DNA of 64,000 bases from Bacteroides fragilis NCTC 9343 (GTDB lineage: Bacteria > Bacteroidota > Bacteroidia > Bacteroidales > Bacteroidaceae), in NCBI RefSeq assembly GCF_000025985.1, contig NC_003228.3, positions 2,356,001 through 2,420,000 of the forward strand. Direction: 5' to 3'. A program made the position numbers and the translations under genes. Shown here piece by piece: positions 1 to 64,000 of this stretch; position 1 is the first letter of the stretch; each line of letters starts with the position of its first letter. Under the pieces are notes generated by a model. It ran no database searches and was not told where the DNA came from. It saw nothing but the letters and a program-made list of their open reading frames with translations.

Positions 1-975
1 CAAAATACCCATATCAATAAGTGCCACCAGCTCAGGATTGTCATAGTTTCCGTCCAAAGCATTAGCATCCACTTTTTTATAGGCTTTGGTAATGTCTCCG
101 GTCTTCATCGATTCTACCATTACCAGAAGATTTCGAGTTTCTATGGCTATATCAGCGCAGAGTATATCAGCTATTCCCTGTGGGTCAAACAAAGAGAAAT
201 AAAAATCATGATTGTCTGCATCGCCCTTTTTTAGAGCGCAATTTTTCTCATATTGTCCTTTATATCGGTCAAAATATGCCTTATATGATGCATTTTCCCA
301 TTCCAAATAATTCCCGGCCTTCACTTTGTCAGAAAATTCAGTAAGATAATCCCACGGAGGGCTAACCAATATACTTTTGGCCTCTTCTACAGCAAAGCCA
401 TGATTATCGTATTCTCCTTTAAAACAAGTTTCACATTCCAGTGATTGCATGCGCTTATTTCTTTCTTCCTCGTTACCCAAAACCTTTTCTGCATACTGTT
501 TTGACCATCTGATGGGTGAAAAGACCAGCCAAACTTTTTTATCATACTGTTTTCGCAGGACAATGTAATTTGTCATTCTGTCTTTTTTGGGCGTTTCCCA
601 TGAAATACGAGGATTTTCCATATCGGACCATACCAAGTTGACTATTCCTCCCTCGTTGGTTACTTCATACTCTTTAAAGATTCCTGCCGTGTTATGTTTC
701 TCAAAATAAGCATAGATATATCCCTTCCGTAAGGGGATTCTCTGATATGAATATCCATACTTCATATCGGGAAATCCTTTGGGAGCAGGAAAAGAACTAA
801 CATCATTACCTTCTAAAGGAGCCAATATCCCACTTTTATGGGTACTTTTGCTGTAGACTCCATATAATGATAAATAGAGTCTCACATAATCCACGGCATA
901 TAGATTATTTCCTTGTGCTTCCTTGCCTTTGCCAGATGCTTTTAAGCCAAATATAGCAATCATGTCATCTTTCAT
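1..975 (-). CDS. VasX-like T6SS effector, N-terminal part (runs off the left edge)
   Basis: The frame is open for all 325 codons from the ATG at 975 to base 1, so this is the N-terminal part of a longer protein. The segment resembles the N-terminal region of VasX-type T6SS toxins: an RKGYIYAYF stretch near residue 100 (family pattern LRxGYLY) followed by an EYEV strand, and a FDPQGIADIL stretch near residue 267 (family pattern DPxGIAxxL). In known VasX proteins this region docks the toxin to the VgrG/PAAR spike, and a pore-forming or other toxic part follows towards the C-terminus; that part is outside the window. The start lies 4 bases after the PAAR gene's stop, so the two are translationally linked. 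No signal peptide is seen, as expected for spike-delivered cargo. The VasX assignment rests on short motifs and is tentative. Confidence 0.6.
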   Translation of the reverse strand, partial: MKDDMIAIFGLKASGKGKEAQGNNLYAVDYVRLYLSLYGVYSKSTHKSGILAPLEGNDVSSFPAPKGFPDMKYGYSYQRIPLRKGYIYAYFEKHNTAGIFKEYEVTNEGGIVNLVWSDMENPRISWETPKKDRMTNYIVLRKQYDKKVWLVFSPIRWSKQYAEKVLGNEEERNKRMQSLECETCFKGEYDNHGFAVEEAKSILVSPPWDYLTEFSDKVKAGNYLEWENASYKAYFDRYKGQYEKNCALKKGDADNHDFYFSLFDPQGIADILCADIAIETRNLLVMVESMKTGDITKAYKKVDANALDGNYDNPELVALIDMGIL

Positions 976-979
976 CTTC

Positions 980-1648
980 TCATTTTTTTAATTCTACAAT
1001 CCATTCGACAGTAACATGGTTATTGTTAACAGTTCCTGTTAACTCAATATCCTCGACCTGTTCTCCATTCGCTGTATCTATAGCCTCAGGGGTAATTACA
1101 AATTTCACAGTTTCTCCATCCTTAAATCCTATAGTATCAGCGTTTACTGTAACTTTTTTATTGATATGACTTTCTGCGATATGTATATCTTCTTTTTCCC
1201 AATGCACATTAAATATCATAGGTTCCTCCTCTAACATTTTTTTTTGCAGAGCATTCTGATTTTCGATGGCTTCTTGCAAGTTATTGCCAGAAATCGCAGC
1301 CAAAAATCTATTCCTTTTCGGTGATACATGATTCATCGTGATTGGTTCTATAGGACTGGCACTGCTTACTGTTACTCCGGGTACTCCCGCAGGGATAATT
1401 CCTCCGTGAGCAGTCATACAGCCTTGTAATACGATAGGTTTACCATTAACCAAGATTCCCGGTTCTCCTTGTACAATAGTGTCGGGCGGACCACAACATA
1501 CACACATATCACCCATAACAGATATAGGAACTCCATTAACCATTACACCGGGGCATCCTGGACCGATAATAGGCCCTCCAATATGAGGTGTCACCCCTGT
1601 TACCATCGGGCAAATATGATTTAAATTTATAGTAACGATTTGTTTCAT
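980..1648 (-). CDS. PAAR-domain spike tip protein with C-terminal beta extension
   Basis: 222 aa. Residues 1-95 are a PAAR/DUF4280-like domain: glycine- and proline-rich repeats (GGPIIGPGCPGVMVNG, then GEPGILVNGKPIV) with Cys and His residues (C13, the CVCC cluster, C77, H81) that could bind the metal at a PAAR cone tip. Residues 150-222 form a separate beta-rich part with a GFKDGETVKFVI strand, like the Ig-like extensions found on spike-linked adaptors. In T6SS the PAAR cone sharpens VgrG and carries effectors. The gene sits 21 bases after vgrG and 4 bases before the VasX-like effector, which supports this role. Target and exact cargo are unknown. Confidence 0.85.
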   Translation of the reverse strand: MKQIVTINLNHICPMVTGVTPHIGGPIIGPGCPGVMVNGVPISVMGDMCVCCGPPDTIVQGEPGILVNGKPIVLQGCMTAHGGIIPAGVPGVTVSSASPIEPITMNHVSPKRNRFLAAISGNNLQEAIENQNALQKKMLEEEPMIFNVHWEKEDIHIAESHINKKVTVNADTIGFKDGETVKFVITPEAIDTANGEQVEDIELTGTVNNNHVTVEWIVELKK

Positions 1649-1669
1649 AATATAGTATGCTTTTTTCGT

Positions 1670-3520
1670 TTACATAATCTCTATTTTATTGGCAGCTCCT
1701 TGTATTGTCGTCTGTTGTCCGGCGACTTGTGTCTGTCCCCCGTTTAGTGTAATCTTGGAATTACCCTCCACTGCAATATTCTTTCCAACCATGTTGATAT
1801 CTGATTTTGCCTCGATGCCGACATTTCCTTTTGCAGCAGTCAATACATCTTTGTCAGCCTGCAATAGTAGATTGCCTTTAGCTGAGCTGTTAATATCCGC
1901 TTCAACCGTCATATCAATGTTCTTTTTAGCTGTAATCTGCACATTCTCTTCAGTATTGATGCAAACATTTTTTGCTGTCAATGTGATGGTTTCTGGGGCA
2001 GTAATATCAATATTCTTGTCTTTACTATTCAGATGTATAACATTTCCGTTAATGTCTCGAAGGGTAATACCCCAGTCTCCACCCTCATCATCCTTGAACT
2101 CCAGCGTATGCCCGCTGCGTGTCCGCATACTCTTAACAGTATTATCCGTTGCCGCTCCCTCTGAATTAGCCTTATAGAAAAGGCTGCCTGTCACATAAGG
2201 ACGGTCTGGATTGCCTTGTTCGAAGCCTACCATCACCAAATCACCCGGCTCGGGGATAAACACAAAACCACGGTTTTTGGCAACTTGCTCGCTCTTGCCT
2301 GCATCGGGGCTTTGCACTCGCATCCAGTAGCTCTCACCGCCATCTACCTCCTGCCACATGAACTGTACTTTGACACGTCCCTGATTTTTAGGGTCGTCAT
2401 TGCTCACTACTCTCGCCATTTCCGGATAGGCTACCGGCATCACGGCATCTCCCCACGGCATGATGGGCGTACCACCCGGTACGCCACAGAAGGTGTTGCT
2501 ATATTGTCCTTTATAGTTTACCGTATGGGTAATCTCCGTGATGCGGTAACGTCCCAAATCGGTAATCTTAACTCCTGGGAAACTTTCGGGTACACGGGTA
2601 ACCACCAATTCTCCCAGTCGTATGCCGCAGTAACGGCTTGAAGCCTTGATTTGAGACAATTGGGAATAGTTGCGGTGAAATCCGGCATCCCCGTAGTGTT
2701 CCAAATCCATTGCGCTATACGCAGGTCTTATCGAGGGTAGTTTTGCCTCGGTAGGGAAGATAGGTTCACTGCATTTCTCAGCCGAACGGGAACCAAGAGT
2801 AGCACCCTTAGGTGTTCCACTGTAGTCGTAATAGAACTTATCATTGACGGGGTCGAACTCATAGGTGCTGTGATTCAGAGAACGGATAGTGGCATTGATG
2901 CTGACTCCCGTCAGGTCTACATCATACCCTGCACGGCTTTCCGTATCTATTTCTGGGTCTCCTATCTGTAGCGTTTCCCCGTTGTAATAGAACCACTCGC
3001 CATAAGAGCGGAGCAGACGGGATAGGAATCCGTAGCTTGTCTCTTTATAGCGGGCAACATAAGGGATGATGTCCGTATGTTTGGGATTGTTGGTCACATT
3101 CATTTTCACCCCGCTCTTATCAAGTATGTCGCTGACTATCGTATTCAGGTTTTGCTCTACATAGCAGTCCATAGCGGGGTCTCTGTCCAGCAGGATGGTA
3201 GGGCTTCCCCCTTCCAGTATGACAAATCCCTGATTACCGTCGAAACCTTCAACATGAATATCAGAAATCAGTCCGTGAAATTCCGTTTTTTCTCCACTCT
3301 CATGGTGGGTCATGATGATGGATACCTTCTCACCCAGTTGCTTGAATATCACATCGGGACCGATAGCCCACACGCTTGGTTTGTCCGGACGGTAGTTCAC
3401 TTTGATTTTGAAACGGTGATGTGTACTGACCGACTGAAAAAGTTCCATTGTCACATAATCGCAGACTTTTCCTGCTACTTTTATCTCCACGCTTACAGCG
3501 TCCAAGTTTGTCGATGCCAT
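1670..3520 (-). CDS. tssI: VgrG spike protein (TssI)
   Basis: 616 aa, the usual size for a non-evolved VgrG. The N-terminal ~350 residues are the gp27-like base. The gp5-like OB fold follows near residues 365-450 with the family stretches RVKVQFMW, SYWMRVQSPDAG and FVFIPEPGDLVMVGF. The C-terminal ~130 residues are short repeats (ITLTAKNVCINTEENVQIT...) typical of the trimeric beta-helix needle. No catalytic domain is appended, so toxicity must come from PAAR-bound or Hcp-borne cargo. It lies 25 bases downstream of tssF and directly upstream of the PAAR gene. Confidence 0.95.
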   Translation of the reverse strand: MASTNLDAVSVEIKVAGKVCDYVTMELFQSVSTHHRFKIKVNYRPDKPSVWAIGPDVIFKQLGEKVSIIMTHHESGEKTEFHGLISDIHVEGFDGNQGFVILEGGSPTILLDRDPAMDCYVEQNLNTIVSDILDKSGVKMNVTNNPKHTDIIPYVARYKETSYGFLSRLLRSYGEWFYYNGETLQIGDPEIDTESRAGYDVDLTGVSINATIRSLNHSTYEFDPVNDKFYYDYSGTPKGATLGSRSAEKCSEPIFPTEAKLPSIRPAYSAMDLEHYGDAGFHRNYSQLSQIKASSRYCGIRLGELVVTRVPESFPGVKITDLGRYRITEITHTVNYKGQYSNTFCGVPGGTPIMPWGDAVMPVAYPEMARVVSNDDPKNQGRVKVQFMWQEVDGGESYWMRVQSPDAGKSEQVAKNRGFVFIPEPGDLVMVGFEQGNPDRPYVTGSLFYKANSEGAATDNTVKSMRTRSGHTLEFKDDEGGDWGITLRDINGNVIHLNSKDKNIDITAPETITLTAKNVCINTEENVQITAKKNIDMTVEADINSSAKGNLLLQADKDVLTAAKGNVGIEAKSDINMVGKNIAVEGNSKITLNGGQTQVAGQQTTIQGAANKIEIM

Positions 3521-3545
3521 AGTTTATATGTTTTATGGGTGAATA

Positions 3546-5363
3546 CTATGAGTTAATAAAAACACGGTAGTTATAGGTCTCCGGAGACAACCGCCTGAGC
3601 TCACTGTCCAAATTGACAACGAACTCTTCCCTGTCCAATCCTTGCATCCCCTCCGATAACCGTAGATACACGTCCAGCGTCCTTATGAAACCTTCGCTTT
3701 CTTTTTTACCGGCTACATACCCCAGCTTTACCTCCACAGAGCGAATGCTGTCGCCATACCTTGCCATGCAGAAGTTGCGTATATCCTCTTTCGTGTATAT
3801 CCTGCCGTGTGACAATAGCATGAATCGGTACATATCCATCCGGCGCTTTACGGATGGGGACGGCTTTCCTCCACGGGCAGAAGTGACAAACCGCAGTGTA
3901 TCTCCGTCTATATCGGAGTTGGCGCAGTCATTTAATGGCTCTCCCGCATAGATGTCATTGGCAAATTCGCCATTAGTAAGAGTATAATCCACAGTTAACC
4001 GGGTATCCTTGTCATAACGTTGGTCAATGACTACATATGACAACATTTCCTGTCCTCCGACTCCGTCTTTATTTTTATCTCCCAATTGGTTTACCCGTTC
4101 CTCTATCTGCTCGATCACCTCTTTCATCCCGTCTTTGTCTGTCGAAGAGAAGGCCATGCTTTCGTCATATAGCAGGTCTGTCAGGCGGTTCAGAAAATCT
4201 TTGGCATCCATCGCATTGAAGCGTTCGCAACCGCCCCTTCTGACCGAATAACAGCCGGCTCTGCCTTCATCCTGTGTGCCGGAAATTTCCCTAAGCCGGT
4301 CTCCGTGGTTATCGGTAATCGAATCCACAAACAGGAAATATTCAAATTCCGTCTTTTCCAAAGGGAGAATGGCCGAGACGGAATCTACCTTTCTGGTAAT
4401 CTTTGCCGGATATTTGTTTACTACGATAAAAGTGTTCATCTGCACCTTTACCTGTTCCAGTATTTCTTTTGAAAAAGCGGTGGGAAATTCTATATCTATC
4501 CAAACAGTATCCGCATCACATTCGGCAATGAAATCACTTGGCAGCAGGAAAGAGATTTCTTCGGGCACTCTGCTACGTGACAAATCTCTGACTTTTAATC
4601 CGTGAGCTTTCAATGTCAGGTAATGGGAAGCATATTTGCTGGTTATTTCTTCCGTAATCAACCTGCCAAGATCGTATTTCTCACTGACCGAACGTGTGGG
4701 GTCGTACTCGATTCCCCCTTTAATTTCTACAGGAATACCGGCAATCGTGCAATGGCAGTACGGCAGTAATTTCAGATAACTGCTTTTATCTGCTACAAGC
4801 GGTATATCTATATATAACGGCAAGTCGTTGAGAGTAGTTACATTGTTGCCTATTTTCATCCCGATACTGATTTTCCGACCCATTACCGGCACATCGGAAC
4901 GAAAGCGGGCAGTGGCGTCACGTTCTCCTTCGGGAGTGATGGTGCAAAATTCATCCGCCGTCACGAGATACTTCAGTTCGGCATTGATTATGCGGGTTTC
5001 ATGCAGCGGAGTAAAGAAGAGATTTTTCATCTTATACTTCTTCACTATCTCCGTGCTTTTATAAGAAAACAGGTCTGTGGGAGATACAGTAGCTTGCGGT
5101 GTATATGGTCGGGCAGCAGCAATAGCATGGGCGGGTTTGGCAACCAATGCCGTGTGTGGAGTAAGGGCGGAAGCGACTTTCTCCAACAATCGGCTTTCAA
5201 TGGCGTGCATATCACCGGACAGCTTGAAAATTTCGCCCGACAAGGCTTCAATCAGCAGTCGGATAAGGGGGTCCATGCCATCTATATTTCGTATGTCATA
5301 TAGGGTTGCCGCCTGTTTGAACATCCGGGCTTTAATGCTTTCTTTTGTGAATAGATTTGCCAT
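3546..5363 (-). CDS. tssF: T6SS baseplate protein TssF
   Basis: 605 aa, full length for TssF (VC_A0110/ImpG family). The N-terminus has the family-typical helix DPLIRLLIEALSGEIFKLS followed by IESRLLEKVASALTP, which in the family packs against TssG and TssK in the baseplate wedge. No membrane segments or signal peptide are present, so the protein is cytoplasmic. The gene follows tssE by 30 bases. Its partner tssG is not found in the window, so it must lie further left or elsewhere. Confidence 0.9.
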   Translation of the reverse strand: MANLFTKESIKARMFKQAATLYDIRNIDGMDPLIRLLIEALSGEIFKLSGDMHAIESRLLEKVASALTPHTALVAKPAHAIAAARPYTPQATVSPTDLFSYKSTEIVKKYKMKNLFFTPLHETRIINAELKYLVTADEFCTITPEGERDATARFRSDVPVMGRKISIGMKIGNNVTTLNDLPLYIDIPLVADKSSYLKLLPYCHCTIAGIPVEIKGGIEYDPTRSVSEKYDLGRLITEEITSKYASHYLTLKAHGLKVRDLSRSRVPEEISFLLPSDFIAECDADTVWIDIEFPTAFSKEILEQVKVQMNTFIVVNKYPAKITRKVDSVSAILPLEKTEFEYFLFVDSITDNHGDRLREISGTQDEGRAGCYSVRRGGCERFNAMDAKDFLNRLTDLLYDESMAFSSTDKDGMKEVIEQIEERVNQLGDKNKDGVGGQEMLSYVVIDQRYDKDTRLTVDYTLTNGEFANDIYAGEPLNDCANSDIDGDTLRFVTSARGGKPSPSVKRRMDMYRFMLLSHGRIYTKEDIRNFCMARYGDSIRSVEVKLGYVAGKKESEGFIRTLDVYLRLSEGMQGLDREEFVVNLDSELRRLSPETYNYRVFINS

Positions 5364-5393
5364 ACGTTTTAATTTTATATTTCAACTGCCTGA

Positions 5394-5834
5394 TTATTCG
5401 TTTGATAAAGGTCCCATGTATAATTTGTAACCGAAACCGCAGGGAGCACCGGTGGAATTCAATGTGGCGAGTACTGTAATATCTACCCGCTTACGTATCA
5501 TCCGGTTATCCAGAACTTCTTCCCTGACGACTTCTTGTAGGTTTACCGAGAGAGTGATGTCGGAAATGCGTTTCTCATAAGTGGAAATCGCCTGCATCAC
5601 GTATCCGGTAAACAGTTCTTTCCATTGTTCGGTAGAAACAATGCGCTCAAAGTCCAACTCCCAAATCCGACAACCGTATTTGGGGTCGAAACGGTGCTCA
5701 CCCGGACAGGTGGTCAGCAACAGTTCGATGTGCTGGTCGATGGATTCCAGTTCGGAACATCTTTCCAGTTGCCGGATATCTCCTTCGAAGAGCTTTTCCA
5801 AACGTACCGGTAGTTTATAGTATTTCTGTTTCAT
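5394..5834 (-). CDS. tssE: T6SS baseplate protein TssE (gp25-like)
   Basis: 146 aa gp25/GPW-type baseplate protein. The family core is visible: GEHRFDPKYGCRIWELDFE near residues 47-65, where the region from EHR to the central Trp/Phe is the conserved sheath-docking signature, followed by the helix YVMQAISTYEKRI. TssE starts sheath polymerisation on the baseplate. The start codon overlaps the stop of the preceding unknown gene by 4 bases (5831-5834), so the two are translationally coupled. Confidence 0.9.
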   Translation of the reverse strand: MKQKYYKLPVRLEKLFEGDIRQLERCSELESIDQHIELLLTTCPGEHRFDPKYGCRIWELDFERIVSTEQWKELFTGYVMQAISTYEKRISDITLSVNLQEVVREEVLDNRMIRKRVDITVLATLNSTGAPCGFGYKLYMGPLSNE

Positions 5835-6289
5835 CTTCCAAAGAATTTACTTTGTCGTGGTGCGGCTATTCTACCGCCCCACATACTGCTATGTCCTGTG
5901 TCATACCGGCGCTCAATGCCGAATGAATTTCTTTTGTACAAGTTGTGCGACCATAGGTAGGGATTCCTCCGGTCTGCGAGTATATCCTCCAGCTTAGCCA
6001 GAAGCAATCTCCTGTCGGAAAGATTGCTTTCCAGAACATAGGTCATATAAGTTCCGGTATAGGGGTGGTATTGTGAAATGAACAATTCACACCCGCCGCC
6101 TTGCATCGAGACTTCGCATCTCTCCAGCATGGTATCATAACTGATATATACTCCCGTCAGCCCGCAAGCCGGTGCGGGGGAAGCATGGGGAACTGCCGTC
6201 CCGATGTATCCGAGCTTCTCGACTTCACCGCCTTGCCAAAGACCCGTTTTGAGTAGTCCTGCCATTTCATGTAGTGAGTATATAGCCAT
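5831..6289 (-). CDS. unknown T6SS-locus protein upstream of TssE
   Basis: 152 aa protein that I do not recognise. It is soluble, has no signal peptide or membrane segment, and is rich in Gly, Tyr and Arg. Stretches that stand out are QGGGCELFISQYHPYTGTYMTYVLESNL (residues 63-90 region) and a basic C-terminus ending RQSKFFGR. It starts 4 bases downstream of an Hcp-like gene and overlaps tssE by 4 bases, so it is almost certainly made together with the baseplate proteins. That coupling suggests a structural or assembly role rather than a toxin, but this is inference from position only. Confidence 0.6.
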   Translation of the reverse strand: MAIYSLHEMAGLLKTGLWQGGEVEKLGYIGTAVPHASPAPACGLTGVYISYDTMLERCEVSMQGGGCELFISQYHPYTGTYMTYVLESNLSDRRLLLAKLEDILADRRNPYLWSHNLYKRNSFGIERRYDTGHSSMWGGRIAAPRQSKFFGR

Positions 6290-6293
6290 AGTA

Positions 6294-6713
6294 TTATCGT
6301 TTTAGTTCAAATTCATCACCTCCCATCCGGACAGACGGAAAAGTCATCACAATGGTCTTTACCGATGTGTCTCCCTGCGATACATTGTGATAATGCACGC
6401 AGCTCGCATTACTGAAATTTATCTCGAACAGTGCACCTTCGTCCATAGCATCGCTGTTGAGATAGAATCGGACTGTCCCGTTTTCTTTCCTGTCCGCTCT
6501 CATTATCCAGTTTTCTACCTCCGCATTCACCGGCTCTGAAAATACGGCGTATGCTTCCATATATTCTTTCGAGGAATTATCCGGCTCATAGGCAATATCA
6601 AACTCGGACAAGATGTGCGACTGCCCGCAAAGCGTTATCTCGCATACCATATCCGGATTGCGTCTATCCGCAAACACTTCTTTTCCTTTAAACAGCCTGT
6701 CGAAAAAGCCCAT
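6294..6713 (-). CDS. divergent Hcp/TssD-like protein
   Basis: 139 aa. The overall pattern fits a TssD-type Hcp: a strand containing SEFDIAYEP near residue 35, a WIMRADRKENGTVRFYL block near residues 67-83, and a C-terminal GGDEFELKR that matches the G(A/E)xFExxW ending of the true Hcp proteins here. The conserved DxxGxP...VxGG segment found in the other four paralogues is missing. It may be an adaptor or capping Hcp rather than a ring-forming tube protein. The gene starts 2 bases after the preceding paralogue's stop. Confidence 0.6.
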   Translation of the reverse strand: MGFFDRLFKGKEVFADRRNPDMVCEITLCGQSHILSEFDIAYEPDNSSKEYMEAYAVFSEPVNAEVENWIMRADRKENGTVRFYLNSDAMDEGALFEINFSNASCVHYHNVSQGDTSVKTIVMTFPSVRMGGDEFELKR

Positions 6714-6715
6714 AG

Positions 6716-7123
6716 TTATTTGTTTTTAAAAAATAAGTCATTGTCCGTTACAATCTCTTTGGCTTCTATCACAATGATAGTCACCACACCTTTTTTAACC
6801 CGCGAATCGTAGTTCATACGATAGCTCCTTACCGATGCGCCCGAAAATTGCAGTTTGGCAAAGGTCGTTTCGTGTTCATCCAGTGTAACAATCGCTCCAT
6901 CTTCTTTACGGAAGGTGTCAAAGAGCCATCCCAGCAGGGTAGCGTCAGCAAATCCATCAATGACGATTCGTATTTCTCCGCCGCATACGCCGGAAGTGAT
7001 TTCACCTTTACGCCCCACATTACGGCTCAATCCGTAATCAAAGTGTTTCAGCGGATATTTCCCCCGATACACACCGTGAGGAAGGTCGATATTCTCTTTA
7101 TGTAAGTATAAATAGGTTTGCAT
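6716..7123 (-). CDS. Hcp/TssD paralogue
   Basis: 135 aa member of the Bacteroidetes TssD family. It keeps the family segment FDYGLSRNVGRKGEITSGVCGGEIRIVI near residues 29-55 (other paralogues read DxxGxPxxxVxGGxI) and the middle GxIVTLDE / LQFSGA strands. Its N-terminus QTYLYLHKENIDLPHGVYRG differs from the major Hcp. It lies just downstream of the candidate effector/immunity pair. In T6SS loci extra Hcp copies often carry or escort specific effectors inside the tube; which cargo this one serves cannot be told from sequence. Confidence 0.75.
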   Translation of the reverse strand: MQTYLYLHKENIDLPHGVYRGKYPLKHFDYGLSRNVGRKGEITSGVCGGEIRIVIDGFADATLLGWLFDTFRKEDGAIVTLDEHETTFAKLQFSGASVRSYRMNYDSRVKKGVVTIIVIEAKEIVTDNDLFFKNK

Positions 7124-7136
7124 CCAACGAATATTT

Positions 7137-8114
7137 TTATTTATCTGATGGCCATCTGAGTTTTTTTGTTTTCTTTACTATATTTCCTTGCTCATCATAT
7201 TCTGAGATTTCAAGTGTTATGGTACCATTGTAGTCGGAATTGTAGATATGCTTAACTTTTTTGTTCCCTTTATAATAGATACTGTCGGTTGAGTAGCCTG
7301 TACTTCTTATAGTATGATTGACGTTTACTTTCAGTCCGTTTTCTTCATACTCTGTTTTTTTATTGACTAAAGTCATATCATTGTCCAACTCTTCCTTAAT
7401 TTTCTTTTTTCCATCAATGTATTCCTTCATCACTCTATTAAGTACACCGTTTAAGGTAATCCGAGTGATTAAGGTATCATTAACAGTTTGTTTCAATGAA
7501 CACTCGATATTTTGTTTGTAATCGGAAGAAGGGACAAGATTAACAGCTTCTTTATAATCTGTATCATTAAATTTATAGGTTTCTTCTCTTTGCCCGGTGT
7601 TTAAATCATGATGGATTTTCTTCGTATTATTTCCATTATTATCATAGTAGTAGTATTCCTCATATCTTGAGTCAGAAGAGGGTTCATCTCCTAATATTAT
7701 AATACTTTTATTATACTTAGGCTTATTCTTATCATAATAGGTAGAAAAAGTATAACTAAATGTGTCTTTATTATTTTCCAATACAAGTTCTTCTATGGTA
7801 TTTTCAGTGTATCTCATTGTTTTTAGCAATGATTCCGACAAGGGTTCCTCTACAGTATAGCAGGAAGAATCATTATCATAACTATATGTCTTTGTAAAAT
7901 TATTTACATTCGCCAAGATCTCTTTATCTTTATTGTCTCCAAAATAGAGATAGTCATATTCAGTACCTTGTGCAGTTAGAATCCTGTTGTTTTCATTATA
8001 AATATTAATATATTTAATAATATTAATAGAATTATACCCTTCCTGCTGTTTACTATTTTTGCAGCTCAATAAAAGTAATATACTACCTAAAAAAAATAAA
8101 TTTCTTATATTCAT
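7137..8114 (-). CDS. candidate immunity lipoprotein
   Basis: 325 aa. Residues 1-20 form a lipoprotein signal peptide with lipobox LLSC (Cys near residue 18), so the protein should be anchored in the envelope facing the periplasm. The rest holds YD-like repeats of the type YYYDNNGNNTKKI and EISEYDEQGNIVKKTKK, seen in many Bacteroides lipoproteins and also in immunity proteins. It starts 4 bases downstream of the candidate effector, the classic order for effector then immunity. The gene is clearly more A+T-rich than the tss genes around it, as expected for an exchangeable cargo pair. The immunity role is inferred from context. Confidence 0.6.
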   Translation of the reverse strand: MNIRNLFFLGSILLLLSCKNSKQQEGYNSINIIKYINIYNENNRILTAQGTEYDYLYFGDNKDKEILANVNNFTKTYSYDNDSSCYTVEEPLSESLLKTMRYTENTIEELVLENNKDTFSYTFSTYYDKNKPKYNKSIIILGDEPSSDSRYEEYYYYDNNGNNTKKIHHDLNTGQREETYKFNDTDYKEAVNLVPSSDYKQNIECSLKQTVNDTLITRITLNGVLNRVMKEYIDGKKKIKEELDNDMTLVNKKTEYEENGLKVNVNHTIRSTGYSTDSIYYKGNKKVKHIYNSDYNGTITLEISEYDEQGNIVKKTKKLRWPSDK

Positions 8115-8118
8115 TATT

Positions 8119-9422
<1,304 letters not shown>

Positions 9423-9430
9423 TCAAAAAC

Positions 9431-9871
<441 letters not shown>

Positions 9872-9874
9872 TTA

Positions 9875-12358
9875 TCATTTCACATTCCAATCAATATCTC
9901 CATTATCCGCCACATCGACAACAACTGTATTCCCTGCCGCCAATGTTCCTGCAACAATCATCTTTGAGATAGGACGGCGGATATAGTTACGTATCGTACC
10001 CGCCACCTGACGTGCTCCGTATTTCGGAGTGAAGCCACGGGTAGCAAGCAGGTTCTTTGCCTTCTCCGTAATCTCAATGTCAATATGCTGCTTCTCAAGC
10101 AATGCTATAACTCCCTTTAACTGTATCTCAAAGATACGAACCAGCATTGTTTCGTTAATAGGAGAGAAAGGCACGATTTCCGACAAACGGGCAAGAAACT
10201 CCGGACGGAAATAACTGCCCATGACTTCCATCAGGTCAGTGGTAGAAGGATTCTTGCCCTCATTAATCTGTTTGCTAAGCCATTCGCTACCTACATTGGA
10301 TGTAAACAGTACGATAGAATTGGAAAAATCACCCTCTTTGCCCAAACGGTCGTGTAGCTTGCCTTCGTCCATGATTTGCAGGAAGATGTCATAAACGGAA
10401 GAATGGGCTTTCTCTATCTCATCGAAAAGCACCACCGCGTAAGGCTGACGACGTATCCGGTTCACGAGTACGCCACCTTCTTCGTAGCCCACGTATCCCG
10501 GAGGCGCTCCCAATAGCAGGGCTGCCGAATGTTCTTCCTTAAACTCTGACATATCAAAACGAATCATCGCCTTTTCGTCATTGAAAAGTGCTTCTGCCAA
10601 TGCTTTTGCCAACTCGGTCTTACCGGTTCCGGTAGGTCCCAGCAGGAAGAATGAGCCAATCGGTTGTCCCGGTTTGTTCATTCCACTTCGTGATTCGACA
10701 ATGGCATCTGTCAATACCTTCAGCGCATTGTCCTGTCCAACAACTCTACGACGCAGAATATCTTCCATATTGAGCAACTTCTCTTTCTCGCCCGACTCTA
10801 TCTTGCCGATAGGGATACCTGTAGAAGAAGAAATAACGGCTGCCACTTCATGGGAAGTGATTTTCCCGATTTTCTCTTTGGTCAATTCACGCAATCGGTC
10901 AAGTACACCTAAAATATAATCCATCCATTCACCGTAGTCTGATGACTCCGGTTCATTCTGTCCATCGGAGAGCATTCCCAGAAGGATAGGGCTTAACCGG
11001 TTCTTCATGGTGAAGTTGACTAACCGCAACTTCTCCGTGCGCTCCGCTTCGGGCTGGTCTTCCGCCGCTTCAATCGCGGCAAGCTGCTCTGCCAGTCCCT
11101 TTATATCTTTTTCCCCGCTCTGGTTAATCATCTTAACCGCAGAGAGGGTACGGTCTATCAAATCAATAGCGGCATCCGGCAAACGGCGTTCCTTGACATA
11201 ACGCTTGGCGAGTGCCACGCATTCCGGCAACGAATCTACATCTACCCCCACACCGTGGTAGCTTTCATATCTTTCCAAAGCTGCCTGTATCATATTTACG
11301 GTGGATGCAAGGTCAGGTTCCGATACTTGCAATACTTCAAAACGCCGGTTAAGGGCATGGTCCGGTTCAATCAGTTTACGGTATTCGTCCACCGTAGTGA
11401 CTCCGATTACCGTTATATTTCCTTTGGCAAGCTCCGGTTTCAGGATGCTTGCCGCTCCGCTGTTGCCCGACTTGGGGTCGATCAGCGTATGTATTTCATC
11501 AATGAAGAGAATCGCATTGCCGTGAGCCGACAATTCTTTGATGATTCCTTTCAGCCGTTCTTCTATCTCGCCTTTGTAGGTAGCACCCGCAATCAGTGTT
11601 CCTGTGTCAAGCTCATAGATAGTCATGTCCTTTAGATATTGGGGAACTGTACCCTCAATGATGCTGCATGCCAAACCATCTACCAGAGCAGTCTTACCCA
11701 CACCGGCATCGCCGATGATGAGCACGTTGGGCTTACCCATCCGCCCCAGAATTTCCATCATCATGCGTGTCTCACGGTCACGGCACACGATAGGATATAC
11801 TTTCTTGTCTGCCGCAAGAGCAGTCTTATCCGTACAGTACTTATCTAAATTGCCCGCCCCGGCTGTCCATAGGGGGGCTTCACTCCCCGGAAGGTCAGTC
11901 TGCGTACTTACGGATTTTTTCATATTACCCATTCCGCTCGTGAAGAGGTCATGTATCTCACGCTCCCGAATAGGGAACGAGCGCAACTCGTCCGTACTGA
12001 AACCTGCTTCGGGTGTAGCAATGGCTGCCAGCAGGCAAAGTGGATTGATTTCCAGCAGTCCCCACTTGATTCGTACATTATCGGCTTGCTCAAACAGTTC
12101 GTTAACTTTCCCATCGGGCATTATCTCGCCTGCACCGGCAGCCTTGGGGTACTCCTCTATTCTTACCTCCGCCCATTCGCGCAAGTAATCGGCATCCTTA
12201 CCCAACGATTCGACAAACGAACGCAGACCTACCTCTTTGTGCATCAAGGCAAACAAAAGGTGTGCCGGAGCATAGCTGGCATTGCCATACTCACGGGCGA
12301 CACCTTTTGATATTCGGATTACGCTCTGAACTGTTTCATTGATGTTCAAAAAATCCAT
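9875..12358 (-). CDS. tssH: T6SS sheath-disassembly ATPase ClpV (TssH)
   Basis: 827 aa Clp/Hsp100 ATPase with two AAA+ modules. The N-terminal ~150 residues are the Clp-N domain. Module 1 has Walker A GDAGVGKTALV (K222) and Walker B ILFIDEIHTLI. Module 2 has Walker A GPTGTGKTELAKAL (K580) and Walker B VVLFDEIEKAH, then the C-terminal ClpB-type domain. ClpV unfolds contracted TssB/TssC sheath so that it can be reused. It follows tssC by 12 bases in the same operon, which separates it from the housekeeping ClpB/ClpC proteins. Confidence 0.93.
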   Translation of the reverse strand: MDFLNINETVQSVIRISKGVAREYGNASYAPAHLLFALMHKEVGLRSFVESLGKDADYLREWAEVRIEEYPKAAGAGEIMPDGKVNELFEQADNVRIKWGLLEINPLCLLAAIATPEAGFSTDELRSFPIREREIHDLFTSGMGNMKKSVSTQTDLPGSEAPLWTAGAGNLDKYCTDKTALAADKKVYPIVCRDRETRMMMEILGRMGKPNVLIIGDAGVGKTALVDGLACSIIEGTVPQYLKDMTIYELDTGTLIAGATYKGEIEERLKGIIKELSAHGNAILFIDEIHTLIDPKSGNSGAASILKPELAKGNITVIGVTTVDEYRKLIEPDHALNRRFEVLQVSEPDLASTVNMIQAALERYESYHGVGVDVDSLPECVALAKRYVKERRLPDAAIDLIDRTLSAVKMINQSGEKDIKGLAEQLAAIEAAEDQPEAERTEKLRLVNFTMKNRLSPILLGMLSDGQNEPESSDYGEWMDYILGVLDRLRELTKEKIGKITSHEVAAVISSSTGIPIGKIESGEKEKLLNMEDILRRRVVGQDNALKVLTDAIVESRSGMNKPGQPIGSFFLLGPTGTGKTELAKALAEALFNDEKAMIRFDMSEFKEEHSAALLLGAPPGYVGYEEGGVLVNRIRRQPYAVVLFDEIEKAHSSVYDIFLQIMDEGKLHDRLGKEGDFSNSIVLFTSNVGSEWLSKQINEGKNPSTTDLMEVMGSYFRPEFLARLSEIVPFSPINETMLVRIFEIQLKGVIALLEKQHIDIEITEKAKNLLATRGFTPKYGARQVAGTIRNYIRRPISKMIVAGTLAAGNTVVVDVADNGDIDWNVK

Positions 12359-12370
12359 ATTTTATTCTTA

Positions 12371-13750
12371 TTACGCCTGTTCGTAATTTGTATTCCAGTT
12401 TGTACCATCATCACCTTTCGTGCCGTCCAACTTGATAACAAAGCTCTTGGCAGGGAAGAACGGAGTCATGTGAATATCCAGATAAATACGGTCTTTCTGC
12501 TTTTGGTCTTGCTCGAAACGGATTATCTTGAATTTTTCGATAAGGCGGTCGGCTCCCTGTACACTATCAAGATACTGTACAATCTGCCCTCTCAGGTCAC
12601 GTTCGGTTTTAGAACTCCAGTTCTCGAACGAACGGCGGTTCAGGAAATCAAACAATACCTTGGTAATATAGTCGAATACACGTACCACAGAATAAGTTTG
12701 CAATCCCAGATTGTCACCGTTGAACAATGTCTTTGCGGAGAACGCCATCACTTTACCATATTCATTGACCATCGGAATTAAACCCATTTTCTCCAGTTGT
12801 GAGATTTCGCTTTTCTTCAACGGGAATACCACCGCATCTATTTCATTAATGCCGCCATACTTCTTACCGGCAGTTACCTGAGACATCAGAGTGGTGTAAA
12901 CTTTACCCATCAAAGCAATGGACGGAGAAACATGGAGGTCTTCCTCTTCACCGATTTCCCGGTATCCGGCACGTCCCACCAGCCAGTTGCAGGTCATGCA
13001 GGTATTGCTTTTGAAGGCCTCCCCACTTGCCATATTGGAGGAAGAGAACAGTTCCACCACATCTTCCGGCTTATCAAGGTCGGCAAAGTCCGTATAGAGC
13101 ATCACTTTATTTTCATAAGCGATTTTCGCCCATTTTTCAAGTACCTTATTCGAACCAAGATAGCCCGGAATGGCTAACAGTGAGTAATTTTGACGTAAAT
13201 CCAACTTGTCATAGTTCTGTTTCAGTTCGCGGGCAACGAAATCAATGAAGCGGGGATTGTCGAGGTCGGTCAGTTGTTCTTTGGAAGCATTGACTATCGT
13301 CACGTTGTTCACTTTGTCCGCTTCCGTATTCTTATAGAACAACATCACTCCACGGTATGCCTGTTCCATATCCCTCACACTCTGCACTGCCACCAATTGG
13401 CTTTTGGCAAGATGCGATGCGGCAGCTTCCGATTTAGCTTTAGAAGTGGCAATCATTTCCGTCACTGCCGATGATGAGTTCAGCAGGTCGATCCACATAT
13501 CTATCTTATTCTTCAGCACTTCCCGTTCTTCTTGCTTCTGTTCATCGGTTAAGAATATCTTTTTGCGTGCCTTACGCTCGGGGTTCAGGTTCTGAACACC
13601 ATCTACTGTTGATTCCAGAAAATTGAAACCGCCGAATCTGGACAACACATCCAGTGCCGAAGCCAGAGAGGATTCCCTGTTTTTCTCTTTATAGGAAACT
13701 TGAACGGTTTCTTGCGCCTGAACTTCAGACTTATTTTTATTATCTTCCAT
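12371..13750 (-). CDS. tssC: T6SS contractile sheath large subunit TssC
   Basis: 459 aa. After a ~60-residue polar N-terminus the family pattern begins with KIFLTDEQKQEEREVLKNKIDMW, then AIPGYLGSNKVLEKWAKIAYENKVMLYTDF, the latter typical of TssC/VipB. The C-terminal part contains the sheath handshake and gp18-like fold with the typical ITKVLFDFLNRRSFENWS. TssC forms the outer sheath with TssB around the Hcp tube. It starts 15 bases after tssB. No predicted membrane segments. Confidence 0.93.
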   Translation of the reverse strand: MEDNKNKSEVQAQETVQVSYKEKNRESSLASALDVLSRFGGFNFLESTVDGVQNLNPERKARKKIFLTDEQKQEEREVLKNKIDMWIDLLNSSSAVTEMIATSKAKSEAAASHLAKSQLVAVQSVRDMEQAYRGVMLFYKNTEADKVNNVTIVNASKEQLTDLDNPRFIDFVARELKQNYDKLDLRQNYSLLAIPGYLGSNKVLEKWAKIAYENKVMLYTDFADLDKPEDVVELFSSSNMASGEAFKSNTCMTCNWLVGRAGYREIGEEEDLHVSPSIALMGKVYTTLMSQVTAGKKYGGINEIDAVVFPLKKSEISQLEKMGLIPMVNEYGKVMAFSAKTLFNGDNLGLQTYSVVRVFDYITKVLFDFLNRRSFENWSSKTERDLRGQIVQYLDSVQGADRLIEKFKIIRFEQDQKQKDRIYLDIHMTPFFPAKSFVIKLDGTKGDDGTNWNTNYEQA

Positions 13751-13765
13751 AGTTCTTATTGTCTT

Positions 13766-14215
13766 TTATTCGGTCTTTAATTCGTTACTCAATGCTTCCA
13801 GCGCGCTGATAAACGCCTTTTTGGATTCCGGATTCTCCAACACTCGTTGTAGAACTTTATTAGAACGCAATTGTGTCACCATCCCCTCGTAGAATGTTTT
13901 CTCCGTATCCAACTTATGGAGGAATGGACTATTCTGTGTCATATTCTTCACACTGAAGTCCGCCACTGAGCTAAATCTAAAGTTTTCTTTTACCGGTTGC
14001 CCTTCTTCATTTTCAAATTCAACATCAATGTTGGGCAAGAAGTGCGCAAACACCTCTTCGATAGTGCTTAAGCCTTTGACCGCTTCAGGAGTTACAGGTT
14101 CGTCAGCAGTTAACTGTTCAACTATGAGGGAGCGATTCTCCGGAATGTTTGCGATGGCTTCGGAAGTATCAACTTTCACTTCATTACCACCAATTCCATA
14201 TTCAAGTATTGCCAT
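13766..14215 (-). CDS. tssB: T6SS contractile sheath small subunit TssB
   Basis: 149 aa, matching the small sheath subunit in length and position. Family-like features are the ENFRFSSVADFSVKNMTQNSPFLHKL stretch (residues 78-103; other TssB proteins have a similar RF.s..DF.p..v..q...L) and the C-terminal helix VLENPESKKAFISALEAL (in family terms the LxNPEx(K/R)xxL segment). It pairs with the adjacent TssC to build the sheath. A strong hairpin lies between it and the upstream hcp. Confidence 0.9.
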   Translation of the reverse strand: MAILEYGIGGNEVKVDTSEAIANIPENRSLIVEQLTADEPVTPEAVKGLSTIEEVFAHFLPNIDVEFENEEGQPVKENFRFSSVADFSVKNMTQNSPFLHKLDTEKTFYEGMVTQLRSNKVLQRVLENPESKKAFISALEALSNELKTE

Positions 14216-14237
14216 TTGTCTTTTTTGTTTTTAAGCT

Positions 14238-14281
14238 ACAGAAGCCATCCACATATTAAAAAAACAGCAGATGGCTTCTGT
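14238..14281. promoter_or_regulatory. 12-bp stem hairpin between hcp and tssB
   Basis: The arms ACAGAAGCCATC (14238-14249) and GATGGCTTCTGT (14270-14281) are perfectly complementary, with a 20-base loop. On the transcribed strand the loop carries a run of seven T and no T-run follows the stem, so this is not a standard terminator. It sits just after the hcp stop and before tssB. In polycistronic T6SS mRNAs such a structure could stabilise the hcp portion or damp read-through, giving more Hcp than sheath. That function is inference. Confidence 0.7.
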
Positions 14282-14303
14282 TACCTACATGATTACTACA
14301 TGA

Positions 14304-14693
14304 TTACTTCGGCCAATTCTGTTCAAATTGTGCGCCACCAATCTTGATTACCTGAGCCGATACGACAAAAGTGATAGTCATCGGCTGCGAGCCGACAATG
14401 TCGATGTTTTCGGTAAATTCGGTAATGTATCCGTTTTCCCAGGTAAGTTCCTTCATCTTGGCTTCTTCATCTCCTTTTTTGAAGACGATGCTGCCGGAAT
14501 GAGGTTTAAACTGATTGGTCATGTTCTCCAGAATGGAAGTATCATCAGTCGATTCCACATGCAGACGAATTTGTCCACCATAAATGTTTGAAGATGGGCG
14601 TCCTTTGGAATCCACATCTCGCTTGAGACTGTACGTGCAATCCAGCACGTCAAACTCTTTTCCTGCAAAGCTTAAGGTTGCTCTAAATGCCAT
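14304..14693 (-). CDS. tssD: major T6SS tube protein Hcp (TssD), first gene of the operon
   Basis: 129 aa TssD. The conserved segment CTYSLKRDVDSKGRPSSNIYGG is at residues 19-40, the middle block is SGSIVFKKGDEEAKMKELTW, and the C-terminus reads KIGGAQFEQNWPK. It is the shortest and most canonical of the five Hcp-family proteins here and is the promoter-proximal gene, followed by tssB, tssC and clpV. Hcp hexamers stack into the inner tube that is thrown into the target cell. It is therefore the best candidate for the bulk structural tube subunit. Confidence 0.93.
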   Translation of the reverse strand: MAFRATLSFAGKEFDVLDCTYSLKRDVDSKGRPSSNIYGGQIRLHVESTDDTSILENMTNQFKPHSGSIVFKKGDEEAKMKELTWENGYITEFTENIDIVGSQPMTITFVVSAQVIKIGGAQFEQNWPK

Positions 14694-15133
14694 GTTTTAG
14701 GAGTTTAAATGTTAATAATTTGTTTAATACAGACTACAAGAAAACTACGATTTCATTTCATTATAAAAGTGCATGGCTTCTATATAGTCCTCAGCATGCA
14801 AATATAGAACAAAAATAATATACGAAAAATGGTTTGCTTAAAAAATAAAATATATTTTTTGATAATTATATATTCGTAAACAAATAATGGGATCTATTAT
14901 TGAGAGAATTTATAATTAAAGAAGTGTAACTGATTGATAAAAAGACGTATATATACCTATTTGGAATCTTATTGAAAACGTGAAGGCGATTATTGAGATT
15001 GTATTATATGAAAAGAATAATGGCAATACCTTCGTCTTTACGTATGGATATTGCCATTAAATATATTGCTGAATTAGGAAGGCTGTAGAACTTCAGGATT
15101 TCCTTAAACATCTGTCCATATAGTCTCCTGTGA
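14694..15133. other. 440-base spacer upstream of hcp
   Basis: A+T-rich spacer between the hcp start and the stop of a TetR gene that reads in the same direction. It contains the likely hcp promoter (14799-14806) and a long A+T tract at about 14820-14920 that includes a distant inverted pair, ATACGAA and TTCGTAA, which could be a regulator site. I see no open frame of useful length and no RNA gene in it. The TetR mRNA must end here, but no convincing terminator hairpin is visible. Confidence 0.5.
14799..14806 (-). promoter_or_regulatory. -7 promoter element of the T6SS operon
   Basis: On the minus strand this reads TATATTTG, an exact match to the Bacteroides -7 consensus TAnnTTTG. It lies about 105 bases upstream of the hcp start codon, giving a leader of about 100 nt. 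It is the only good match in the spacer on the hcp strand. Confidence 0.6.
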
Positions 15134-15877
15134 CTATTCCGAAAGCAATGTTTTCAGGTCATTCTTATTGATGCCCATATACTTGCATATTTTGGATTCA
15201 CTTATGCCATCTGATATCATTTGCCGGATTGCCTTTTTATCCCTGTCATACATCTCCAACCTATCAAAAATAATGTCAGTTAAAAAGTCGATTCCTTCTG
15301 AAAAAGCATTTTCTCCTTCTTTAGTCTTATAGTCTATTGTGCAGATTTTAGCACACTCTTTATGTAATATCAAATAATAAATTCCCCCTATTAGGATTGA
15401 CGCAATACTTTTAATATTGATTTTCGCCGGTGCAAAGAGATTTTCGTAAAATGTTATTAAGTTTAAGTTCATAACATCCCGTGTTTCCGCAGATCTCTTT
15501 GTAGTACTATTAATAGTTGTCATTTCGTAAAGCAGCAACTTTTGCATCACACTGTTCTCTGACAGATTCCTGAACAATGTCTTGAACGTTTCTGCAAAAA
15601 ACTTTTTAGGTCCTAATGTATTAAGTGTGGAAATATCAATGGTATTATTGATCCAGAAGTCGTATTGCTTGGCCAGTCTGTCATAAAGATTATCCATCGA
15701 ACCATATCTTCTGTAAAACACATTAGCTTCTAAGTCAGCAGCTTTCATTAATGCACTCAAATTAACATTTCCAAAACCAAACTCACCTACAAGCTTTTCA
15801 AATTCAGATATTACCTCCTTATCCAACTGCTCATTGGTTCTCCTTATTCGAATTTTTTTATCTCCCTGTCCCATCAT
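15134..15877 (-). CDS. TetR-family regulator with extra C-terminal HTH
   Basis: 247 aa. Residues about 15-60 look like a TetR-type DNA-binding domain (VNLSALMKAADLEANVFYRRYGSMDNLYDRLAKQY, where the FYRRYGSMDNLY part matches the usual FYxxFxxKxxLl recognition helix region). The middle is the all-helical ligand domain. Unusually, the last ~35 residues (AIRQMISDGISESKICKYMGINKNDL) look like a second helix-turn-helix of the resolvase type. The gene is divergent from an alpha-oxoamine synthase and lies beside the T6SS operon, so it could control either. ATG ATG start; the second Met is an equally possible start. Confidence 0.7.
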   Translation of the reverse strand: MMGQGDKKIRIRRTNEQLDKEVISEFEKLVGEFGFGNVNLSALMKAADLEANVFYRRYGSMDNLYDRLAKQYDFWINNTIDISTLNTLGPKKFFAETFKTLFRNLSENSVMQKLLLYEMTTINSTTKRSAETRDVMNLNLITFYENLFAPAKINIKSIASILIGGIYYLILHKECAKICTIDYKTKEGENAFSEGIDFLTDIIFDRLEMYDRDKKAIRQMISDGISESKICKYMGINKNDLKTLLSE

Positions 15878-16068
15878 TATTATATAGTACTTATTAAATA
15901 ATAAAAAATTTAATCACCAGAAGTCCGGAGGTATTTTCGTTTTTCCCTCCAATAAAATTTCATTCCTAAAGAATCAGTTGGAGTTGTTCAAAGAAGGCTT
16001 ATGCTTGTTTATCCAACAGTTTGATTCTCCCTTCGCATGTTTGTTTGTATAAACAATGAGATATGTTG

Positions 16069-16076
16069 CAAATATA
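16069..16076 (-). promoter_or_regulatory. -7 element of the TetR gene
   Basis: Minus-strand TATATTTG, an exact TAnnTTTG match, about 190 bases upstream of the TetR start codon. The long leader makes this less certain than the opposite promoter. Confidence 0.45.
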
Positions 16077-16160
16077 GGTATTTTACGCCTTACAAGCAAC
16101 AAATAAGTAATTCAAATATAATATGTGGCTGTTTTACTAATTCAATTATAGACGATTTAA

Positions 16161-16191
16161 TTTGCTTAGTTTATTTTTGTCATTATCTTTG
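16161..16191 (+). promoter_or_regulatory. promoter of the alpha-oxoamine synthase gene
   Basis: A -33 TTTG at 16161-16164 and a -7 TATCTTTG at 16184-16191, separated by 19 bases, the standard Bacteroides spacing. The start codon follows 30 bases downstream. This is one of the cleanest promoters in the window. Confidence 0.75.
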
Positions 16192-16221
16192 CAAACAAAT
16201 TTATAACGTATAAATACTAAA

Positions 16222-17493
16222 ATGAAAGAGAACATATCTAGGTTCAAAATTGACTATTCGGTATGTAAGAATAGCCCCGGTGGCAGTATTTTGGAAAAAG
16301 TCTCCAATTTCCAAAAAGAACTCCAACTACACGAAGAGAACTCGCTACACATCTACGTCAAATCCCCAATGGTTTCCGGTTGCGGTAGGGAAGTCGAGGT
16401 TGTTGATAGAAAAACTAATGAAGTAAAGAAAATGCTGATGTTCGGTTCCAATAGTTATTTGGATGCTACCGGCATACCATCAGTAGTGGAAAAGGCGGTT
16501 CGTGTAATAACTGACTATGGAGTAGGAAGTGGCGGGGTTCCACTATTGAGCGGAACGACAATATTCCAAAATGAATTGGAAAAAGAGATAGCCAAGCTGA
16601 CCGGTTTTGATGACACTATATTATTCTCTTCTGGCTTCACTGCCAATATAGGTGTGATAGTAGGATTGATACGCCCTAACAACTTGCTGGTATATGACAG
16701 GCTCAACCACGCCAGTTTAATTGACGGGGCTCTAATGTCCGGTGCCAAAATGGTAAGATATAAGCATAATGATCCTAAAGCACTTGAAAAAATATTAAAA
16801 GAAAATGCCGGGCAATACAAGGATGGTATGATGGTGGTGACTGACGGAGTATTTAGTATGGATGGGGATATTGCCGATATTCCGGCTATCTTAGAGATTA
16901 CGAAGAAATATAATGCATTGCTTTTAATAGACGATGCCCATGCGACGGGAGTGATTGGAGGAGACGGAGCCGGAACGCTAAGCTATTATGATATAAAAGA
17001 GCGCGAAAATATAATCGTTACAGGAACGCTCAGTAAAGCAATAGGATCGATAGGAGGTTTTATAACTGCCAAACAAAACATTATTGATTACCTGAGGGTT
17101 TATGCCCGTAGCAACATGTATTCTACCTCTTTACCCCAGAGTATTTGTGCAGCATCCCTTGAAGTAATCAAAGAGATGCGTAATACGGACATTCAGAATG
17201 CACTGAAGCGGAATGCCGAATATGTAAGAAATGGATTGAAAGCATTGGGCTTCAATACATTAAATTCGATGACTCCTATTATACCTGTGATTGTGGGAGA
17301 TGAATACATATTGACTCAGATAACAAAGGAACTTTATGACAGGGATATATTTACCAATGCCATATTTCCTCCGGTTGTACCTCCTAATATGTGCCGAATT
17401 AGAATTGGCGTGATGTCGTCACATACGTTTGAAGACTGTGACAGGTTGATAAACGTCTTCCATGAAATAGGCAAAAAATACGGACTTATCTGA
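16222..17493 (+). CDS. alpha-oxoamine synthase (serine palmitoyltransferase / KBL-like PLP enzyme)
   Basis: 423 aa PLP-dependent fold-type I enzyme of the alpha-oxoamine synthase family, which condenses an acyl-CoA with an amino acid. The PLP lysine is K272 in TGTLSKAIGSIGG. Other family marks are DDAHATGVIGGDGAGT, DRLNHASLIDGA, and LFSSGFTAN, the last resembling the GFTVN of Bacteroides serine palmitoyltransferases. A ~60-residue N-terminal part precedes MLMFGSNSYLD. It is more likely a sphingolipid or acyl-amino-ketone enzyme than biotin synthesis (BioF), as no bio gene is nearby. CqsA-type signal synthases belong to the same family and cannot be excluded. It is divergent from a TetR gene and probably repressed by it. 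Confidence 0.8.
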   Translation: MKENISRFKIDYSVCKNSPGGSILEKVSNFQKELQLHEENSLHIYVKSPMVSGCGREVEVVDRKTNEVKKMLMFGSNSYLDATGIPSVVEKAVRVITDYGVGSGGVPLLSGTTIFQNELEKEIAKLTGFDDTILFSSGFTANIGVIVGLIRPNNLLVYDRLNHASLIDGALMSGAKMVRYKHNDPKALEKILKENAGQYKDGMMVVTDGVFSMDGDIADIPAILEITKKYNALLLIDDAHATGVIGGDGAGTLSYYDIKERENIIVTGTLSKAIGSIGGFITAKQNIIDYLRVYARSNMYSTSLPQSICAASLEVIKEMRNTDIQNALKRNAEYVRNGLKALGFNTLNSMTPIIPVIVGDEYILTQITKELYDRDIFTNAIFPPVVPPNMCRIRIGVMSSHTFEDCDRLINVFHEIGKKYGLI

Positions 17494-17521
17494 TAAAACG
17501 GCATATTGTCATACAAATAAT

Positions 17522-17555
17522 AGGAGGGTATCCGAAATGTTTCGGATACCCTCCT
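17522..17555. terminator. strong two-way terminator hairpin
   Basis: A nearly loop-less perfect stem of about 15-16 bp (left arm AGGAGGGTATCCGAAA) 28 bases after the synthase stop and upstream of the convergent helicase stop. Symmetry lets it end transcription from both sides. Confidence 0.75.
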
Positions 17556-17623
17556 GGACTTTAATTCCACAAAATTGCCTTGACAATATTTTGAGTAAGT
17601 ACATAGATCTATTACTTAAATTT

Positions 17624-17653
17624 CGTGAAAGTTTACCATGGTAAACTTTCACG
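17624..17653. repeat. perfect 30-bp palindrome
   Basis: Arms CGTGAAAGTTTACCA and its exact complement meet with no loop. Parts of it recur downstream up to the helicase stop (GGTAAA at 17656, GGTGAAA at 17671, GTAAAACTTTCA at 17709). It lies in the convergent gap between the synthase terminator and the helicase 3' end. Function unknown: a dimeric protein binding site, a recombination site, or an extra terminator are all possible. Confidence 0.85.
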
Positions 17654-17717
17654 ATGGTAAAAAAGTAGTATGGTGAAAATCCTAGAAAAAATAGGTAGTT
17701 TTAATACCGTAAAACTT

Positions 17718-20700
17718 TCAATTTAATGCTTTCAATTTGCTAAAATAGGGTTGTCGCAACCAAATATCTCCATCTCCCACAGCAACAAATCGTTGTTTAG
17801 CGCGTGTTAAAGCCACATTTAATAAGTTAGGTTTGGATGAAGCCCAGGAAGCAGCCCCTTTTGACTTCTCATCCAACCCCAGACATAAAATTACACCTGC
17901 TGCCTGCTTACCTTGAAACGTATGGACTGTTCCGATATGGGCATCCAACCACTTTTTTAGTTCGTTGTCTTCTATTGATTTATAGGTAGCCAGTGCTTGC
18001 TTAATAGGCTGACGCAATTCTTTTTTCAAGATAGATGGTATTTCTGAAAATGGAGAGATCACGAACAAATCGGGCAAGTCCTGTAAGTGGTGTATCTCAT
18101 CAATAATCATTTGCCTGATTAAGACACCTTGCTCTGGTACGTAATGTCGTCCGCTCACTTTCCCCTCTACTTGCAAAAATCCATTCCGCATAAACAGTTG
18201 AGAACTTTCAGCCAAAGTGGAGTTATACATCATGCCATTATACGCGATCTCATTTGCTATGGAAAACATCGGGTCAACACAACGACGATGCACCCGTAGC
18301 GGAGATCCGGTCCAAGTATCATTTGTTATCCAACCATACGGATTGGCACGATCGGCCATAGACTGAACGGAAAGAGAAGTCTGTATCTGTGTTTTATCCA
18401 ATCCGAAATGATGACTGATATTATTGACAATCTGCTCAGGAATCGTAACTACGGGCTCTATTTGAAAAGGATCTCCTACGATAACAGCCCGTTTGGAACG
18501 CCAGATAGCTCCTGCCGCCGCTTGTGGAACTGCCTGCCCTGCCTCGTCTACAAATAGCCAGGGGATTGTTCCTGTTTTCATTTGGCTAAACATGCGTTGA
18601 ATAGACGCAAATGTAGAAGAAACGACAGGGACTATCAGCCAAAATGTATTCCACATTGCCTGTATTTCTCTTTCCGTAAGGTTTCCTCCCGTTTTAAGAA
18701 AATTAAAGAAAACATCCAGCGTTGTTTTTATGCGGCTCGATGTGGCATTGGCTCGTAGTATAAACAACTCGTTCACTTTCATTGCTTCAATGAACAATTC
18801 AGATTGTAATTGTTTAAGTCTCTTCGAATACCAAGGAGAGATTTCCTGTACCTCCTTTGATTCAATCTGTTTCCAAAATGAAGCATCGGCATAGGCTCCT
18901 TTCAATTCCTGACGGGCGGCTTCGGTCAATTCCGACAATCGAGCATAGTCGCTATTTATCCTGTCGTAGTCCTTTTGGCTTTGTTCTTGTATTTTTCTTT
19001 GTTTTTCTACACGTAAGTCAAGTGCTTGCAACGAGGTTTTCTGCTTGGTTATTTCTTCGGATAATTGATTATATTTCGTGAGAGTAGCAGTTAAGGCCTT
19101 TTTATATTGAGTTCGTACCGTTTTATTAAACCAATAGATAAAGAAGCCGGGGCGGGTAGATTGTAACAGTTTCAATTCCGTCATAGCATCTTCTTTTTGT
19201 TGTTTACCTCTTTTTATCTCAGTAGACAATAAATTTTTTTCCTCAAGCAGTCCCTCTAGTTCCTTGTCGACATGAGATAAATGGCTTTCAGCATCCTCAA
19301 GCTGGATACGAAGTTTTTCTATGCTTTCCGCATCTTTCATAAAACCGGTTAGACGAGATTTCTCAATCTCCACCTCTTCAAGTTTATTTTTAAAAGATAC
19401 GACAATATTCAACCATTCTTCTTCTGTTGGTTTATAGTCCTTTAGTTGCTGTTTTAAAGTATAACTTTCCTCCTCCGAGTCCCCATCCCAAATGCTGTAT
19501 ATCAATTTTCGTTGATTTTCTTTATTGCCCATCACAGCGGCAATTAGTCCCCAACTTTCTTCGCCCACGCATTCCTCACTCACTTGCCGAAAATAGCCAA
19601 CCTGATCCGAATAGCCTCTTGCCTCTTTTTTTAAAGGAAGTTCTTTCGAAATATTTTCAACAGCACCGTTATTGGAGGAAGCGACAACTATACCTCCGTC
19701 ACAAATTGATGAATCCGGTTCATAAATGAATGGCGTGTACTTCTCACTCACTTGCACTTCACCTATTTTACGGAACGCTTTTGCCGGTTCAGTAAAGTTA
19801 ACCATCTTTTTGGCACGTTTCACCAGAATAGCTGCGATGATATCTCTTAATAAAGTAGTCTTTCCTGTTCCAGGAGGTCCATTTACCGAGAATATGCCCT
19901 CCTGCTTTTCCCCTGATAATTCTTTACTGACCGTATTCACGGCAAATTGCTGCATCAAACTCGCCGTATGGGGAGATGGCCAGCAACCATCCGGATAATT
20001 CTCCGGGACTAAACATTCTTTCAAGATCTCTGGTTGAAGTGACAAATCGAAATGAACAAAGTCTTTATTCAAACAGGCACTCAAATAATTACGGAAAGCG
20101 GTATTGTAACTTCCTTTTACGGATGAAGTAATTATTCGCTCCAAATCGTCGATGTAGAAACTGTTTAATAGGTCTGCATTCGCTTCTTCCTTATCTGAAG
20201 TATTGTTTTTTTTGTATACTTCTTCTATTCGAACATATATTTCAGTTTCCGGCGAAGTGCTCCACTTTAAGTCTTGTATGATTAGAGCTTGTATCTGTTG
20301 AAGATTTTCTAACGTTTGGGTCTCCGACAAATAACTTGAGTAATCTTCCGCAAGTTCCTTCCTATTCTCGCCCAATCGCTCTAACAGGTTCTTTCTCAAT
20401 TTATCAAAATCTTCCGACCAAGAATTGGTGTTCGCTTTGCCCGCCTCCAACTGTCTTAAGGCCCACGGCATAGTAGAAAATCCGAATGTGTTTTGTATAT
20501 ATACTCCCAGATTATCCAATTTAAGAGAAGCATAGCATACTTTGGCATCCGTTACGTTCGGATTATTACGTTCATCTTTGAAGAAATCTTTCACAAAATC
20601 CGAAACAGATATCTGGGAAAACACCCCTAAATAGATAGTATACTGAATTGTCTTTTTCGGATCTTTAGCTTCTAATGGACGCATCCAAGGAAGTTCTTTC

Positions 20701-20789
20701 AGTGGTTTAAGACTTTTATCTTTGGGTAGAATAGCTGGAGAAAAATGTTCTAATTTGTGCCAGCAAGAGAGTATCTGCATGTAATTCAT
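17718..20789 (-). CDS. SF1 (Upf1/Dna2-like) helicase with internal coiled coil
   Basis: 1023 aa AAA_11/AAA_12 type SF1B helicase. Walker A GPPGTGKTT has K310, and Walker B WLFVDEAGQAVPQ has D748 and E749. Motifs at the C-terminus include VHTFQGKQAAGVI and LLNVALTRAKQRFVAVGD (helicase motifs V-VI). About 200 residues between the two halves (about 460-680) are charged heptad-like coiled coil, as in several large Bacteroides helicases found in defence islands. The N-terminal ~270 residues are unrecognised. It shares an operon with the tautomerase 28 bases upstream. RNA/DNA helicase activity is well supported by motifs; a phage-defence role is only a guess from location. Confidence 0.85.
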   Translation of the reverse strand: MNYMQILSCWHKLEHFSPAILPKDKSLKPLKELPWMRPLEAKDPKKTIQYTIYLGVFSQISVSDFVKDFFKDERNNPNVTDAKVCYASLKLDNLGVYIQNTFGFSTMPWALRQLEAGKANTNSWSEDFDKLRKNLLERLGENRKELAEDYSSYLSETQTLENLQQIQALIIQDLKWSTSPETEIYVRIEEVYKKNNTSDKEEANADLLNSFYIDDLERIITSSVKGSYNTAFRNYLSACLNKDFVHFDLSLQPEILKECLVPENYPDGCWPSPHTASLMQQFAVNTVSKELSGEKQEGIFSVNGPPGTGKTTLLRDIIAAILVKRAKKMVNFTEPAKAFRKIGEVQVSEKYTPFIYEPDSSICDGGIVVASSNNGAVENISKELPLKKEARGYSDQVGYFRQVSEECVGEESWGLIAAVMGNKENQRKLIYSIWDGDSEEESYTLKQQLKDYKPTEEEWLNIVVSFKNKLEEVEIEKSRLTGFMKDAESIEKLRIQLEDAESHLSHVDKELEGLLEEKNLLSTEIKRGKQQKEDAMTELKLLQSTRPGFFIYWFNKTVRTQYKKALTATLTKYNQLSEEITKQKTSLQALDLRVEKQRKIQEQSQKDYDRINSDYARLSELTEAARQELKGAYADASFWKQIESKEVQEISPWYSKRLKQLQSELFIEAMKVNELFILRANATSSRIKTTLDVFFNFLKTGGNLTEREIQAMWNTFWLIVPVVSSTFASIQRMFSQMKTGTIPWLFVDEAGQAVPQAAAGAIWRSKRAVIVGDPFQIEPVVTIPEQIVNNISHHFGLDKTQIQTSLSVQSMADRANPYGWITNDTWTGSPLRVHRRCVDPMFSIANEIAYNGMMYNSTLAESSQLFMRNGFLQVEGKVSGRHYVPEQGVLIRQMIIDEIHHLQDLPDLFVISPFSEIPSILKKELRQPIKQALATYKSIEDNELKKWLDAHIGTVHTFQGKQAAGVILCLGLDEKSKGAASWASSKPNLLNVALTRAKQRFVAVGDGDIWLRQPYFSKLKALN

Positions 20790-20817
20790 CTTATTTCTTT
20801 TTATCGTGCAAATAGTT

Positions 20818-21003
20818 TTATTTAATCAAGTCAATGGTCCGACCTCCTATTCCTATATTTTCATCTGGTAATTCTTTGACCGTACATAAAAAGAATTCCA
20901 TAGGAATTTGCATGACTTCCGAAGCTACTTCTGTCACTTTTCGGATTAATTCACTTTTTTGTTCACGGGTGAGTGCCCCCCCTTCAATAGTAATATATGG
21001 CAT
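20818..21003 (-). CDS. 4-oxalocrotonate tautomerase-family protein
   Basis: 61 aa, the exact size of 4-OT monomers. It begins Met-Pro-Tyr-Ile, so after Met removal Pro1 is the N-terminal catalytic base of this superfamily. A family-type helix EQKSELIRKVTEVASEVM follows, and the ENIGIGG segment corresponds to the conserved (D/E)NWGxGG region of the hexamer. Substrate cannot be assigned. The gene is first in the operon with the helicase, an unusual pairing. Confidence 0.85.
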   Translation of the reverse strand: MPYITIEGGALTREQKSELIRKVTEVASEVMQIPMEFFLCTVKELPDENIGIGGRTIDLIK

Positions 21004-21334
21004 TGTATTATCTTATATTAGCGTTTCATTTATCTCAGATATAACTTGTTATAAAGCTGCCATACCTTCGATAGGGCAAAAATAACTGTTGGTTCAAATA
21101 TAAACAAGTTATATTAAACCTATTTTCTTGTCACCTTGCTATTCAGCATGAATTGGCTGGTAATAAGAATGCAATGAATTAAGGAATCATATTGCTATTG
21201 AATATACTATCATTTCGCATTGATAATGTGCAAATTTTCTCACTAATAGTTTATATGATTTTCAAATTGATGATGATTGTTTCCCGGTTCGTGAGGGTTC
21301 GGTTGTATGTGTCTCTCCTGCTCCATCGAGGGGC
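21004..21334. other. spacer with flanking inverted repeat at the tautomerase promoter
   Basis: Contains ATATAACTTGTT at 21039-21050 and its exact reverse complement at 21103-21114, on either side of a minus-strand -7 element TATTTTTG (21077-21084) for the tautomerase-helicase operon. The arrangement suits a regulator operator pair or a looped leader. From about 21230 an open frame without a start codon runs into the next gene, see the entry at 21335. Confidence 0.5.
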
Positions 21335-21634
21335 ATGAGGAATTCTTCCGATGAGCCAATGATTTACATGGTTGTCCAATCCAAAGAAAACTCTGTGGGT
21401 AATTATTCTACAGAAGATGGTACAAGGACATTCTATACAGAATTACTTCATTGGATAAAAGAAGTACTTAGTGAGAATCTTGATTTGATGAAGTCGCTTT
21501 TGGATAATGATCTAGCCGAAGAAAAAGCAAAGAGTTTGGTTGGATTAGATGTTACTAACGATTGGAGTCAAGAGTCTATTGAAATATTATTCAAACTGGT
21601 TTTAATGTATGCCAATAGAGAACCATATTATTAA
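21335..21634 (+). pseudogene. hypothetical protein, probably the 3' remnant of a longer gene
   Basis: The ATG frame gives 99 aa (MRNSSDEPMIYM...), but the same frame is open for about 35 more codons upstream (about 21230) and reads sensibly (DFQIDDDCFPVREGSVVCVSP) before a stop. No good start codon occurs in that part. This suggests a gene whose 5' end was lost, most likely when the neighbouring element inserted or was rearranged. The C-terminal half is acidic and helical (ELLHWIKEVLSENLDLMKSLL). I do not recognise the family. It lies just left of the 36-bp repeat that bounds the defence-array region. Confidence 0.5.
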
Positions 21635-21660
21635 CCTATTCTTCTATCCGAGGATCGGAA

Positions 21661-21696
21661 TTTTGTCTTTCAGGCAAGACTGAAACATAAAAAAAG
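21661..21696. repeat. left copy of a 36-bp direct repeat
   Basis: Identical at 35 of 36 bases to 28964-28999, with the single difference at 21682. It contains the small hairpin GTCTTTCAGGCAAGAC. The two copies bracket the TetR-recombinase-array region, 7.3 kb apart. Each copy is followed by a different terminator-like hairpin and then ACTTGTC, so it could be either an insertion boundary (att-like) or a duplicated terminator cassette. Confidence 0.8.
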
Positions 21697-21722
21697 AGGG
21701 TACCCTTTTCGGACACCCTCTA
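21695..21722. terminator. terminator hairpin upstream of the TetR gene
   Basis: GAGGGT and ACCCTC arms around a CCCTTTTCGGAC-type loop just after the 36-bp repeat's A-run and 3' of the hypothetical gene at 21335. Probably ends that transcript. Confidence 0.55.
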
Positions 21723-21867
21723 AAAATGACTTGTCCCAAAATGACCTTGCTTCGATTTGCCAACAGAGTTCACAAATTTATTTTTGTTAATCTATTGCCT
21801 TTAATATGGTTTGTATGGGAATAAAATAGTATTTTCGGGATTGGAAAATATAAAAGACTGCTGTAAA

Positions 21868-22488
21868 ATGAAAATTACCCGTGATGAATTACTGATAGCC
21901 GCGTTCAAGCTGTTTATGTCCGTGAACTATGAAAAAGCCAGTTTTGCGGAACTTGGAAAGATGCTTGGAATGTCGAAAGCCGGAATATTCAAATACTACA
22001 AGAACAAACAGGAACTATTTATTGCCGTAGTGGATAAATTTTGGTTCAGCACGCAAAATCCACGAAACAAATTCACTGAAACAAACGGTACATTTGCCGA
22101 ATTTATAGACGAATATGTGCGTGGCGTACAACGGACAATGGATATGCTGGGCGACCTGATAGGTGCAGAGCGGGAAAAGGTGGCACAAGGAAAGTTCACA
22201 TATCACGCCCAATATTTTCATTTTCTGTTTCAACTGCTCCAATACGATCCTGATGCAAAAGAAAAACTCCGTAATCTTGTAGAGGTTGATTATGCTTACT
22301 GGCGTGCCGCTATACAACGTGCCATAGCTACCGGAGAACTAAGAGAGGATGTGGATGTAGAGGATGCGGTAGTCATGTTCCGGCAGGTTTACATGGGACT
22401 TTCGTTTGAAATGGCATTTATGGGCGGATTGAACACCCAGAGGCTTGCCAAACATCTACATGCCGTTTACTCCTTATTAAAGCGTTAA
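21868..22488 (+). CDS. TetR/AcrR regulator of the defence array (candidate)
   Basis: 206 aa from the Met at 21868. An ATG at 21811 would add 19 residues that do not look like TetR, so the later start is preferred. Residues about 5-50 are a standard TetR HTH: ITRDELLIAAFKLFMSVNYEKASFAELGKMLGMSKAGIFKYYKNKQELF. The C-terminal domain is helical. It sits 157 bases upstream of the recombinase gene. Two copies of the palindrome AAACGATCGTTT, at 22555-22566 and 26725-26736, overlap the promoters of the recombinase and of a second gene group. The proximity and placement make this protein the likely binder, but no binding data exist here. Confidence 0.85.
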   Translation: MKITRDELLIAAFKLFMSVNYEKASFAELGKMLGMSKAGIFKYYKNKQELFIAVVDKFWFSTQNPRNKFTETNGTFAEFIDEYVRGVQRTMDMLGDLIGAEREKVAQGKFTYHAQYFHFLFQLLQYDPDAKEKLRNLVEVDYAYWRAAIQRAIATGELREDVDVEDAVVMFRQVYMGLSFEMAFMGGLNTQRLAKHLHAVYSLLKR

Positions 22489-22554
22489 ACAGTCCCCATT
22501 TAACGCTGATTGCTTGCTGACCTGATTGTCCGTGCAAAAAAAAGATAAAAAAGA

Positions 22555-22595
22555 AAACGATCGTTTACTTTATTTGGAATAGTTTTATAACTTTG
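22555..22595 (+). promoter_or_regulatory. recombinase promoter with AAACGATCGTTT operator
   Basis: A perfect 12-bp palindrome (22555-22566) over the -33 region and a -7 TAACTTTG at 22588-22595. The whole segment, including the GTGCAAAAAAA lead-in and a TCATnnAAnTAATGA stretch after the -7, recurs at 26702-26790. The start codon is about 50 bases downstream of the -7. Confidence 0.7.
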
Positions 22596-22645
22596 GCAAT
22601 ATCATTTAACTAATGAGAGTTGTAATGTTATAAAACAAGCCCTAC

Positions 22646-23750
22646 ATGGATGCAAGCAAACAACGGGGAAGTATCGTACTGACAAAACAAAATATAGACG
22701 GTCAGGATTATATACGGATAGAATATGCCGATAATCAGACTATTGCCTTGCTACTTTCGCAAGACAAAGGAATTAAAACAATCGGGAACGGAAGTGCATA
22801 CATACAAGCATCCACTTTCCAGCTTCCGGAGTTCTACACCCGTTACTCTCCCCACGCTTATATTGATTACAGCCGGGTATATGTTCGTCATCCTAAACCC
22901 CAACGTGAATACGTGCTGCCGAAAGGCTATTTGGAATTACTGGAACAGAAGCGTTACAGTCCCTCGACAATCAAGACTTACAGGATTTATTTCAGTGATT
23001 TCATGGAGTATCACAAAGGGCGTAACATCGACCGTCTGAAAGTGGCGGATATCAATCACTATATACTTTATTGGGTGAACGAGAAGAAAATCTCCGTATC
23101 GCAACAGAATATGCGCATTAACGCTATCAAGTTCTACTACGAGAAAGTGGAAGGTGGCAAGCGGCAATATTACGGCGGAATCACAGGTACCAAAGAGTAC
23201 AAGACACTGCCCGAAGTGTTTAGCCGTAATGAGATAAGTCGTATCCTCTCCTGTTTGCCTAACTTGAAACATCATTGCATGATTTCGCTGATATATTCTG
23301 TCGGACTAAGAAGAAGCGAACTACTGAACCTTATCCCGAAAGACATCATCAGCGAACGGATGTTAGTACGCATAATGGGTAAAAGGAAAAAGTGCCGTTA
23401 TTCGTTGTTATCAGAAAAAGTATTGAATGAGCTACGAACATATAACAAAGAGTACCGTCCGAAGAAATGGCTGTTTGAGGGGGATAGTCCCGGTGAGCAA
23501 TATTCGGCGAGCGCATTGGTTAAAGTACTGAAAAGAGGCTGCCGAACGTGCAGGTATCAAACATCGGGTACATGTACACATGCTCCGTCACTCTTTCGCT
23601 ACCCATTTGTTGGAACAAGGTACTGATCTAAGAACCATACAGGAGTTGCTGGGGCACAATGACATTAAGACAACAAATATATATCTTCATGTAACGAGTG
23701 CCCATAAATCGAGCATACCCAATCCACTTGATACACTGGATGATTCGTGA
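22646..23750 (+). pseudogene. tyrosine recombinase of the array, frameshifted near its C-terminus
   Basis: The first frame gives 326 aa ending at 23626. Residues 1-95 are an uncharacterised N-terminal part, about 95-190 the SAM-like core-binding domain (RYSPSTIKTYRIYFSDFMEYHKG), then the catalytic domain with the first Arg in SVGLRRSELL. At 23536-23538 one extra G shifts the frame. The next frame continues perfectly with [20 protein letters not shown], holding the HxLRHS motif, then [16 protein letters not shown] with the catalytic Tyr, and ends at 23750. The intact protein would be about 368 aa. As sequenced, the last catalytic residues (H, R, H, Y) are lost. Alternatives are an assembly error or ribosomal frameshifting at AAAAGAGG. 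It resembles the recombinases linked to rAID immunity-gene arrays. Confidence 0.85.
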
Positions 23751-23776
23751 GGTGTGGATATTAGAGATTAGGAACT

Positions 23777-23819
23777 ACACCATAAGGTGTGGTTATTGAA
23801 TACATTAGTCACAACTTGG
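23777..23819 (+). repeat. possible first (attI-like) site after the recombinase
   Basis: A hairpin ACACC-ATAA-GGTGT at 23777-23790 and then, at about 23802-23819, a stretch ATTAGTCACAACTTG that matches the right end of the cassette repeats (ATTAGTGATAATTG in copy B). It lies between the recombinase and the first small gene, the position of the primary insertion site in an integron-like array. Weaker match than the four copies below. Confidence 0.45.
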
Positions 23820-23842
23820 AATAACTTATAAATGATAACAGT

Positions 23843-24223
23843 ATGGATAAAGACATTATAGTAGCAGAGGATGAAGATGTTAAAATCATCTTTCATTTCA
23901 AAGTGTTTTGCAAACTCTTGAAAGAGTGCATGTCTATATATGGAAATACTACCATAGAGAATGCACAACAACTGGTTAAAAACTTTCATCCTCTCCAACA
24001 GCCAATAAGCACTACTGATGATATTGTTTTCTTTTCTCACGAAAACATTTATCACTGGGCAATGCTTGCTCTATATGGTGAAACGTATTGGCTTATACAT
24101 CCTGAATGTGAAAAACTGCCCGATAGCTATGAGAAATGGGTAGAAAATGCTTTATCTCGGCATTCGTTAGATGACTGTTATGAATTTATGAGTAAGAATA
24201 ATAATGTGACTAACAAAGCATGA
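23843..24223 (+). CDS. array gene 1: hypothetical soluble protein, putative immunity
   Basis: 126 aa, no signal peptide or membrane segment, acidic, mostly helical (MDKDIIVAEDEDVKIIFHFKVFCKLLKEC...). The central HENIYHWAMLALYGETYWLIHPECEKLP stretch is distinctive but unknown to me. First gene after the recombinase. It ends inside cassette repeat A. By analogy with rAID arrays it may neutralise a toxin delivered by a competitor, acting in the cytoplasm. Confidence 0.65.
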   Translation: MDKDIIVAEDEDVKIIFHFKVFCKLLKECMSIYGNTTIENAQQLVKNFHPLQQPISTTDDIVFFSHENIYHWAMLALYGETYWLIHPECEKLPDSYEKWVENALSRHSLDDCYEFMSKNNNVTNKA

Positions 24224-24266
24224 TAACGCTTAACAGCGTTCCCCGCTTAGTCATTACTGATAATAG
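24211..24266 (+). repeat. cassette repeat A
   Basis: TAACAA box, then the stem AACGCT-TAAC-AGCGTT (24225-24240), then CCCCGCTTAGTCATTA and a TGATAATAG end. It covers the stop codon of array gene 1 and ends 3 bases before the next ATG. It aligns base for base with copy D except for one inserted base after the stem. Copies A and D differ in stem sequence but both pair perfectly, which means the structure is conserved. Confidence 0.85.
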
Positions 24267-24269
24267 CAA

Positions 24270-25130
24270 ATGAAAATAATGGAGATTAAATATATATTTT
24301 GTATCGTCTTTTGTTTTTGGGCAATGAAAACGACAATGGCACAAAGCGACAATAACTTGTTTGCTTTGGAAAAACAGCTTTGTTTTATTCAAGATACACT
24401 ATCTATACTACGGCAAAATTATCCCTATACAGATGATAATTACTGCGATTCTTTACAACATAGATTCTCTATCCTGCTGGAAGAACTTTGTGCAGTCGAT
24501 AAAGAAATGAAATACGATTTTATAGAATTGAGGAAAAAAGAACGGCAATTTACTATGGCAGTATCAGTAGACGAGGATATGAGGGTATTTTCCCGAAACA
24601 CTTATTTCGGTGGTTCGATGCCATTGTTTGCTTCTTATATTCAATATAAGGATAAAGAACACTTGTATTTCTTCGATATAAACGAGGATAATGATATGGG
24701 AATATGTTATGATACAATTTATTCCATTCAGGCATTGAATAAAAGATATTACCTGCTTTCAGGAACAAGCCAAATAGCGGCGGCATATCCTTTAGTGGTA
24801 ATGAAAGCTGTTGGTTGTGCAAACGGAGAGTTGAAGAAAGAAATAATATTCGTTTCCGGTAATCAGCAAACAGATTATTTGTCTATCTCTTATCGCTATG
24901 TAAAAGATAACATAGACACACGATTATTCATTAGTGGCAATTTAACGTTCCCCCGTATTGTATATGTTGAAACACAAGAGGAAATATTAAAGCCTGTTAC
25001 CGTGAGAGATAAAGACGATATCAAATATATCGGTGGAGAAATTGACGTTTATAAACTTGAAAGAAATAAGAATGAAATAAAATTCATCAATAACAACGAA
25101 AGTTACCACCTAAACGATGATCCTTTCTAA
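24270..25130 (+). CDS. array gene 2: secreted/periplasmic hypothetical, putative immunity
   Basis: 286 aa with an N-terminal signal peptide (KIMEIKYIFCIVFCFWAMKTTMAQ, cut after AQ around residue 22). The Met at 24279 is an equally good start. The mature part starts with a heptad-rich helix (LFALEKQLCFIQDTLSILRQNY) and continues as beta-rich (YLSISYRYVKDNIDTRLFISG...). Periplasmic export fits an immunity protein against envelope-acting toxins. The stop codon lies inside cassette repeat B. No family recognised. Confidence 0.65.
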   Translation: MKIMEIKYIFCIVFCFWAMKTTMAQSDNNLFALEKQLCFIQDTLSILRQNYPYTDDNYCDSLQHRFSILLEELCAVDKEMKYDFIELRKKERQFTMAVSVDEDMRVFSRNTYFGGSMPLFASYIQYKDKEHLYFFDINEDNDMGICYDTIYSIQALNKRYYLLSGTSQIAAAYPLVVMKAVGCANGELKKEIIFVSGNQQTDYLSISYRYVKDNIDTRLFISGNLTFPRIVYVETQEEILKPVTVRDKDDIKYIGGEIDVYKLERNKNEIKFINNNESYHLNDDPF

Positions 25131-25146
25131 CCATTAGTGATAATTG
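25091..25146 (+). repeat. cassette repeat B
   Basis: TAACAACGAAAG, a middle part ending CGATGAT, then CCTTTCTAACCATTAGTGATAATTG. Shares the TAACAACGAAAG and CCTTTCTAACCATTA blocks exactly with copy D, but the central stem is not complementary and carries one extra base, so this copy may be degraded. It overlaps the last 11 codons and stop of array gene 2; the next ATG is 9 bases downstream. Confidence 0.85.
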
Positions 25147-25154
25147 TATGATAT

Positions 25155-25628
25155 ATGGATATAGCAAAAATTATATATGTAAGTTTAACAATGCTGACTG
25201 CATGGGTGTTTATGAGTATAGCATTTCCAATTGATACTTATAAGCATCTTTTGGGAGTTGTAGGCTCTTATATATGTGTGAGCTGTTCGGCGCTGTTTGC
25301 AAGCTGGTTTGCATGGCATTGGGTACACCCTTTTTCTTATGTAAAGTATTTATTGTGTGGCTTGCTTACTGCATTTTTGTTTCATGCAGGCTTAACTATT
25401 GGTTGCAGTATTCCAATTATCTTTTTATCTTGTTGTGGGGTTCATGTGATAAGTACAGAAGCTATAACTCTGTGGGAAGTATTAAGCTATCTTTTTAGCA
25501 TTTTCATTATGTCTTTCTATTTTGTGGGAATTTTTACTTTTGGACAATGCTTGCTAACAGCGAGCATAACAAAGATAATAATATGGAAATTGAATATAGG
25601 TAACAATATCACTAATAACGCAAGATAA
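25155..25628 (+). CDS. array gene 3: four-TM membrane protein, putative immunity
   Basis: 157 aa. Four hydrophobic segments, near residues 5-25, 30-55, 65-95 and 105-140, make it an inner-membrane protein (IIYVSLTMLTAWVFMSIAFP ... FIMSFYFVGIFTFG). Small polytopic proteins of this sort are typical immunity partners of pore-forming toxins. It begins 9 bases after repeat B and ends in repeat C. Family unknown to me. Confidence 0.65.
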   Translation: MDIAKIIYVSLTMLTAWVFMSIAFPIDTYKHLLGVVGSYICVSCSALFASWFAWHWVHPFSYVKYLLCGLLTAFLFHAGLTIGCSIPIIFLSCCGVHVISTEAITLWEVLSYLFSIFIMSFYFVGIFTFGQCLLTASITKIIIWKLNIGNNITNNAR

Positions 25629-25677
25629 CGGCAAGATAACGGCAAGCCGTTCCCTGCTGAACCATTACTAACAATCG
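25616..25677 (+). repeat. cassette repeat C
   Basis: Starts TAACGCAAG, has the stem AACGGC-AA-GCCGTT (25638-25651) and then CCCTGCTGAACCATTACTAACAATCG. An 11-base unit (AACGGCAAGAT) is tandemly duplicated ahead of the stem, at 25627 and 25638, giving two alternative left arms. Belongs to the same subtype as copy A (CCCnGCTnAnnCATTA). The next ATG follows 4 bases later. Confidence 0.85.
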
Positions 25678-25681
25678 TGCG

Positions 25682-26149
25682 ATGAATAAAACAGTCCAGT
25701 CTATACTATCATTGACTGCTGTCAGCCTTTTACTGATAGTGATAACATTCTTTTTGGGTGGCTTAGGCTTCGGGCGACTATTTGGAATATATGGTGTTAT
25801 GGAAGATAGTTTTTTAGGTATGCTTATGGTTATAGATATGCTGGTAATCTACAAGGTCTATAAGCTATATTTCTGTCAGCCCAAAGCTATAATGTTATTG
25901 TTTGGTTTGGAATGTTGCTCTATTCTTTTGTGGCTTGTCTTTATCTGTTTAGACCAACATCTATTGGATTGGCAAATAACCAATCTGTTATTGCAAGCGG
26001 TCAGTTTGGACGGCTTCGCAGGAGATGAACGAGGGTTGAATATGCTTGCAGTCTTATGTGGTATGATCTATCCGCTTATTGGGATTGGGTGTTTATTCAC
26101 TGGATTGAGATTTATAAATAAGTTAGTAACAACGAAAGATAGCATCTGA
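25682..26149 (+). CDS. array gene 4: four-TM membrane protein, putative immunity
   Basis: 155 aa with four predicted membrane segments near residues 8-30, 40-60, 68-90 and 120-145 (SILSLTAVSLLLIVITFFLGGLGFG ... MLAVLCGMIYPLIGIGCLF). It has no clear similarity in sequence to array gene 3 despite the same layout, so the two were probably acquired separately. It starts 4 bases after repeat C and ends in repeat D. Function inferred from context only. Confidence 0.65.
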   Translation: MNKTVQSILSLTAVSLLLIVITFFLGGLGFGRLFGIYGVMEDSFLGMLMVIDMLVIYKVYKLYFCQPKAIMLLFGLECCSILLWLVFICLDQHLLDWQITNLLLQAVSLDGFAGDERGLNMLAVLCGMIYPLIGIGCLFTGLRFINKLVTTKDSI

Positions 26150-26182
26150 CGATGCTCCTTTCTAACCATTATAAACAATAAA
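26127..26182 (+). repeat. cassette repeat D
   Basis: TAACAACGAAAGAT, the perfect stem AGCATC-TGAC-GATGCT (26141-26156), then CCTTTCTAACCATTATAAACAATAA. It covers the 3' end and stop of array gene 4 and ends 10 bases before the next start codon. Together with A, B and C it defines the repeat family. Confidence 0.85.
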
Positions 26183-26192
26183 ACGAAGTTGT

Positions 26193-26624
26193 ATGGGAGA
26201 TATTGATATTCTTAATAAATTTGATAATGACAAGTTGATAGATGTAGTGAAAAATTATAAGCGCTATGGTTATGATGATGAGCTTCGTGATTATGCTATC
26301 AACTTATTGGGAGAGAGAGGATGGAGTAGAGAAGATTTGCAACAATTTGGTTATTTAACAAACTATGATTATGATGAAGCTGAAAAACAGTATAAAGCAT
26401 ACAATAGAAATTCATTGATAGGCATTTGTACGCTTGTATTTAGTGGAGGGATTTTGGCTGTTGTTTATTTAATCTTTCTAATTCTGGCTTATCGGAATGT
26501 TGCAAAATTCTATAATGCGTTAGGGCATAATCAAGATGAAACCGCATTATTCAACGCTCTTGGCGTGCTGGCTTATTTTCATCTGAAAGGAAGAATGAAA
26601 GAAGAATTAAAAGGAATAAGATAA
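26193..26624 (+). CDS. array gene 5: hypothetical membrane protein, putative immunity
   Basis: 143 aa. The first ~75 residues are soluble and charged (DNDKLIDVVKNYKRYGYDDELRDYAINLLGERGWSREDLQQFGY). One long hydrophobic stretch follows near residues 75-100 (LIGICTLVFSGGILAVVYLIFLILAY), enough for one or two membrane passes, then a cytoplasmic-looking tail. After its stop a weak half-repeat GATAACGTCTAAC (26641-26653) is seen, matching the left half of repeat A, but no full copy. Last gene of the first group. Confidence 0.65.
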   Translation: MGDIDILNKFDNDKLIDVVKNYKRYGYDDELRDYAINLLGERGWSREDLQQFGYLTNYDYDEAEKQYKAYNRNSLIGICTLVFSGGILAVVYLIFLILAYRNVAKFYNALGHNQDETALFNALGVLAYFHLKGRMKEELKGIR

Positions 26625-26724
26625 GTTTATAATGAAGTGGGATAACGTCTAACGGGGGATTATTGTTTGTAGCTGCACGGGCCTCTTTATATCCGTACAG
26701 CTAGTGCAAAAAAAGTTAAAAAGA

Positions 26725-26764
26725 AAACGATCGTTTACTTTATAAAAAATGTTTCATATCTTTG
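26725..26764 (+). promoter_or_regulatory. second AAACGATCGTTT promoter inside the array
   Basis: The palindrome is at 26725-26736 and the -7 TATCTTTG at 26757-26764, the same spacing (within one base) as at 22555-22595. The flanks GTGCAAAAAAA upstream and TCATCAAATTAATGA downstream also match the first promoter. This is a duplicated regulatory segment of about 90 bases and lets the following genes be transcribed independently of the first group. Confidence 0.75.
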
Positions 26765-26841
26765 GAGCGTCATCAAATTAATGATGTAATGTCTTGGCAG
26801 ACTAATACCTAAAAGCCAACTACTAATTTTTTATATTTTGA

Positions 26842-27300
26842 ATGATTATGAAAAAGTTCTTGTTTATTTTAACGGTAATTACCTGTTTTTTTGCAAGCAG
26901 TGTTGAAGCACGACGTGTGAGGTTTACAATCCCTGTGGACAACAGCATCCCGAAAGTAGTCACTCTTCCGGACAGTTCCTATTATAAAACAGATGAGGGC
27001 AGTCATTTAGACTTAGGCTATATCGAAGAAGATGGCAAACGTACCCTTGTACTATTCTCTGAGTCCAAGCCTGATACTTATTACGACATTTCGGACGAAT
27101 ATGCAGAAGCTATTTGTAGGGACTTGAACGTAGAAGAATTGGACACTCTTATCCCCAAGCCTACATTTTGGGATCAATGGGGTGGTAGCATCCTTTTCTA
27201 CGGTATTGTCGCATTAGTGGTTATCGGTGTGGTGAGTTATCTGAAAGATTTTATATTCAATCTTTTGGGGCTGTCGAAAAAGAAAGAAGAGGAGGAGTGA
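26842..27300 (+). CDS. secreted-then-anchored hypothetical protein of the second group
   Basis: 152 aa from the ATG at 26842; the Met two codons later is equally possible. Signal peptide KKFLFILTVITCFFASSVEA, a ~90-residue periplasmic-looking domain with conserved-looking ESKPDTYYDISDEYAEAI, a membrane segment near residues 115-135 (ILFYGIVALVVIGVVSYL), and a charged KKKEEEE tail. The topology places the middle domain in the periplasm. First gene after the second operator promoter. Putative immunity protein by context. Confidence 0.65.
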   Translation: MIMKKFLFILTVITCFFASSVEARRVRFTIPVDNSIPKVVTLPDSSYYKTDEGSHLDLGYIEEDGKRTLVLFSESKPDTYYDISDEYAEAICRDLNVEELDTLIPKPTFWDQWGGSILFYGIVALVVIGVVSYLKDFIFNLLGLSKKKEEEE

Positions 27301-27390
27301 AAAACAGCCCTAAAAGTTAATAGGCATGTGTATTAAATAACATCCGCAAAAATTTCTTACGGTAATAACAAACCACCAATAAAAATATTT

Positions 27391-28179
27391 ATGACTGACT
27401 TTAATTGGATGCTTTGGATAGTAACTCCAATCATCATCGTTTACTATCTTTATCGTCACGTATGGCCTGCCGTACGCAAGTTTATTCGCCTTTTTCAGGG
27501 CATACGCATCAATCCCCGTTCTCACTTGACGGAAGCGGAGTACAAGAAGCTGTCCGTAGGTTCACTTTATGCCTTGCAGCAGGGAGCCTATCTTAACTCC
27601 CTGACACTGGACATCAAGGATAAGCTTCCCACCATTCTTGCCGATTGGTGGGGCATCTGTAATGCCCAAGATGCCAAGCAGACTTTGGAATACCTCGGAA
27701 AAAAGGGATTTGCTTATTACTTCCCCCACGTTTATCAAGCTTTTCTGTTGGATGACGAGGAGGCGAAAGACCGGATTTTCCAGCAACACATGGATAGTCA
27801 GGAGGATTATGACAAAGCCGTGGAACAATTGCACAATCTCGAAGATTGCTACGATGAATTGCTGGAGTGTGGTACTATCACTTGTCGGGAAGACCTACTG
27901 CGCTACGGTGTAACGGGTTGGGATGCCGGACGTCTTAACTTCATGGCACGTGCTTGCTATGACATGAAGTATATCTCTGAAGACGAAGCGTGGCATTACA
28001 TAAATCATGCTTACGAAATGGTGCACAGCCATTTTTCCTCATGGCATGACTTTGCTATGAGCTACGTCATCGGGCGTGCCCTATGGGGAGGTAAAAGCGC
28101 ATCCAATTCAGGCATGATGTATATGGCAGAGGATTTACTGAAAAGTGAGAAAAGCCCGTGGACAAAAATCGAATGGTAA
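27391..28179 (+). CDS. DUF1266-family protein with N-terminal membrane anchor
   Basis: 262 aa. A single membrane segment at residues 5-22 (MLWIVTPIIIVYYLYRHVW) is followed by a soluble helical domain that matches DUF1266: W..WGI near residue 86, GVTGWDAGRLNFMARACYDMKYISEDEAWHYI near residues 172-203, and SYVIGRALWGG near residue 228. DUF1266 proteins occur widely next to polymorphic toxins and are thought to act as immunity proteins. It shares the second operator promoter with the gene 90 bases upstream. Confidence 0.75.
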   Translation: MTDFNWMLWIVTPIIIVYYLYRHVWPAVRKFIRLFQGIRINPRSHLTEAEYKKLSVGSLYALQQGAYLNSLTLDIKDKLPTILADWWGICNAQDAKQTLEYLGKKGFAYYFPHVYQAFLLDDEEAKDRIFQQHMDSQEDYDKAVEQLHNLEDCYDELLECGTITCREDLLRYGVTGWDAGRLNFMARACYDMKYISEDEAWHYINHAYEMVHSHFSSWHDFAMSYVIGRALWGGKSASNSGMMYMAEDLLKSEKSPWTKIEW

Positions 28180-28240
28180 CTAATGTAGCCTGCTGGTAGT
28201 GAATGTTGTTCCTTATCAAAATATCAGGAGTTTTGTATAA

Positions 28241-28465
28241 ATGAAGAAAGGCATAAAAAAAGATAATTATTTTGAACGTAACCGGATAATCCAGCAAACA
28301 CAAAAATACAGGTACAACTTTATCGACTACCTTTATTATCAGGGAGAGCGATATAATAAGAGATATATAAGAAGTTCTGGAAATCAGTTAATAACATTGT
28401 ATTGGATAGGTTTTGTTTTCTTGCCGCTCCTACCTTTTTGTACTCCTCACTATACCGATATCTAG
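28241..28465 (+). CDS. small hypothetical membrane protein
   Basis: 74 aa. A basic N-terminus (MKKGIKKDNYFERNRIIQQTQKYRYNFIDYLYYQGERYNKRYIR) and one hydrophobic segment near residues 50-68 (LITLYWIGFVFLPLLPFC). An AGGAG-like sequence lies a few bases upstream of the ATG. It and the next gene might be one gene interrupted by the stop at 28463, since both are short and membrane-associated, but their frames differ. Confidence 0.4.
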   Translation: MKKGIKKDNYFERNRIIQQTQKYRYNFIDYLYYQGERYNKRYIRSSGNQLITLYWIGFVFLPLLPFCTPHYTDI

Positions 28466-28474
28466 GGGGATATC

Positions 28475-28735
28475 TTGGAAAAAGTGAATTTAATAGAAAA
28501 TCTTCATCCGATAGTGGAGATCGTAATTTTTCTTTTTCCAATATTTGTTGCAATAACACTTCCGCCCAATTTGTGGTGCTTGTTGAGATACAAAAAAGAC
28601 AGGGCGATGGCCATCAAGCATCACTACCGACAAAGTATATGGAAGGATGCGATTCCCATATGGCTGTTGTGGATGATTCCTTTTTTATTTCACCTGTTAT
28701 TATTTGCAATCTATGATGTAACAACAAAAAAATAA
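28475..28735 (+). CDS. small two-TM hypothetical protein, TTG start
   Basis: 86 aa starting at TTG, preceded by AGGGGGA at a good ribosome-binding distance. Two hydrophobic segments (IVEIVIFLFPIFVAITL near residue 14 and WLLWMIPFLFHLLLFAIY near residue 63). No family recognised. Lies at the right-hand end of the array region, read the same way as the other genes. Confidence 0.45.
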   Translation: MEKVNLIENLHPIVEIVIFLFPIFVAITLPPNLWCLLRYKKDRAMAIKHHYRQSIWKDAIPIWLLWMIPFLFHLLLFAIYDVTTKK

Positions 28736-28748
28736 ACTAAAGGAAATA

Positions 28749-28904
28749 ATGAAAGCAGAACTAAAAATTGAAGAAGAACCCTTATTTTTCATAATCTCAC
28801 TTTTTGGGGATGCAAAACTAATTTTAATCACTGTAAATGAGTTAAATAGAGTGTGGGAGAATTACGTTAAAAGTAAGCCATTTTCCGACAATCGTACCCC
28901 CTAA
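28749..28904 (+). CDS. 51-aa hypothetical peptide
   Basis: ATG preceded by AAAGGAAAT, giving 51 residues beginning MKAELKIEEEPLFFIISLFG and ending SDNRTP. Starts 13 bases after the previous gene's stop. Its last codons form the left arm of a strong hairpin, so the coding end and the terminator overlap. Possibly the truncated start of a longer gene. Confidence 0.45.
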   Translation: MKAELKIEEEPLFFIISLFGDAKLILITVNELNRVWENYVKSKPFSDNRTP

Positions 28905-28929
28905 TCGTTTTTTGGGGAAGGGGGTACGA
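28894..28929 (+). terminator. hairpin overlapping a stop codon
   Basis: Perfect 9-bp stem CGTACCCCC / GGGGGTACG with an 18-base T-rich loop. The UAA of the 51-aa gene is in the loop. No strong T-run follows, so termination efficiency is uncertain. Confidence 0.55.
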
Positions 28930-28963
28930 TTTGGATACTAAAGTGTGTCTTTTTGTGCCCCTT

Positions 28964-28999
28964 TTTTGTCTTTCAGGCAAGACTAAAACATAAAAAAAG
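28964..28999. repeat. right copy of the 36-bp direct repeat
   Basis: 35/36 identical to 21661-21696. It is 65 bases from the 3' end of the tRNA-Lys gene. A terminator-like hairpin (TCCTACAAT ... ATTGTAGGA, 29000-29026) and then ACTTGTC follow it, parallel to the left copy. Confidence 0.8.
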
Positions 29000-29064
29000 T
29001 CCTACAATACGTTGATATTGTAGGACTTGTCTCTTTTTTGTCGCCGTTTGGCTTTGTTCTTATG

Positions 29065-29137
29065 TGATCCGCCTGGGGCTCGAACCCAGGACCCCAACAT
29101 TAAAAGTGTTGTGCTCTACCTGCTGAGCTAGCGAATC
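29065..29137 (-). tRNA. tRNA-Lys (anticodon TTT)
   Basis: 73 nt without CCA. Acceptor GATTCGC/GCGGATC pairs with one G-T, the D arm is GCTCAGCAGGTAGAGC, the anticodon arm CAACA-CTTTTAA-TGTTG puts TTT at 34-36, and the T arm is CTGGGTTCGAGCCCCAG. The gene's 3' end faces the mobile-looking region on the left, the usual orientation when an island uses a tRNA 3' end as attachment site. No second copy of the tRNA 3' end was found in the window. Confidence 0.95.
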
Positions 29138-29214
29138 AATCCTTTATTGCTGTTAAGCGGGTGCAAAGATAGAGCTATTTTTCATAATTGCAAATAAATT
29201 CCGAACATTTTTGT

Positions 29215-29222
29215 TATCTTTG
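29215..29222 (+). promoter_or_regulatory. -7 element of ettA
   Basis: TATCTTTG, an exact Bacteroides -7 match, 32 bases before the ettA start codon. Confidence 0.65.
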
Positions 29223-29253
29223 TGCCATAAATATCAATACACATTATTTATAT

Positions 29254-30942
29254 ATGGCTGACGATAAAAAAATAATTTTCTCGATGGTGGGAGTAAGCAA
29301 AGCTTTCCAACCTAACAAGAATGTACTAAAAGACATTTATCTTTCTTTCTTCTATGGAGCGAAGATTGGTATTATCGGTCTCAATGGTTCGGGTAAATCT
29401 ACTTTGCTGAAGATTATTGCCGGTCTGGAGAAATCTTATCAGGGGGAAGTGGTCTTTTCTCCCGGGTATTCAGTGGGCTATCTGGCACAGGAACCTTATC
29501 TGGATAACACAAAGACTGTGAAAGAAATCGTAATGGAGGGTGTGCAACCTATTGTTGATGCCCTGAACGAATACGAAGAAATTAATCAGAAGTTCGGTTT
29601 ACCTGAATATTATGAAGATCAGGACAAAATGGATCAACTTTTTGCGCGTCAGGGAGAGTTGCAGGACATTATCGATGCAACGGATGCCTGGAATTTGGAT
29701 AGTAAATTGGAGCGTGCAATGGATGCTCTTCGTTGCCCGCCCGAAGATCAGTCGGTGGCTAACCTGTCCGGTGGTGAGCGCCGCCGTGTGGCCCTTTGCC
29801 GACTGTTATTGCAAAAGCCTGATATTTTGCTGCTCGACGAACCGACGAACCACTTGGATGCTGAGTCTATCGACTGGTTGGAGCAACATTTGCAACAGTA
29901 CGAAGGTACGGTAATTGCAGTGACGCACGACCGCTACTTCCTCGATCATGTTGCCGGATGGATCCTTGAACTTGACCGCGGTGAGGGTATTCCCTGGAAG
30001 GGCAACTACTCCAGCTGGTTGGAGCAGAAGACCAAACGAATGGAAATGGAAGAAAAGACTGCCAGCAAGCGTCGCAAAACTCTGGAACGTGAGCTCGAGT
30101 GGGTACGTATGGCACCCAAGGCCCGCCAGGCTAAGGGTAAAGCTCGTTTGAACTCGTACGATAAGCTGTTGAACGAAGATGTGAAGGAGAAAGAAGAGAA
30201 GTTGGAAATCTTCATTCCGAATGGTCCTCGCTTGGGTAATAAGGTGATCGAGGCAAAACATGTGGCGAAGGCTTATGGTGATAAACTACTGTTTGACGAT
30301 CTGAACTTTATGCTTCCTCCAAATGGTATTGTGGGAGTTATCGGTCCGAATGGTGCCGGTAAAACAACTCTTTTCCGTCTGATCATGGGACTGGAAACAG
30401 TCGATAAAGGTGAGTTTGAAGTAGGGGAGACTGTGAAAGTGGCTTATGTAGACCAGCAGCATAAGGATATCGATCCGAACAAGAGTGTTTATCAGGTGAT
30501 CTCCGGTGGTAATGACTTGATCCGTATGGGAGGTCGCGATATCAATGCGCGTGCATACCTTTCGCGCTTCAATTTCTCCGGAGCCGACCAGGAAAAACTT
30601 TGTGGTGTGCTTTCGGGTGGAGAGCGGAATCGTCTGCATCTGGCTATGGCACTGAAGGAAGAAGGAAACGTGTTGTTGCTCGACGAGCCGACCAATGATA
30701 TCGATGTCAATACTCTGCGTGCACTCGAAGAGGGTCTGGAAGATTTTGCAGGTTGTGCTGTTGTCATTTCGCATGACCGTTGGTTCCTCGATCGAATCTG
30801 TACGCATATTCTTGCTTTCGAAGGCGATTCGAATGTGTTCTACTTTGAAGGTTCTTATTCGGAGTACGAAGAGAATAAATTAAAACGACTTGGCAACGAA
30901 GAACCTAAGCGTGTGAGATATAGAAAGCTGATAGCTGACTAA
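29254..30942 (+). CDS. ettA: ABC-F translation factor EttA
   Basis: 562 aa from the Met at 29254; the upstream ATG at 29188 falls before the promoter and would add residues absent from the family. Two ABC ATPase domains without membrane segments: Walker A GLNGSGKST and GPNGAGKTT, signatures NLSGGERRRVA and VLSGGERNRL, Walker B LLLLDEPTNHLD and LLLDEPTND. The linker between them holds the charged ABC-F coiled-coil (KARQAKGKARLNSYDKLL). The N-terminus FSMVGVSKAFQPNKNVLKDIYLSFFYGAKIGI matches EttA, which gates ribosome entry into elongation according to ATP levels. Confidence 0.93.
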   Translation: MADDKKIIFSMVGVSKAFQPNKNVLKDIYLSFFYGAKIGIIGLNGSGKSTLLKIIAGLEKSYQGEVVFSPGYSVGYLAQEPYLDNTKTVKEIVMEGVQPIVDALNEYEEINQKFGLPEYYEDQDKMDQLFARQGELQDIIDATDAWNLDSKLERAMDALRCPPEDQSVANLSGGERRRVALCRLLLQKPDILLLDEPTNHLDAESIDWLEQHLQQYEGTVIAVTHDRYFLDHVAGWILELDRGEGIPWKGNYSSWLEQKTKRMEMEEKTASKRRKTLERELEWVRMAPKARQAKGKARLNSYDKLLNEDVKEKEEKLEIFIPNGPRLGNKVIEAKHVAKAYGDKLLFDDLNFMLPPNGIVGVIGPNGAGKTTLFRLIMGLETVDKGEFEVGETVKVAYVDQQHKDIDPNKSVYQVISGGNDLIRMGGRDINARAYLSRFNFSGADQEKLCGVLSGGERNRLHLAMALKEEGNVLLLDEPTNDIDVNTLRALEEGLEDFAGCAVVISHDRWFLDRICTHILAFEGDSNVFYFEGSYSEYEENKLKRLGNEEPKRVRYRKLIAD

Positions 30943-30957
30943 TACTTAACAATATGT

Positions 30958-30988
30958 AAGCCCCGCAATCAATTTGCGGGGCTTTTTT
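30958..30988 (+). terminator. rho-independent terminator of ettA
   Basis: An 11-bp stem AAGCCCCGCAA / TTGCGGGGCTT with a 5-base loop and a following T-run, 15 bases after the ettA stop. Confidence 0.9.
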
Positions 30989-31066
30989 GTTTCATAGAGC
31001 TATAATATGTTTATCTCTCTTAAAAAATTGTAGCATCTTTGTAATGTATATATAAAGAATATTAAT

Positions 31067-31074
31067 TACCTTTG
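31067..31074 (+). promoter_or_regulatory. -7 element of the TonB receptor operon
   Basis: TACCTTTG, matching TAnnTTTG, 64 bases upstream of the receptor start codon. Confidence 0.6.
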
Positions 31075-31137
31075 TATTCCAAAACGTTTATTTACAATTT
31101 ATTAATTAACAAGTTCTATTAACTAACAAAGAGAATT

Positions 31138-33927
31138 ATGAGAAGACATCTAATTCATTTCCTGCTGGTTGCAGTGCTGACGGTATGTTCTGCCGCTACG
31201 GCCATTGCCCAGGTAACAGTGAAAGGTCAAGTTGTGGATGCGGAAACAGGTGAGCCATTGATTGGTGCAGCCGTAACGATTGTCGGTACCACCCAGGGTA
31301 GTGTGACTAACTTGGATGGTATGTTCACACAAAAAGCTGCCTCCGGTTCAACGCTGCTTATCAAGTACCTTGGTTACAAGGAATTCAGCAAGAAGATCAC
31401 CCAGAAAGGTGGTACTGAAGATTTGGGCGTAATAAAAATGGCAGCCGATGCAATGGTGCTGAATGACGTTATCATCACTTCTTCTGTTGCTGTTTCGCGT
31501 AAAACACCGGTAGCTGTATCGACAGTTGACCCTGTCTTTATCGAGGAGAAGCTCGGAACACAGGAGTTTCCTGAAGTTTTGAAGTCTACTCCGGGTATCT
31601 ATGCAACTAAGCAAGGTGGTGGTTTTGGTGACTCCAAAGTGAACATACGTGGTTTTAAGACTGAGAACTCTGCTATGATGATTAACGGTGTTCCGATGAA
31701 TGATATGGAATGGGGTGGCATCTATTGGTCGAACTGGGCCGGTTTGAGTGATGTGACTCGTAGCATGCAGGTACAGCGTGGTTTGGGTGCATCAAAGGTA
31801 GCGGCTCCTTCAGTGGGTGGTTCTATCAACATTGTGACTAATACAATCGATGCCAACAAAGGCGGTTTCGTATCTTATGGTATGGGTAACGACGGATTGA
31901 ACAAAATCCTGTTCAAGGTATCTACCGGATTGACCAAATCAGGTTGGGCCATGACCCTTTTGGGAGGTAAGACCTGGGCCGATGGTTATATCCAGGGAAC
32001 CAACTACGAAGCCTACAACTGGTTTGTGAATATTACAAAGCGTTTCAATGACAATCATCAGTTGTCATTTACTGCTTTTGCTGCTCCCCAGTGGCATAAT
32101 CAGCGTGGAAATAAAGACGGACTTACCATTGAAGGATGGCAGGAAGTTGCGAAGAATTATATGAATGGTGAGAAGCCTTATCGTTATAACCCTACCTACG
32201 GATTCGGGTTGAACGGACAAAGAAAGTCATCGGCATATAATGTGTATAATAAACCTCAGTTGTCATTGAACCATTTGTGGCAGATTAATGAAAAGTCAAG
32301 TTTGAGTACGGCTCTGTATGCTTCTATCGGTCGTGGATATGGCTATTCCGGTCAGGGATTGACCAGTGCGGATCGCAGTAACTGGTATGGCAGTAACAAT
32401 GGTAACCTGAATATGACTTTCCGTAAAGCCGACGGTACATTTGCGTATGATGAAATATATGCTTTGAATGAAGCGAGTGAGAATGGTTCGGTTATGGCAA
32501 TGTCGAAGTCTAAGAACTTCCATAACTGGTATGGTCTGCTTTCTACTTATACTACTAAGTTCGGTGATTACTTCGATTTCTATGGTGGTATAGACTACCG
32601 TTATTATAAAGGTACACACACCAATGAATTGGTTGACCTCTATGGTGGTGACTTTTATGTAGACTCTTCTTCAAGAAAAAGTGTTTTGGCTTCAAACAAT
32701 GCCGCCGCTGCTGCCGGTTCTTCATTTGTGAACCAGAAATTGAAAGTAGGTGATATTGTTTATCGTGACTTTGATGGCTATGTGATGTCTGAGGGAGTAT
32801 TTGCTCAAGGTGAATACAACAGAGATAAGTTGAGTGCCTTCATTTCCGGTTCGGTTTCTAATACCGGTTACTGGCGTTACGACCGTTTTTACTATGACAA
32901 GGCACACGCCAAATCAAAAACTGTCAACTTCATCGGTTGGAATGCAAAGGGAGGTTTGAACTACAACCTTACCGAAAATCATAATGTGTTTGCCAATATC
33001 GGTTATATCAGCCGTGCTCCATTCTTCTCGGGAGGTGCTTTCCTTAATTCAACAGTCAGCAATGCGACAAACCCCGATGCAGTGAACGAGAAAGTGTTCT
33101 CTTTCGAAATCGGATACGGCTATCGTTCGAGCTTCCTTACTGTGAACATCAATGCCTACCACACTCGTTGGATGGACAAAACCACTACCCGTTCACAGGA
33201 TATCACAAACTACTATGAAGGCAGCCTTAGCGAGCCTTACGATGCAAGTAAGCTGGTTTCTACCAAGTCTGTTATCAATATGCAGGGTGTGAATGCTTTG
33301 CACCAGGGTGTCGAACTTGATTTTGTAGCAAAACCTTTCCAATGGCTGGATTTGAGCGGTATGTTCTCTATCGGTAACTGGCGTTGGGATAGCAATGCTT
33401 CGGGTAGCTTCACTGTAGAAGGTCAATTTGTGAACAGCGCATCTATCAAGGGAAGCGATGGTAAGGATGTGACCGTTCTTGTAAATGCGGCAGCTAACGG
33501 ATTGGAGCCGGGTACAATGAAACTGAACCTGAAAGATGTGAAAGTGGGTGGATCTGCACAGACTACCGCAGCTTTGGGTGCTACTTTCAAGATCGACAAA
33601 GCCCTTCGTCTGGGTATCGACTGGAACTTATACGCACGTAATTATGCTGACTGGTCATTGAACTCAAACGACCTGGTGATGAACAGTGAGAAGGACTTTT
33701 CTACTCCTTGGCGTATTCCGACTGCAAGTACTTTCGATTTGAACGCAAGTTATAAATTCAACTTTGGTAAGCTGAATGCAGTACTGTCAGGTAACGTGAA
33801 CAACTTATTCGACCAGACTTATATTTCTGATGCGACAGATGGTAGCAATCACGATTGGAAGACCGCTTACAATGTGTTCTACGGATTCGGCCGTACTTAT
33901 AGCTTGAGATTAAAAGTTAATTTCTAA
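31138..33927 (+). CDS. TonB-dependent outer-membrane receptor with carboxypeptidase-like N-domain
   Basis: 929 aa. Signal peptide to about residue 25 (ATAIAQ). Residues 27-115 are the CarboxypepD_reg-like domain (VTVKGQVVDAETGEPLIGAAVTIVGT). The plug follows with KVNIRGFKTENSAMMINGVPMND and VQRGLGASKVAAPSVGGSINIVTN, and the rest is the beta-barrel ending in an aromatic strand (RTYSLRLKVNF). It is shorter than typical SusC proteins (about 1000 aa). A lipoprotein gene follows 23 bases later in place of a SusD. It imports an unknown ligand across the outer membrane with TonB energy. Confidence 0.9.
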   Translation: MRRHLIHFLLVAVLTVCSAATAIAQVTVKGQVVDAETGEPLIGAAVTIVGTTQGSVTNLDGMFTQKAASGSTLLIKYLGYKEFSKKITQKGGTEDLGVIKMAADAMVLNDVIITSSVAVSRKTPVAVSTVDPVFIEEKLGTQEFPEVLKSTPGIYATKQGGGFGDSKVNIRGFKTENSAMMINGVPMNDMEWGGIYWSNWAGLSDVTRSMQVQRGLGASKVAAPSVGGSINIVTNTIDANKGGFVSYGMGNDGLNKILFKVSTGLTKSGWAMTLLGGKTWADGYIQGTNYEAYNWFVNITKRFNDNHQLSFTAFAAPQWHNQRGNKDGLTIEGWQEVAKNYMNGEKPYRYNPTYGFGLNGQRKSSAYNVYNKPQLSLNHLWQINEKSSLSTALYASIGRGYGYSGQGLTSADRSNWYGSNNGNLNMTFRKADGTFAYDEIYALNEASENGSVMAMSKSKNFHNWYGLLSTYTTKFGDYFDFYGGIDYRYYKGTHTNELVDLYGGDFYVDSSSRKSVLASNNAAAAAGSSFVNQKLKVGDIVYRDFDGYVMSEGVFAQGEYNRDKLSAFISGSVSNTGYWRYDRFYYDKAHAKSKTVNFIGWNAKGGLNYNLTENHNVFANIGYISRAPFFSGGAFLNSTVSNATNPDAVNEKVFSFEIGYGYRSSFLTVNINAYHTRWMDKTTTRSQDITNYYEGSLSEPYDASKLVSTKSVINMQGVNALHQGVELDFVAKPFQWLDLSGMFSIGNWRWDSNASGSFTVEGQFVNSASIKGSDGKDVTVLVNAAANGLEPGTMKLNLKDVKVGGSAQTTAALGATFKIDKALRLGIDWNLYARNYADWSLNSNDLVMNSEKDFSTPWRIPTASTFDLNASYKFNFGKLNAVLSGNVNNLFDQTYISDATDGSNHDWKTAYNVFYGFGRTYSLRLKVNF

Positions 33928-33950
33928 TCTAAAAACAGGAAGTTTAAATT

Positions 33951-35846
33951 ATGAATAGAAATCTATTAATGCCTGTAGCGGTGTCGTTGATTCTGCTGTC
34001 CGGCTGTAAATATAACGATGACAACTTCGAAGGATTGGACGATATGACCCAACCGACGAATTTGATGAAGATAGAGTATACGCTGACTGATGCTGACTAT
34101 GCAACTATCAGCTCAAATTCGACCAATAAGAAGATTGCTACAGATGCCGGTGTGTCTAAGGATCTTGAGAATGTGAAGACTAACATGTATCTGACAGAGA
34201 AGATCACGGGAGCGGATTACATACCTGCTTTCTTGCTTGATAAGTATTACACTGCTGATAAGGGTTCGAGTGCAAAGATTACGTATAAGTACAAAGAAGC
34301 GATGTCTTCTTTGCTGTCGGAGTATGCTTCGGTGAAATATCTGAAACCGACGGATGCCGAATACAAGTTGGTTTATGGTGAGAATGCATTTGCGCCTTAT
34401 CTGAATGAAAAGACAGAAGGTCAGATGTCTAAGATCCTGAACGAAAAGTTCAAAGATGCCGAAAAGGGAACAGCTGTTTTCGTTGACTATAAGTTGGGAG
34501 AGGGACAGTTGGAGAATCCGTTGATGTGGCAAAACTTCGAGGCGCTTCCTACCGGAGATTTGCAAGAGCTCAAAGGCTGGTTTATCAGCTCTACCGGTGA
34601 CACTCAGTGGAAGGTTACTTCTTATGATGATAACCAGTATGTTCAGTATTCGGCAAACGGTACGAAAGGGGCATGCGTCGGCTGGATGGTTACCCCTGCT
34701 ATTTCTGTTACTGCCGGTGATTATCTCGCTTTTGACGTGACCGTGGGATACTATAATGCCAGCTGCTTGTCAGTGCTTATTTCAGAGAATTTCGATGGTG
34801 AAAATGTCGGTACTGCCAATTGGGTTGATGTGACTTCTGGTTTCAGCATTCCTACCAAGCCGACAAGTGGTTACGGTACGTTTGCTTCTGCAGGTAAAGT
34901 GTCTTTGTCAGCTTATGCAGGCAAGAAGGTGTATGTAGCCTTTAAGTACGAAGGTGATGGTGCCAATAAGAAAACCACTACTTATCAGATCGATAACATC
35001 ATGGTAGGTACCTCCATTCCGGCCAACAGTCTTTCTACTCCTACTTACGCGGTGAAAGTATACGATGGAAAGAACTGGAAGAATAAGAGCAATAGCGTAT
35101 ATGTCCTGACATATGCCGATTACGGAGATATGGGACAGAGTAAACGCTACTTTACTTCTGATGTTCCGGCTGTGAACTATTTGCCTGCTTATTTGTCTAA
35201 GATGGTGGCATATCCTGTTGATGGCGATGCACGTGTAGTAGTCTACAGATATTATAATGGTACTGATTTGAAGATCTACAGTGATGAATACACTTATTCT
35301 GCCGAAAAAGCGAGATGGGAGTTGAATACACGTATTGTCGATAAGACAGAGCAGTTTGTATTGTCTGACGGAAAGTGGAACTTTGACCCGAGCACTGTGG
35401 TTACTTTGAAGGCAGAAAAGGGCGATGCAGAAACTGCTGCATTCTATCAGACCATCACCGATTGGGTGATTGCCAATAAGGGACAAGAATATGCGCCTAT
35501 ATTTAGTGGTAAGAGTAATAATGAATATTATTATGGTAGCTCTGCTTATCAGAACAATTTTGATTTCCGCCCGGCGAAGTGGAGAGAACAAAATGCTGCC
35601 GCTTATGGTAACATGTCAGATGCCGATCTGACAAAGTTGATGTTCGAACGTTTGCCAGAAGCATTCCTTCCGGGATTGAAAGCAATCTATGGTAGTGCGG
35701 ATGTTGTGGAAGGTGTAGATGTCTTCTATACAATTAACTTTGCCATTTACGATGGCTCTTCTACCACACAATATACCATTAAGTATAAAGTGACAGGTAA
35801 AGGACAGTTTGAATATGTTGCAGACTCTTTGAAGAAAGTAGAATAA
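33951..35846 (+). CDS. lipoprotein with choice-of-anchor J domain, partner of the TonB receptor
   Basis: 631 aa. Signal peptide with lipobox LLSGC (Cys about residue 19), so an outer-membrane or surface lipoprotein. The central part (about 195-350) has a jelly-roll-like region with WQNFEALPTG ... GWMVTPAISVTAGDYLAFDVTVGYY ... KKVYVAFKYEG ... YQIDNIMVG, which fits the choice-of-anchor J / DUF5017-like fold. The flanking parts are repeated YxDYxL-type segments. It takes the place of SusD, so a ligand-capture role for the adjacent receptor is likely. Confidence 0.75.
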   Translation: MNRNLLMPVAVSLILLSGCKYNDDNFEGLDDMTQPTNLMKIEYTLTDADYATISSNSTNKKIATDAGVSKDLENVKTNMYLTEKITGADYIPAFLLDKYYTADKGSSAKITYKYKEAMSSLLSEYASVKYLKPTDAEYKLVYGENAFAPYLNEKTEGQMSKILNEKFKDAEKGTAVFVDYKLGEGQLENPLMWQNFEALPTGDLQELKGWFISSTGDTQWKVTSYDDNQYVQYSANGTKGACVGWMVTPAISVTAGDYLAFDVTVGYYNASCLSVLISENFDGENVGTANWVDVTSGFSIPTKPTSGYGTFASAGKVSLSAYAGKKVYVAFKYEGDGANKKTTTYQIDNIMVGTSIPANSLSTPTYAVKVYDGKNWKNKSNSVYVLTYADYGDMGQSKRYFTSDVPAVNYLPAYLSKMVAYPVDGDARVVVYRYYNGTDLKIYSDEYTYSAEKARWELNTRIVDKTEQFVLSDGKWNFDPSTVVTLKAEKGDAETAAFYQTITDWVIANKGQEYAPIFSGKSNNEYYYGSSAYQNNFDFRPAKWREQNAAAYGNMSDADLTKLMFERLPEAFLPGLKAIYGSADVVEGVDVFYTINFAIYDGSSTTQYTIKYKVTGKGQFEYVADSLKKVE

Positions 35847-35872
35847 GAAAACTAATTCATTTATAATTAAGA

Positions 35873-35903
35873 AAGGCCGCTCTGAGTAATCAGGACGGCC
35901 TTC
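35873..35903 (+). terminator. terminator after the receptor operon
   Basis: AAGGCCG and CGGCCTT arms, further paired by GTCCTGA/CAGAGC-like bases, followed by TCTTTTA. 25 bases after the lipoprotein stop. Confidence 0.75.
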
Positions 35904-35960
35904 TTTTATATTATAACGAGAGAGTTATGGGGGTGAAAAGGCGTTTAGATACATTCCCGT

Positions 35961-37046
35961 TTACATCTTCACCTCCATCACTACCGGATTATGATCACTG
36001 CACAAATTGAGGTCAGGCGAATAGTAATCTACCCCTTTAAATTCTTTGGAATGGAAAATATAGTCGATTCTCAGCAGGCGTTTAAAGTACCGGAACGTAT
36101 ACATGTACCCATGTCCGCAAGTCTGGAATCCGTCTTGAAGATTGTCACCTTTCACGGTACTGTATGTGTAGGACGATGGGAGAGAGTTAAAGTCACCGCA
36201 AACCAGTATAGGGTAGGGGGTGGTGCGGATTAATTGTTCCAAAGTCTTTGCCTGCGCCGCACGTTTCCTGAAGTTCTCGTTGAGTCCCTCCAACAATTGT
36301 CTGGCCACTGCTTCCTCTCTGCCTGTCAGTTCGTTTTTAGCCAGTTCCCTTTCCAGTCTGCGCTTATTTTGGCTGACCTCCGTTGTTTGCAGGTGGTTAT
36401 TGAAAACACGAACCGTTTGTCCGTTTACGTCCAGATCACACCACATACTGCAATTCCTTGAATCGGGGTAAGTGATCAGTCTGCTGTCCTTCACCGGATA
36501 TTTGCTGAACAGAGCTACCTGCAAGATAGGTGTACTGTCCGGAGCTTGCGGAATGACGGCATACTGCCAGTCTGCAAATGCGTTCCGTATGCTGTCTGGA
36601 GTAAAGTACCGGTTGCCGGCAAACTCCTGAAAGCAGATAATGTCCACCCGGTGCTCTTTCATATAAGCCGCAATCTCCTTGCACGAATATCCCGACTGCT
36701 CGTTGCCGAAACTGTCAACGTTGTATGTCGCTATTTTCAGTGTATTTGCCTCTTTTCCTCCGGCCGTGAAAGGAGGTTGGAAGATCCGACCCAGATATTG
36801 CCAGTTGGCAGCTATGGTTATCAACGGAATGATGATCCAGAACCTCCGGCGAATCCCCCAGTAAATGGCGGCGGCAAGATTGATTAATAACAGTCCTGAC
36901 AGCGCCAGCCCGATGAAAGGCATCAGAGTGGAGTGTTCGGGAGGTATGTGTCCGGCGAATGCTCCGGCAATGGTGATGCCGGCCAGGACAAAAGTCAGTG
37001 CAATAGACGTACAATAAAATAGTTTGGATACAGCTTGCTTTCCCAT
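35961..37046 (-). CDS. membrane-anchored endonuclease/exonuclease/phosphatase-family protein
   Basis: 361 aa. Three N-terminal membrane segments (about 8-30, 38-62, 66-84), then an EEP domain: KIATYNVDSF near residue 104, IICFQEFAGN near residue 138 with the metal-binding Glu, FNNHLQTT near residue 216, CGDFNSLPSSY near residue 287, and the C-terminal catalytic SDHNPVV. Such proteins are common in Bacteroidetes; substrates range from nucleic acid to phospholipid, and none can be assigned here. The active site would face the periplasm or cytoplasm depending on topology. Confidence 0.85.
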   Translation of the reverse strand: MGKQAVSKLFYCTSIALTFVLAGITIAGAFAGHIPPEHSTLMPFIGLALSGLLLINLAAAIYWGIRRRFWIIIPLITIAANWQYLGRIFQPPFTAGGKEANTLKIATYNVDSFGNEQSGYSCKEIAAYMKEHRVDIICFQEFAGNRYFTPDSIRNAFADWQYAVIPQAPDSTPILQVALFSKYPVKDSRLITYPDSRNCSMWCDLDVNGQTVRVFNNHLQTTEVSQNKRRLERELAKNELTGREEAVARQLLEGLNENFRKRAAQAKTLEQLIRTTPYPILVCGDFNSLPSSYTYSTVKGDNLQDGFQTCGHGYMYTFRYFKRLLRIDYIFHSKEFKGVDYYSPDLNLCSDHNPVVMEVKM

Positions 37047-37068
37047 TGTTTTGAATTTCGCATTTTAG

Positions 37069-37181
37069 TTCACCACAGATTACACGGATTAAGACAGATT
37101 GATTATTTATCCGGTTGATCTCAAGCGGAATTCAGACAGACTCCGAGGAAATCCGTGTCAATCCGTGTAATCCGTGGTGAA
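37069..37181. repeat. inverted repeat of the CACCACAGATTACAC family, copy 1
   Basis: Left arm 37069-37090 and right arm 37160-37181 are complementary except at the AGAT/CCGT position. It fills most of the space between two minus-strand genes. Related pairs are at 50651-50741 and 52027-52173. Confidence 0.85.
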
Positions 37182-37186
37182 TTGGT

Positions 37187-39886
37187 TTATTTCAGCCATT
37201 TCTTTATCTTTTCCTTTAGCTTTTCCTGAGCGATCGGTTTTGAGATAAAGTCATTGCATCCGGCTTCTTCGGCTGCATTCCGGTCGTGTTCGTAAGCGTA
37301 TGCGCTTTGTGCAATGATGGGTACTTCCGCGGACAGTTGCCTGATAATTCTGGTAGCTTCCAGTCCGTCTAAGTTAGGCATCTTGATGTCCATCAATATC
37401 AGATCCGGATTTACCTCGTCATACATGGTCACGGCCTCCATGCCGTCTCTGGCGCGTACTAAGCGGTATTTTCTACCCAGAATAGCGTTCAGCAGGTCGA
37501 AGTTGCTGTCTGTGTCTTCGGCTATCAGTATGGTGGCTTTCTCTGTTTCGACTGCGGTTGTCCGAAGGTCCTCTTCCTTTTCCGTCGTTTCCTCTTTGGG
37601 GCGGGGCGTATCCTCTTTGGCCGGGAGCACTTCCGACGGCTGTGTTCCGACGGCTTCGCCGGGCAAGTGGCTGTTCGTTCCCGTTTCCGTATCTTGTATG
37701 ACATTCTCAAGAGGCAGCCAGAAGGTGAATGTGGTTCCTGTGCCCACTTCCGAGGAGACCGCAATCTCTCCGCCCAGCCGTTCGATGATCGTTTTACAGA
37801 TTGACAATCCCAGACCCGTACCCTGGGCAAAATTGTTCAGTTTGGCAAACCGTTGAAATACCCTTCCCAACTTTTCGGGCTCGATACCCAGTCCGGTATC
37901 TTTGACGTAGAATACAACTCGCTCGCCTTCCTGTTTGTAACCATAGCTTACGCTGCCTTCTGTGGTAAATTTGAACGCGTTGCCTATCAGGTTAGAGAAT
38001 ACCTGGAAGATCCGGTTCTTGTCCGAGTGGATGCTTAGCGCTTCGTCCGGCGAGTCGAACCTCAGTTCCACTCCCTGCGGACAGCGGAATACGTGTGCAT
38101 CATGAATCTCTTTGCAAAGTGGGTGCAGCCTCACCGGCCCGTAAGTGAACTCTACGATGCCCGACTCTATTTTGGAAAGATCCAATATTTCGTTGATCAG
38201 TTGCAACAGCCGTTCGTTGTTGGCGTCTACAATCTCGTAATACTCCCTCCTTTCCTCCGCATTGTCACTCTCCGAGATGATGCGCGAGAATCCTACGATG
38301 GCATTGAGGGGCGTGCGTATCTCGTGGCTCATGTTGGCAAGGAAAGCCGACTTCAGTTTGTCCGATGTTTCCGCTTTCTCTTTCGATTCTATCAGTTCAC
38401 GGCGCATCAGTTCCAGCTGGGTGATGTCCCATTCGATGCTGACAATGATGGGAGAGAAGTCCTCGCTTTCCACCATGATTTTTTGCTTGTCGAGAATCAG
38501 CAGATTTCCGTTTTTGTCCTTGCCCTCCATAATCCAGTGCATCCCTTTTCCGGTAGCGGCAATTTCCATATCCTCTTTTCGCTTCTGCTGTGCCATTTCC
38601 GGCGGGTAGTAGTCGAAGTCGTTCATTCCGATGGCGTTTTCTGAGCTGATGTCCCGGTTGTACGACTCCCGGTTACGGTAGATGTACCTGAAATCGTTCT
38701 CGATATCTTTTACCACGATACCTGCCGGGATGTTCTCCATCGTAGTATCCATGATGCGATTGAAGCGTTTGATCTGCGATTCGTACCGGATACGTTCCGA
38801 TATGTCATGGGTGAACGACCAGAAGGTTTCTTCTCCGTCGTCCGTTGTCACACTGTACATGGTGCCTTCAAAGGCCAGTGTGTTTTTATCGTGCTTCAGG
38901 GGTTGGTAGGCCAGGAAGTTGAGGGTCTGGCCTTCCCGTATGCTGCGGTAACGTTCCTCCCAGTCCTCTATGCAGGTCATATCGCCCACGACATCGAACA
39001 CCCGTATCAGTGACAAGTCCGCCTGTTCCGCGATCCGGTGGTTCAGCCTGAACTGCCTGTTGGCAAATATCAGCGTGCCGTCTCTGCGTGCCGCGTACAC
39101 ACTTTCTTTGGCATTGTTGATGGCATGCGTCAGCGTGTTGATGTCGTTTCGTTTCCGCTGTATGTCGGTGATGTTCTGTATATACCCTTCCAGGACGATG
39201 TTGCCATCTTCTTCTTCATTCCGCAGGTAGCATTGCTGGCGCATATAATATACCTGTCCTTCCAGCAGGATGCGGTATTCGATGTATTCCTTTAAGAGTT
39301 CGCGGCGGTTGGCTTCCATCCACGTGTTCACGGCGGGCAGGTCTTCGCTTAGGATGGTTTCGTAGTAATCCTGAAAGTTGATGCTCCGCTCTTCTTCCGT
39401 GCATACGATTCCGTTGTATCCCCGGTAATAGAATGTCTTCTCTCGCGATGAATATTTCCATTGCCCTATTTGTGCCGCTTTTTGTATCTCCTTCAGCTCG
39501 TAGTTGGTGCGTTCCAGTTGCAGTTTTACGTTGCTGCGCGCCGTGATGTCGCGATATTGGCACAGCACCTTGTCACCGTCGTACGGCTGCATGATACATT
39601 TGAAGTAATACGTTTCGCCCCCTTCTAGTGGCAGCCGGTAGTTGCGGTTCACCGTTATCCCCTGTTGGGTCACCCGCCTGAAGTCCGGTAGCAGTTTCTG
39701 GAAGGTATGGTCGGGAAGCAGGTTGAACAGATTTTTCCCCAAGAGTCTGTCTTCTTGCAGAAACCACAAATCGCTGTGTGGGTCGATGTCCAGACACGTG
39801 CCGTTTTTGTCCACCAAGATCAGTGTGTCGGATGTCAGTTGAAGTATCTTGTGGGCATTGTCTACGTCATGCAATATTCTATCCAT
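37187..39886 (-). CDS. hybrid histidine kinase with multiple PAS domains and a receiver
   Basis: 899 aa, no membrane segments, so a cytoplasmic sensor. PAS-like domains span about 1-115, 130-245, 250-365 and 375-495 (YRDITARS, GYIQNITDIQ, FTHDISERIRYE and VSIEWDITQLE are their typical ends). The HisKA domain has H521 in FLANMSHEIRTPLNAIVGFS. HATPase_c motifs follow: NLIGNAFKFT (N box), DTGLGIEPE (G1) and GTGLGLSI (G2). An acidic linker leads to the receiver, with D833 in DLILMDIKMPNLDG and K near residue 885 in FISKPI. No DNA-binding output is present, so signal passes on by phosphotransfer. It starts 12 bases after a glycosyltransferase gene and may be co-transcribed with the exopolysaccharide genes. 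Confidence 0.9.
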   Translation of the reverse strand: MDRILHDVDNAHKILQLTSDTLILVDKNGTCLDIDPHSDLWFLQEDRLLGKNLFNLLPDHTFQKLLPDFRRVTQQGITVNRNYRLPLEGGETYYFKCIMQPYDGDKVLCQYRDITARSNVKLQLERTNYELKEIQKAAQIGQWKYSSREKTFYYRGYNGIVCTEEERSINFQDYYETILSEDLPAVNTWMEANRRELLKEYIEYRILLEGQVYYMRQQCYLRNEEEDGNIVLEGYIQNITDIQRKRNDINTLTHAINNAKESVYAARRDGTLIFANRQFRLNHRIAEQADLSLIRVFDVVGDMTCIEDWEERYRSIREGQTLNFLAYQPLKHDKNTLAFEGTMYSVTTDDGEETFWSFTHDISERIRYESQIKRFNRIMDTTMENIPAGIVVKDIENDFRYIYRNRESYNRDISSENAIGMNDFDYYPPEMAQQKRKEDMEIAATGKGMHWIMEGKDKNGNLLILDKQKIMVESEDFSPIIVSIEWDITQLELMRRELIESKEKAETSDKLKSAFLANMSHEIRTPLNAIVGFSRIISESDNAEERREYYEIVDANNERLLQLINEILDLSKIESGIVEFTYGPVRLHPLCKEIHDAHVFRCPQGVELRFDSPDEALSIHSDKNRIFQVFSNLIGNAFKFTTEGSVSYGYKQEGERVVFYVKDTGLGIEPEKLGRVFQRFAKLNNFAQGTGLGLSICKTIIERLGGEIAVSSEVGTGTTFTFWLPLENVIQDTETGTNSHLPGEAVGTQPSEVLPAKEDTPRPKEETTEKEEDLRTTAVETEKATILIAEDTDSNFDLLNAILGRKYRLVRARDGMEAVTMYDEVNPDLILMDIKMPNLDGLEATRIIRQLSAEVPIIAQSAYAYEHDRNAAEEAGCNDFISKPIAQEKLKEKIKKWLK

Positions 39887-39898
39887 GCTTTGTCCGAT

Positions 39899-41107
39899 TT
39901 ATTGGTTTAAGGATTCCGTTTTTGTTCTTTTGGCTTTTTCCCATGCTCCTGTTCCTTTCTTTTTACGAAGGTAGTTAACACCTTTCATTACGTTAATGTT
40001 CATAAACAGGAAATAATACGGGATGAAGAGCAGCTTGTTTTTCACTTGCCGGGTAGAAAGGTAGTAGCCCCATCCTCCCATGATGTAGAATAGGAGCTGG
40101 AGTGCCAGGATGGTGCCGTAACAGACAGGGGAGCCCCCCGCCAGTAGAATGGCGATGTTGAGTGGAAGCAGCGCGAACAGCAGCACCGGTGCCAGAGACC
40201 ACCTCAGCACTCTATGCGATACGTATTGAAACGTCAGCACTCCGTAACGGAACGGATTGAGCAGTTCTCTCAGCCGCCAGATAGATTGCAGTCCACCGGC
40301 TGCGATACGCACTTTCCGCTTCTGCTCCTCGCGTATGTCGGCCGATCCGCTTTCGATGGCATACGCCTGCGTGCAATATGCTATCTTGTATCCCTGCATG
40401 GCGATGCGCAACGACAGGATGAAGTCGTCCAGCAGCGTGTCCGGTTCCATCACTGTGAAGAGCTCCCGGCGTACGGCAAATAGTTCGCCTGCGGCTCCCA
40501 CGGCGGAGTAGAGGCGTGCATCCAGTGCTTTCAGTGTCGATTCATATTTCCAGTATATGCCTTCTCCTCCGGCCGCCGCACCGTCTTTTTCTTGCACGGC
40601 TATCCTTTTCTCACCGGCAACGCATCCCACCTTCGGGTCTTCAAAAGCCCGGACTATTTCGCGTATTGCTTCGCGGTTGAGCATCGTATTGGCATCGGTA
40701 AACACTACGAGCGGCGTGTCCACCAGCATCATGCCCCGTGTCATGGCGGCCGTTTTTCCTTGCCGCAGGGGTTGGAAGTGGACGGTGGCCTGCGGCCAGT
40801 CTTCCAGTCGCTGGTTGGTAGAGTCGTTGCTTCCATCGGTGGTCCACACGATGTGCAGCTTGTCCGCCGGGTAGTCCAGCCCGAGACAGTTGCGCATCTT
40901 CTCGTCCACCACCTCTTCTTCGTTAAAGGCTGTGATGAAGAGTGTCACGTCCGGCAGTCTTTTGTCCGGGGGGAGCTGTCGCCGGACAGGTTTCACAAAG
41001 AGTTCCTTCAGTTTGACCAGCATGTAAAGCAGTATTCCGTATCCCAGGTGGGTATAGAATACGAGGAAGAGGGAGAGCCAGAAAAGGATTTGCAGTGTTG
41101 TCATCAT
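39899..41107 (-). CDS. membrane glycosyltransferase, family 2
   Basis: 402 aa. One N-terminal membrane segment, the GT-A domain (VTLFITAFNEEEVV, TTDGSNDST, VVFTDANTML with the metal-binding DxN/DxD), the acceptor part LLDDFILSLRIAMQGY, then EEQKRKVRIAAGGLQS and three or four C-terminal membrane segments (about 300-375). The architecture is that of a processive or lipid-linked sugar transferase such as BcsA/HasA-like proteins. It is the last sugar gene of the locus; the hybrid kinase follows 12 bases later. Confidence 0.85.
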   Translation of the reverse strand: MMTTLQILFWLSLFLVFYTHLGYGILLYMLVKLKELFVKPVRRQLPPDKRLPDVTLFITAFNEEEVVDEKMRNCLGLDYPADKLHIVWTTDGSNDSTNQRLEDWPQATVHFQPLRQGKTAAMTRGMMLVDTPLVVFTDANTMLNREAIREIVRAFEDPKVGCVAGEKRIAVQEKDGAAAGGEGIYWKYESTLKALDARLYSAVGAAGELFAVRRELFTVMEPDTLLDDFILSLRIAMQGYKIAYCTQAYAIESGSADIREEQKRKVRIAAGGLQSIWRLRELLNPFRYGVLTFQYVSHRVLRWSLAPVLLFALLPLNIAILLAGGSPVCYGTILALQLLFYIMGGWGYYLSTRQVKNKLLFIPYYFLFMNINVMKGVNYLRKKKGTGAWEKAKRTKTESLNQ

Positions 41108-41115
41108 AGTATCTC

Positions 41116-42528
41116 TTATTTTATTCGGTTCAATAATTCGGCTTTCTTACTTGATTCTTTAAGCATGTTTACAAAGTAGAGTGCGTCTGCTTTGTTCGAT
41201 TGGTTTGTTTTGTCTTTTTCATATTGCTCTACAAAGTGCGTAGCGTGTTCAACCAGGAACCGTCGGCAGTCAATGTTCAGCATGACTCCGTCCTGATAAT
41301 TTCCGTAAGACAGTCCGGTGACAGCACTGTTACTTTCTATCGACTTGATGTCTTCTTTCTTCAGTCCTTTCAGGTTGATGGTGACTGAAGGGTAATAAAA
41401 ATATTCCTGGCTCGGCAAGTTGATGATCAATTTCAATGTCGATCCGTCTGCGCTCTTTTCAATCTTTCCATGCATGCGATAATAGTTGTATTCATAATAT
41501 TCTTCTTGACTAGGCATCCATATACAATCTTCACCATCTTTGCCATAAGTGTCGTTCAGCCAAAGAAGAAAGTCAGTCCAGAAGGCATCTGTAGAATGTA
41601 CACCGATGTTAATAGCGCACCGATCCACAGTGGGTATAGATCGTTCTTGCTCTATCACCTGTTTAAAGTCATCAGGACTATCATGAAAGACTCTATTTAA
41701 TGTATGATTTTCTAGATTAGTAAGATTATGAAATGGATATACCTTTTCACCACGTTCTGCTGTGATAGTTTTTATATCATCTAAGTTAATTGCAGCAGTA
41801 GTATAATCAATGTTTCCATCAGGTTCTGAAAGCGTTTTACATTTCCTGCCCGATAATCTTTTTTGTATGCTATCTTGCCCAATAAGATAATGTTTTTGTA
41901 TGCTATCTATGTTATGTATTTCCTTAGTATTTACGTTATGAAACGCTATACTATTGCCATAATTAACTATATCAATTACATCTTCCCATAAAATGCCATT
42001 TCTTCCATAAAAACGATAATTGTCTTTGCTATATCCCAAATTTATTATTGATTCTTCGGCCATGTAGTTATCGTCTGCAGCCAATGTAGCTGTAAATGAA
42101 AATCTAACTTCTTTGCCTGTTCCATCAGTACATCCTAAGGTTTTTCCTAAATAGTAAATATCTGGTGGAAGATCATCTTGCTTTAATTGTTCATAATGAT
42201 AGTAATATTGTCCCGAAAGAGGCTTTCCATTGATACTTGCCCATGTTCGTGGATAGATACTAGGCTTACAATCGTCTTGGGTAAGCATAATTAGCAAATG
42301 TTTGTTATATTTTAGAGGTGCAAAATAAACATCTAACAATTCTAAATTGATAGTTGAATTGGTTTTGATTGTAATCTCGGCTGTCACATTTTTATTTTCT
42401 TGATCAAAAGGGTATAAATATGCCGGTTCTCTTAAACTTCCTCCTTTATACAAGTCAACTTCTTTGATACATGAAGCTGCTAATAGTATCAAAAGGAATA
42501 TTGCTATGGTTTTAATGTATATTTTCAT
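41116..42528 (-). CDS. lipoprotein of the exopolysaccharide locus, possible deacetylase-like fold
   Basis: 470 aa. Lipobox LAASC at about residue 20. I do not firmly recognise the family. HLLIMLTQDDCKPSIYPRTW near residue 73 and SFTATLAADD resemble the start of NodB-like deacetylases (LTFDDG, then a catalytic block), and GVHSTDAFWTDFLLWLNDTYGKDGEDCIWMPSQEEYYEYNY near residue 320 resembles their C-terminal part in Bacteroidetes. The usual HxxxH metal pair is not obvious, so activity is doubtful. It overlaps the upstream acyltransferase by 4 bases. Confidence 0.5.
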   Translation of the reverse strand: MKIYIKTIAIFLLILLAASCIKEVDLYKGGSLREPAYLYPFDQENKNVTAEITIKTNSTINLELLDVYFAPLKYNKHLLIMLTQDDCKPSIYPRTWASINGKPLSGQYYYHYEQLKQDDLPPDIYYLGKTLGCTDGTGKEVRFSFTATLAADDNYMAEESIINLGYSKDNYRFYGRNGILWEDVIDIVNYGNSIAFHNVNTKEIHNIDSIQKHYLIGQDSIQKRLSGRKCKTLSEPDGNIDYTTAAINLDDIKTITAERGEKVYPFHNLTNLENHTLNRVFHDSPDDFKQVIEQERSIPTVDRCAINIGVHSTDAFWTDFLLWLNDTYGKDGEDCIWMPSQEEYYEYNYYRMHGKIEKSADGSTLKLIINLPSQEYFYYPSVTINLKGLKKEDIKSIESNSAVTGLSYGNYQDGVMLNIDCRRFLVEHATHFVEQYEKDKTNQSNKADALYFVNMLKESSKKAELLNRIK

Positions 42529-43691
42529 GACTTTATTTTAAAATAGGTAATACGTTTAATTTTTGCATTGAGTGTTTGTGGCCAATTTTTGTTCATACAA
42601 GGCTTCTCTATTAATATATAGTAACAACAACATATTGTAAATACAATTGGAAGTAATAATGTAGCTTGTATTAAATAGTTCGAATAGTAAAAGTCAAATG
42701 GGAGTATTTTTTTAGTTAGTTTGCCTGTAAAATGAAATAATGGATAATGTAGTAAATAAATTGTGTAGCACATTCCTCCTATTATGTATAATACTTTTCT
42801 TCTACATATCCAATTTATAAAATATCCTTTGAAGACACTTAGAAATAACAAAAACAATGCTATACAAAAGTATAGTTGATTAGGATTCCATATAAAATAG
42901 AAGAGTAAATAAAAGCAGATGGATCCAACAATGTCCCATATGAAGTATTTTCTATATAACAGTTCTTTCTGTCGTAAGAATAAATATGCAATGGTAAACC
43001 CTACAAGAAAATAATGAAGATGGTTTAATATAGATAGGTGTAAATGTAATTGTTTCAATTCATTATAAAAGAAACCTTTTAATATTAATGAAAAACAAAA
43101 TAATATAGTGATGCGAATATACCATGAATATTTTCCTGAACCGGAAAAAAGAAATAAAATTAACCATGGAGCCAATACGTAAAACTGAATTTCCACTTCA
43201 AGACTCCATATGACTGGATTAAAAGGAGGCCATACACCATAAATTAGAGTGTGCGTATAGGTTATTGATGCGAATAAATGGTTTATATCCGCAAGTATAT
43301 TTGTTTGAGAAGTTATGGCATATGCCAAATATATGATGACACATGATAAAATAAAAGGTACTTCTAAGCGAGTTAACCTTCTATAGAAATATTGTTTTAA
43401 AGAAGGTTTTTTACTGCCTTCTAAATAATGACGGAAAAAAGGTAATGCTATGACAAATCCACTAATTGCAAAAAAAAGCTCAACACCTAAACCACATCGA
43501 TTAATGAACCAACTCCATGAATTGATATCTTTGACTCCTTGGTAATAATCATATCCGATACTTCTGCCAAAAAAATTATTGAGATGCAACAGGCAGACTG
43601 TAAAGATAGCAAAGAAACGGAATCCATCTATTTCAGTGATATACCCAGCGGGGTTAATTGGACGATGTAATTTCTCGAATATTTCTTTCAT
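42525..43691 (-). CDS. membrane acyltransferase (family 3, OafA-like)
   Basis: 388 aa, ten or so membrane segments. The family start is present: YITEIDGFRFFAIFTVCLLHLNNFF near residues 18-42, with the catalytic His in LLHL, and the next motif FFAISGFVIALPFFRH. Enzymes of this family O-acetylate or otherwise acylate polysaccharides at the inner membrane. It overlaps both neighbouring genes by 4 bases. Base composition is A+T-rich like other locus genes between 41.5 and 49.4 kb. Confidence 0.88.
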   Translation of the reverse strand: MKEIFEKLHRPINPAGYITEIDGFRFFAIFTVCLLHLNNFFGRSIGYDYYQGVKDINSWSWFINRCGLGVELFFAISGFVIALPFFRHYLEGSKKPSLKQYFYRRLTRLEVPFILSCVIIYLAYAITSQTNILADINHLFASITYTHTLIYGVWPPFNPVIWSLEVEIQFYVLAPWLILFLFSGSGKYSWYIRITILFCFSLILKGFFYNELKQLHLHLSILNHLHYFLVGFTIAYLFLRQKELLYRKYFIWDIVGSICFYLLFYFIWNPNQLYFCIALFLLFLSVFKGYFINWICRRKVLYIIGGMCYTIYLLHYPLFHFTGKLTKKILPFDFYYSNYLIQATLLLPIVFTICCCYYILIEKPCMNKNWPQTLNAKIKRITYFKIKS

Positions 43692-44539
43692 GATTTTATT
43701 AAATTATCATCTTCATCCTTATATTCTTTCTTTCGCGTAAATACTCTACCTATATTTTTGAGGGCGTAAATAGCCCGTACCTTAAAACTGTTGAATAACG
43801 AGCCGTCAGCGCTGATGGTACCATATCCCGTGATTGCACGTGCCTTTCTTTTGCGTATAAAATATATATTTCCGTATTCTTTGAGTCGTAAAGCTAAAGA
43901 GCCATCCTCCCCCCGTCTAATATCTGTGCGGATACCCACTTGACGAGCGTAATCTGTACGGTATGCAAATACCAGTCCTCGTACACTTAATTCAGGACGT
44001 TTGATCGATTGTATCCATAAATGGATGTCTCTAATGAATTCATATATTTTTAATCCGACCCACGAATGTTCTTTATCGGGAATATAGCTCCATAATGAAC
44101 TTACTGCTACAATTCCAGGACGTTCTAATGCATCAACCATTGTTTCAACATAATGTGGGGGATACATAGTGTCGGAGTCAATATTAATGTGATATTTTCC
44201 TTTGGCACGCTTTAATCCGCAGAGGCGAGCATGTCCACAACTATGTTGATGCTCTATTACATATGGAATGCCGGTTGCTTCATAGATTGTTGCTGTTTGG
44301 TCTTTGGAATCGTTATCTGTACCAATAATTTCTATTGGATATTTACATTTCATTTCACTCAGAGACCATAAACTCGCTAGTAGATGTTTTTCTTCATTAT
44401 ATCCTATAAGAGAGACTGTTACAAGCGGATTGTCAGATTGTAGTAATTTCAGTTTATTTCGAACTTCTTCAACGATCTCTTGTGGAGCTTCAGAAAAAGG
44501 CTTCTCGTATACTTGTAAATATTTTGTGTACCATTTCAT
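43688..44539 (-). CDS. glycosyltransferase family 2
   Basis: 283 aa GT-A enzyme. PLVTVSLIGYNEEKHLLASLWSL is the N-terminal strand, GTDNDSKDQT the nucleotide-binding part, and INIDSDTMYPPHYVETM carries the DxD. There are no membrane segments. The GARLCGLKRAKGKY-type helix (HARLCGLKRAKG) is typical of the family. Adds one sugar of the repeat unit in the cytoplasm. 4-base overlap with the acyltransferase downstream. Confidence 0.88.
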   Translation of the reverse strand: MKWYTKYLQVYEKPFSEAPQEIVEEVRNKLKLLQSDNPLVTVSLIGYNEEKHLLASLWSLSEMKCKYPIEIIGTDNDSKDQTATIYEATGIPYVIEHQHSCGHARLCGLKRAKGKYHINIDSDTMYPPHYVETMVDALERPGIVAVSSLWSYIPDKEHSWVGLKIYEFIRDIHLWIQSIKRPELSVRGLVFAYRTDYARQVGIRTDIRRGEDGSLALRLKEYGNIYFIRKRKARAITGYGTISADGSLFNSFKVRAIYALKNIGRVFTRKKEYKDEDDNLIKS

Positions 44540-44551
44540 AATATTTTTCTT

Positions 44552-45703
44552 TTAATTAGTAACTGATTCAAATAAGTTTTTCCATTGAAGTGCTATGTTT
44601 TCTATTTTGAAGCGTTCTACGTTGTGGCGTGCACGAATTCCCATTTCTTTACGTACACTCTCATTCTCCATAAGGAAACAGATTTTATCTGCTAATCCTA
44701 TTATATCTCCATTTCTTACTAATATACCATCAATATTATTTTCAATGATATCACGTGGTCCACATGGACAAGCAAATGCTATAGGAGGTACTCCACATAC
44801 CATTGCTTCTGTGATGACCATTCCAAATCCTTCGAAATGTGAAGATAGAACAAATATAGAACTTTCACAATATTTCTCTATGATATTCCGTACACTGTGT
44901 TCTAATATACAGGTTTTGCCAATATCTAACGTATCAATTTGTTTTTGGAGTTTTTCGCGCATACCATCACCATATATGCGCAATATCCAGTCCGGATGTT
45001 TTTGGGATACAATTTTCCATGCAGATATTAGACGATCAAATCCTTTTTGTGGCATATATCTTCCAACTGCAATCACTTGTTTTCTGCTGCAGTCAGAATG
45101 TGACTCTGGAATAAATGAAAGAGGGTTGTGAATAACGGTTACATTATTTAATTCTGTCCACTCTGTTGCATCTTCATGGCTAAGAACAATAAACCGCTCT
45201 AATGAACGTAACTTACATATAAGTTGTTTCATCCAAAAACGTTTGATTAATTTTTTTATAAAGTTGGGAAGTCCAGGAGGATTAAATTCGCGATAGTTTG
45301 ATTTATTAAAATGTATCTCCCCTAATTTTATGCTTCCGTCTGTCATCTTATTGATAAAATTAATATCTCGTCTCAATAATGATATTGTAATGTTGGGTTT
45401 TATTTCATTTAGACATTCGTTCAAGCGTCTTCGAAAGACTCTCTGTTTTTTAAAGTATTCTAAGATGCGCCTATAGATAGGTGTTCCATATAGATGATCG
45501 TAATTGATTCCAAGTTGATGGATTGTAATATTGGGATGCAACTCATAGTATGGAGGTCTATTTTCTCCATCCGTTAAAATGATATGTATCTCATAGCCAA
45601 AGAACTCAGTAAAGTAATTGGCCTTTAATGTTAAAACCCGTTCCATACCACTTGGATAGTATAAAGACGGAATGCAATAAGCTATTTTGATATTATTTTT
45701 CAT
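44552..45703 (-). CDS. glycosyltransferase family 4
   Basis: 383 aa GT-B enzyme. The N-domain starts IAYCIPSLYYPSGMERVL. The C-domain shows AVGRYMPQKGFDRLISAW, RIYGDGMREKLQKQI, and the catalytic ExFGMVITEAMVCGVPPIAF (SSHFEGFGMVITEAMVCG near residue 290). Retaining sugar transferase of the repeat-unit assembly. Overlaps the next gene upstream by 4 bases. Confidence 0.9.
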   Translation of the reverse strand: MKNNIKIAYCIPSLYYPSGMERVLTLKANYFTEFFGYEIHIILTDGENRPPYYELHPNITIHQLGINYDHLYGTPIYRRILEYFKKQRVFRRRLNECLNEIKPNITISLLRRDINFINKMTDGSIKLGEIHFNKSNYREFNPPGLPNFIKKLIKRFWMKQLICKLRSLERFIVLSHEDATEWTELNNVTVIHNPLSFIPESHSDCSRKQVIAVGRYMPQKGFDRLISAWKIVSQKHPDWILRIYGDGMREKLQKQIDTLDIGKTCILEHSVRNIIEKYCESSIFVLSSHFEGFGMVITEAMVCGVPPIAFACPCGPRDIIENNIDGILVRNGDIIGLADKICFLMENESVRKEMGIRARHNVERFKIENIALQWKNLFESVTN

Positions 45704-46734
45704 GATTCAAATAACTTACGTAGTTTTTGTCCGAAATGATTTATGTCATTCTTTTTGCCAAATAGCCATGCATTTTTTCCACATTCAACAATTCTTTCTG
45801 GTGATTTTTTAAAATAATTCATGGCATTTGCTAAATCATCAACATCCCCTGCTTTGTAGATCTTTCCCATGTTGTTCTCAATGATAATATCTCTGTATGC
45901 TGTATTATCAGCTGCGATAATAGGCATACCCAAGGCTAATGCATCGACAAAACTAGTCATTCCTATAGCTGCAAGTGGATGCTCATATGGGGGAGTTGGA
46001 ATAACTAAAACGGAACAGCTATTGAGTAAGGGCACCATTCTAGTGTCATCGGGTTTCTCTTGAATATGGATTTGAGTATATTTGCCTTCTTTGTAATTTG
46101 TAGGAATACTTTGGTTGTCACTAACGATAATTGTATGGCTTGCTGTCTTCTCAGCAGCACTCACTAATGTCTCGTGGTCACGTCGGGTTTTACCATTACT
46201 AATGAATATGATGTTCTCATATTGTCTTTGGAAATTAAGTATAGGGGCTAGGCGTTCATAAAACTTATGATCTGGTCCCCATTGCATAAATTCTAGCATA
46301 TTAGCTTTTTGGGGCAGCTCCTTACACATGGCTTGATGAGCAAATTGGCTGATGAAAATAAGATGATCATATTGCTCTAATTTCAGCCTTATGGTGAATG
46401 GAGGGTGATAAAATATGGCAATAAGTTTTGGACGAAATAATTTTATTTGTTTTAATATTCCCAAAAAGTCTACTGTAAAATCCGCTCCTCCATATACAAT
46501 ATCATAATTGCGCGCTTTCCAATAGAGTTTAAACCATAAAGGTAGAAGTGACACTAATTTGAATATTTTATTTTTGTGATTTTTAGGAGTAATCAGCATA
46601 TAGTCGATAGCGTATTCACCAGTTTCAAGAAGCTCATTAGTTCCGAATTGATGATGACTTGCAGAGTTCCCATTATTGTATGATTCTCTGGATTTTATCA
46701 TGTCGTAATTATTAACAAATAAAACGCGTTTCAT
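45700..46734 (-). CDS. glycosyltransferase, GT-B fold
   Basis: 344 aa. The C-terminal half resembles family 4/1: IIFISNGKTRRDHETLVSAAEKT near residue 175, then SCSVLVIPTPPYEHPLAAIGMTSFVDALALGMPIIAADNTAYRDII near residues 233-278. The N-terminal half is poorly conserved. The EX7E region is atypical, so the exact family is less sure than for the neighbours. Overlaps the downstream GT by 4 bases. Confidence 0.75.
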   Translation of the reverse strand: MKRVLFVNNYDMIKSRESYNNGNSASHHQFGTNELLETGEYAIDYMLITPKNHKNKIFKLVSLLPLWFKLYWKARNYDIVYGGADFTVDFLGILKQIKLFRPKLIAIFYHPPFTIRLKLEQYDHLIFISQFAHQAMCKELPQKANMLEFMQWGPDHKFYERLAPILNFQRQYENIIFISNGKTRRDHETLVSAAEKTASHTIIVSDNQSIPTNYKEGKYTQIHIQEKPDDTRMVPLLNSCSVLVIPTPPYEHPLAAIGMTSFVDALALGMPIIAADNTAYRDIIIENNMGKIYKAGDVDDLANAMNYFKKSPERIVECGKNAWLFGKKNDINHFGQKLRKLFES

Positions 46735-46754
46735 GTTTTTATTAAGTATTTAAT

Positions 46755-47873
46755 TTATTTATAAGTTTCATTGATAACTTTTTGCATTTGCATTTTCCAT
46801 GATAAATTTTCTACGGAATGACGAATAACATTTATGTTCCATGATTGGCTATGATAAAAAGATATCAATTCATGTATATTAATTGGAGTTTCATTGGCTG
46901 GTACTTTAAGTACATAATTGCAGTGGTCAAAGTCTGCATCAATTTCTGAATAGACAAACGGGATACCTCGGGCTGCATATTCTCTGTTTTTTAGAGTCTT
47001 TATATGAGTAATTCCACTTCGGTGCCGTCCTAAGCTACCTATGCCCATATCTGCCTTAGAAAATAGTTGGTCGAGGTCGTTTCCATGCATGTTTCCATAT
47101 AAAATAACATAAGGCTCTAAGGCATTCTGTTTGATTATTGGCAATATTTCTTGACGTTCACGTTCTCCGCTTAATTCGCCTACAATGTGAAAATATACTT
47201 TGTATTGAGGTTTTGTAAGATAATATTCTGCCAATCCTTTGATAATACGATCATATCCATGCCAATAATGTATTTCTGCCACTCCAATTAAATGTAGTTC
47301 ATAAGTTGTATCATTTATTTGTTTTTTAGGTAGTATTGAATCAAAATCAATTCCATTTGAGATACGAATAGTAGGTCCTCCAAAGATGGTTTTGGCATCT
47401 GAAAATGTGATGATCCCATCAAGTAATTTTGCTAAATGATGGCGAAAACATTTATCAACCAATAGGTCAAGTTTCATCTTGAAAGTTATATATTCCTGAT
47501 CATAAGGGTATGTTGGAATTTCCATTACTACTTTTACATCATGTTTCTTAAGCTGACTGACCAATTGTATTGTAAATGGATTAGCATTATGAAAAGAACG
47601 GATATATATAAAGCTGATTCCTTCAGAAATTATAAAATCTCTTATGGGCTTAAAACATATACGTTTTCTTATTTTTCCCCATGTGCTATGTCCGAAATCG
47701 ACTAAAATGTTATTGTCAGCTATCCACTTCCAATGTCCATCTGATGTTTGTTCATAATAGCAGGTACATACGTCTAAACCGCACTCTTTTAGTGCTTTTA
47801 TTTGGTGTTGGATTTTTTTGCTGATTCCGTTTGCTTCGTCGAATCCGTGAAATACAAGAAACAGTGCTTTCAT
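46755..47873 (-). CDS. glycosyltransferase, GT-B fold
   Basis: 372 aa. KALFLVFHGFDEANGISKKIQHQIKALKECG is a typical family 4 N-terminus. C-terminal features are HLIGVAEIHYWHGYDRIIKGLAEYY, YFHIVGELSGE near residue 235, and LFSKADMGIGSLGRHRSGITHIKTLKNREYAARGIPFVYSE. The acceptor is unknown. It overlaps the flippase gene upstream by 4 bases (47870-47873), 20 bases ahead of the next gene. Confidence 0.8.
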   Translation of the reverse strand: MKALFLVFHGFDEANGISKKIQHQIKALKECGLDVCTCYYEQTSDGHWKWIADNNILVDFGHSTWGKIRKRICFKPIRDFIISEGISFIYIRSFHNANPFTIQLVSQLKKHDVKVVMEIPTYPYDQEYITFKMKLDLLVDKCFRHHLAKLLDGIITFSDAKTIFGGPTIRISNGIDFDSILPKKQINDTTYELHLIGVAEIHYWHGYDRIIKGLAEYYLTKPQYKVYFHIVGELSGERERQEILPIIKQNALEPYVILYGNMHGNDLDQLFSKADMGIGSLGRHRSGITHIKTLKNREYAARGIPFVYSEIDADFDHCNYVLKVPANETPINIHELISFYHSQSWNINVIRHSVENLSWKMQMQKVINETYK

Positions 47874-49357
47874 TCTTTGTTTTTGTTTATGATGCTTTTG
47901 GTCTTACCGATGATGTCGTATTCACCGGTTAACTGTATGTAGCACCCAAATATAATGAAAAATATAATACTCTTTACAATTAAGGTCAGAAAAATGTTTC
48001 CTCCTTCTGTTAGTAGACTGAGTGGATAGAGTACGGCAGTCAGCAAGATGCTGATAACAAGCGGCGATATCAGTTGAGCTACAAAATTGCGCAGGCTGCG
48101 ATGTAGTGTTACTTGATACATTATCCAATAACATTGTATGAAATTAACAGTAAATGTAAGTGTGATACATGATGCTACGGCTTCAAGTGTGCCAATCCAG
48201 AAAATACCCAGTAAGATACCAGTTACATTGAGCGCAGATGAAAACAAACCACACACAAATAGGCTTTTTGTATCGCCAGCTGCTTGAAAAATCGAACCAG
48301 AGGAAGACAGAATAATCTGAATGCCTACCGATAATGTGAGTATTTGAAATATAGGGATTGATGGTATCCACTGGTCGCCAAAAATAATCAATGTTACTTC
48401 GCTGGCTGTAAAGTAGAGTAATACACTTAATGGCAGTCCAATGAAAGCCAAGAAACGTACAATGCGTTCGTAGCCTGAAGCCAAGCGTTCAAGATCATTT
48501 TGATAGTCGCTGAAGATGGGATGCATTACGGGAGTGATTACTTGTGTGATGTTCTGTAAGGGTAGCATCATCAGGCGATACGATTTTTCATAGTAACCTA
48601 AAGGAGACATCCCCATGTATTTACCGATTAATAGTTTATCCAGGTTACGGCTAAAGTAGTTAATAATGTTAAACAGGAATTGATAGGCAGAATAAGAGAA
48701 GATTTGGCGCAATACATCCAGCCCAAGTGTAAATTTCAGACGTTGTGGATAATGATGTATGGAAACCACAAATATTAGGATACCCGATAAAATAGGACCT
48801 ATAATTAGTGCATAAAGCCCGGCTCCACATAGGGCTGCTATGACAGCTGCTATACCAGTGGCTATCTGTATAACGAAACTTCTCAAGGCAATAAATTTAA
48901 ATTCTTTATTGCGATAAAACAAAGCATTGGGAACAATAGTAGCTGAAGCAAAAAATAGGTTTATAGCTAGTAATTGACATAGTATGCGCAGGATTTCCCG
49001 ATTATAGTAAGCCGCTATGGGCCATGAGGCAACTGTGAAAAGAAATGCCAGACCGATACCCGTCCAGACTGTGAAAGAGAAGAGTCCTGATAAATTCTCT
49101 TTGGTTAGACTTTTGTGTTGGATAATGGCAGGTGATAGTCCTACATCGGTGAATAGATTGAAAAAGGCAATGATTACTGTTGCTACAGCCATTACACCAA
49201 AGTCGTCTGGTGAAATTAGGCGTGCCAATACGCCTGCTACGACAAGTGATACGAGTATGCCACTGTATTTGGCAAGGGCGGTATAGAATACCCCCGAGAA
49301 TAGTTGGTGCTTGAGTGAAGTCATAAATTTATTTTTAAAGCTACTCTGCTTTTCCAA
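47870..49357 (-). CDS. wzx: repeat-unit flippase (Wzx/WzxC-like, MATE fold)
   Basis: 495 aa, about 14 membrane segments. The start SLKHQLFSGVFYTALAKYSGILVSLVVAGVLARLISPDDFGVMAVA is the standard Wzx/RfbX polysaccharide flippase N-terminus, with GLSPAIIQ later. It moves the lipid-linked repeat unit from the cytoplasmic to the periplasmic side of the inner membrane. It is the only flippase in the locus and pairs functionally with the polymerase at 53116. Confidence 0.9.
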   Translation of the reverse strand: MEKQSSFKNKFMTSLKHQLFSGVFYTALAKYSGILVSLVVAGVLARLISPDDFGVMAVATVIIAFFNLFTDVGLSPAIIQHKSLTKENLSGLFSFTVWTGIGLAFLFTVASWPIAAYYNREILRILCQLLAINLFFASATIVPNALFYRNKEFKFIALRSFVIQIATGIAAVIAALCGAGLYALIIGPILSGILIFVVSIHHYPQRLKFTLGLDVLRQIFSYSAYQFLFNIINYFSRNLDKLLIGKYMGMSPLGYYEKSYRLMMLPLQNITQVITPVMHPIFSDYQNDLERLASGYERIVRFLAFIGLPLSVLLYFTASEVTLIIFGDQWIPSIPIFQILTLSVGIQIILSSSGSIFQAAGDTKSLFVCGLFSSALNVTGILLGIFWIGTLEAVASCITLTFTVNFIQCYWIMYQVTLHRSLRNFVAQLISPLVISILLTAVLYPLSLLTEGGNIFLTLIVKSIIFFIIFGCYIQLTGEYDIIGKTKSIINKNKE

Positions 49358-49405
49358 TGGAGAAGGTGAGGGCGTTGGATTTATAATTAGAAATATGTTG
49401 TTTCT

Positions 49406-50359
49406 TTATTGTCTGGGATGGATGGATGTTTTTAGTAATAATACCATTAGCGTTCGCATAGTTACATATGGCCTATAATATTTGAGACAGAGGCTGAATA
49501 GTTTTATACGTTGAGGTAAAGATAATGTATGTGCTTGCCATACAGCTGCATCCAGCATCTGTCGTAAAAAAAAGAATATTGTATGGTGATATGTTTTTGG
49601 ATAAATTGGGAGTTCTCTTAATAATTCGTTAGTTACAGTAAGATATCCTTCCATATTTTTCCATGTGAATTTTTTAGTCATGATAGAGTTTGTTCTGATA
49701 CGCCTATGGAAGAAAGAACGACGAATGAATCCTGTTTTAGAAGCATGCAAATAAGCTTGTATCATGAAGAGTTGATCTTCGTGTAATATACCGGGATAAA
49801 ATGAAAGTCTCTCTTCACAAATGAACTCTCGGTGAAATAAGTTTAGGCAAACCGATGATTTGAACTTGTATGTTTTTAGTTGTGTTTTTAACATGTCTAT
49901 GCCTGAACATATCTTTTCAGGTAGATCTAAAGTTCTTTGGTAGTCGAAGGAGCTTTCGGGTATGTTCGGTTCAATTGTGAACGTTTCAGCATCGAAGAAA
50001 ACAAAATCAAGAGCTTCTTTTGTGCATTTACGATAACATAATTCAAGTGCATCAGGCTCTAAAAAGTCATCACTATCCATGAAATAAATATATTCCCCAG
50101 TAGAAAATTTCAGTCCCTGATTACGTGTTATAGAAAGTCCTTGATTAGATTGTTTATAAACTTGAATCCGTGTGTCCTTGATTGCAATTTCTTCCACGAT
50201 TGCTCTACTACAATCGGTAGAGCCGTCATCAATTACGATAATTTCCAATTCTTCCAGTGTCTGCTGACAAATACTTTCCAGTGCTTCCTGTACGTAATTA
50301 CAGGTGTTATATACAGGGATAATAACGCTAACTTTAGGACGTTCATTGCATTGTTCCAT
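49406..50359 (-). CDS. glycosyltransferase family 2, first gene of the downstream operon
   Basis: 317 aa. VSVIIPVYNTCNYVQEALESICQQTLEELEIIVIDDGSTD is the canonical GT2 start, and FMDSDDFLEPDALEL holds the DxD (near residue 93). The C-terminal part is helical. A -7 element lies 32 bases upstream, so this gene opens the operon that runs to 39899 or further. Confidence 0.92.
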   Translation of the reverse strand: MEQCNERPKVSVIIPVYNTCNYVQEALESICQQTLEELEIIVIDDGSTDCSRAIVEEIAIKDTRIQVYKQSNQGLSITRNQGLKFSTGEYIYFMDSDDFLEPDALELCYRKCTKEALDFVFFDAETFTIEPNIPESSFDYQRTLDLPEKICSGIDMLKTQLKTYKFKSSVCLNLFHREFICEERLSFYPGILHEDQLFMIQAYLHASKTGFIRRSFFHRRIRTNSIMTKKFTWKNMEGYLTVTNELLRELPIYPKTYHHTIFFFLRQMLDAAVWQAHTLSLPQRIKLFSLCLKYYRPYVTMRTLMVLLLKTSIHPRQ

Positions 50360-50390
50360 TCTTTTTGAGTGTGATGATGTTTCAATCTAG

Positions 50391-50398
50391 CAAAGATA
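50391..50398 (-). promoter_or_regulatory. -7 element of the 50359-39899 operon
   Basis: Reads TATCTTTG on the minus strand, 32 bases before the glycosyltransferase start. Splits the exopolysaccharide locus into at least two transcription units. Confidence 0.65.
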
Positions 50399-50439
50399 CA
50401 TAAAAAGATTTAAGGAAAACGGTTATTTTCTCGTAAAAT

Positions 50440-50589
50440 ATGGAAAAGTTGAGAGGTAATAATGTGTTGATTTACTCGCTGCAGGTACTGGTGCGTATGC
50501 TCCTGGTAGTTTATCCTGGTTACGAAATGGGTGCCCATTGTGATTTGAACCCCGATCAGAACGGCGATGGAGAGATAGAACCCGAATAG
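50440..50589 (+). pseudogene. 49-codon remnant with an EF-hand/dockerin-like loop
   Basis: ATG to TAG gives MEKLRGNNVLIYSLQVLVRM then LLVVYPGYEMGAHCDLNP and ends DQNGDGEIEPE. The loop DLNPDQNGDGEIE fits the calcium-binding EF-hand pattern DxNxDGxIxxxE. Too short for a known domain pair and lying opposite to the surrounding operon, it looks like a leftover of a dockerin or EF-hand protein rather than an active gene. Confidence 0.35.
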
Positions 50590-50650
50590 TGGATCAAGGC
50601 GTGTCCTTGTTTTAAGGTTTTGCTGCGGGTAGTGTACGGTTGACGGGGGG

Positions 50651-50741
50651 TACCACAGATTTACACTGGATTATACAGAGGATTTATTTTCTTCGGGATA
50701 CCCGTGAACGAGAAACCGAAACTCCGTGTAAATCTGTGGTA
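50651..50741. repeat. inverted repeat of the CACCACAGATTACAC family, copy 2
   Basis: Left arm TACCACAGATTTACACTGGA at 50651-50670 and its near-exact complement at 50723-50741 (one extra T in the left arm). Confidence 0.85.
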
Positions 50742-50748
50742 ACCCGTA

Positions 50749-51969
50749 TCACTCACCGTGTTCGGTATGTATAAATTTCTTATTGGCCCCTTTGAGGTGG
50801 AACAGGCTGGCTATGGTCCCCAATGCCAGCGAAGGCACCTGCATTAGTGCTTTTAGTAGCCTACCGTTGAGCAGGCGGGCTGGAACAGGGATAAACATGG
50901 CGGCAACCTGTGCTGCCGACAATATCCACCATTTAGACGCTACCGGACGGTGGACCAGTGTGGTAAGCAGAGTGAATCCGAAAACGGCTACCAGTTGCAC
51001 CAGGCGCGGAGGGAGCATCCATTGGATGATTTTATCGACCAGATCGAAAGAGGGCCACCACCGCCACCATCCTTCCATCTGCTTGACGCTTTTTATGAAG
51101 GACAGTCCCTCACACAAGATGCCGAATTGCGCTGCCATCCAGCGCCGGCGCTGATTCTTGATGTTCTCTTTTTTTTGCGTTTTTTCGTCGTAGACAGGTA
51201 GGTTTTCCAGATAGACGGTGTGCATCCTGCACTCAAGTAGCGTAAGTTCCAGCTCTTTGTCCTCTCCTGCGGTTTCCAGGCTTTGCACGGCATCGTAATA
51301 CCAGAAGTAATCAAAAGCCATGCCCGAGCCTGCCAGTCCGGCAGACAATCCGAGGGCGTTGTGTCCGCTCCTGAAAAATCCATTGTTGATCTCCTCGCTC
51401 ACTCCGTCGAGCAAGGCAATGTCCGTATTCAGGTTTTTGCCTGTGCGGTGGGCTTGCATCGCCTGCACTCCGGCGGAGTAGGCACGGTTCACCTCGGAAA
51501 GGAATCCGGGTACGGTCACGTTGTCGGCATCCATCACCACGGCAATGTCATACATAAAGGCCAATTGGCGGTTGCCTAGTCCTTTCGCCTTTCCGTCTTC
51601 CTCGATGGTGCTGATGCCCAGTAGGAGGGCTTTGGCCTTGGAACTGTCTTCGTAGGTAGCCACCAGCAGGCGGATAGGGAGTCGGCTCAGGGCTTTGTTG
51701 GTGGAGTCCTGCATGTGGTCGGAGATGACGTATACATCGTACATTTCTTTGGGGTAGTCCTGCTCAAGGAAAGAGCGTACGGAGTCAATGATGACTTTGT
51801 CTTCCCGGTAGGCCGGGAAGAAGACGGCGATGCGGTGCAATTTGTCCGCTTCCGGATAGTGGGGCGCACGATAGAATTTGGACGCAATAGCGTACACTAG
51901 CAGATAGGCTACGCAAAGTGCCAACGGAACGAACAGGATCCAGTCGATCAAGGTTAGTATGAGTATCAT
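50749..51969 (-). CDS. processive-type glycosyltransferase, family 2
   Basis: 406 aa. One N-terminal membrane segment, GT-A domain (IAVFFPAYREDKVI, VYVISDHMQDST, VVMDADNVTVPGFL with DxD), the acceptor ETAGEDKELELTLLECR, and the QRRRW sequence near residue 277, which matches the QxxRW motif of processive synthases. Two or three membrane segments follow near residues 325-390. Likely a polymerising or lipid-linked transferase. It is bounded on both sides by inverted repeats, so it may be its own unit. Confidence 0.88.
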   Translation of the reverse strand: MILILTLIDWILFVPLALCVAYLLVYAIASKFYRAPHYPEADKLHRIAVFFPAYREDKVIIDSVRSFLEQDYPKEMYDVYVISDHMQDSTNKALSRLPIRLLVATYEDSSKAKALLLGISTIEEDGKAKGLGNRQLAFMYDIAVVMDADNVTVPGFLSEVNRAYSAGVQAMQAHRTGKNLNTDIALLDGVSEEINNGFFRSGHNALGLSAGLAGSGMAFDYFWYYDAVQSLETAGEDKELELTLLECRMHTVYLENLPVYDEKTQKKENIKNQRRRWMAAQFGILCEGLSFIKSVKQMEGWWRWWPSFDLVDKIIQWMLPPRLVQLVAVFGFTLLTTLVHRPVASKWWILSAAQVAAMFIPVPARLLNGRLLKALMQVPSLALGTIASLFHLKGANKKFIHTEHGE

Positions 51970-52026
51970 AAGTCTTAATGTAGGTTATGGGTCGATATAT
52001 TTGTGTAAATCGGTTCAGCTGCGGTT

Positions 52027-52173
52027 CACCACAGATTACACAGAGGATCATTTCGGCAGAGTTTTACAGAATCCTATAGAATCTCAGAGAGTTCCACAGG
52101 ATTTCACTTTCTCGTTTATGGATATCCCCAAAAAAATGATTCCTCTGTGTGCTAATTTGTGTAATCTGTGGTG
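52027..52173. repeat. inverted repeat of the CACCACAGATTACAC family, copy 3
   Basis: CACCACAGATTACACA at 52027-52042 and its exact complement TGTGTAATCTGTGGTG at 52158-52173, with a 115-base middle. Fills the space between two minus-strand glycosyltransferase genes. Confidence 0.85.
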
Positions 52174-52182
52174 GACTGTCAC

Positions 52183-53073
52183 TCAACACAGCTTCCAGAA
52201 ACCCTTCACTCCGTGCCAGACGGCTTTTGCCAGCTTGGGCTCTCCTTTCAGGACGAAGCACAGGCTGTCTTTGGGAGCTACGATCAGCATTTGGTAAGCG
52301 ATAGCCAAGCAACGTTCCATTCCCGGGAGGTTGCGCCAGGCGTAAAGCATTCGGTTTCGCATCATATAAAAGGTGCGGAGAGGGCTTTGCCGCCCGGTAC
52401 TTTGGCTCTCTTTGTGGAAGATGGTGCAGCGCGGCTCGTACCACAGCTGATAGCCGGCACGCGTCATGCTGGTACACCAGTCCAGCTCCTCGTAATAGAG
52501 AAAATAGATCTCCGGCATCAGTCCGGCTTTCCAGATGACCTCCCGTTTCAGCATCAGCGCAGCTCCGTGAAGGTAGGCGCTGGGGCGTGGAGTGTCGAAA
52601 GTCCCGTCGTCCGGACATCCCATGCCCAATGCTTTATTGCGCATCGTATACCGGCTGAGCTTGGTATATCCGGCAAATTGAATGCTTTGCGGCGGAAAGG
52701 CAAAACGGATTTTAGGTGATACAGCCCCGATGCGGGGATCGCTCTCCAACCGTTCTATCAGGGCGGGCAGTCCGTCTTCGGTCAGGTAGGTGTCGTTATT
52801 GATCAGGAACAGGTATTTTCCTTGTGCTATCTGTATTCCGAGATTGTTTCCTCCCGAGAATCCGAGGTTTTTCTCGCTGCGGAGAGTCCGTACAAAGGGA
52901 TACCGCTCCTGTATCAGGGAGGCTTCATCCTGGCGGGATGCGTTGTCCACCACAATGATTTCATAACTGACGGAACTGATCGTGTCGCGTAGCGATTCTA
53001 TCAACATGCAAGTGTCGTCCAGCCCATTGTAACAGATGGTGATAAAAGATATCAAAGGAGGCGTTTGTTTCAT
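52183..53073 (-). CDS. glycosyltransferase family 2, rhamnosyltransferase-like
   Basis: 296 aa. LISFITICYNGLDDTCMLIESL, IIVVDNASRQDE and the family's NLGFSGGNNLGIQIAQGKYLFLINNDTYLTED (DxD replaced by NND) are typical of WbbL/RfbN-like rhamnosyl- or galactofuranosyltransferases. MPEIYFLYYEELDWCTSMTRAGYQLWYEP carries the catalytic ED/DW region. It starts 43 bases after the polymerase gene and ends the upstream operon. Confidence 0.88.
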   Translation of the reverse strand: MKQTPPLISFITICYNGLDDTCMLIESLRDTISSVSYEIIVVDNASRQDEASLIQERYPFVRTLRSEKNLGFSGGNNLGIQIAQGKYLFLINNDTYLTEDGLPALIERLESDPRIGAVSPKIRFAFPPQSIQFAGYTKLSRYTMRNKALGMGCPDDGTFDTPRPSAYLHGAALMLKREVIWKAGLMPEIYFLYYEELDWCTSMTRAGYQLWYEPRCTIFHKESQSTGRQSPLRTFYMMRNRMLYAWRNLPGMERCLAIAYQMLIVAPKDSLCFVLKGEPKLAKAVWHGVKGFWKLC

Positions 53074-53115
53074 GAATGTTTGTTTTTGTGATAAATCGGA
53101 TCCATTTTTATTTCG

Positions 53116-54456
53116 TTAATAATCAATCTCTTTTTTCTCTCTATTCATCTCATCATCTTCTTTTTGCATGACAGGATCAATATTTGTAGCAGTTATGCAG
53201 AGTGCAAAACCTGTATAAATAATAAAAGGATTTGGATATATCATGACGTCATTGGCGTATGCAGCAATAAAAAAGCCTGCATTTGTACAAAGCCATGCTG
53301 CTAATAATCCTCTTAAACGTTGGTTCATGATTTTAAACATCAGTATCCAAGAGCACCAGGCAAAAAGAGCTCCATGAATCAGTAAATATAATGTCAATCC
53401 AATAATTCCACTTTCTACCCAAACACTTACTAACCAAGAATCCGGTGGATAGGGCATTTGTTCTTTGGGGTTAAATCTTCCACCTTTGGATAGTCCTAAA
53501 CCATATCCCATTGGTCTTTCATCCATTAATACCTTCATTTTTTTTCGATTCTCCACTCGTACTTGATAAGAAGCATCTTCTGTAGGACGAAAAGCCGAAC
53601 GCATTTTACGTATATACTGGTTGCCATTACCAATATTGGTAAAGTAGAAAAAGGAAAAGACACCTATTAAGATGACGCTACTTGTTATAATGGATTTAGT
53701 GTTTTTCGATATTAAAACATACATAAGAATAGCGCCAATTGGAACTGCAACTGCAGCACGTGTACCGGAGATTCCGATACCATATATACCGCAAATCATG
53801 ATAAATGCAAAAAAAACTTTCATCCATCTTTTTTGAACATAAAACATTGCGATACCGAAAGCACTGGCTGCCATAGCCGAGTGAACTCCATAATTGGCCG
53901 CATCAGAGAAACAAGAAAAATAACGGATACCGGACCATATTATATGTGTACGGGCACCACCTAATGTATAAAGGAAATAAAGTTCTTTATCGGTAAAACC
54001 ATGATTCTTTTGCCAATAGCCTTTGATGGTAACTATCAATATAAAGATTCCCCAAATGAATAATAAAGATTCAATACCTTTACGGTCACGGATAGAAATC
54101 GGTACGAGAACTGCACATATAATAGGAATGAATAAATAATGTCCAATACTAATATTCCAGGCTTCCTGTACGTTATTAGGATTTGATATTTCCAATAAAC
54201 AATATATGCCCCATATGAAAAAAAGTAATAATATTATATTGCGAGAATGCGACCAATCTGTCTGACGATTACTACAGGCAATTAAAGTAATAAAAGTCAT
54301 GGGCACTATTATTGCCAAAGTAGCTATCCCAAGCTTCACTTCAATGAATATGCTTGCCAATATTGGCAAAAATTGAAGAGCGAATAGAACATAAAAACTA
54401 CGACTGGATTGATGTGGGTCTCTATTGTATATTTCTTCTTCGTTATTCATCGTCAT
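53116..54456 (-). CDS. wzy: O-antigen-ligase/polymerase-like protein (Wzy)
   Basis: 446 aa, ten or eleven membrane segments. The large periplasmic loop contains RPTEDASYQVRVENRKKMKVLMDERPMGYGLGLSKGGRF, similar to the (R)xxxW...P..GxGxG part of Wzy_C/O-antigen ligase proteins. A polymerase joining flipped repeat units is more likely than a ligase because the co-polymerase gene lies directly upstream (14-base overlap, 54443-54456). Ends with a charged KEDDEMNREKKEIDY tail. Confidence 0.82.
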   Translation of the reverse strand: MTMNNEEEIYNRDPHQSSRSFYVLFALQFLPILASIFIEVKLGIATLAIIVPMTFITLIACSNRQTDWSHSRNIILLLFFIWGIYCLLEISNPNNVQEAWNISIGHYLFIPIICAVLVPISIRDRKGIESLLFIWGIFILIVTIKGYWQKNHGFTDKELYFLYTLGGARTHIIWSGIRYFSCFSDAANYGVHSAMAASAFGIAMFYVQKRWMKVFFAFIMICGIYGIGISGTRAAVAVPIGAILMYVLISKNTKSIITSSVILIGVFSFFYFTNIGNGNQYIRKMRSAFRPTEDASYQVRVENRKKMKVLMDERPMGYGLGLSKGGRFNPKEQMPYPPDSWLVSVWVESGIIGLTLYLLIHGALFAWCSWILMFKIMNQRLRGLLAAWLCTNAGFFIAAYANDVMIYPNPFIIYTGFALCITATNIDPVMQKEDDEMNREKKEIDY

Positions 54457-56659
54457 CGTTATCGTCGTCCTGATAATTTTTTCTTGAATTCTTTTTCCAA
54501 CGGATGAAACTTTCTGTCAGAGCTAATTGTGATAAACGATACAATTGTTTATGTAAGAATGTATATGGGGGCAACATTCCCGTATAAGTTTCAACTTCGT
54601 ACTTAGGGGCCCAATTAAGATAGAGATATGGCGCTTTGCCTAATTGAGCTTTTAATTTTTGTAACAACATTTTGTCTATATCTTTCCAGCCATGATCTGC
54701 AGACGCTATTACTAAATTTAATTGTGCGTCTTGTAGTATAGATACAGGTATGTTGGCACGATTCAAACTTGGTTGCTCAATAATTAAAATATCTTCTTCT
54801 TGTGGTATATACAGGTCTGTTATTGTGTTTGCCAAAGCATATTTCGAAGAATTAGAATCAAAATCAGTCCCGTCACTCAGCATACGTACATGTAGACCTA
54901 TACCTTCCCAATATGCTTTTAGTCTGTTGGCTAAATAGGTTTTCCCACTTCCATCTTCTGTACTGAGCATATTCAAAATGTATGGCATTCCTTCTTTCTT
55001 TTGCGTAAAGAATCGAAGAATAGAACTACTCATATATCGAGTAGCAATGTCTTCGCATTGTTTACTGATGGGACTGAACTTCATAGGAGCAGGGTACGCA
55101 CCTAATACAGGACTTCCTGTTTGTTTTCGCGTACGAACCGAATCTCTTAGAGTACGGTCGATAAATTCTATCAGTAAGAAAAAGGCAATTAACCCTATAA
55201 AACTACCTACGCCAATCATCATAACAATTTTGCGACGATTAGTCGACTCTGAATTAATTGGGTAAGCAGGAGGATTAAGTACTTTTAGAATGGCGGCTGT
55301 CATTTCTAAGCTTTTTTTACGCAATAATGCATCATTGTAGCTTTTTAGATTGGTCAGGTAGTTTTGTTCTGTAAAGTTGATAATTCTTTCTTTTCTTTTA
55401 ATAGTAGTACCCACAGGAGCGAAATGCAAGTATTTTGCATTTAATTCATTGCGGCTTTTTTGTACTATTTTTAGTTCAGCTTTTGCTTTTTCAAATAATA
55501 AAAGCTGATCTAACCATTGTTCTACAATAGTACCTTTGTTTAGACCTTCCTTTGTATATTGACCAGCTACGTATTGGTTGGAAATCTCTGATAGATCTCG
55601 TCTGGTTTGTAATAATTTGTTTTTGTATTCTAAGAGTTGTCTACCACTGTCCTCACTTGAGGTGGAAATTGTTTCCATCTGAGTGATTTTGCCTGTTAGA
55701 TCAGAGGCTTGGTTTATTTTGTCCACTAATTGAACGTTGTGAATGACCCGTTTAATGTTACTGTCCATTTGCTTTTCAAGTTCGTTCAGCATTGCTTTGG
55801 AACTGTTGTAGTTGAATAGTACATCTTGCTCTCTCAGTTCGAACTCTTTGTTGATAGCTGCTATTTCTTTTGTTTCATCATAATAGTTTATAATACGATT
55901 AGTGACATTATATTGTGTAAGATCGTCTTCGTAATTTGTCAATTCTTTACCGATTCGTTTTAATTCTGATCTAAAATATTCTATAACTTTGTCAGTACCT
56001 CCATAACGTAATGCCTGATATTCATTGACGAACTCTTTCATGAGAATTTCAACAGTGTTATATGCAATACCAGGATCACCGGATTGATAGCTTACTCTTA
56101 ATAAATCGCTGCTTCCTTTGCGGTCTACCTTGATGTTTTTTAGGGCTTTATAGCTATAATAAATATGTTGAAAATAGAACAGCCCATAAATGTAGTTGTT
56201 CATATCCGGACGTTCATACTTTTGGAAGTTCTCCATCGTTTTATCTTCACTACTTCTATCAATAAGAGAGATAAGAGTTTTACCATCCTTACTATTTTTC
56301 ATATGATTGTAAGTGAAGTTGTAACAGGCAGAGGTTATGCCTTCGTTGTCTTTATTTGGGTCTCCTTTGACCAAAACACGTGAAAAGAGTCGTAAAGATA
56401 CACGTTTTAAAGTGCTCTCAGCCTGTATTATATTGATAAGGTTATCCATGGAATTTTGAGCTAAGGCCCAGTCTACTTTAGTATTTTCTTCGATACTATA
56501 GCCAGACACAACTCCTGTGTAGAGAGTTGCCTCTACATTATAGCCACCCTTCATATTTCCTGTCAAGTAATAGGCAATAGCAGATATGATGAGAGTTCCT
56601 AATAGAATCCACCATTTGACACGGTATAATGATCGGAAAAGATAGAGTATATAGTCCAT
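54443..56659 (-). CDS. wzc: Wzc-like polysaccharide co-polymerase with degenerate kinase part
   Basis: 738 aa. Two membrane segments, near residues 15-35 and 470-490, enclose a large periplasmic coiled-coil domain of the Wzz type. The cytoplasmic part after residue 495 has a P-loop-like DGSGKTYLANRL (near residue 569), corresponding to the Walker A of BY-kinases, and DILIIEQP where Walker A' / B DxxxxD would be expected; the acidic Walker Asp pair is poor. There is no tyrosine cluster; the C-terminus is instead DDDNDDDE. So chain-length control is likely but tyrosine-kinase activity is doubtful. Starts 10 bases after the outer-membrane protein gene. Confidence 0.8.
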   Translation of the reverse strand: MDYILYLFRSLYRVKWWILLGTLIISAIAYYLTGNMKGGYNVEATLYTGVVSGYSIEENTKVDWALAQNSMDNLINIIQAESTLKRVSLRLFSRVLVKGDPNKDNEGITSACYNFTYNHMKNSKDGKTLISLIDRSSEDKTMENFQKYERPDMNNYIYGLFYFQHIYYSYKALKNIKVDRKGSSDLLRVSYQSGDPGIAYNTVEILMKEFVNEYQALRYGGTDKVIEYFRSELKRIGKELTNYEDDLTQYNVTNRIINYYDETKEIAAINKEFELREQDVLFNYNSSKAMLNELEKQMDSNIKRVIHNVQLVDKINQASDLTGKITQMETISTSSEDSGRQLLEYKNKLLQTRRDLSEISNQYVAGQYTKEGLNKGTIVEQWLDQLLLFEKAKAELKIVQKSRNELNAKYLHFAPVGTTIKRKERIINFTEQNYLTNLKSYNDALLRKKSLEMTAAILKVLNPPAYPINSESTNRRKIVMMIGVGSFIGLIAFFLLIEFIDRTLRDSVRTRKQTGSPVLGAYPAPMKFSPISKQCEDIATRYMSSSILRFFTQKKEGMPYILNMLSTEDGSGKTYLANRLKAYWEGIGLHVRMLSDGTDFDSNSSKYALANTITDLYIPQEEDILIIEQPSLNRANIPVSILQDAQLNLVIASADHGWKDIDKMLLQKLKAQLGKAPYLYLNWAPKYEVETYTGMLPPYTFLHKQLYRLSQLALTESFIRWKKNSRKNYQDDDNDDDE

Positions 56660-56669
56660 AATGTTATGT

Positions 56670-57419
56670 TTATTTTCGTAGAATTGGTGTACGGGTTATA
56701 ACTTCAAGGATCATTAGACTTTTGGTTAACTCAAACCGGCTCTTTTCAAAAGCTTCTAAAGCTGTTGATTGTCTTCCTTTTTCTACAGATAAAGTGCTTG
56801 ATTCTATTGTTCCATTTGCAAAATCTTTTTCGGCAATACTGTATTGAACAGTAGCTAATTCTAAAGCTTCCGCACGTAATGTCAAAACACTTAATTGGGA
56901 TGTCGCTGTTGCGTAAAGCTCAATAATTTCTTTTTTCATATCTTCGAATTTGGCTTCGCGCTCTAAAGCTGCTGTTTTCACATTTAGCTTCTGGCGCCTT
57001 ACACGTGGAGCAAGGTCGAATAACTCGTCAAGAGGAATATTCACGGCCGCTCCTACAGTGTATGTCTGCTGTTTGGAAGTAGAATAATTATATAAAATAG
57101 GTGTTGAAACATCGGTAAATGTATAGTCGTTACCGAACTTTCCCCATTGATAACTTCCCCGTATATTAAAAAAGCTAAGTACCGACCGTCTTTCTTTTGC
57201 CAGCAGTTTGCGTTCGATCTGCTCTTTTACACTGGCAAGTTCATAGATCGGTCCTCCTTTGGCGTTTTCGAATAACAGATCGAGGGGAGGAAGTGAAATG
57301 TTGGTGTAATCTTCCGGGTTTAGTTTTGAGAAATCACTGGTTTCCTGGGCATTTGCGAAAGAAACCGGTGAAAATAGAAGTAGGGGTATACTACATAGTA
57401 TGAATAAAACTCTTTTCAT
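56670..57419 (-). CDS. TolC-like outer-membrane export protein
   Basis: 249 aa, about half the usual TolC length, so one repeat of the duplicated fold. Signal peptide to about residue 24 (SFANAQ). SVKEQIERKLLAKERRSVLSFFNIRGSYQWGKFG gives the helix and outer-membrane strand, and VKTAALEREAKFEDMKKEIIELYATA and QYSIAEKDFANGTIESSTLSVEK give the long coiled-coil helices. Proteins of this sort carry polysaccharide across the outer membrane in some systems. First gene of the exopolysaccharide operon. Confidence 0.8.
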   Translation of the reverse strand: MKRVLFILCSIPLLLFSPVSFANAQETSDFSKLNPEDYTNISLPPLDLLFENAKGGPIYELASVKEQIERKLLAKERRSVLSFFNIRGSYQWGKFGNDYTFTDVSTPILYNYSTSKQQTYTVGAAVNIPLDELFDLAPRVRRQKLNVKTAALEREAKFEDMKKEIIELYATATSQLSVLTLRAEALELATVQYSIAEKDFANGTIESSTLSVEKGRQSTALEAFEKSRFELTKSLMILEVITRTPILRK

Positions 57420-57730
57420 ATCGATGTACTTATTTGTATATATTGTCTGTTTGCTTGTGAAATCCGTGCAAATATAAGATAAATTTGCAACTAATGCCCT
57501 AAATATACCCCTTTTTTTAGAAATAAAGCATCGAATGCAGTAATATTTTATTTAGTGCCTGTTTAAGTTCTGTCGGGAGGGAAGATTTGTTTTCAAGGAT
57601 ATTTCCCCGTCTTTGTGGGAGCATAGCAGGCTATGTGACGCATAAAAACGGGGAGACAGACTGAAAAGAAACTCAAAAACAGGTCGAACCTATATTGAGA
57701 ATTTATTCAGGAAGAATATAAAACAGGTTC
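57420..57730. other. spacer with promoter and nested inverted repeats
   Basis: Holds a minus-strand -7 element for the exopolysaccharide operon (57469-57476), an outer inverted pair CCTGTTT/AAACAGG (57558-57564 and 57677-57683) and an inner pair TCCCCGT/ACGGGGA (57604-57610 and 57648-57654). The structure lies between two minus-strand genes and could terminate the upstream one. No gene seen. Confidence 0.6.
57469..57476 (-). promoter_or_regulatory. -7 element of the exopolysaccharide operon
   Basis: TATATTTG on the minus strand, 50 bases before the TolC-like gene. No invertible-promoter repeats were found around it, unlike the phase-variable capsule loci of B. fragilis. Confidence 0.6.
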
Positions 57731-58984
57731 TCAGAATGCTTCTGTCATGTTGAAGTAGAACAGATTTTGCTTGTTCACCATGTTGCGTCCCAGGTCGAGG
57801 CGGACGTTCATGCGGGGCTGCACTTCAATGCGGAGACCCACACCCATGTTAGGCAGGACACCTTCTATTTTTCCCGGGTTAGGGCCCATGAATCCGCATC
57901 CCGCCCAAGCCACATAGCCCACATGGTTGAGCATGCGCTTCACCCAGTTGCCTTTGTCCGTATTGATCATCTGACGATATTCCGCCATGACGACATGTGA
58001 CGACTTATCACGATATTGGCCCATGTAGTAACCTCGGAGATCGAACGGAGTACCGCTGAGAGCGTATTTGTTGAGAGGGACGTCGCCAAATACGTTTTTC
58101 GTTTGTGCCGTCCAGGCAAGCACGCCACGTTTGCGCAGAGTCTTGTATTGGCGGTAGTCTATCTCCAGGCGGTAGAAATTATTGTCGCTTCCCAGGAACT
58201 TCTGGTACATCATGCCACGGAAGTCGAGGTACATGCCCCGATAGGCGTTGGCGGGCACGTCGCGTGTGTCGTAAGTCAGCAGGAAGCCGACACCGGAACT
58301 GAAGTTCTTATAGCCTTTGTCCGTGCCGCCGGCAGCTTTGTAAGAGGGCTGGTCGACAAGGTATTTGGCCGGATCGTACATGTGATCATAGTTGAGGTCG
58401 ACCTGCGGGCCGGCAAAGAAATTGCTTTCACCCAGGCGGAACAGGAACCAGGGGTTGATCTGTAATCCACTGTATCGGTACTGGCTGGTGGTGTCGCTGC
58501 GCACATAATCTTTATTGGTGCTGTAACCGATGCCGTAAAAGTTTTCTTGTGTATTTTTGTAACTGAACTGTCCGAAGATGCGGAAGCGGTCGCCTTTAAA
58601 GAATAGTTGCGGCTTGGAGAACAAATTGAGTCCGCCGTTGAACATCAGTGCGATGGCTACAGGTACCACGGAGCGTTGCTGGGTGGTGTCGCTCGGGTTC
58701 ATACGAAAAGTCATCAAAGCGCTTCCGCCAATCAGCAGGCCGAAGTCAGGGGTGTAGCTGGGCCCTCCGAGAATGTTGTAATGAAGGTTGCGCCGGGCTA
58801 CCCGCTGACGCCGCAGTTCACGTTTCGAAAGGGCAGGGGTGCTGTCTTGCTTGGCTGTGTCCGTGTTGAATGTGTTGCCGACGGCTGTCTGTCCGTCTTT
58901 TACTGTTGAAATGCCTTTGTCTTGGGCCGCAACGAATGCGGCAGGCATGATCGCCATCAATATACCTATTATATATCTTTTCAT
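57731..58984 (-). CDS. Omp85-superfamily (BamA/TamA barrel) surface protein
   Basis: 417 aa from the ATG at 58984; the frame extends 8 codons further to a TTG, but the ATG opens directly on the signal peptide (KRYIIGILMAIMPAAFVAAQ). No POTRA domains. A barrel follows, with GVGFLLTYDTRDVPANAYRGMYLDF, FDLRGYYMGQYRDKSSHVVMAEYRQ (the LRGY motif of the Omp85 L6 loop) and a terminal strand ending in Phe (YFNMTEAF), the barrel insertion signal. Similar short BamA-like proteins in Bacteroidetes have unknown substrates. Confidence 0.82.
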   Translation of the reverse strand: MKRYIIGILMAIMPAAFVAAQDKGISTVKDGQTAVGNTFNTDTAKQDSTPALSKRELRRQRVARRNLHYNILGGPSYTPDFGLLIGGSALMTFRMNPSDTTQQRSVVPVAIALMFNGGLNLFSKPQLFFKGDRFRIFGQFSYKNTQENFYGIGYSTNKDYVRSDTTSQYRYSGLQINPWFLFRLGESNFFAGPQVDLNYDHMYDPAKYLVDQPSYKAAGGTDKGYKNFSSGVGFLLTYDTRDVPANAYRGMYLDFRGMMYQKFLGSDNNFYRLEIDYRQYKTLRKRGVLAWTAQTKNVFGDVPLNKYALSGTPFDLRGYYMGQYRDKSSHVVMAEYRQMINTDKGNWVKRMLNHVGYVAWAGCGFMGPNPGKIEGVLPNMGVGLRIEVQPRMNVRLDLGRNMVNKQNLFYFNMTEAF

Positions 58985-59091
58985 TGCTTTGTATGAATAT
59001 TGGTGCAAAGGAAACTATTTTATTTGGATAAGTTTTCATCCAAATAGATAATAAATCTAAATACTGTGACAAAAGTTCCGGAAAAGGATAC

Positions 59092-59099
59092 TATTTTTG
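59092..59099 (+). promoter_or_regulatory. -7 element of the C1 peptidase gene
   Basis: TATTTTTG, matching TAnnTTTG, 49 bases before the start codon. Confidence 0.5.
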
Positions 59100-59147
59100 C
59101 AAAAGAAAAAGGAGAAGACTCCTTTATTAACCAAATTACTTTACCAC

Positions 59148-60545
59148 ATGAATAAACGAATATTATCTGTTTTTGCTCTAAGTGCCGCATTCCTAACCGT
59201 ATGCGCGCAGCAAGACAAGGGAGGTATCAGTCCGGAAATGCTGAACCAAATCAAACAAAGCTACCAAGGCACGACAACCGACAAAGCCATCCGCAATGCA
59301 ATCGGTAACAATGACATCCGCAAGCTGGCGCTGAATCAGGACAACCTGAAGGGGATGGATACTCACTTTTCCATCAAAGTTGACTCAAAAGGAATTACAG
59401 ATCAGAAGTCGTCGGGCCGTTGCTGGCTGTTCACCGGGCTGAACGTGATGCGTGCCAAAGCAATAGCCCGGTATGGACTGGGGTCTTTTGAATTTTCGCA
59501 GAACTACAACTTCTTCTGGGATCAGCTGGAGAAGGCCAATCTTTTCCTGCAGGGCGTTATCGATACCCGCGAAAAGCCGATGGATGACAAAATGGTGGAA
59601 TGGCTCTTCCGCAATCCGCTGAGTGATGGCGGCACGTTTACCGGGGTGGCCGACATTGTCTCTAAATATGGCCTGGTACCCAAAGAGGTGATGCCCGAGA
59701 CGAACAGCAGTGAGAATACATCGCGCATGGCAGGGCTGATTGCCGAAAAACTGCGTGAGTATGGTCTGCAACTGCGCGACCGCGCCGCAAAGGGGGCCAA
59801 ACAGCCTGCGCTCGAGAAGGACAAGACGGAGATGCTGGGCACCGTATACCGTATGCTGGTGCTCAACCTGGGCATTCCTCCCACCGAGTTTACCTGGACA
59901 CGCAAGGACGAGAAGGGAAATCCGGTAGAGACTGCACAATATACGCCGATGTCTTTCCTGGAAAAATATGGTGACAAGAACCTGCTGGATAACTACGTGA
60001 TGCTGATGAATGATCCGAGCCGCGAATATTATAAATGTTACGAAATTGATTTTGACCGCCACCGCTACGACGGACGTAACTGGACCTACGTCAATCTGCC
60101 TGCTGACGAAATCAAGGAGATGGCCATCGCATCACTGAAGGACAGCACAATGATGTATTTCTCGTGCGATGTGGGCAAATTCCTGAACTCGGAGCGAGGA
60201 TTGCTCGACGTGAACAATTATGATTATGCATCGCTGATGGGAACTACCTTCGGGATGGACAAAAAACAACGCGTGCAGACGTTTGCCAGTGGATCGAGCC
60301 ATGCCATGACTCTGATGGCGGTGGATGTCAAAGATAATAAACCGGTGAAATGGATGGTAGAAAACAGTTGGGGGGCAACCAACGGCTATCAGGGACATCT
60401 GATTATGACGGATGAATGGTTTGATGAATACATGTTCCGCCTGGTAGTGGAGAAGAAATTCGCAACTCCCAAGGTGTTGGAAATCCTGAAACAGAAACCA
60501 ATCCGTTTGCCTGCTTGGGACCCGATGTTTGCACCGGAACAGTGA
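59148..60545 (+). CDS. pepC: exported C1 peptidase, aminopeptidase C / bleomycin hydrolase family
   Basis: 465 aa from the ATG at 59148; the TTG at 59097 precedes the promoter region's end and is not used. An N-terminal signal peptide (ILSVFALSAAFLTVCAQQ) with LTVC may be a lipobox, which would make it a lipoprotein. Catalytic residues: Cys92 in QKSSGRCWLFTGLN, His385 in SSHAMTLMAVDV, Asn406 in VENSWG. All three and the oxyanion Gln are present. Peptides would be trimmed in the periplasm or outer surface, unlike the cytoplasmic enzyme of other bacteria. Confidence 0.9.
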   Translation: MNKRILSVFALSAAFLTVCAQQDKGGISPEMLNQIKQSYQGTTTDKAIRNAIGNNDIRKLALNQDNLKGMDTHFSIKVDSKGITDQKSSGRCWLFTGLNVMRAKAIARYGLGSFEFSQNYNFFWDQLEKANLFLQGVIDTREKPMDDKMVEWLFRNPLSDGGTFTGVADIVSKYGLVPKEVMPETNSSENTSRMAGLIAEKLREYGLQLRDRAAKGAKQPALEKDKTEMLGTVYRMLVLNLGIPPTEFTWTRKDEKGNPVETAQYTPMSFLEKYGDKNLLDNYVMLMNDPSREYYKCYEIDFDRHRYDGRNWTYVNLPADEIKEMAIASLKDSTMMYFSCDVGKFLNSERGLLDVNNYDYASLMGTTFGMDKKQRVQTFASGSSHAMTLMAVDVKDNKPVKWMVENSWGATNGYQGHLIMTDEWFDEYMFRLVVEKKFATPKVLEILKQKPIRLPAWDPMFAPEQ

Positions 60546-61109
60546 ACGCTTTTGAACGATCGGCGATGAACGGTTGTTGAACGGCGAACGATCAACGGTC
60601 GGAAATAAATACGGATTGACCGTCGATGGATGGGCCGGTAATCGGTAACATAGAAATGAAAGGGTGTAGCCATACGGGAAGGAGGGCTACACCCTTTTTG
60701 TGTTAAGGCTACACCTTCAGCCCCGTATGGCTACACCCTTTTTTCTTAAAATTATCCCTCAGTGCTGCCGGAGATTGCTTCCTTCCGTCATCTTCTTCTG
60801 CTACATCTCTCTGCATCCCTTCGTTATCCGTTGTTAACCGTTCCTCGTTTAAAAACACTGATCGTTTAGAATTAACCACCGTTAATAGTTCACAGTTAAT
60901 CACCGTTAACGGTCCATCGTTCAACAACCGTTCATCGTCGATCGTTCAAAACCCTTCCTCGTTTTTTTAGCCTTTTTTATCTATTGATGCTTGTTCAAAG
61001 GGTGAATTACGGAGAAATTTCCGTAATTCCTTTCATTTTTCCTCTTTATTCACATTATTATTTATTACTTTTGCGGGCAAATTATGAAACCATTATTTTA
61101 TATAATCAC
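60546..61109. repeat. 560-base spacer of nested inverted repeats
   Basis: An outer pair of 33 bases, 60550-60582 and 60919-60951, is complementary at 32 of 33. Inside, AGGGTGTAGCCATACGGG (60661-60678) can pair either with 60685-60695 to form a short hairpin followed by T5, a likely pepC terminator, or with its full complement at 60722-60739. Many further GTTAACGG/CCGTTAAC and GATCGTT words fill the rest. No gene is seen. Ends with the nqr promoter. Confidence 0.75.
61066..61073 (+). promoter_or_regulatory. -7 element of the nqr operon
   Basis: TACTTTTG, matching TAnnTTTG, 37 bases before the nqrA start. Confidence 0.65.
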
Positions 61110-62462
61110 ATGGCAAATGTAATAAAGTTACGTAAAGGCCTTGACATCAACCTGAAAGGAAAAGCTGCTGAAGAGCTCTCAACGGTGAAAGAACCGGGAT
61201 TCTACGCACTCGTACCCGATGATTTCCCAGGAGTGACTCCGAAGGTGGTGGTGAAAGAGCAGGAATATGTGATGGCCGGGGGACCCTTGTTTATCGACAA
61301 GAATCATCCTGAAGTGAAATTTGTTTCGCCCGTTAGCGGCGTTGTAACAAGCGTGGAGCGCGGTGCACGCCGTAAGGTGCTGAACATCGTGGTGGAGGCT
61401 GCCGCAGAGCAGGATTACGAAGAATTCGGCAAGAAGGACGTATCCAAACTCGATGGCGAGGCTGTGAAAGCTGCACTCTTGGAAGCTGGTATGTTTGCAT
61501 TTATGAAACAGCGTCCGTATGACGTGATTGCCGATCCGACAGTCGCTCCGCGGGCTATCTTCATCTCTGCTTTCGACAGCAACCCGCTGGCACCCGATTT
61601 CGAATACGTTCTGAAAGGGGAAGAAGCTAATTTCCAGACAGGACTGGATGCCCTGGCTAAAATAGCCAAAACGTATCTGGGTATCAGCATCAAACAAAAA
61701 TCGACAGCCCTGACACAGGTTAAAAATGTCACAGTAACCGTATTTGACGGACCGAACCCTGCCGGAAATGTAGGGGTACAAATCAATCACGTAGCTCCCG
61801 TAGTGAAAGGTGAGACGGTGTGGACTATCGGCGCGGAAGCCGTAATCTTCATCGGACGTCTGTTCAATACCGGACGGGTGGACCTGACCCGTACCGTAGC
61901 CGTTACAGGATCTGAAGTGGTGAAACCTGCTTATTGCAAACTGAAAGTCGGCGCACTGCTGACTCATGTGTTTGCCGGAAACGTGACGAAGGACAAAGAG
62001 TTGCGTTACATCAGCGGCAATGTGCTGACAGGCAAACAAGTGAAGCCGAACGGATTCCTGGGCGCTTTCGACAGCCAGCTCACAGTGATTCCCGAAGGTG
62101 ACGACATCCACGAAATGCTGGGATGGATTATGCCCCGTTTCAATCAGTTCAGCGTCAACCGCTCGTATTTCAGCTGGTTGATGGGGAATAAGAAGGAGTA
62201 TGTGCTCGATGCCCGTATCAAGGGAGGCGAACGCCACATGATTATGTCCGGCGAATACGACAAAGTATTCCCGATGGACATTCTGCCTGAATTCCTGATC
62301 AAAGCAATCATTGCCGGGGACATCGACCGCATGGAAGCTCTGGGTATCTACGAAGTGGCGCCCGAAGACTTTGCTTTGTGCGAATTTGTCGACTCTTCGA
62401 AACTGGAATTGCAACGCATCGTTCGTGCCGGACTCGATATGCTTCGTGCTGAAATGATGTAA
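61110..62462 (+). CDS. nqrA: Na+-translocating NADH:quinone reductase subunit A
   Basis: 450 aa from the ATG at 61110, the usual length; the frame's earlier ATG at 60984 lies upstream of the promoter. ANVIKLRKGLDINLKGKA is the NqrA N-terminus (family: MIxIkkGLDlPIxG), FVSPVSGVVTSVERGARRKVLNIVV matches the family's barrel-sandwich part, and APRAIFISAFDSNPLAPDF is a strongly conserved stretch. NqrA carries the quinone-binding part on the cytoplasmic side of the complex. Followed 31 bases later by nqrB. Confidence 0.93.
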   Translation: MANVIKLRKGLDINLKGKAAEELSTVKEPGFYALVPDDFPGVTPKVVVKEQEYVMAGGPLFIDKNHPEVKFVSPVSGVVTSVERGARRKVLNIVVEAAAEQDYEEFGKKDVSKLDGEAVKAALLEAGMFAFMKQRPYDVIADPTVAPRAIFISAFDSNPLAPDFEYVLKGEEANFQTGLDALAKIAKTYLGISIKQKSTALTQVKNVTVTVFDGPNPAGNVGVQINHVAPVVKGETVWTIGAEAVIFIGRLFNTGRVDLTRTVAVTGSEVVKPAYCKLKVGALLTHVFAGNVTKDKELRYISGNVLTGKQVKPNGFLGAFDSQLTVIPEGDDIHEMLGWIMPRFNQFSVNRSYFSWLMGNKKEYVLDARIKGGERHMIMSGEYDKVFPMDILPEFLIKAIIAGDIDRMEALGIYEVAPEDFALCEFVDSSKLELQRIVRAGLDMLRAEMM

Positions 62463-62493
62463 TTCATAACACATAATTTATAATTCATAATTA

Positions 62494-63672
62494 ATGAAAG
62501 CGTTAAGAAATTATCTCGATAAGATAAAGCCGAACTTTGAAGAGGGCGGCAAACTCCACGCGTTTCGTTCGGTGTTCGATGGCTTCGAAACTTTCCTGTT
62601 CGTGCCCAACACCACTTCGAAATCGGGAGCGCACATCCACGACTCGATTGATAGCAAACGTATCATGTCGATTGTGGTTATTTCGTTGATACCGGCTTTG
62701 CTGTTTGGTATGTACAACGTAGGTTACCAGCATTTCACTCACACCGGAGCTCAGGGTGGCTTCATCGAAATGTTCATTTACGGTTTCCTGGCCATTCTGC
62801 CTAAGATTATCGTATCTTATGTAGTGGGTCTGGGCATTGAGTTCGTGGTGGCACAATGGAAGAAGGAAGAGATTCAGGAAGGATTCCTCGTTTCGGGTAT
62901 CCTGATCCCGATGATTGTACCGGTAGACTGCCCGTTGTGGATTCTGGCCATAGCCACTGCATTCGCTGTTATTTTTGCGAAAGAAGTGTTCGGAGGTACA
63001 GGTATGAACGTGTTCAACGTTGCCCTTGTGACCCGTGCATTCCTGTTCTTCGCTTATCCTACCAAGATGTCGGGTGACGCCGTTTGGGTGGCACAAGACA
63101 GCATCTTCGGATTGGGTAACACGGTAGACGGACTGACAGCGGCCACTTCGCTGGGTGTGGCGTCTACTGCTACCGATCCCAATGGCTTCCCGGCTTTCTC
63201 GTGGGATATGGTGACCGGTCTGATTCCGGGCTCTATCGGTGAAACCAGTGTGATTGCTATTCTGATTGGTGCCGTTATTCTGCTGTGGACAGGTATCGCA
63301 AGCTGGAGAACAATGCTTTCGGTATTCGTCGGCGGTGCATTCATGGGATGGATCTTCAATACTGTGGGTCCCGACACTGCCATGGCTCACATGCCTTGGT
63401 ACGAACACCTGGTGTTGGGTGGTTTCTGCTTCGGTGCTGTGTTTATGGCTACCGACCCTGTGACATCCGCACGTACGGAAACCGGTAAGTACATCTTCGG
63501 ATTCCTGATCGGTGCGATGGCCATCATCATCCGCGTGTTGAACCCGGGTTATCCCGAAGGTATGATGCTCGCTATCCTGCTGATGAACATCTTCGCTCCG
63601 CTGATCGACTATTGTGTGGTTCAGAGCAACATCAAGCTGCGTGAAAAGCGCGCCATTAAGTCTAACAATTAA
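62494..63672 (+). CDS. nqrB: Na+-translocating NADH:quinone reductase subunit B
   Basis: 392 aa, nine or ten membrane segments. Family marks are GGKLHAFRSVFDGFETFLFVPNTTSKSGAHIHDSIDSKR and the ~70-residue segment before the C-terminus with VFMATDPVTSARTETGKYIFGFLIG, where the Thr of the (S/A)xxxDPVTS(A)xT motif carries covalently bound FMN. It forms much of the sodium pathway. 14 bases separate it from nqrC. Confidence 0.95.
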   Translation: MKALRNYLDKIKPNFEEGGKLHAFRSVFDGFETFLFVPNTTSKSGAHIHDSIDSKRIMSIVVISLIPALLFGMYNVGYQHFTHTGAQGGFIEMFIYGFLAILPKIIVSYVVGLGIEFVVAQWKKEEIQEGFLVSGILIPMIVPVDCPLWILAIATAFAVIFAKEVFGGTGMNVFNVALVTRAFLFFAYPTKMSGDAVWVAQDSIFGLGNTVDGLTAATSLGVASTATDPNGFPAFSWDMVTGLIPGSIGETSVIAILIGAVILLWTGIASWRTMLSVFVGGAFMGWIFNTVGPDTAMAHMPWYEHLVLGGFCFGAVFMATDPVTSARTETGKYIFGFLIGAMAIIIRVLNPGYPEGMMLAILLMNIFAPLIDYCVVQSNIKLREKRAIKSNN

Positions 63673-63686
63673 ACCGAACAAGAAAG

Positions 63687-64000
63687 ATGAATACAAATAG
63701 TAACTCTTATACTATCATTTATGCTTCGGTAATGGTTGTTATCGTGGCATTCCTGCTTGCATTTGTCAGCTCTTCTCTGAAAGACATTCAGAATAAAAAC
63801 CAGGAGTTGGACACCAAGAAGCAAATTTTGTCTGCACTGAACATCAGAGATGTGAAAGATGCCGATGCTGAATATAATAAATATGTAAAGGGTGACATGC
63901 TGATGAATGTGGATGGCACTCTGACAGAAAATACGGATGGTTTCTCTATCAGCTACGAAAAAGAAGCGAAGGAAAACAATCGTTTGCACGTTTTCGTATG
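63687..64000 (+). CDS. nqrC: Na+-translocating NADH:quinone reductase subunit C, partial (cut by the right edge)
   Basis: About 105 residues are visible: MNTNSNSYTIIYASVMVVIV with a single membrane segment near residues 8-30, then LKDIQNKNQELDTKKQILSALNI, matching the NqrC N-terminus (family: (N)xxQxxLDxxxxIL). The frame is open to the edge. The covalent FMN site of NqrC lies further right, outside the window. Confidence 0.9.
   Translation, partial: MNTNSNSYTIIYASVMVVIVAFLLAFVSSSLKDIQNKNQELDTKKQILSALNIRDVKDADAEYNKYVKGDMLMNVDGTLTENTDGFSISYEKEAKENNRLHVFV

Follow-up and report, generated by a model that had tools for sequence, protein, structure and literature searches.

The window analysed here is a stretch of 64,000 nucleotides of the Bacteroides fragilis NCTC 9343 genome (contig NC_003228.3, positions 2,356,001 to 2,420,000). 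It contains a tyrosine recombinase gene followed by five small, low-GC, co-directional ORFs encoding 126, 286, 157, 155 and 143 aa. The features of the locus and its right flank, in window positions, are as follows.

21661..21696, no strand assigned: left copy of a 36-bp direct repeat, 97% identity to 28964-28999
21868..22488, + strand: TetR-family regulator, 206 aa from ATG (Pfam TetR_N 6e-10)
22538..22573, + strand: putative promoter region with a palindromic TetR-type operator, AAACGATCGTTT (22555-22566); palindromes stand at the matching place in many relatives
22646..23626, + strand: tyrosine recombinase, reading frame broken (Pfam Phage_int_SAM_4 4e-16, Phage_integrase 1e-10)
23766..23807, + strand: attI-like site ending in CATTA, the start of cassette 1; assigned by its position behind the recombinase
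23843..24223, + strand: cassette 1 gene, 126 aa; a relative in Cupriavidus lies downstream of an Rhs-DUF3990 gene
24206..24256, + strand: attC-like site 1, assigned by end matching
24270..25130, + strand: gene of cassette 2 (286 aa), with an N terminus that looks like a signal peptide by eye; relatives in other arrays
25086..25136, + strand: attC-like site 2, assigned by end matching
25155..25628, + strand: gene of cassette 3 (157 aa), by eye with several membrane segments
25608..25667, + strand: attC-like site 3, assigned by end matching
25682..26149, + strand: gene of cassette 4 (155 aa), by eye with several membrane segments; present in 6 of 158 genomes of the genus including its own
26122..26171, + strand: attC-like site 4, assigned by end matching
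26193..26624, + strand: gene of cassette 5 (143 aa), by eye with membrane segments; present in 10 of 158 genomes of the genus including its own
26625..26655, + strand: attC-like site 5, truncated to its left half
26708..26743, + strand: putative second operator/promoter copy, palindrome 26725-26736, repeating 22538..22573
26842..27300, + strand: 152-aa protein, by eye with a signal peptide and a membrane segment at the C terminus; not of cassette form
27391..28179, + strand: DUF1266 protein (Pfam 6e-48), GC 46%; not of cassette form
28964..28999, no strand assigned: right copy of the 36-bp direct repeat, native beside tRNA-Lys
29064-29137: tRNA-Lys (ARAGORN)

A first-pass annotation had described a tyrosine recombinase with an array of small genes, four of the first five being followed by a repeat. 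The Pfam matches of the recombinase ORF and the five co-directional ORFs bear this out, the four repeats are attC-like sites 1 to 4, and the fifth gene also has a repeat, the truncated copy. The span it gave, 21661..28999, is correct as the outer ends of the two direct repeat copies, but too long for the array, as the cassettes stop at about 26655. We place the array end there because GC content steps from 32-37% in the cassette genes to 40.5 and 46.4% in the two larger genes beyond, and because the automatic site finder returned no further attC-like site on the cassette strand of the window.

The 21-base core of the 36-bp repeat occurs at two exact places in the genome and at one more with three mismatches. 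The right copy and its adjoining DNA are present beside tRNA-Lys in two other genomes (G315 and G279), so the left copy is a duplicate. The repeat was considered as an attachment site of the whole island and may be one, but no insertion-proving empty site was found. The neighbouring T6SS locus is confirmed by matches to TssC (6e-228) and by VgrG-like, gp25 and ClpV-like matches; TssC ends at 13750, which leaves about 8 kb to the TetR gene, and the closeness of array and T6SS may be a coincidence.

In the window recombinase the N-terminal and box-I part is in frame and the catalytic HxxR-H-Y part (to about 23750) lies in another frame; the HxxR box is in frame in 34 of 36 loci compared, the exceptions being the window and L077. 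With the recombinase frame-broken and the last attC-like site cut, the window array has probably become frozen, save for any recombinase that might act in trans. Three other relics (L146, L152 and L117) have an internally deleted or cut recombinase with the array still there; in L152 cassette 5 has a complete site behind it. Among solved structures, the recombinase of an intact relative matches IntI4 best (1.8e-36). Five intact relatives score 192-204 bits with the NCBIfam integron-integrase model TIGR02249, below its 265-bit cut-off, and highest, at 210-216 bits, with the XerA/integron-integrase model (cut-off 220); XerC/XerD models give relatives' recombinases 183-191 bits. The distance from GLR to HxxR is 91 residues in all 34 measurable copies versus 134 in IntI4, as counted from the printed alignment; from box I to HxxR the enzyme is thus 43 residues short of IntI4, in the very region with which IntI reads folded attC. 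Relatives' recombinases carry an N-terminal extension of about 90 residues ahead of the part matched by the XerA model. Four distant recombinase relatives (L103, L105, L106 and L107) have no attC-like sites in the flanks examined.

The first-pass annotation had also recognised the layout of recombinase-associated acquired interbacterial defence (rAID) arrays. As set out in PMC12247911, these are defined by a tyrosine recombinase, short genes in one orientation, intergenic motifs that are conserved, and cargo of less than 41% GC, the reference recombinase being BF9343_RS08045 of B. fragilis NCTC 9343. An array at 2031401 of the same genome (L066) appears to be that reference rAID (rAID-1), as it carries dual-SUKH genes at ORF 5 and 10 (PMC12247911), which makes the array in the window a second one in the strain. 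The window recombinase is 42% identical over residues 8-290 to this presumed BF9343_RS08045 copy, conserved intergenic motifs are present, and five downstream co-directional genes at 32-37% GC stand where two or more under 41% are required. Since the window recombinase is broken and the definition, as consulted in PMC12247911, does not state that it must be intact, we assign membership by homology and layout, and by these the window array is one of the rAID arrays known from Bacteroidales. L066 shares its CATTA/TAAC sites and its end matching with the window type; the window differs from it in its recombinase (40-42% identical to that of L066, and broken), in cargo without SUKH or Imm match, and in its upstream TetR gene and operator.

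The window's recombinase type is accompanied by a TetR gene and, usually, a putative palindromic operator. The TetR gene lies directly 5' of the recombinase in 25 of 26 window-type loci (window counted), whereas none of ten reference-type recombinase loci has a TetR match. We considered the second operator as a target duplication, but TetR and operator also precede a relative of the 26842..27300 gene where there is no recombinase (G319 and G240), so that a shared regulon is the simpler reading.

On inspection by eye, 23 of 26 window-type loci have a recognisable attI-like site after the recombinase, and L048, L052 and L074 do not; first cassettes, which differ between loci, begin at its CATTA or AATTA. 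A cassette is one gene with an attC-like site of about 50-60 bases at its 3' end, folded and bearing the boxes N5-TAAC and ATTA-N5, and the roughly five bases after its opening CATTA are complementary to those before TAAC at its own end. In window cassettes 1-5, registered by hand, 6, 4, 6, 5 and 5 of 6 bases are complementary (post-core versus pre-TAA), which argues that the repeats are not chance. The automatic finder demands TAAC[AG] and CATTA, and cassettes 3 and 5 carry TAATA/TAATG; in the window it scored three pairs and passed one.

Across loci that are not independent, several coming from one genome, complementarity of at least 5/6 to the own end was found in 138 of 174 window-type and 50 of 63 reference-type cassettes, leaving about a fifth (36/174 and 13/63) with no end match. 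Controls gave 3/208 and 2/77 within one spacer, 3/157 and 3/60 with the next cassette, and 5/132 and 3/54 with the one further on; drawing the partner at random within the array, with the true one among the candidates, gave 20/208 and 7/77. Among non-redundant cassettes 108 of 133 match their own end (permutation mean 5.2, maximum 16 in 5000). The match per position is 91, 89, 90, 92, 86 and 56%, then 24-35%. A second set of 12 loci (46/58 passing; controls 0/71 and 1/50) is a weak replication and is not counted as independent, since 47 of its 58 cassettes resemble first-set ones; of the ten that are new and non-redundant, seven pass.

One cassette in two places was found in 110 pairs, with different left neighbours in 105 and different right neighbours in 103. 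Identity, leaving aside CATTA itself, which is identical by construction, changes from 23-72% before to 75-98% after the core at the left edge; at the right edge it is 60-91% through the site and 31% at the first base past CATTA. The bottom strand folds more stably in 151 of 178 sites and in 133 of 178 once composition is allowed for; shuffled sequences show a third of this bias, part of which is therefore base composition.

We consider it likely that the window holds an integron-type cassette array of orphan immunity genes, controlled by TetR, moved by its recombinase and by now probably frozen. A cassette would be excised as a circle, in which its first bases would pair with its own inverse core to give a long, imperfectly paired hairpin that is usually more stable as bottom strand. 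The recombinase would then join the attC-like site to the attI-like site or to another attC-like site inside the shared core. A TetR repressor bound to the palindromic operator would control the recombinase and, in the window, perhaps also a second promoter before 26842. The cargo would be orphan immunity genes against contact-delivered toxins.

In integrons, too, the cassette start is complementary to its own inverse core, and integrases are under SOS control. The arrays share with integrons a folded, self-complementary site paired with a single gene in each cassette, an attI-like site beside the recombinase gene as candidate point of entry, the site moving with the gene on its 5' side, the bottom-strand bias and exchange in the core. 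They differ in their boxes (cassette-specific bases in N5-TAAC and ATTA-N5 rather than RYYYAAC and GTTRRRY), in a recombinase without the IntI-specific region and below the integrase cut-off, in TetR rather than SOS control in the window type, and in a recombinase gene co-directional with the cassettes. As for Xer, the highest score is with the XerA/integron-integrase model, but the rAID recombinase has its N-terminal extension and lies beside cassette arrays, whereas Xer acts at dif. The "integron-like" label of the first-pass annotation proves more literal than the sequence alone could tell. Whether rAID is a second integron-type system, in which an Xer-like recombinase without the IntI-specific region handles immunity cassettes as circles through folded single-stranded attC-like sites, with TetR control in one branch, we judge an even question; our estimate had been marginally better, and was lowered because the bottom-strand bias is partly compositional.

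The strongest competitor, which we hold to be rather unlikely, is Xer-like double-strand recombination on the duplex core with the hairpin as terminator or by-product. It would suit a recombinase shorter than IntI exactly where IntI reads folded attC, XerC/XerD scores nearly equal to those of the integron model, and the compositional share of the bottom-strand bias, but accounts neither for the remaining bias nor for how strongly the circular form folds. Growth of the arrays by homologous recombination in the intergenic repeats, with the recombinase moving only the whole island, seems very improbable: repeats of the same attC family do recur within and between arrays as short homology, and related islands do occupy different places (G257, for example, away from ettA), but homologous exchange should scatter breakpoints, and identity changes exactly at CATTA on both sides; nor does it explain why the first five or so bases match the cassette's own end and not the neighbour's. 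That the five genes form a conventional operon whose repeats are terminator-like, as their common direction and short gaps might suggest, has next to no probability given the cassette-specific end matching, and we regard it as already refuted by contexts in other species. Relatives of cassettes 1, 2, 4 and 5 lie in other species' arrays, cassette 3 has no relative in the 157 other genomes of the genus (158 searched including its own), and no locus among those listed holds relatives of all five; the array reading thus withstands the first-pass annotation's own objection, one operon in fixed order in all relatives.

The cargo might instead have other functions, for instance in anti-phage defence or general adaptation, and immunity genes would then be a subset of it. 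This we think improbable, though less so than the homologous route. In its favour, cassettes 2-5 have no known family in Pfam, NCBIfam or PADLOC; of 148 cassette proteins, about 43 at most fall to the immunity families named here, and leucine-rich, TPR and ankyrin repeat proteins are also present. Against it, the commonest named families are immunity families, homologous arrays in relatives carrying SUKH, PoNi, Tdi1, Imm5, Imm9, Imm19, Imm22, Imm51, TaeI and Bfi1, and PADLOC gave a single match for ten window proteins, a weak one to TetR. Moreover, relatives of cassette 1 lie behind an Rhs-DUF3990 gene, one of them directly downstream of this Rhs toxin-like gene, a context that supports cassette 1 as a putative immunity gene. 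No plasmid-record match was found for cassettes 2, 3, 4 and 5, and no viral-contig relative for cassettes 2 and 3. The cassette genes probably protect against neighbours' toxins.

According to PMC12247911, it is not yet clear how rAID acquires an immunity gene in two copies, and the mechanism of biogenesis is being actively studied; its main text contains none of the words integron, cassette and hairpin. Among the open-licence matches listed no work joins integrons with rAID, though Ross 2019, the founding rAID paper, may compare them. Comparing relatives points to a way in which defence arrays of this kind may be built up and rearranged. The cassette-specific ends, together with the breakpoints, provide a concrete mechanism that has defined sites and can be tested. 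The site rule allows cassettes, and hence candidate immunity families, to be excised automatically from genomes, and one unnamed family has already been linked to an Rhs gene through the array analysis. Integrons arose from Xer recombinases, and if folded attC-like sites are indeed recombined without the IntI-specific region, this would bear on that origin. Gut bacteria would then gather toxin immunity as others gather antibiotic resistance.

The window spans positions 2356001-2420000 of a contig of 5205140 bases; the genome has two contigs and 5241700 bases. The rAID array of the window is arranged in the following order:
TetR gene, directly 5' of the recombinase gene
22646-23626, tyrosine recombinase
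attI-like site, behind the recombinase gene
23843 to about 26655, cassettes 1-5, each a gene with an attC-like site 3' of it
26708-26743, second TetR operator
26842-27300, 152-aa secreted or membrane protein
DUF1266 protein
28241-28735, two small ORFs
tRNA-Lys
ettA-like gene

The two small ORFs both match a single stretch of another window-type locus (L046, 8494-9084) and are probably one gene that is broken in this strain. Direct repeats of 36 bp (21661-21696 and 28964-28999) flank the island, the right copy being native beside the tRNA-Lys gene; an immunity-gene array likewise lies directly before ettA in B. finegoldii. The T6SS genes that the first-pass annotation placed near the array are indeed found to its left, with some 8 kb between the end of TssC and the TetR gene. 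Relatives of the 152-aa protein occur downstream of a TetR gene and operator in two genomes (G319 and G240) with the recombinase absent; G319 has an extra ORF in between.

Among 237 cassettes from the compared loci, 110 pairs share at least 80% identity over 90% of their length, and their left neighbours differ in 105 and their right neighbours in 103. Per-position identity rises from 23-72% left of CATTA to 75-98% after it; on the right side it remains at 60-91% through the attC-like site before dropping to 31% one base past CATTA, identity within CATTA itself being given by construction, as the sites were located by this motif. These limits at CATTA on both sides indicate that the attC-like site moves together with the gene 5' of it, as in integrons. 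In some loci, for example L058 (its first cassette being related to window cassette 1), the attI-like site ends in AATTA, which suggests an exchange within ATTA.

The spacers have the form NNNNN-TAAC...hairpin...CATTA-NNNNN, in which the bases after CATTA are the reverse complement of those that precede TAAC on the other side of the same gene. When at least 5 of 6 bases were required for a match, the two ends of one cassette matched in 138/174 window-type and 50/63 reference-type cases, compared with 3/208 and 2/77 for ends of the same spacer, 3/157 and 3/60 for the next cassette, 5/132 and 3/54 for the cassette one further on, and 20/208 and 7/77 for partners drawn at random within an array, where the true one could be drawn. 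After reduction by 40% protein identity, 108 of 133 cassettes matched (5000 permutations: mean 5.2, maximum 16). Complementarity is 86-92% at positions 1-5, 56% at the sixth and 24-35% beyond. Twelve additional loci gave 46/58 against controls of 0/71 and 1/50, although only 10 of their cassettes are new and non-redundant, 7 of which pass. Window cassettes 1-5, registered by hand, scored 6, 4, 6, 5 and 5 of 6; of three window pairs, the automatic finder accepted one.

In circular form, 178 distinct sites fold with mean z of -3.8 (top strand) and -4.4 (bottom strand) when each strand is compared with its own dinucleotide shuffles, and -3.9 and -4.9 when both are compared with top-strand shuffles; the linear form with the bases of the next cassette gives -2.1 (top). 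The bottom strand is the more stable at 151 of the 178 sites, or 133 once the difference between shuffled sequences is subtracted. The folded bottom strand of attC is described as the substrate of integron integrases in PMC3053210 and PMC8352920; the former lists eight IntI residues that contact extrahelical bases, six of them at 209-241. The extra residues of IntI4 fall in this region, where the alignment of the rAID recombinase splits in two: the GLR-to-HxxR spacing is 134 residues in IntI4 (counted on a printed alignment) and only 91 in all 34 rAID recombinase copies in which both boxes were found, a count outside which the window copy and L077 stand, their second box being out of frame. 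The rAID recombinase also scores 192-204 bits against an integron cut-off of 265. By these tests it lies outside the integron integrase family, and we infer that it would nevertheless work in integron fashion.

The in-frame piece of the window recombinase is matched in 9 of 201 genomes at family level and in 21 of 149 at genus level (E 1e-60), both counts including its own genome. The loci compared fall into a first group of 26 at 72-95% identity (window included) and a second of 10 at 40-45% (including L066, the other array of this genome); the HxxR box is in frame at 34 of these 36. A named scan yielded 29 loci, four of them distant and 25 spread over Bacteroides, Phocaeicola, Parabacteroides, Xylanibacter, Muribaculaceae and other Bacteroidales. 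In three further loci (L146, L152 and L117) the recombinase gene has an internal deletion or is cut, to an extent that differs between them, while site and cassettes are kept; the attI-like site is retained in each, the recombinase C-terminal end in L146 and L152, and L146 has a partial second TetR copy. One genome (G240) holds four window-type arrays (L048, L050, L052 and L053) and one other-type match; identical cassettes stand at differing positions in L048 and L052, some of them repeated within L048. Directly after the CATT of the attI-like region, three arrays carry an IS91-like (Y2, zinc-binding) transposase gene (L047, 4265-5485; L063 and L065 at the same place, twice in tandem in L065), assigned by Pfam on L047 and both L065 copies and placed from sequence. 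It is a candidate for either a single-strand transposon aiming at the attI-like site or a cassette-like traveller.

A TetR gene lies directly 5' of the recombinase in 25 of 26 first-group loci; the remaining one (L052) has a TetR match some 2.9 kb upstream that is truncated where the retrieved sequence ends. No TetR match was found in the 10 second-group loci. A palindrome with arms of at least 7 stands 45-65 bases ahead of the recombinase-match start in 18/26 first-group loci (including L056, whose palindrome may not be an operator) versus 0/10 of the second. A shorter AACG(A/T)TCGTT palindrome was seen by eye in the window, L046, L054, L062 and L016; L065, L075 and L076 are ambiguous. The palindrome varies between loci whose TetR proteins have diverged, which would fit regulator and operator changing together.

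The 232 cassette ORFs have a median of 187 aa and 33% GC, with 99% below 41% GC. Among 148 proteins kept at 60% identity, the 25 Pfam families shown of 56 include SUKH-1 (9), PoNi (6), Imm-NTF2 (4), Imm22, Tdi1 and GAD-like (3 each), Imm9, Imm5, Imm51 and Imm11 (2 each), and leucine-rich and TPR repeats; NCBIfam adds TaeI and Bfi1 (3 each), together with repeat-protein models hit once each, some of them annotated as effectors of other bacteria. Immunity families among those shown account for at most about 43 of the 148, and 5 of 122 cargo families (linkage clustering) occur in both recombinase groups. Window cassettes 1-5, whose products the first-pass annotation did not recognise, likewise match no Pfam or NCBIfam family. 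Relatives of cassettes 2, 4 and 5 were found in other arrays; around those of cassette 5 in G216, G289 and G266 the fetched flanks held no cassette pair. Cassette 3 is so far unique among the genus genomes searched.

Relatives of cassette 1 adjoin a patatin-like phospholipase (G279) and an M48 peptidase protein (G333). In Cupriavidus campinensis, two tandem relatives (L194, 5950-6923; 60% identical to each other; tblastn 3e-9, profile comparison 99%) follow the gene for a 1591-aa Rhs-repeat protein that carries a DUF3990 domain at its C terminus, the first of them 30 bases downstream. The position directly behind an Rhs toxin gene is the customary location of an immunity gene, and the tandem genes may represent an unnamed immunity-like family.

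The dual-SUKH genes of L066, at 2.03 Mb, are ORFs 5 and 10 behind its recombinase (simple gene caller), in agreement with the fifth and tenth positions stated for the NCTC 9343 rAID in PMC12247911; this strain therefore very probably has two such arrays, L066 and that of the window. Among the literature matches listed, which do not cover the founding paper, an integron-type cassette mechanism is not stated for rAID. As rAID is already known, the window array is a variant of that system. The window recombinase breaks frame ahead of its last catalytic boxes and the fifth attC-like site is truncated, so the array is likely frozen. Since one attC family is common to both recombinase groups, the intact other-type recombinase of the same genome might act on the window array.
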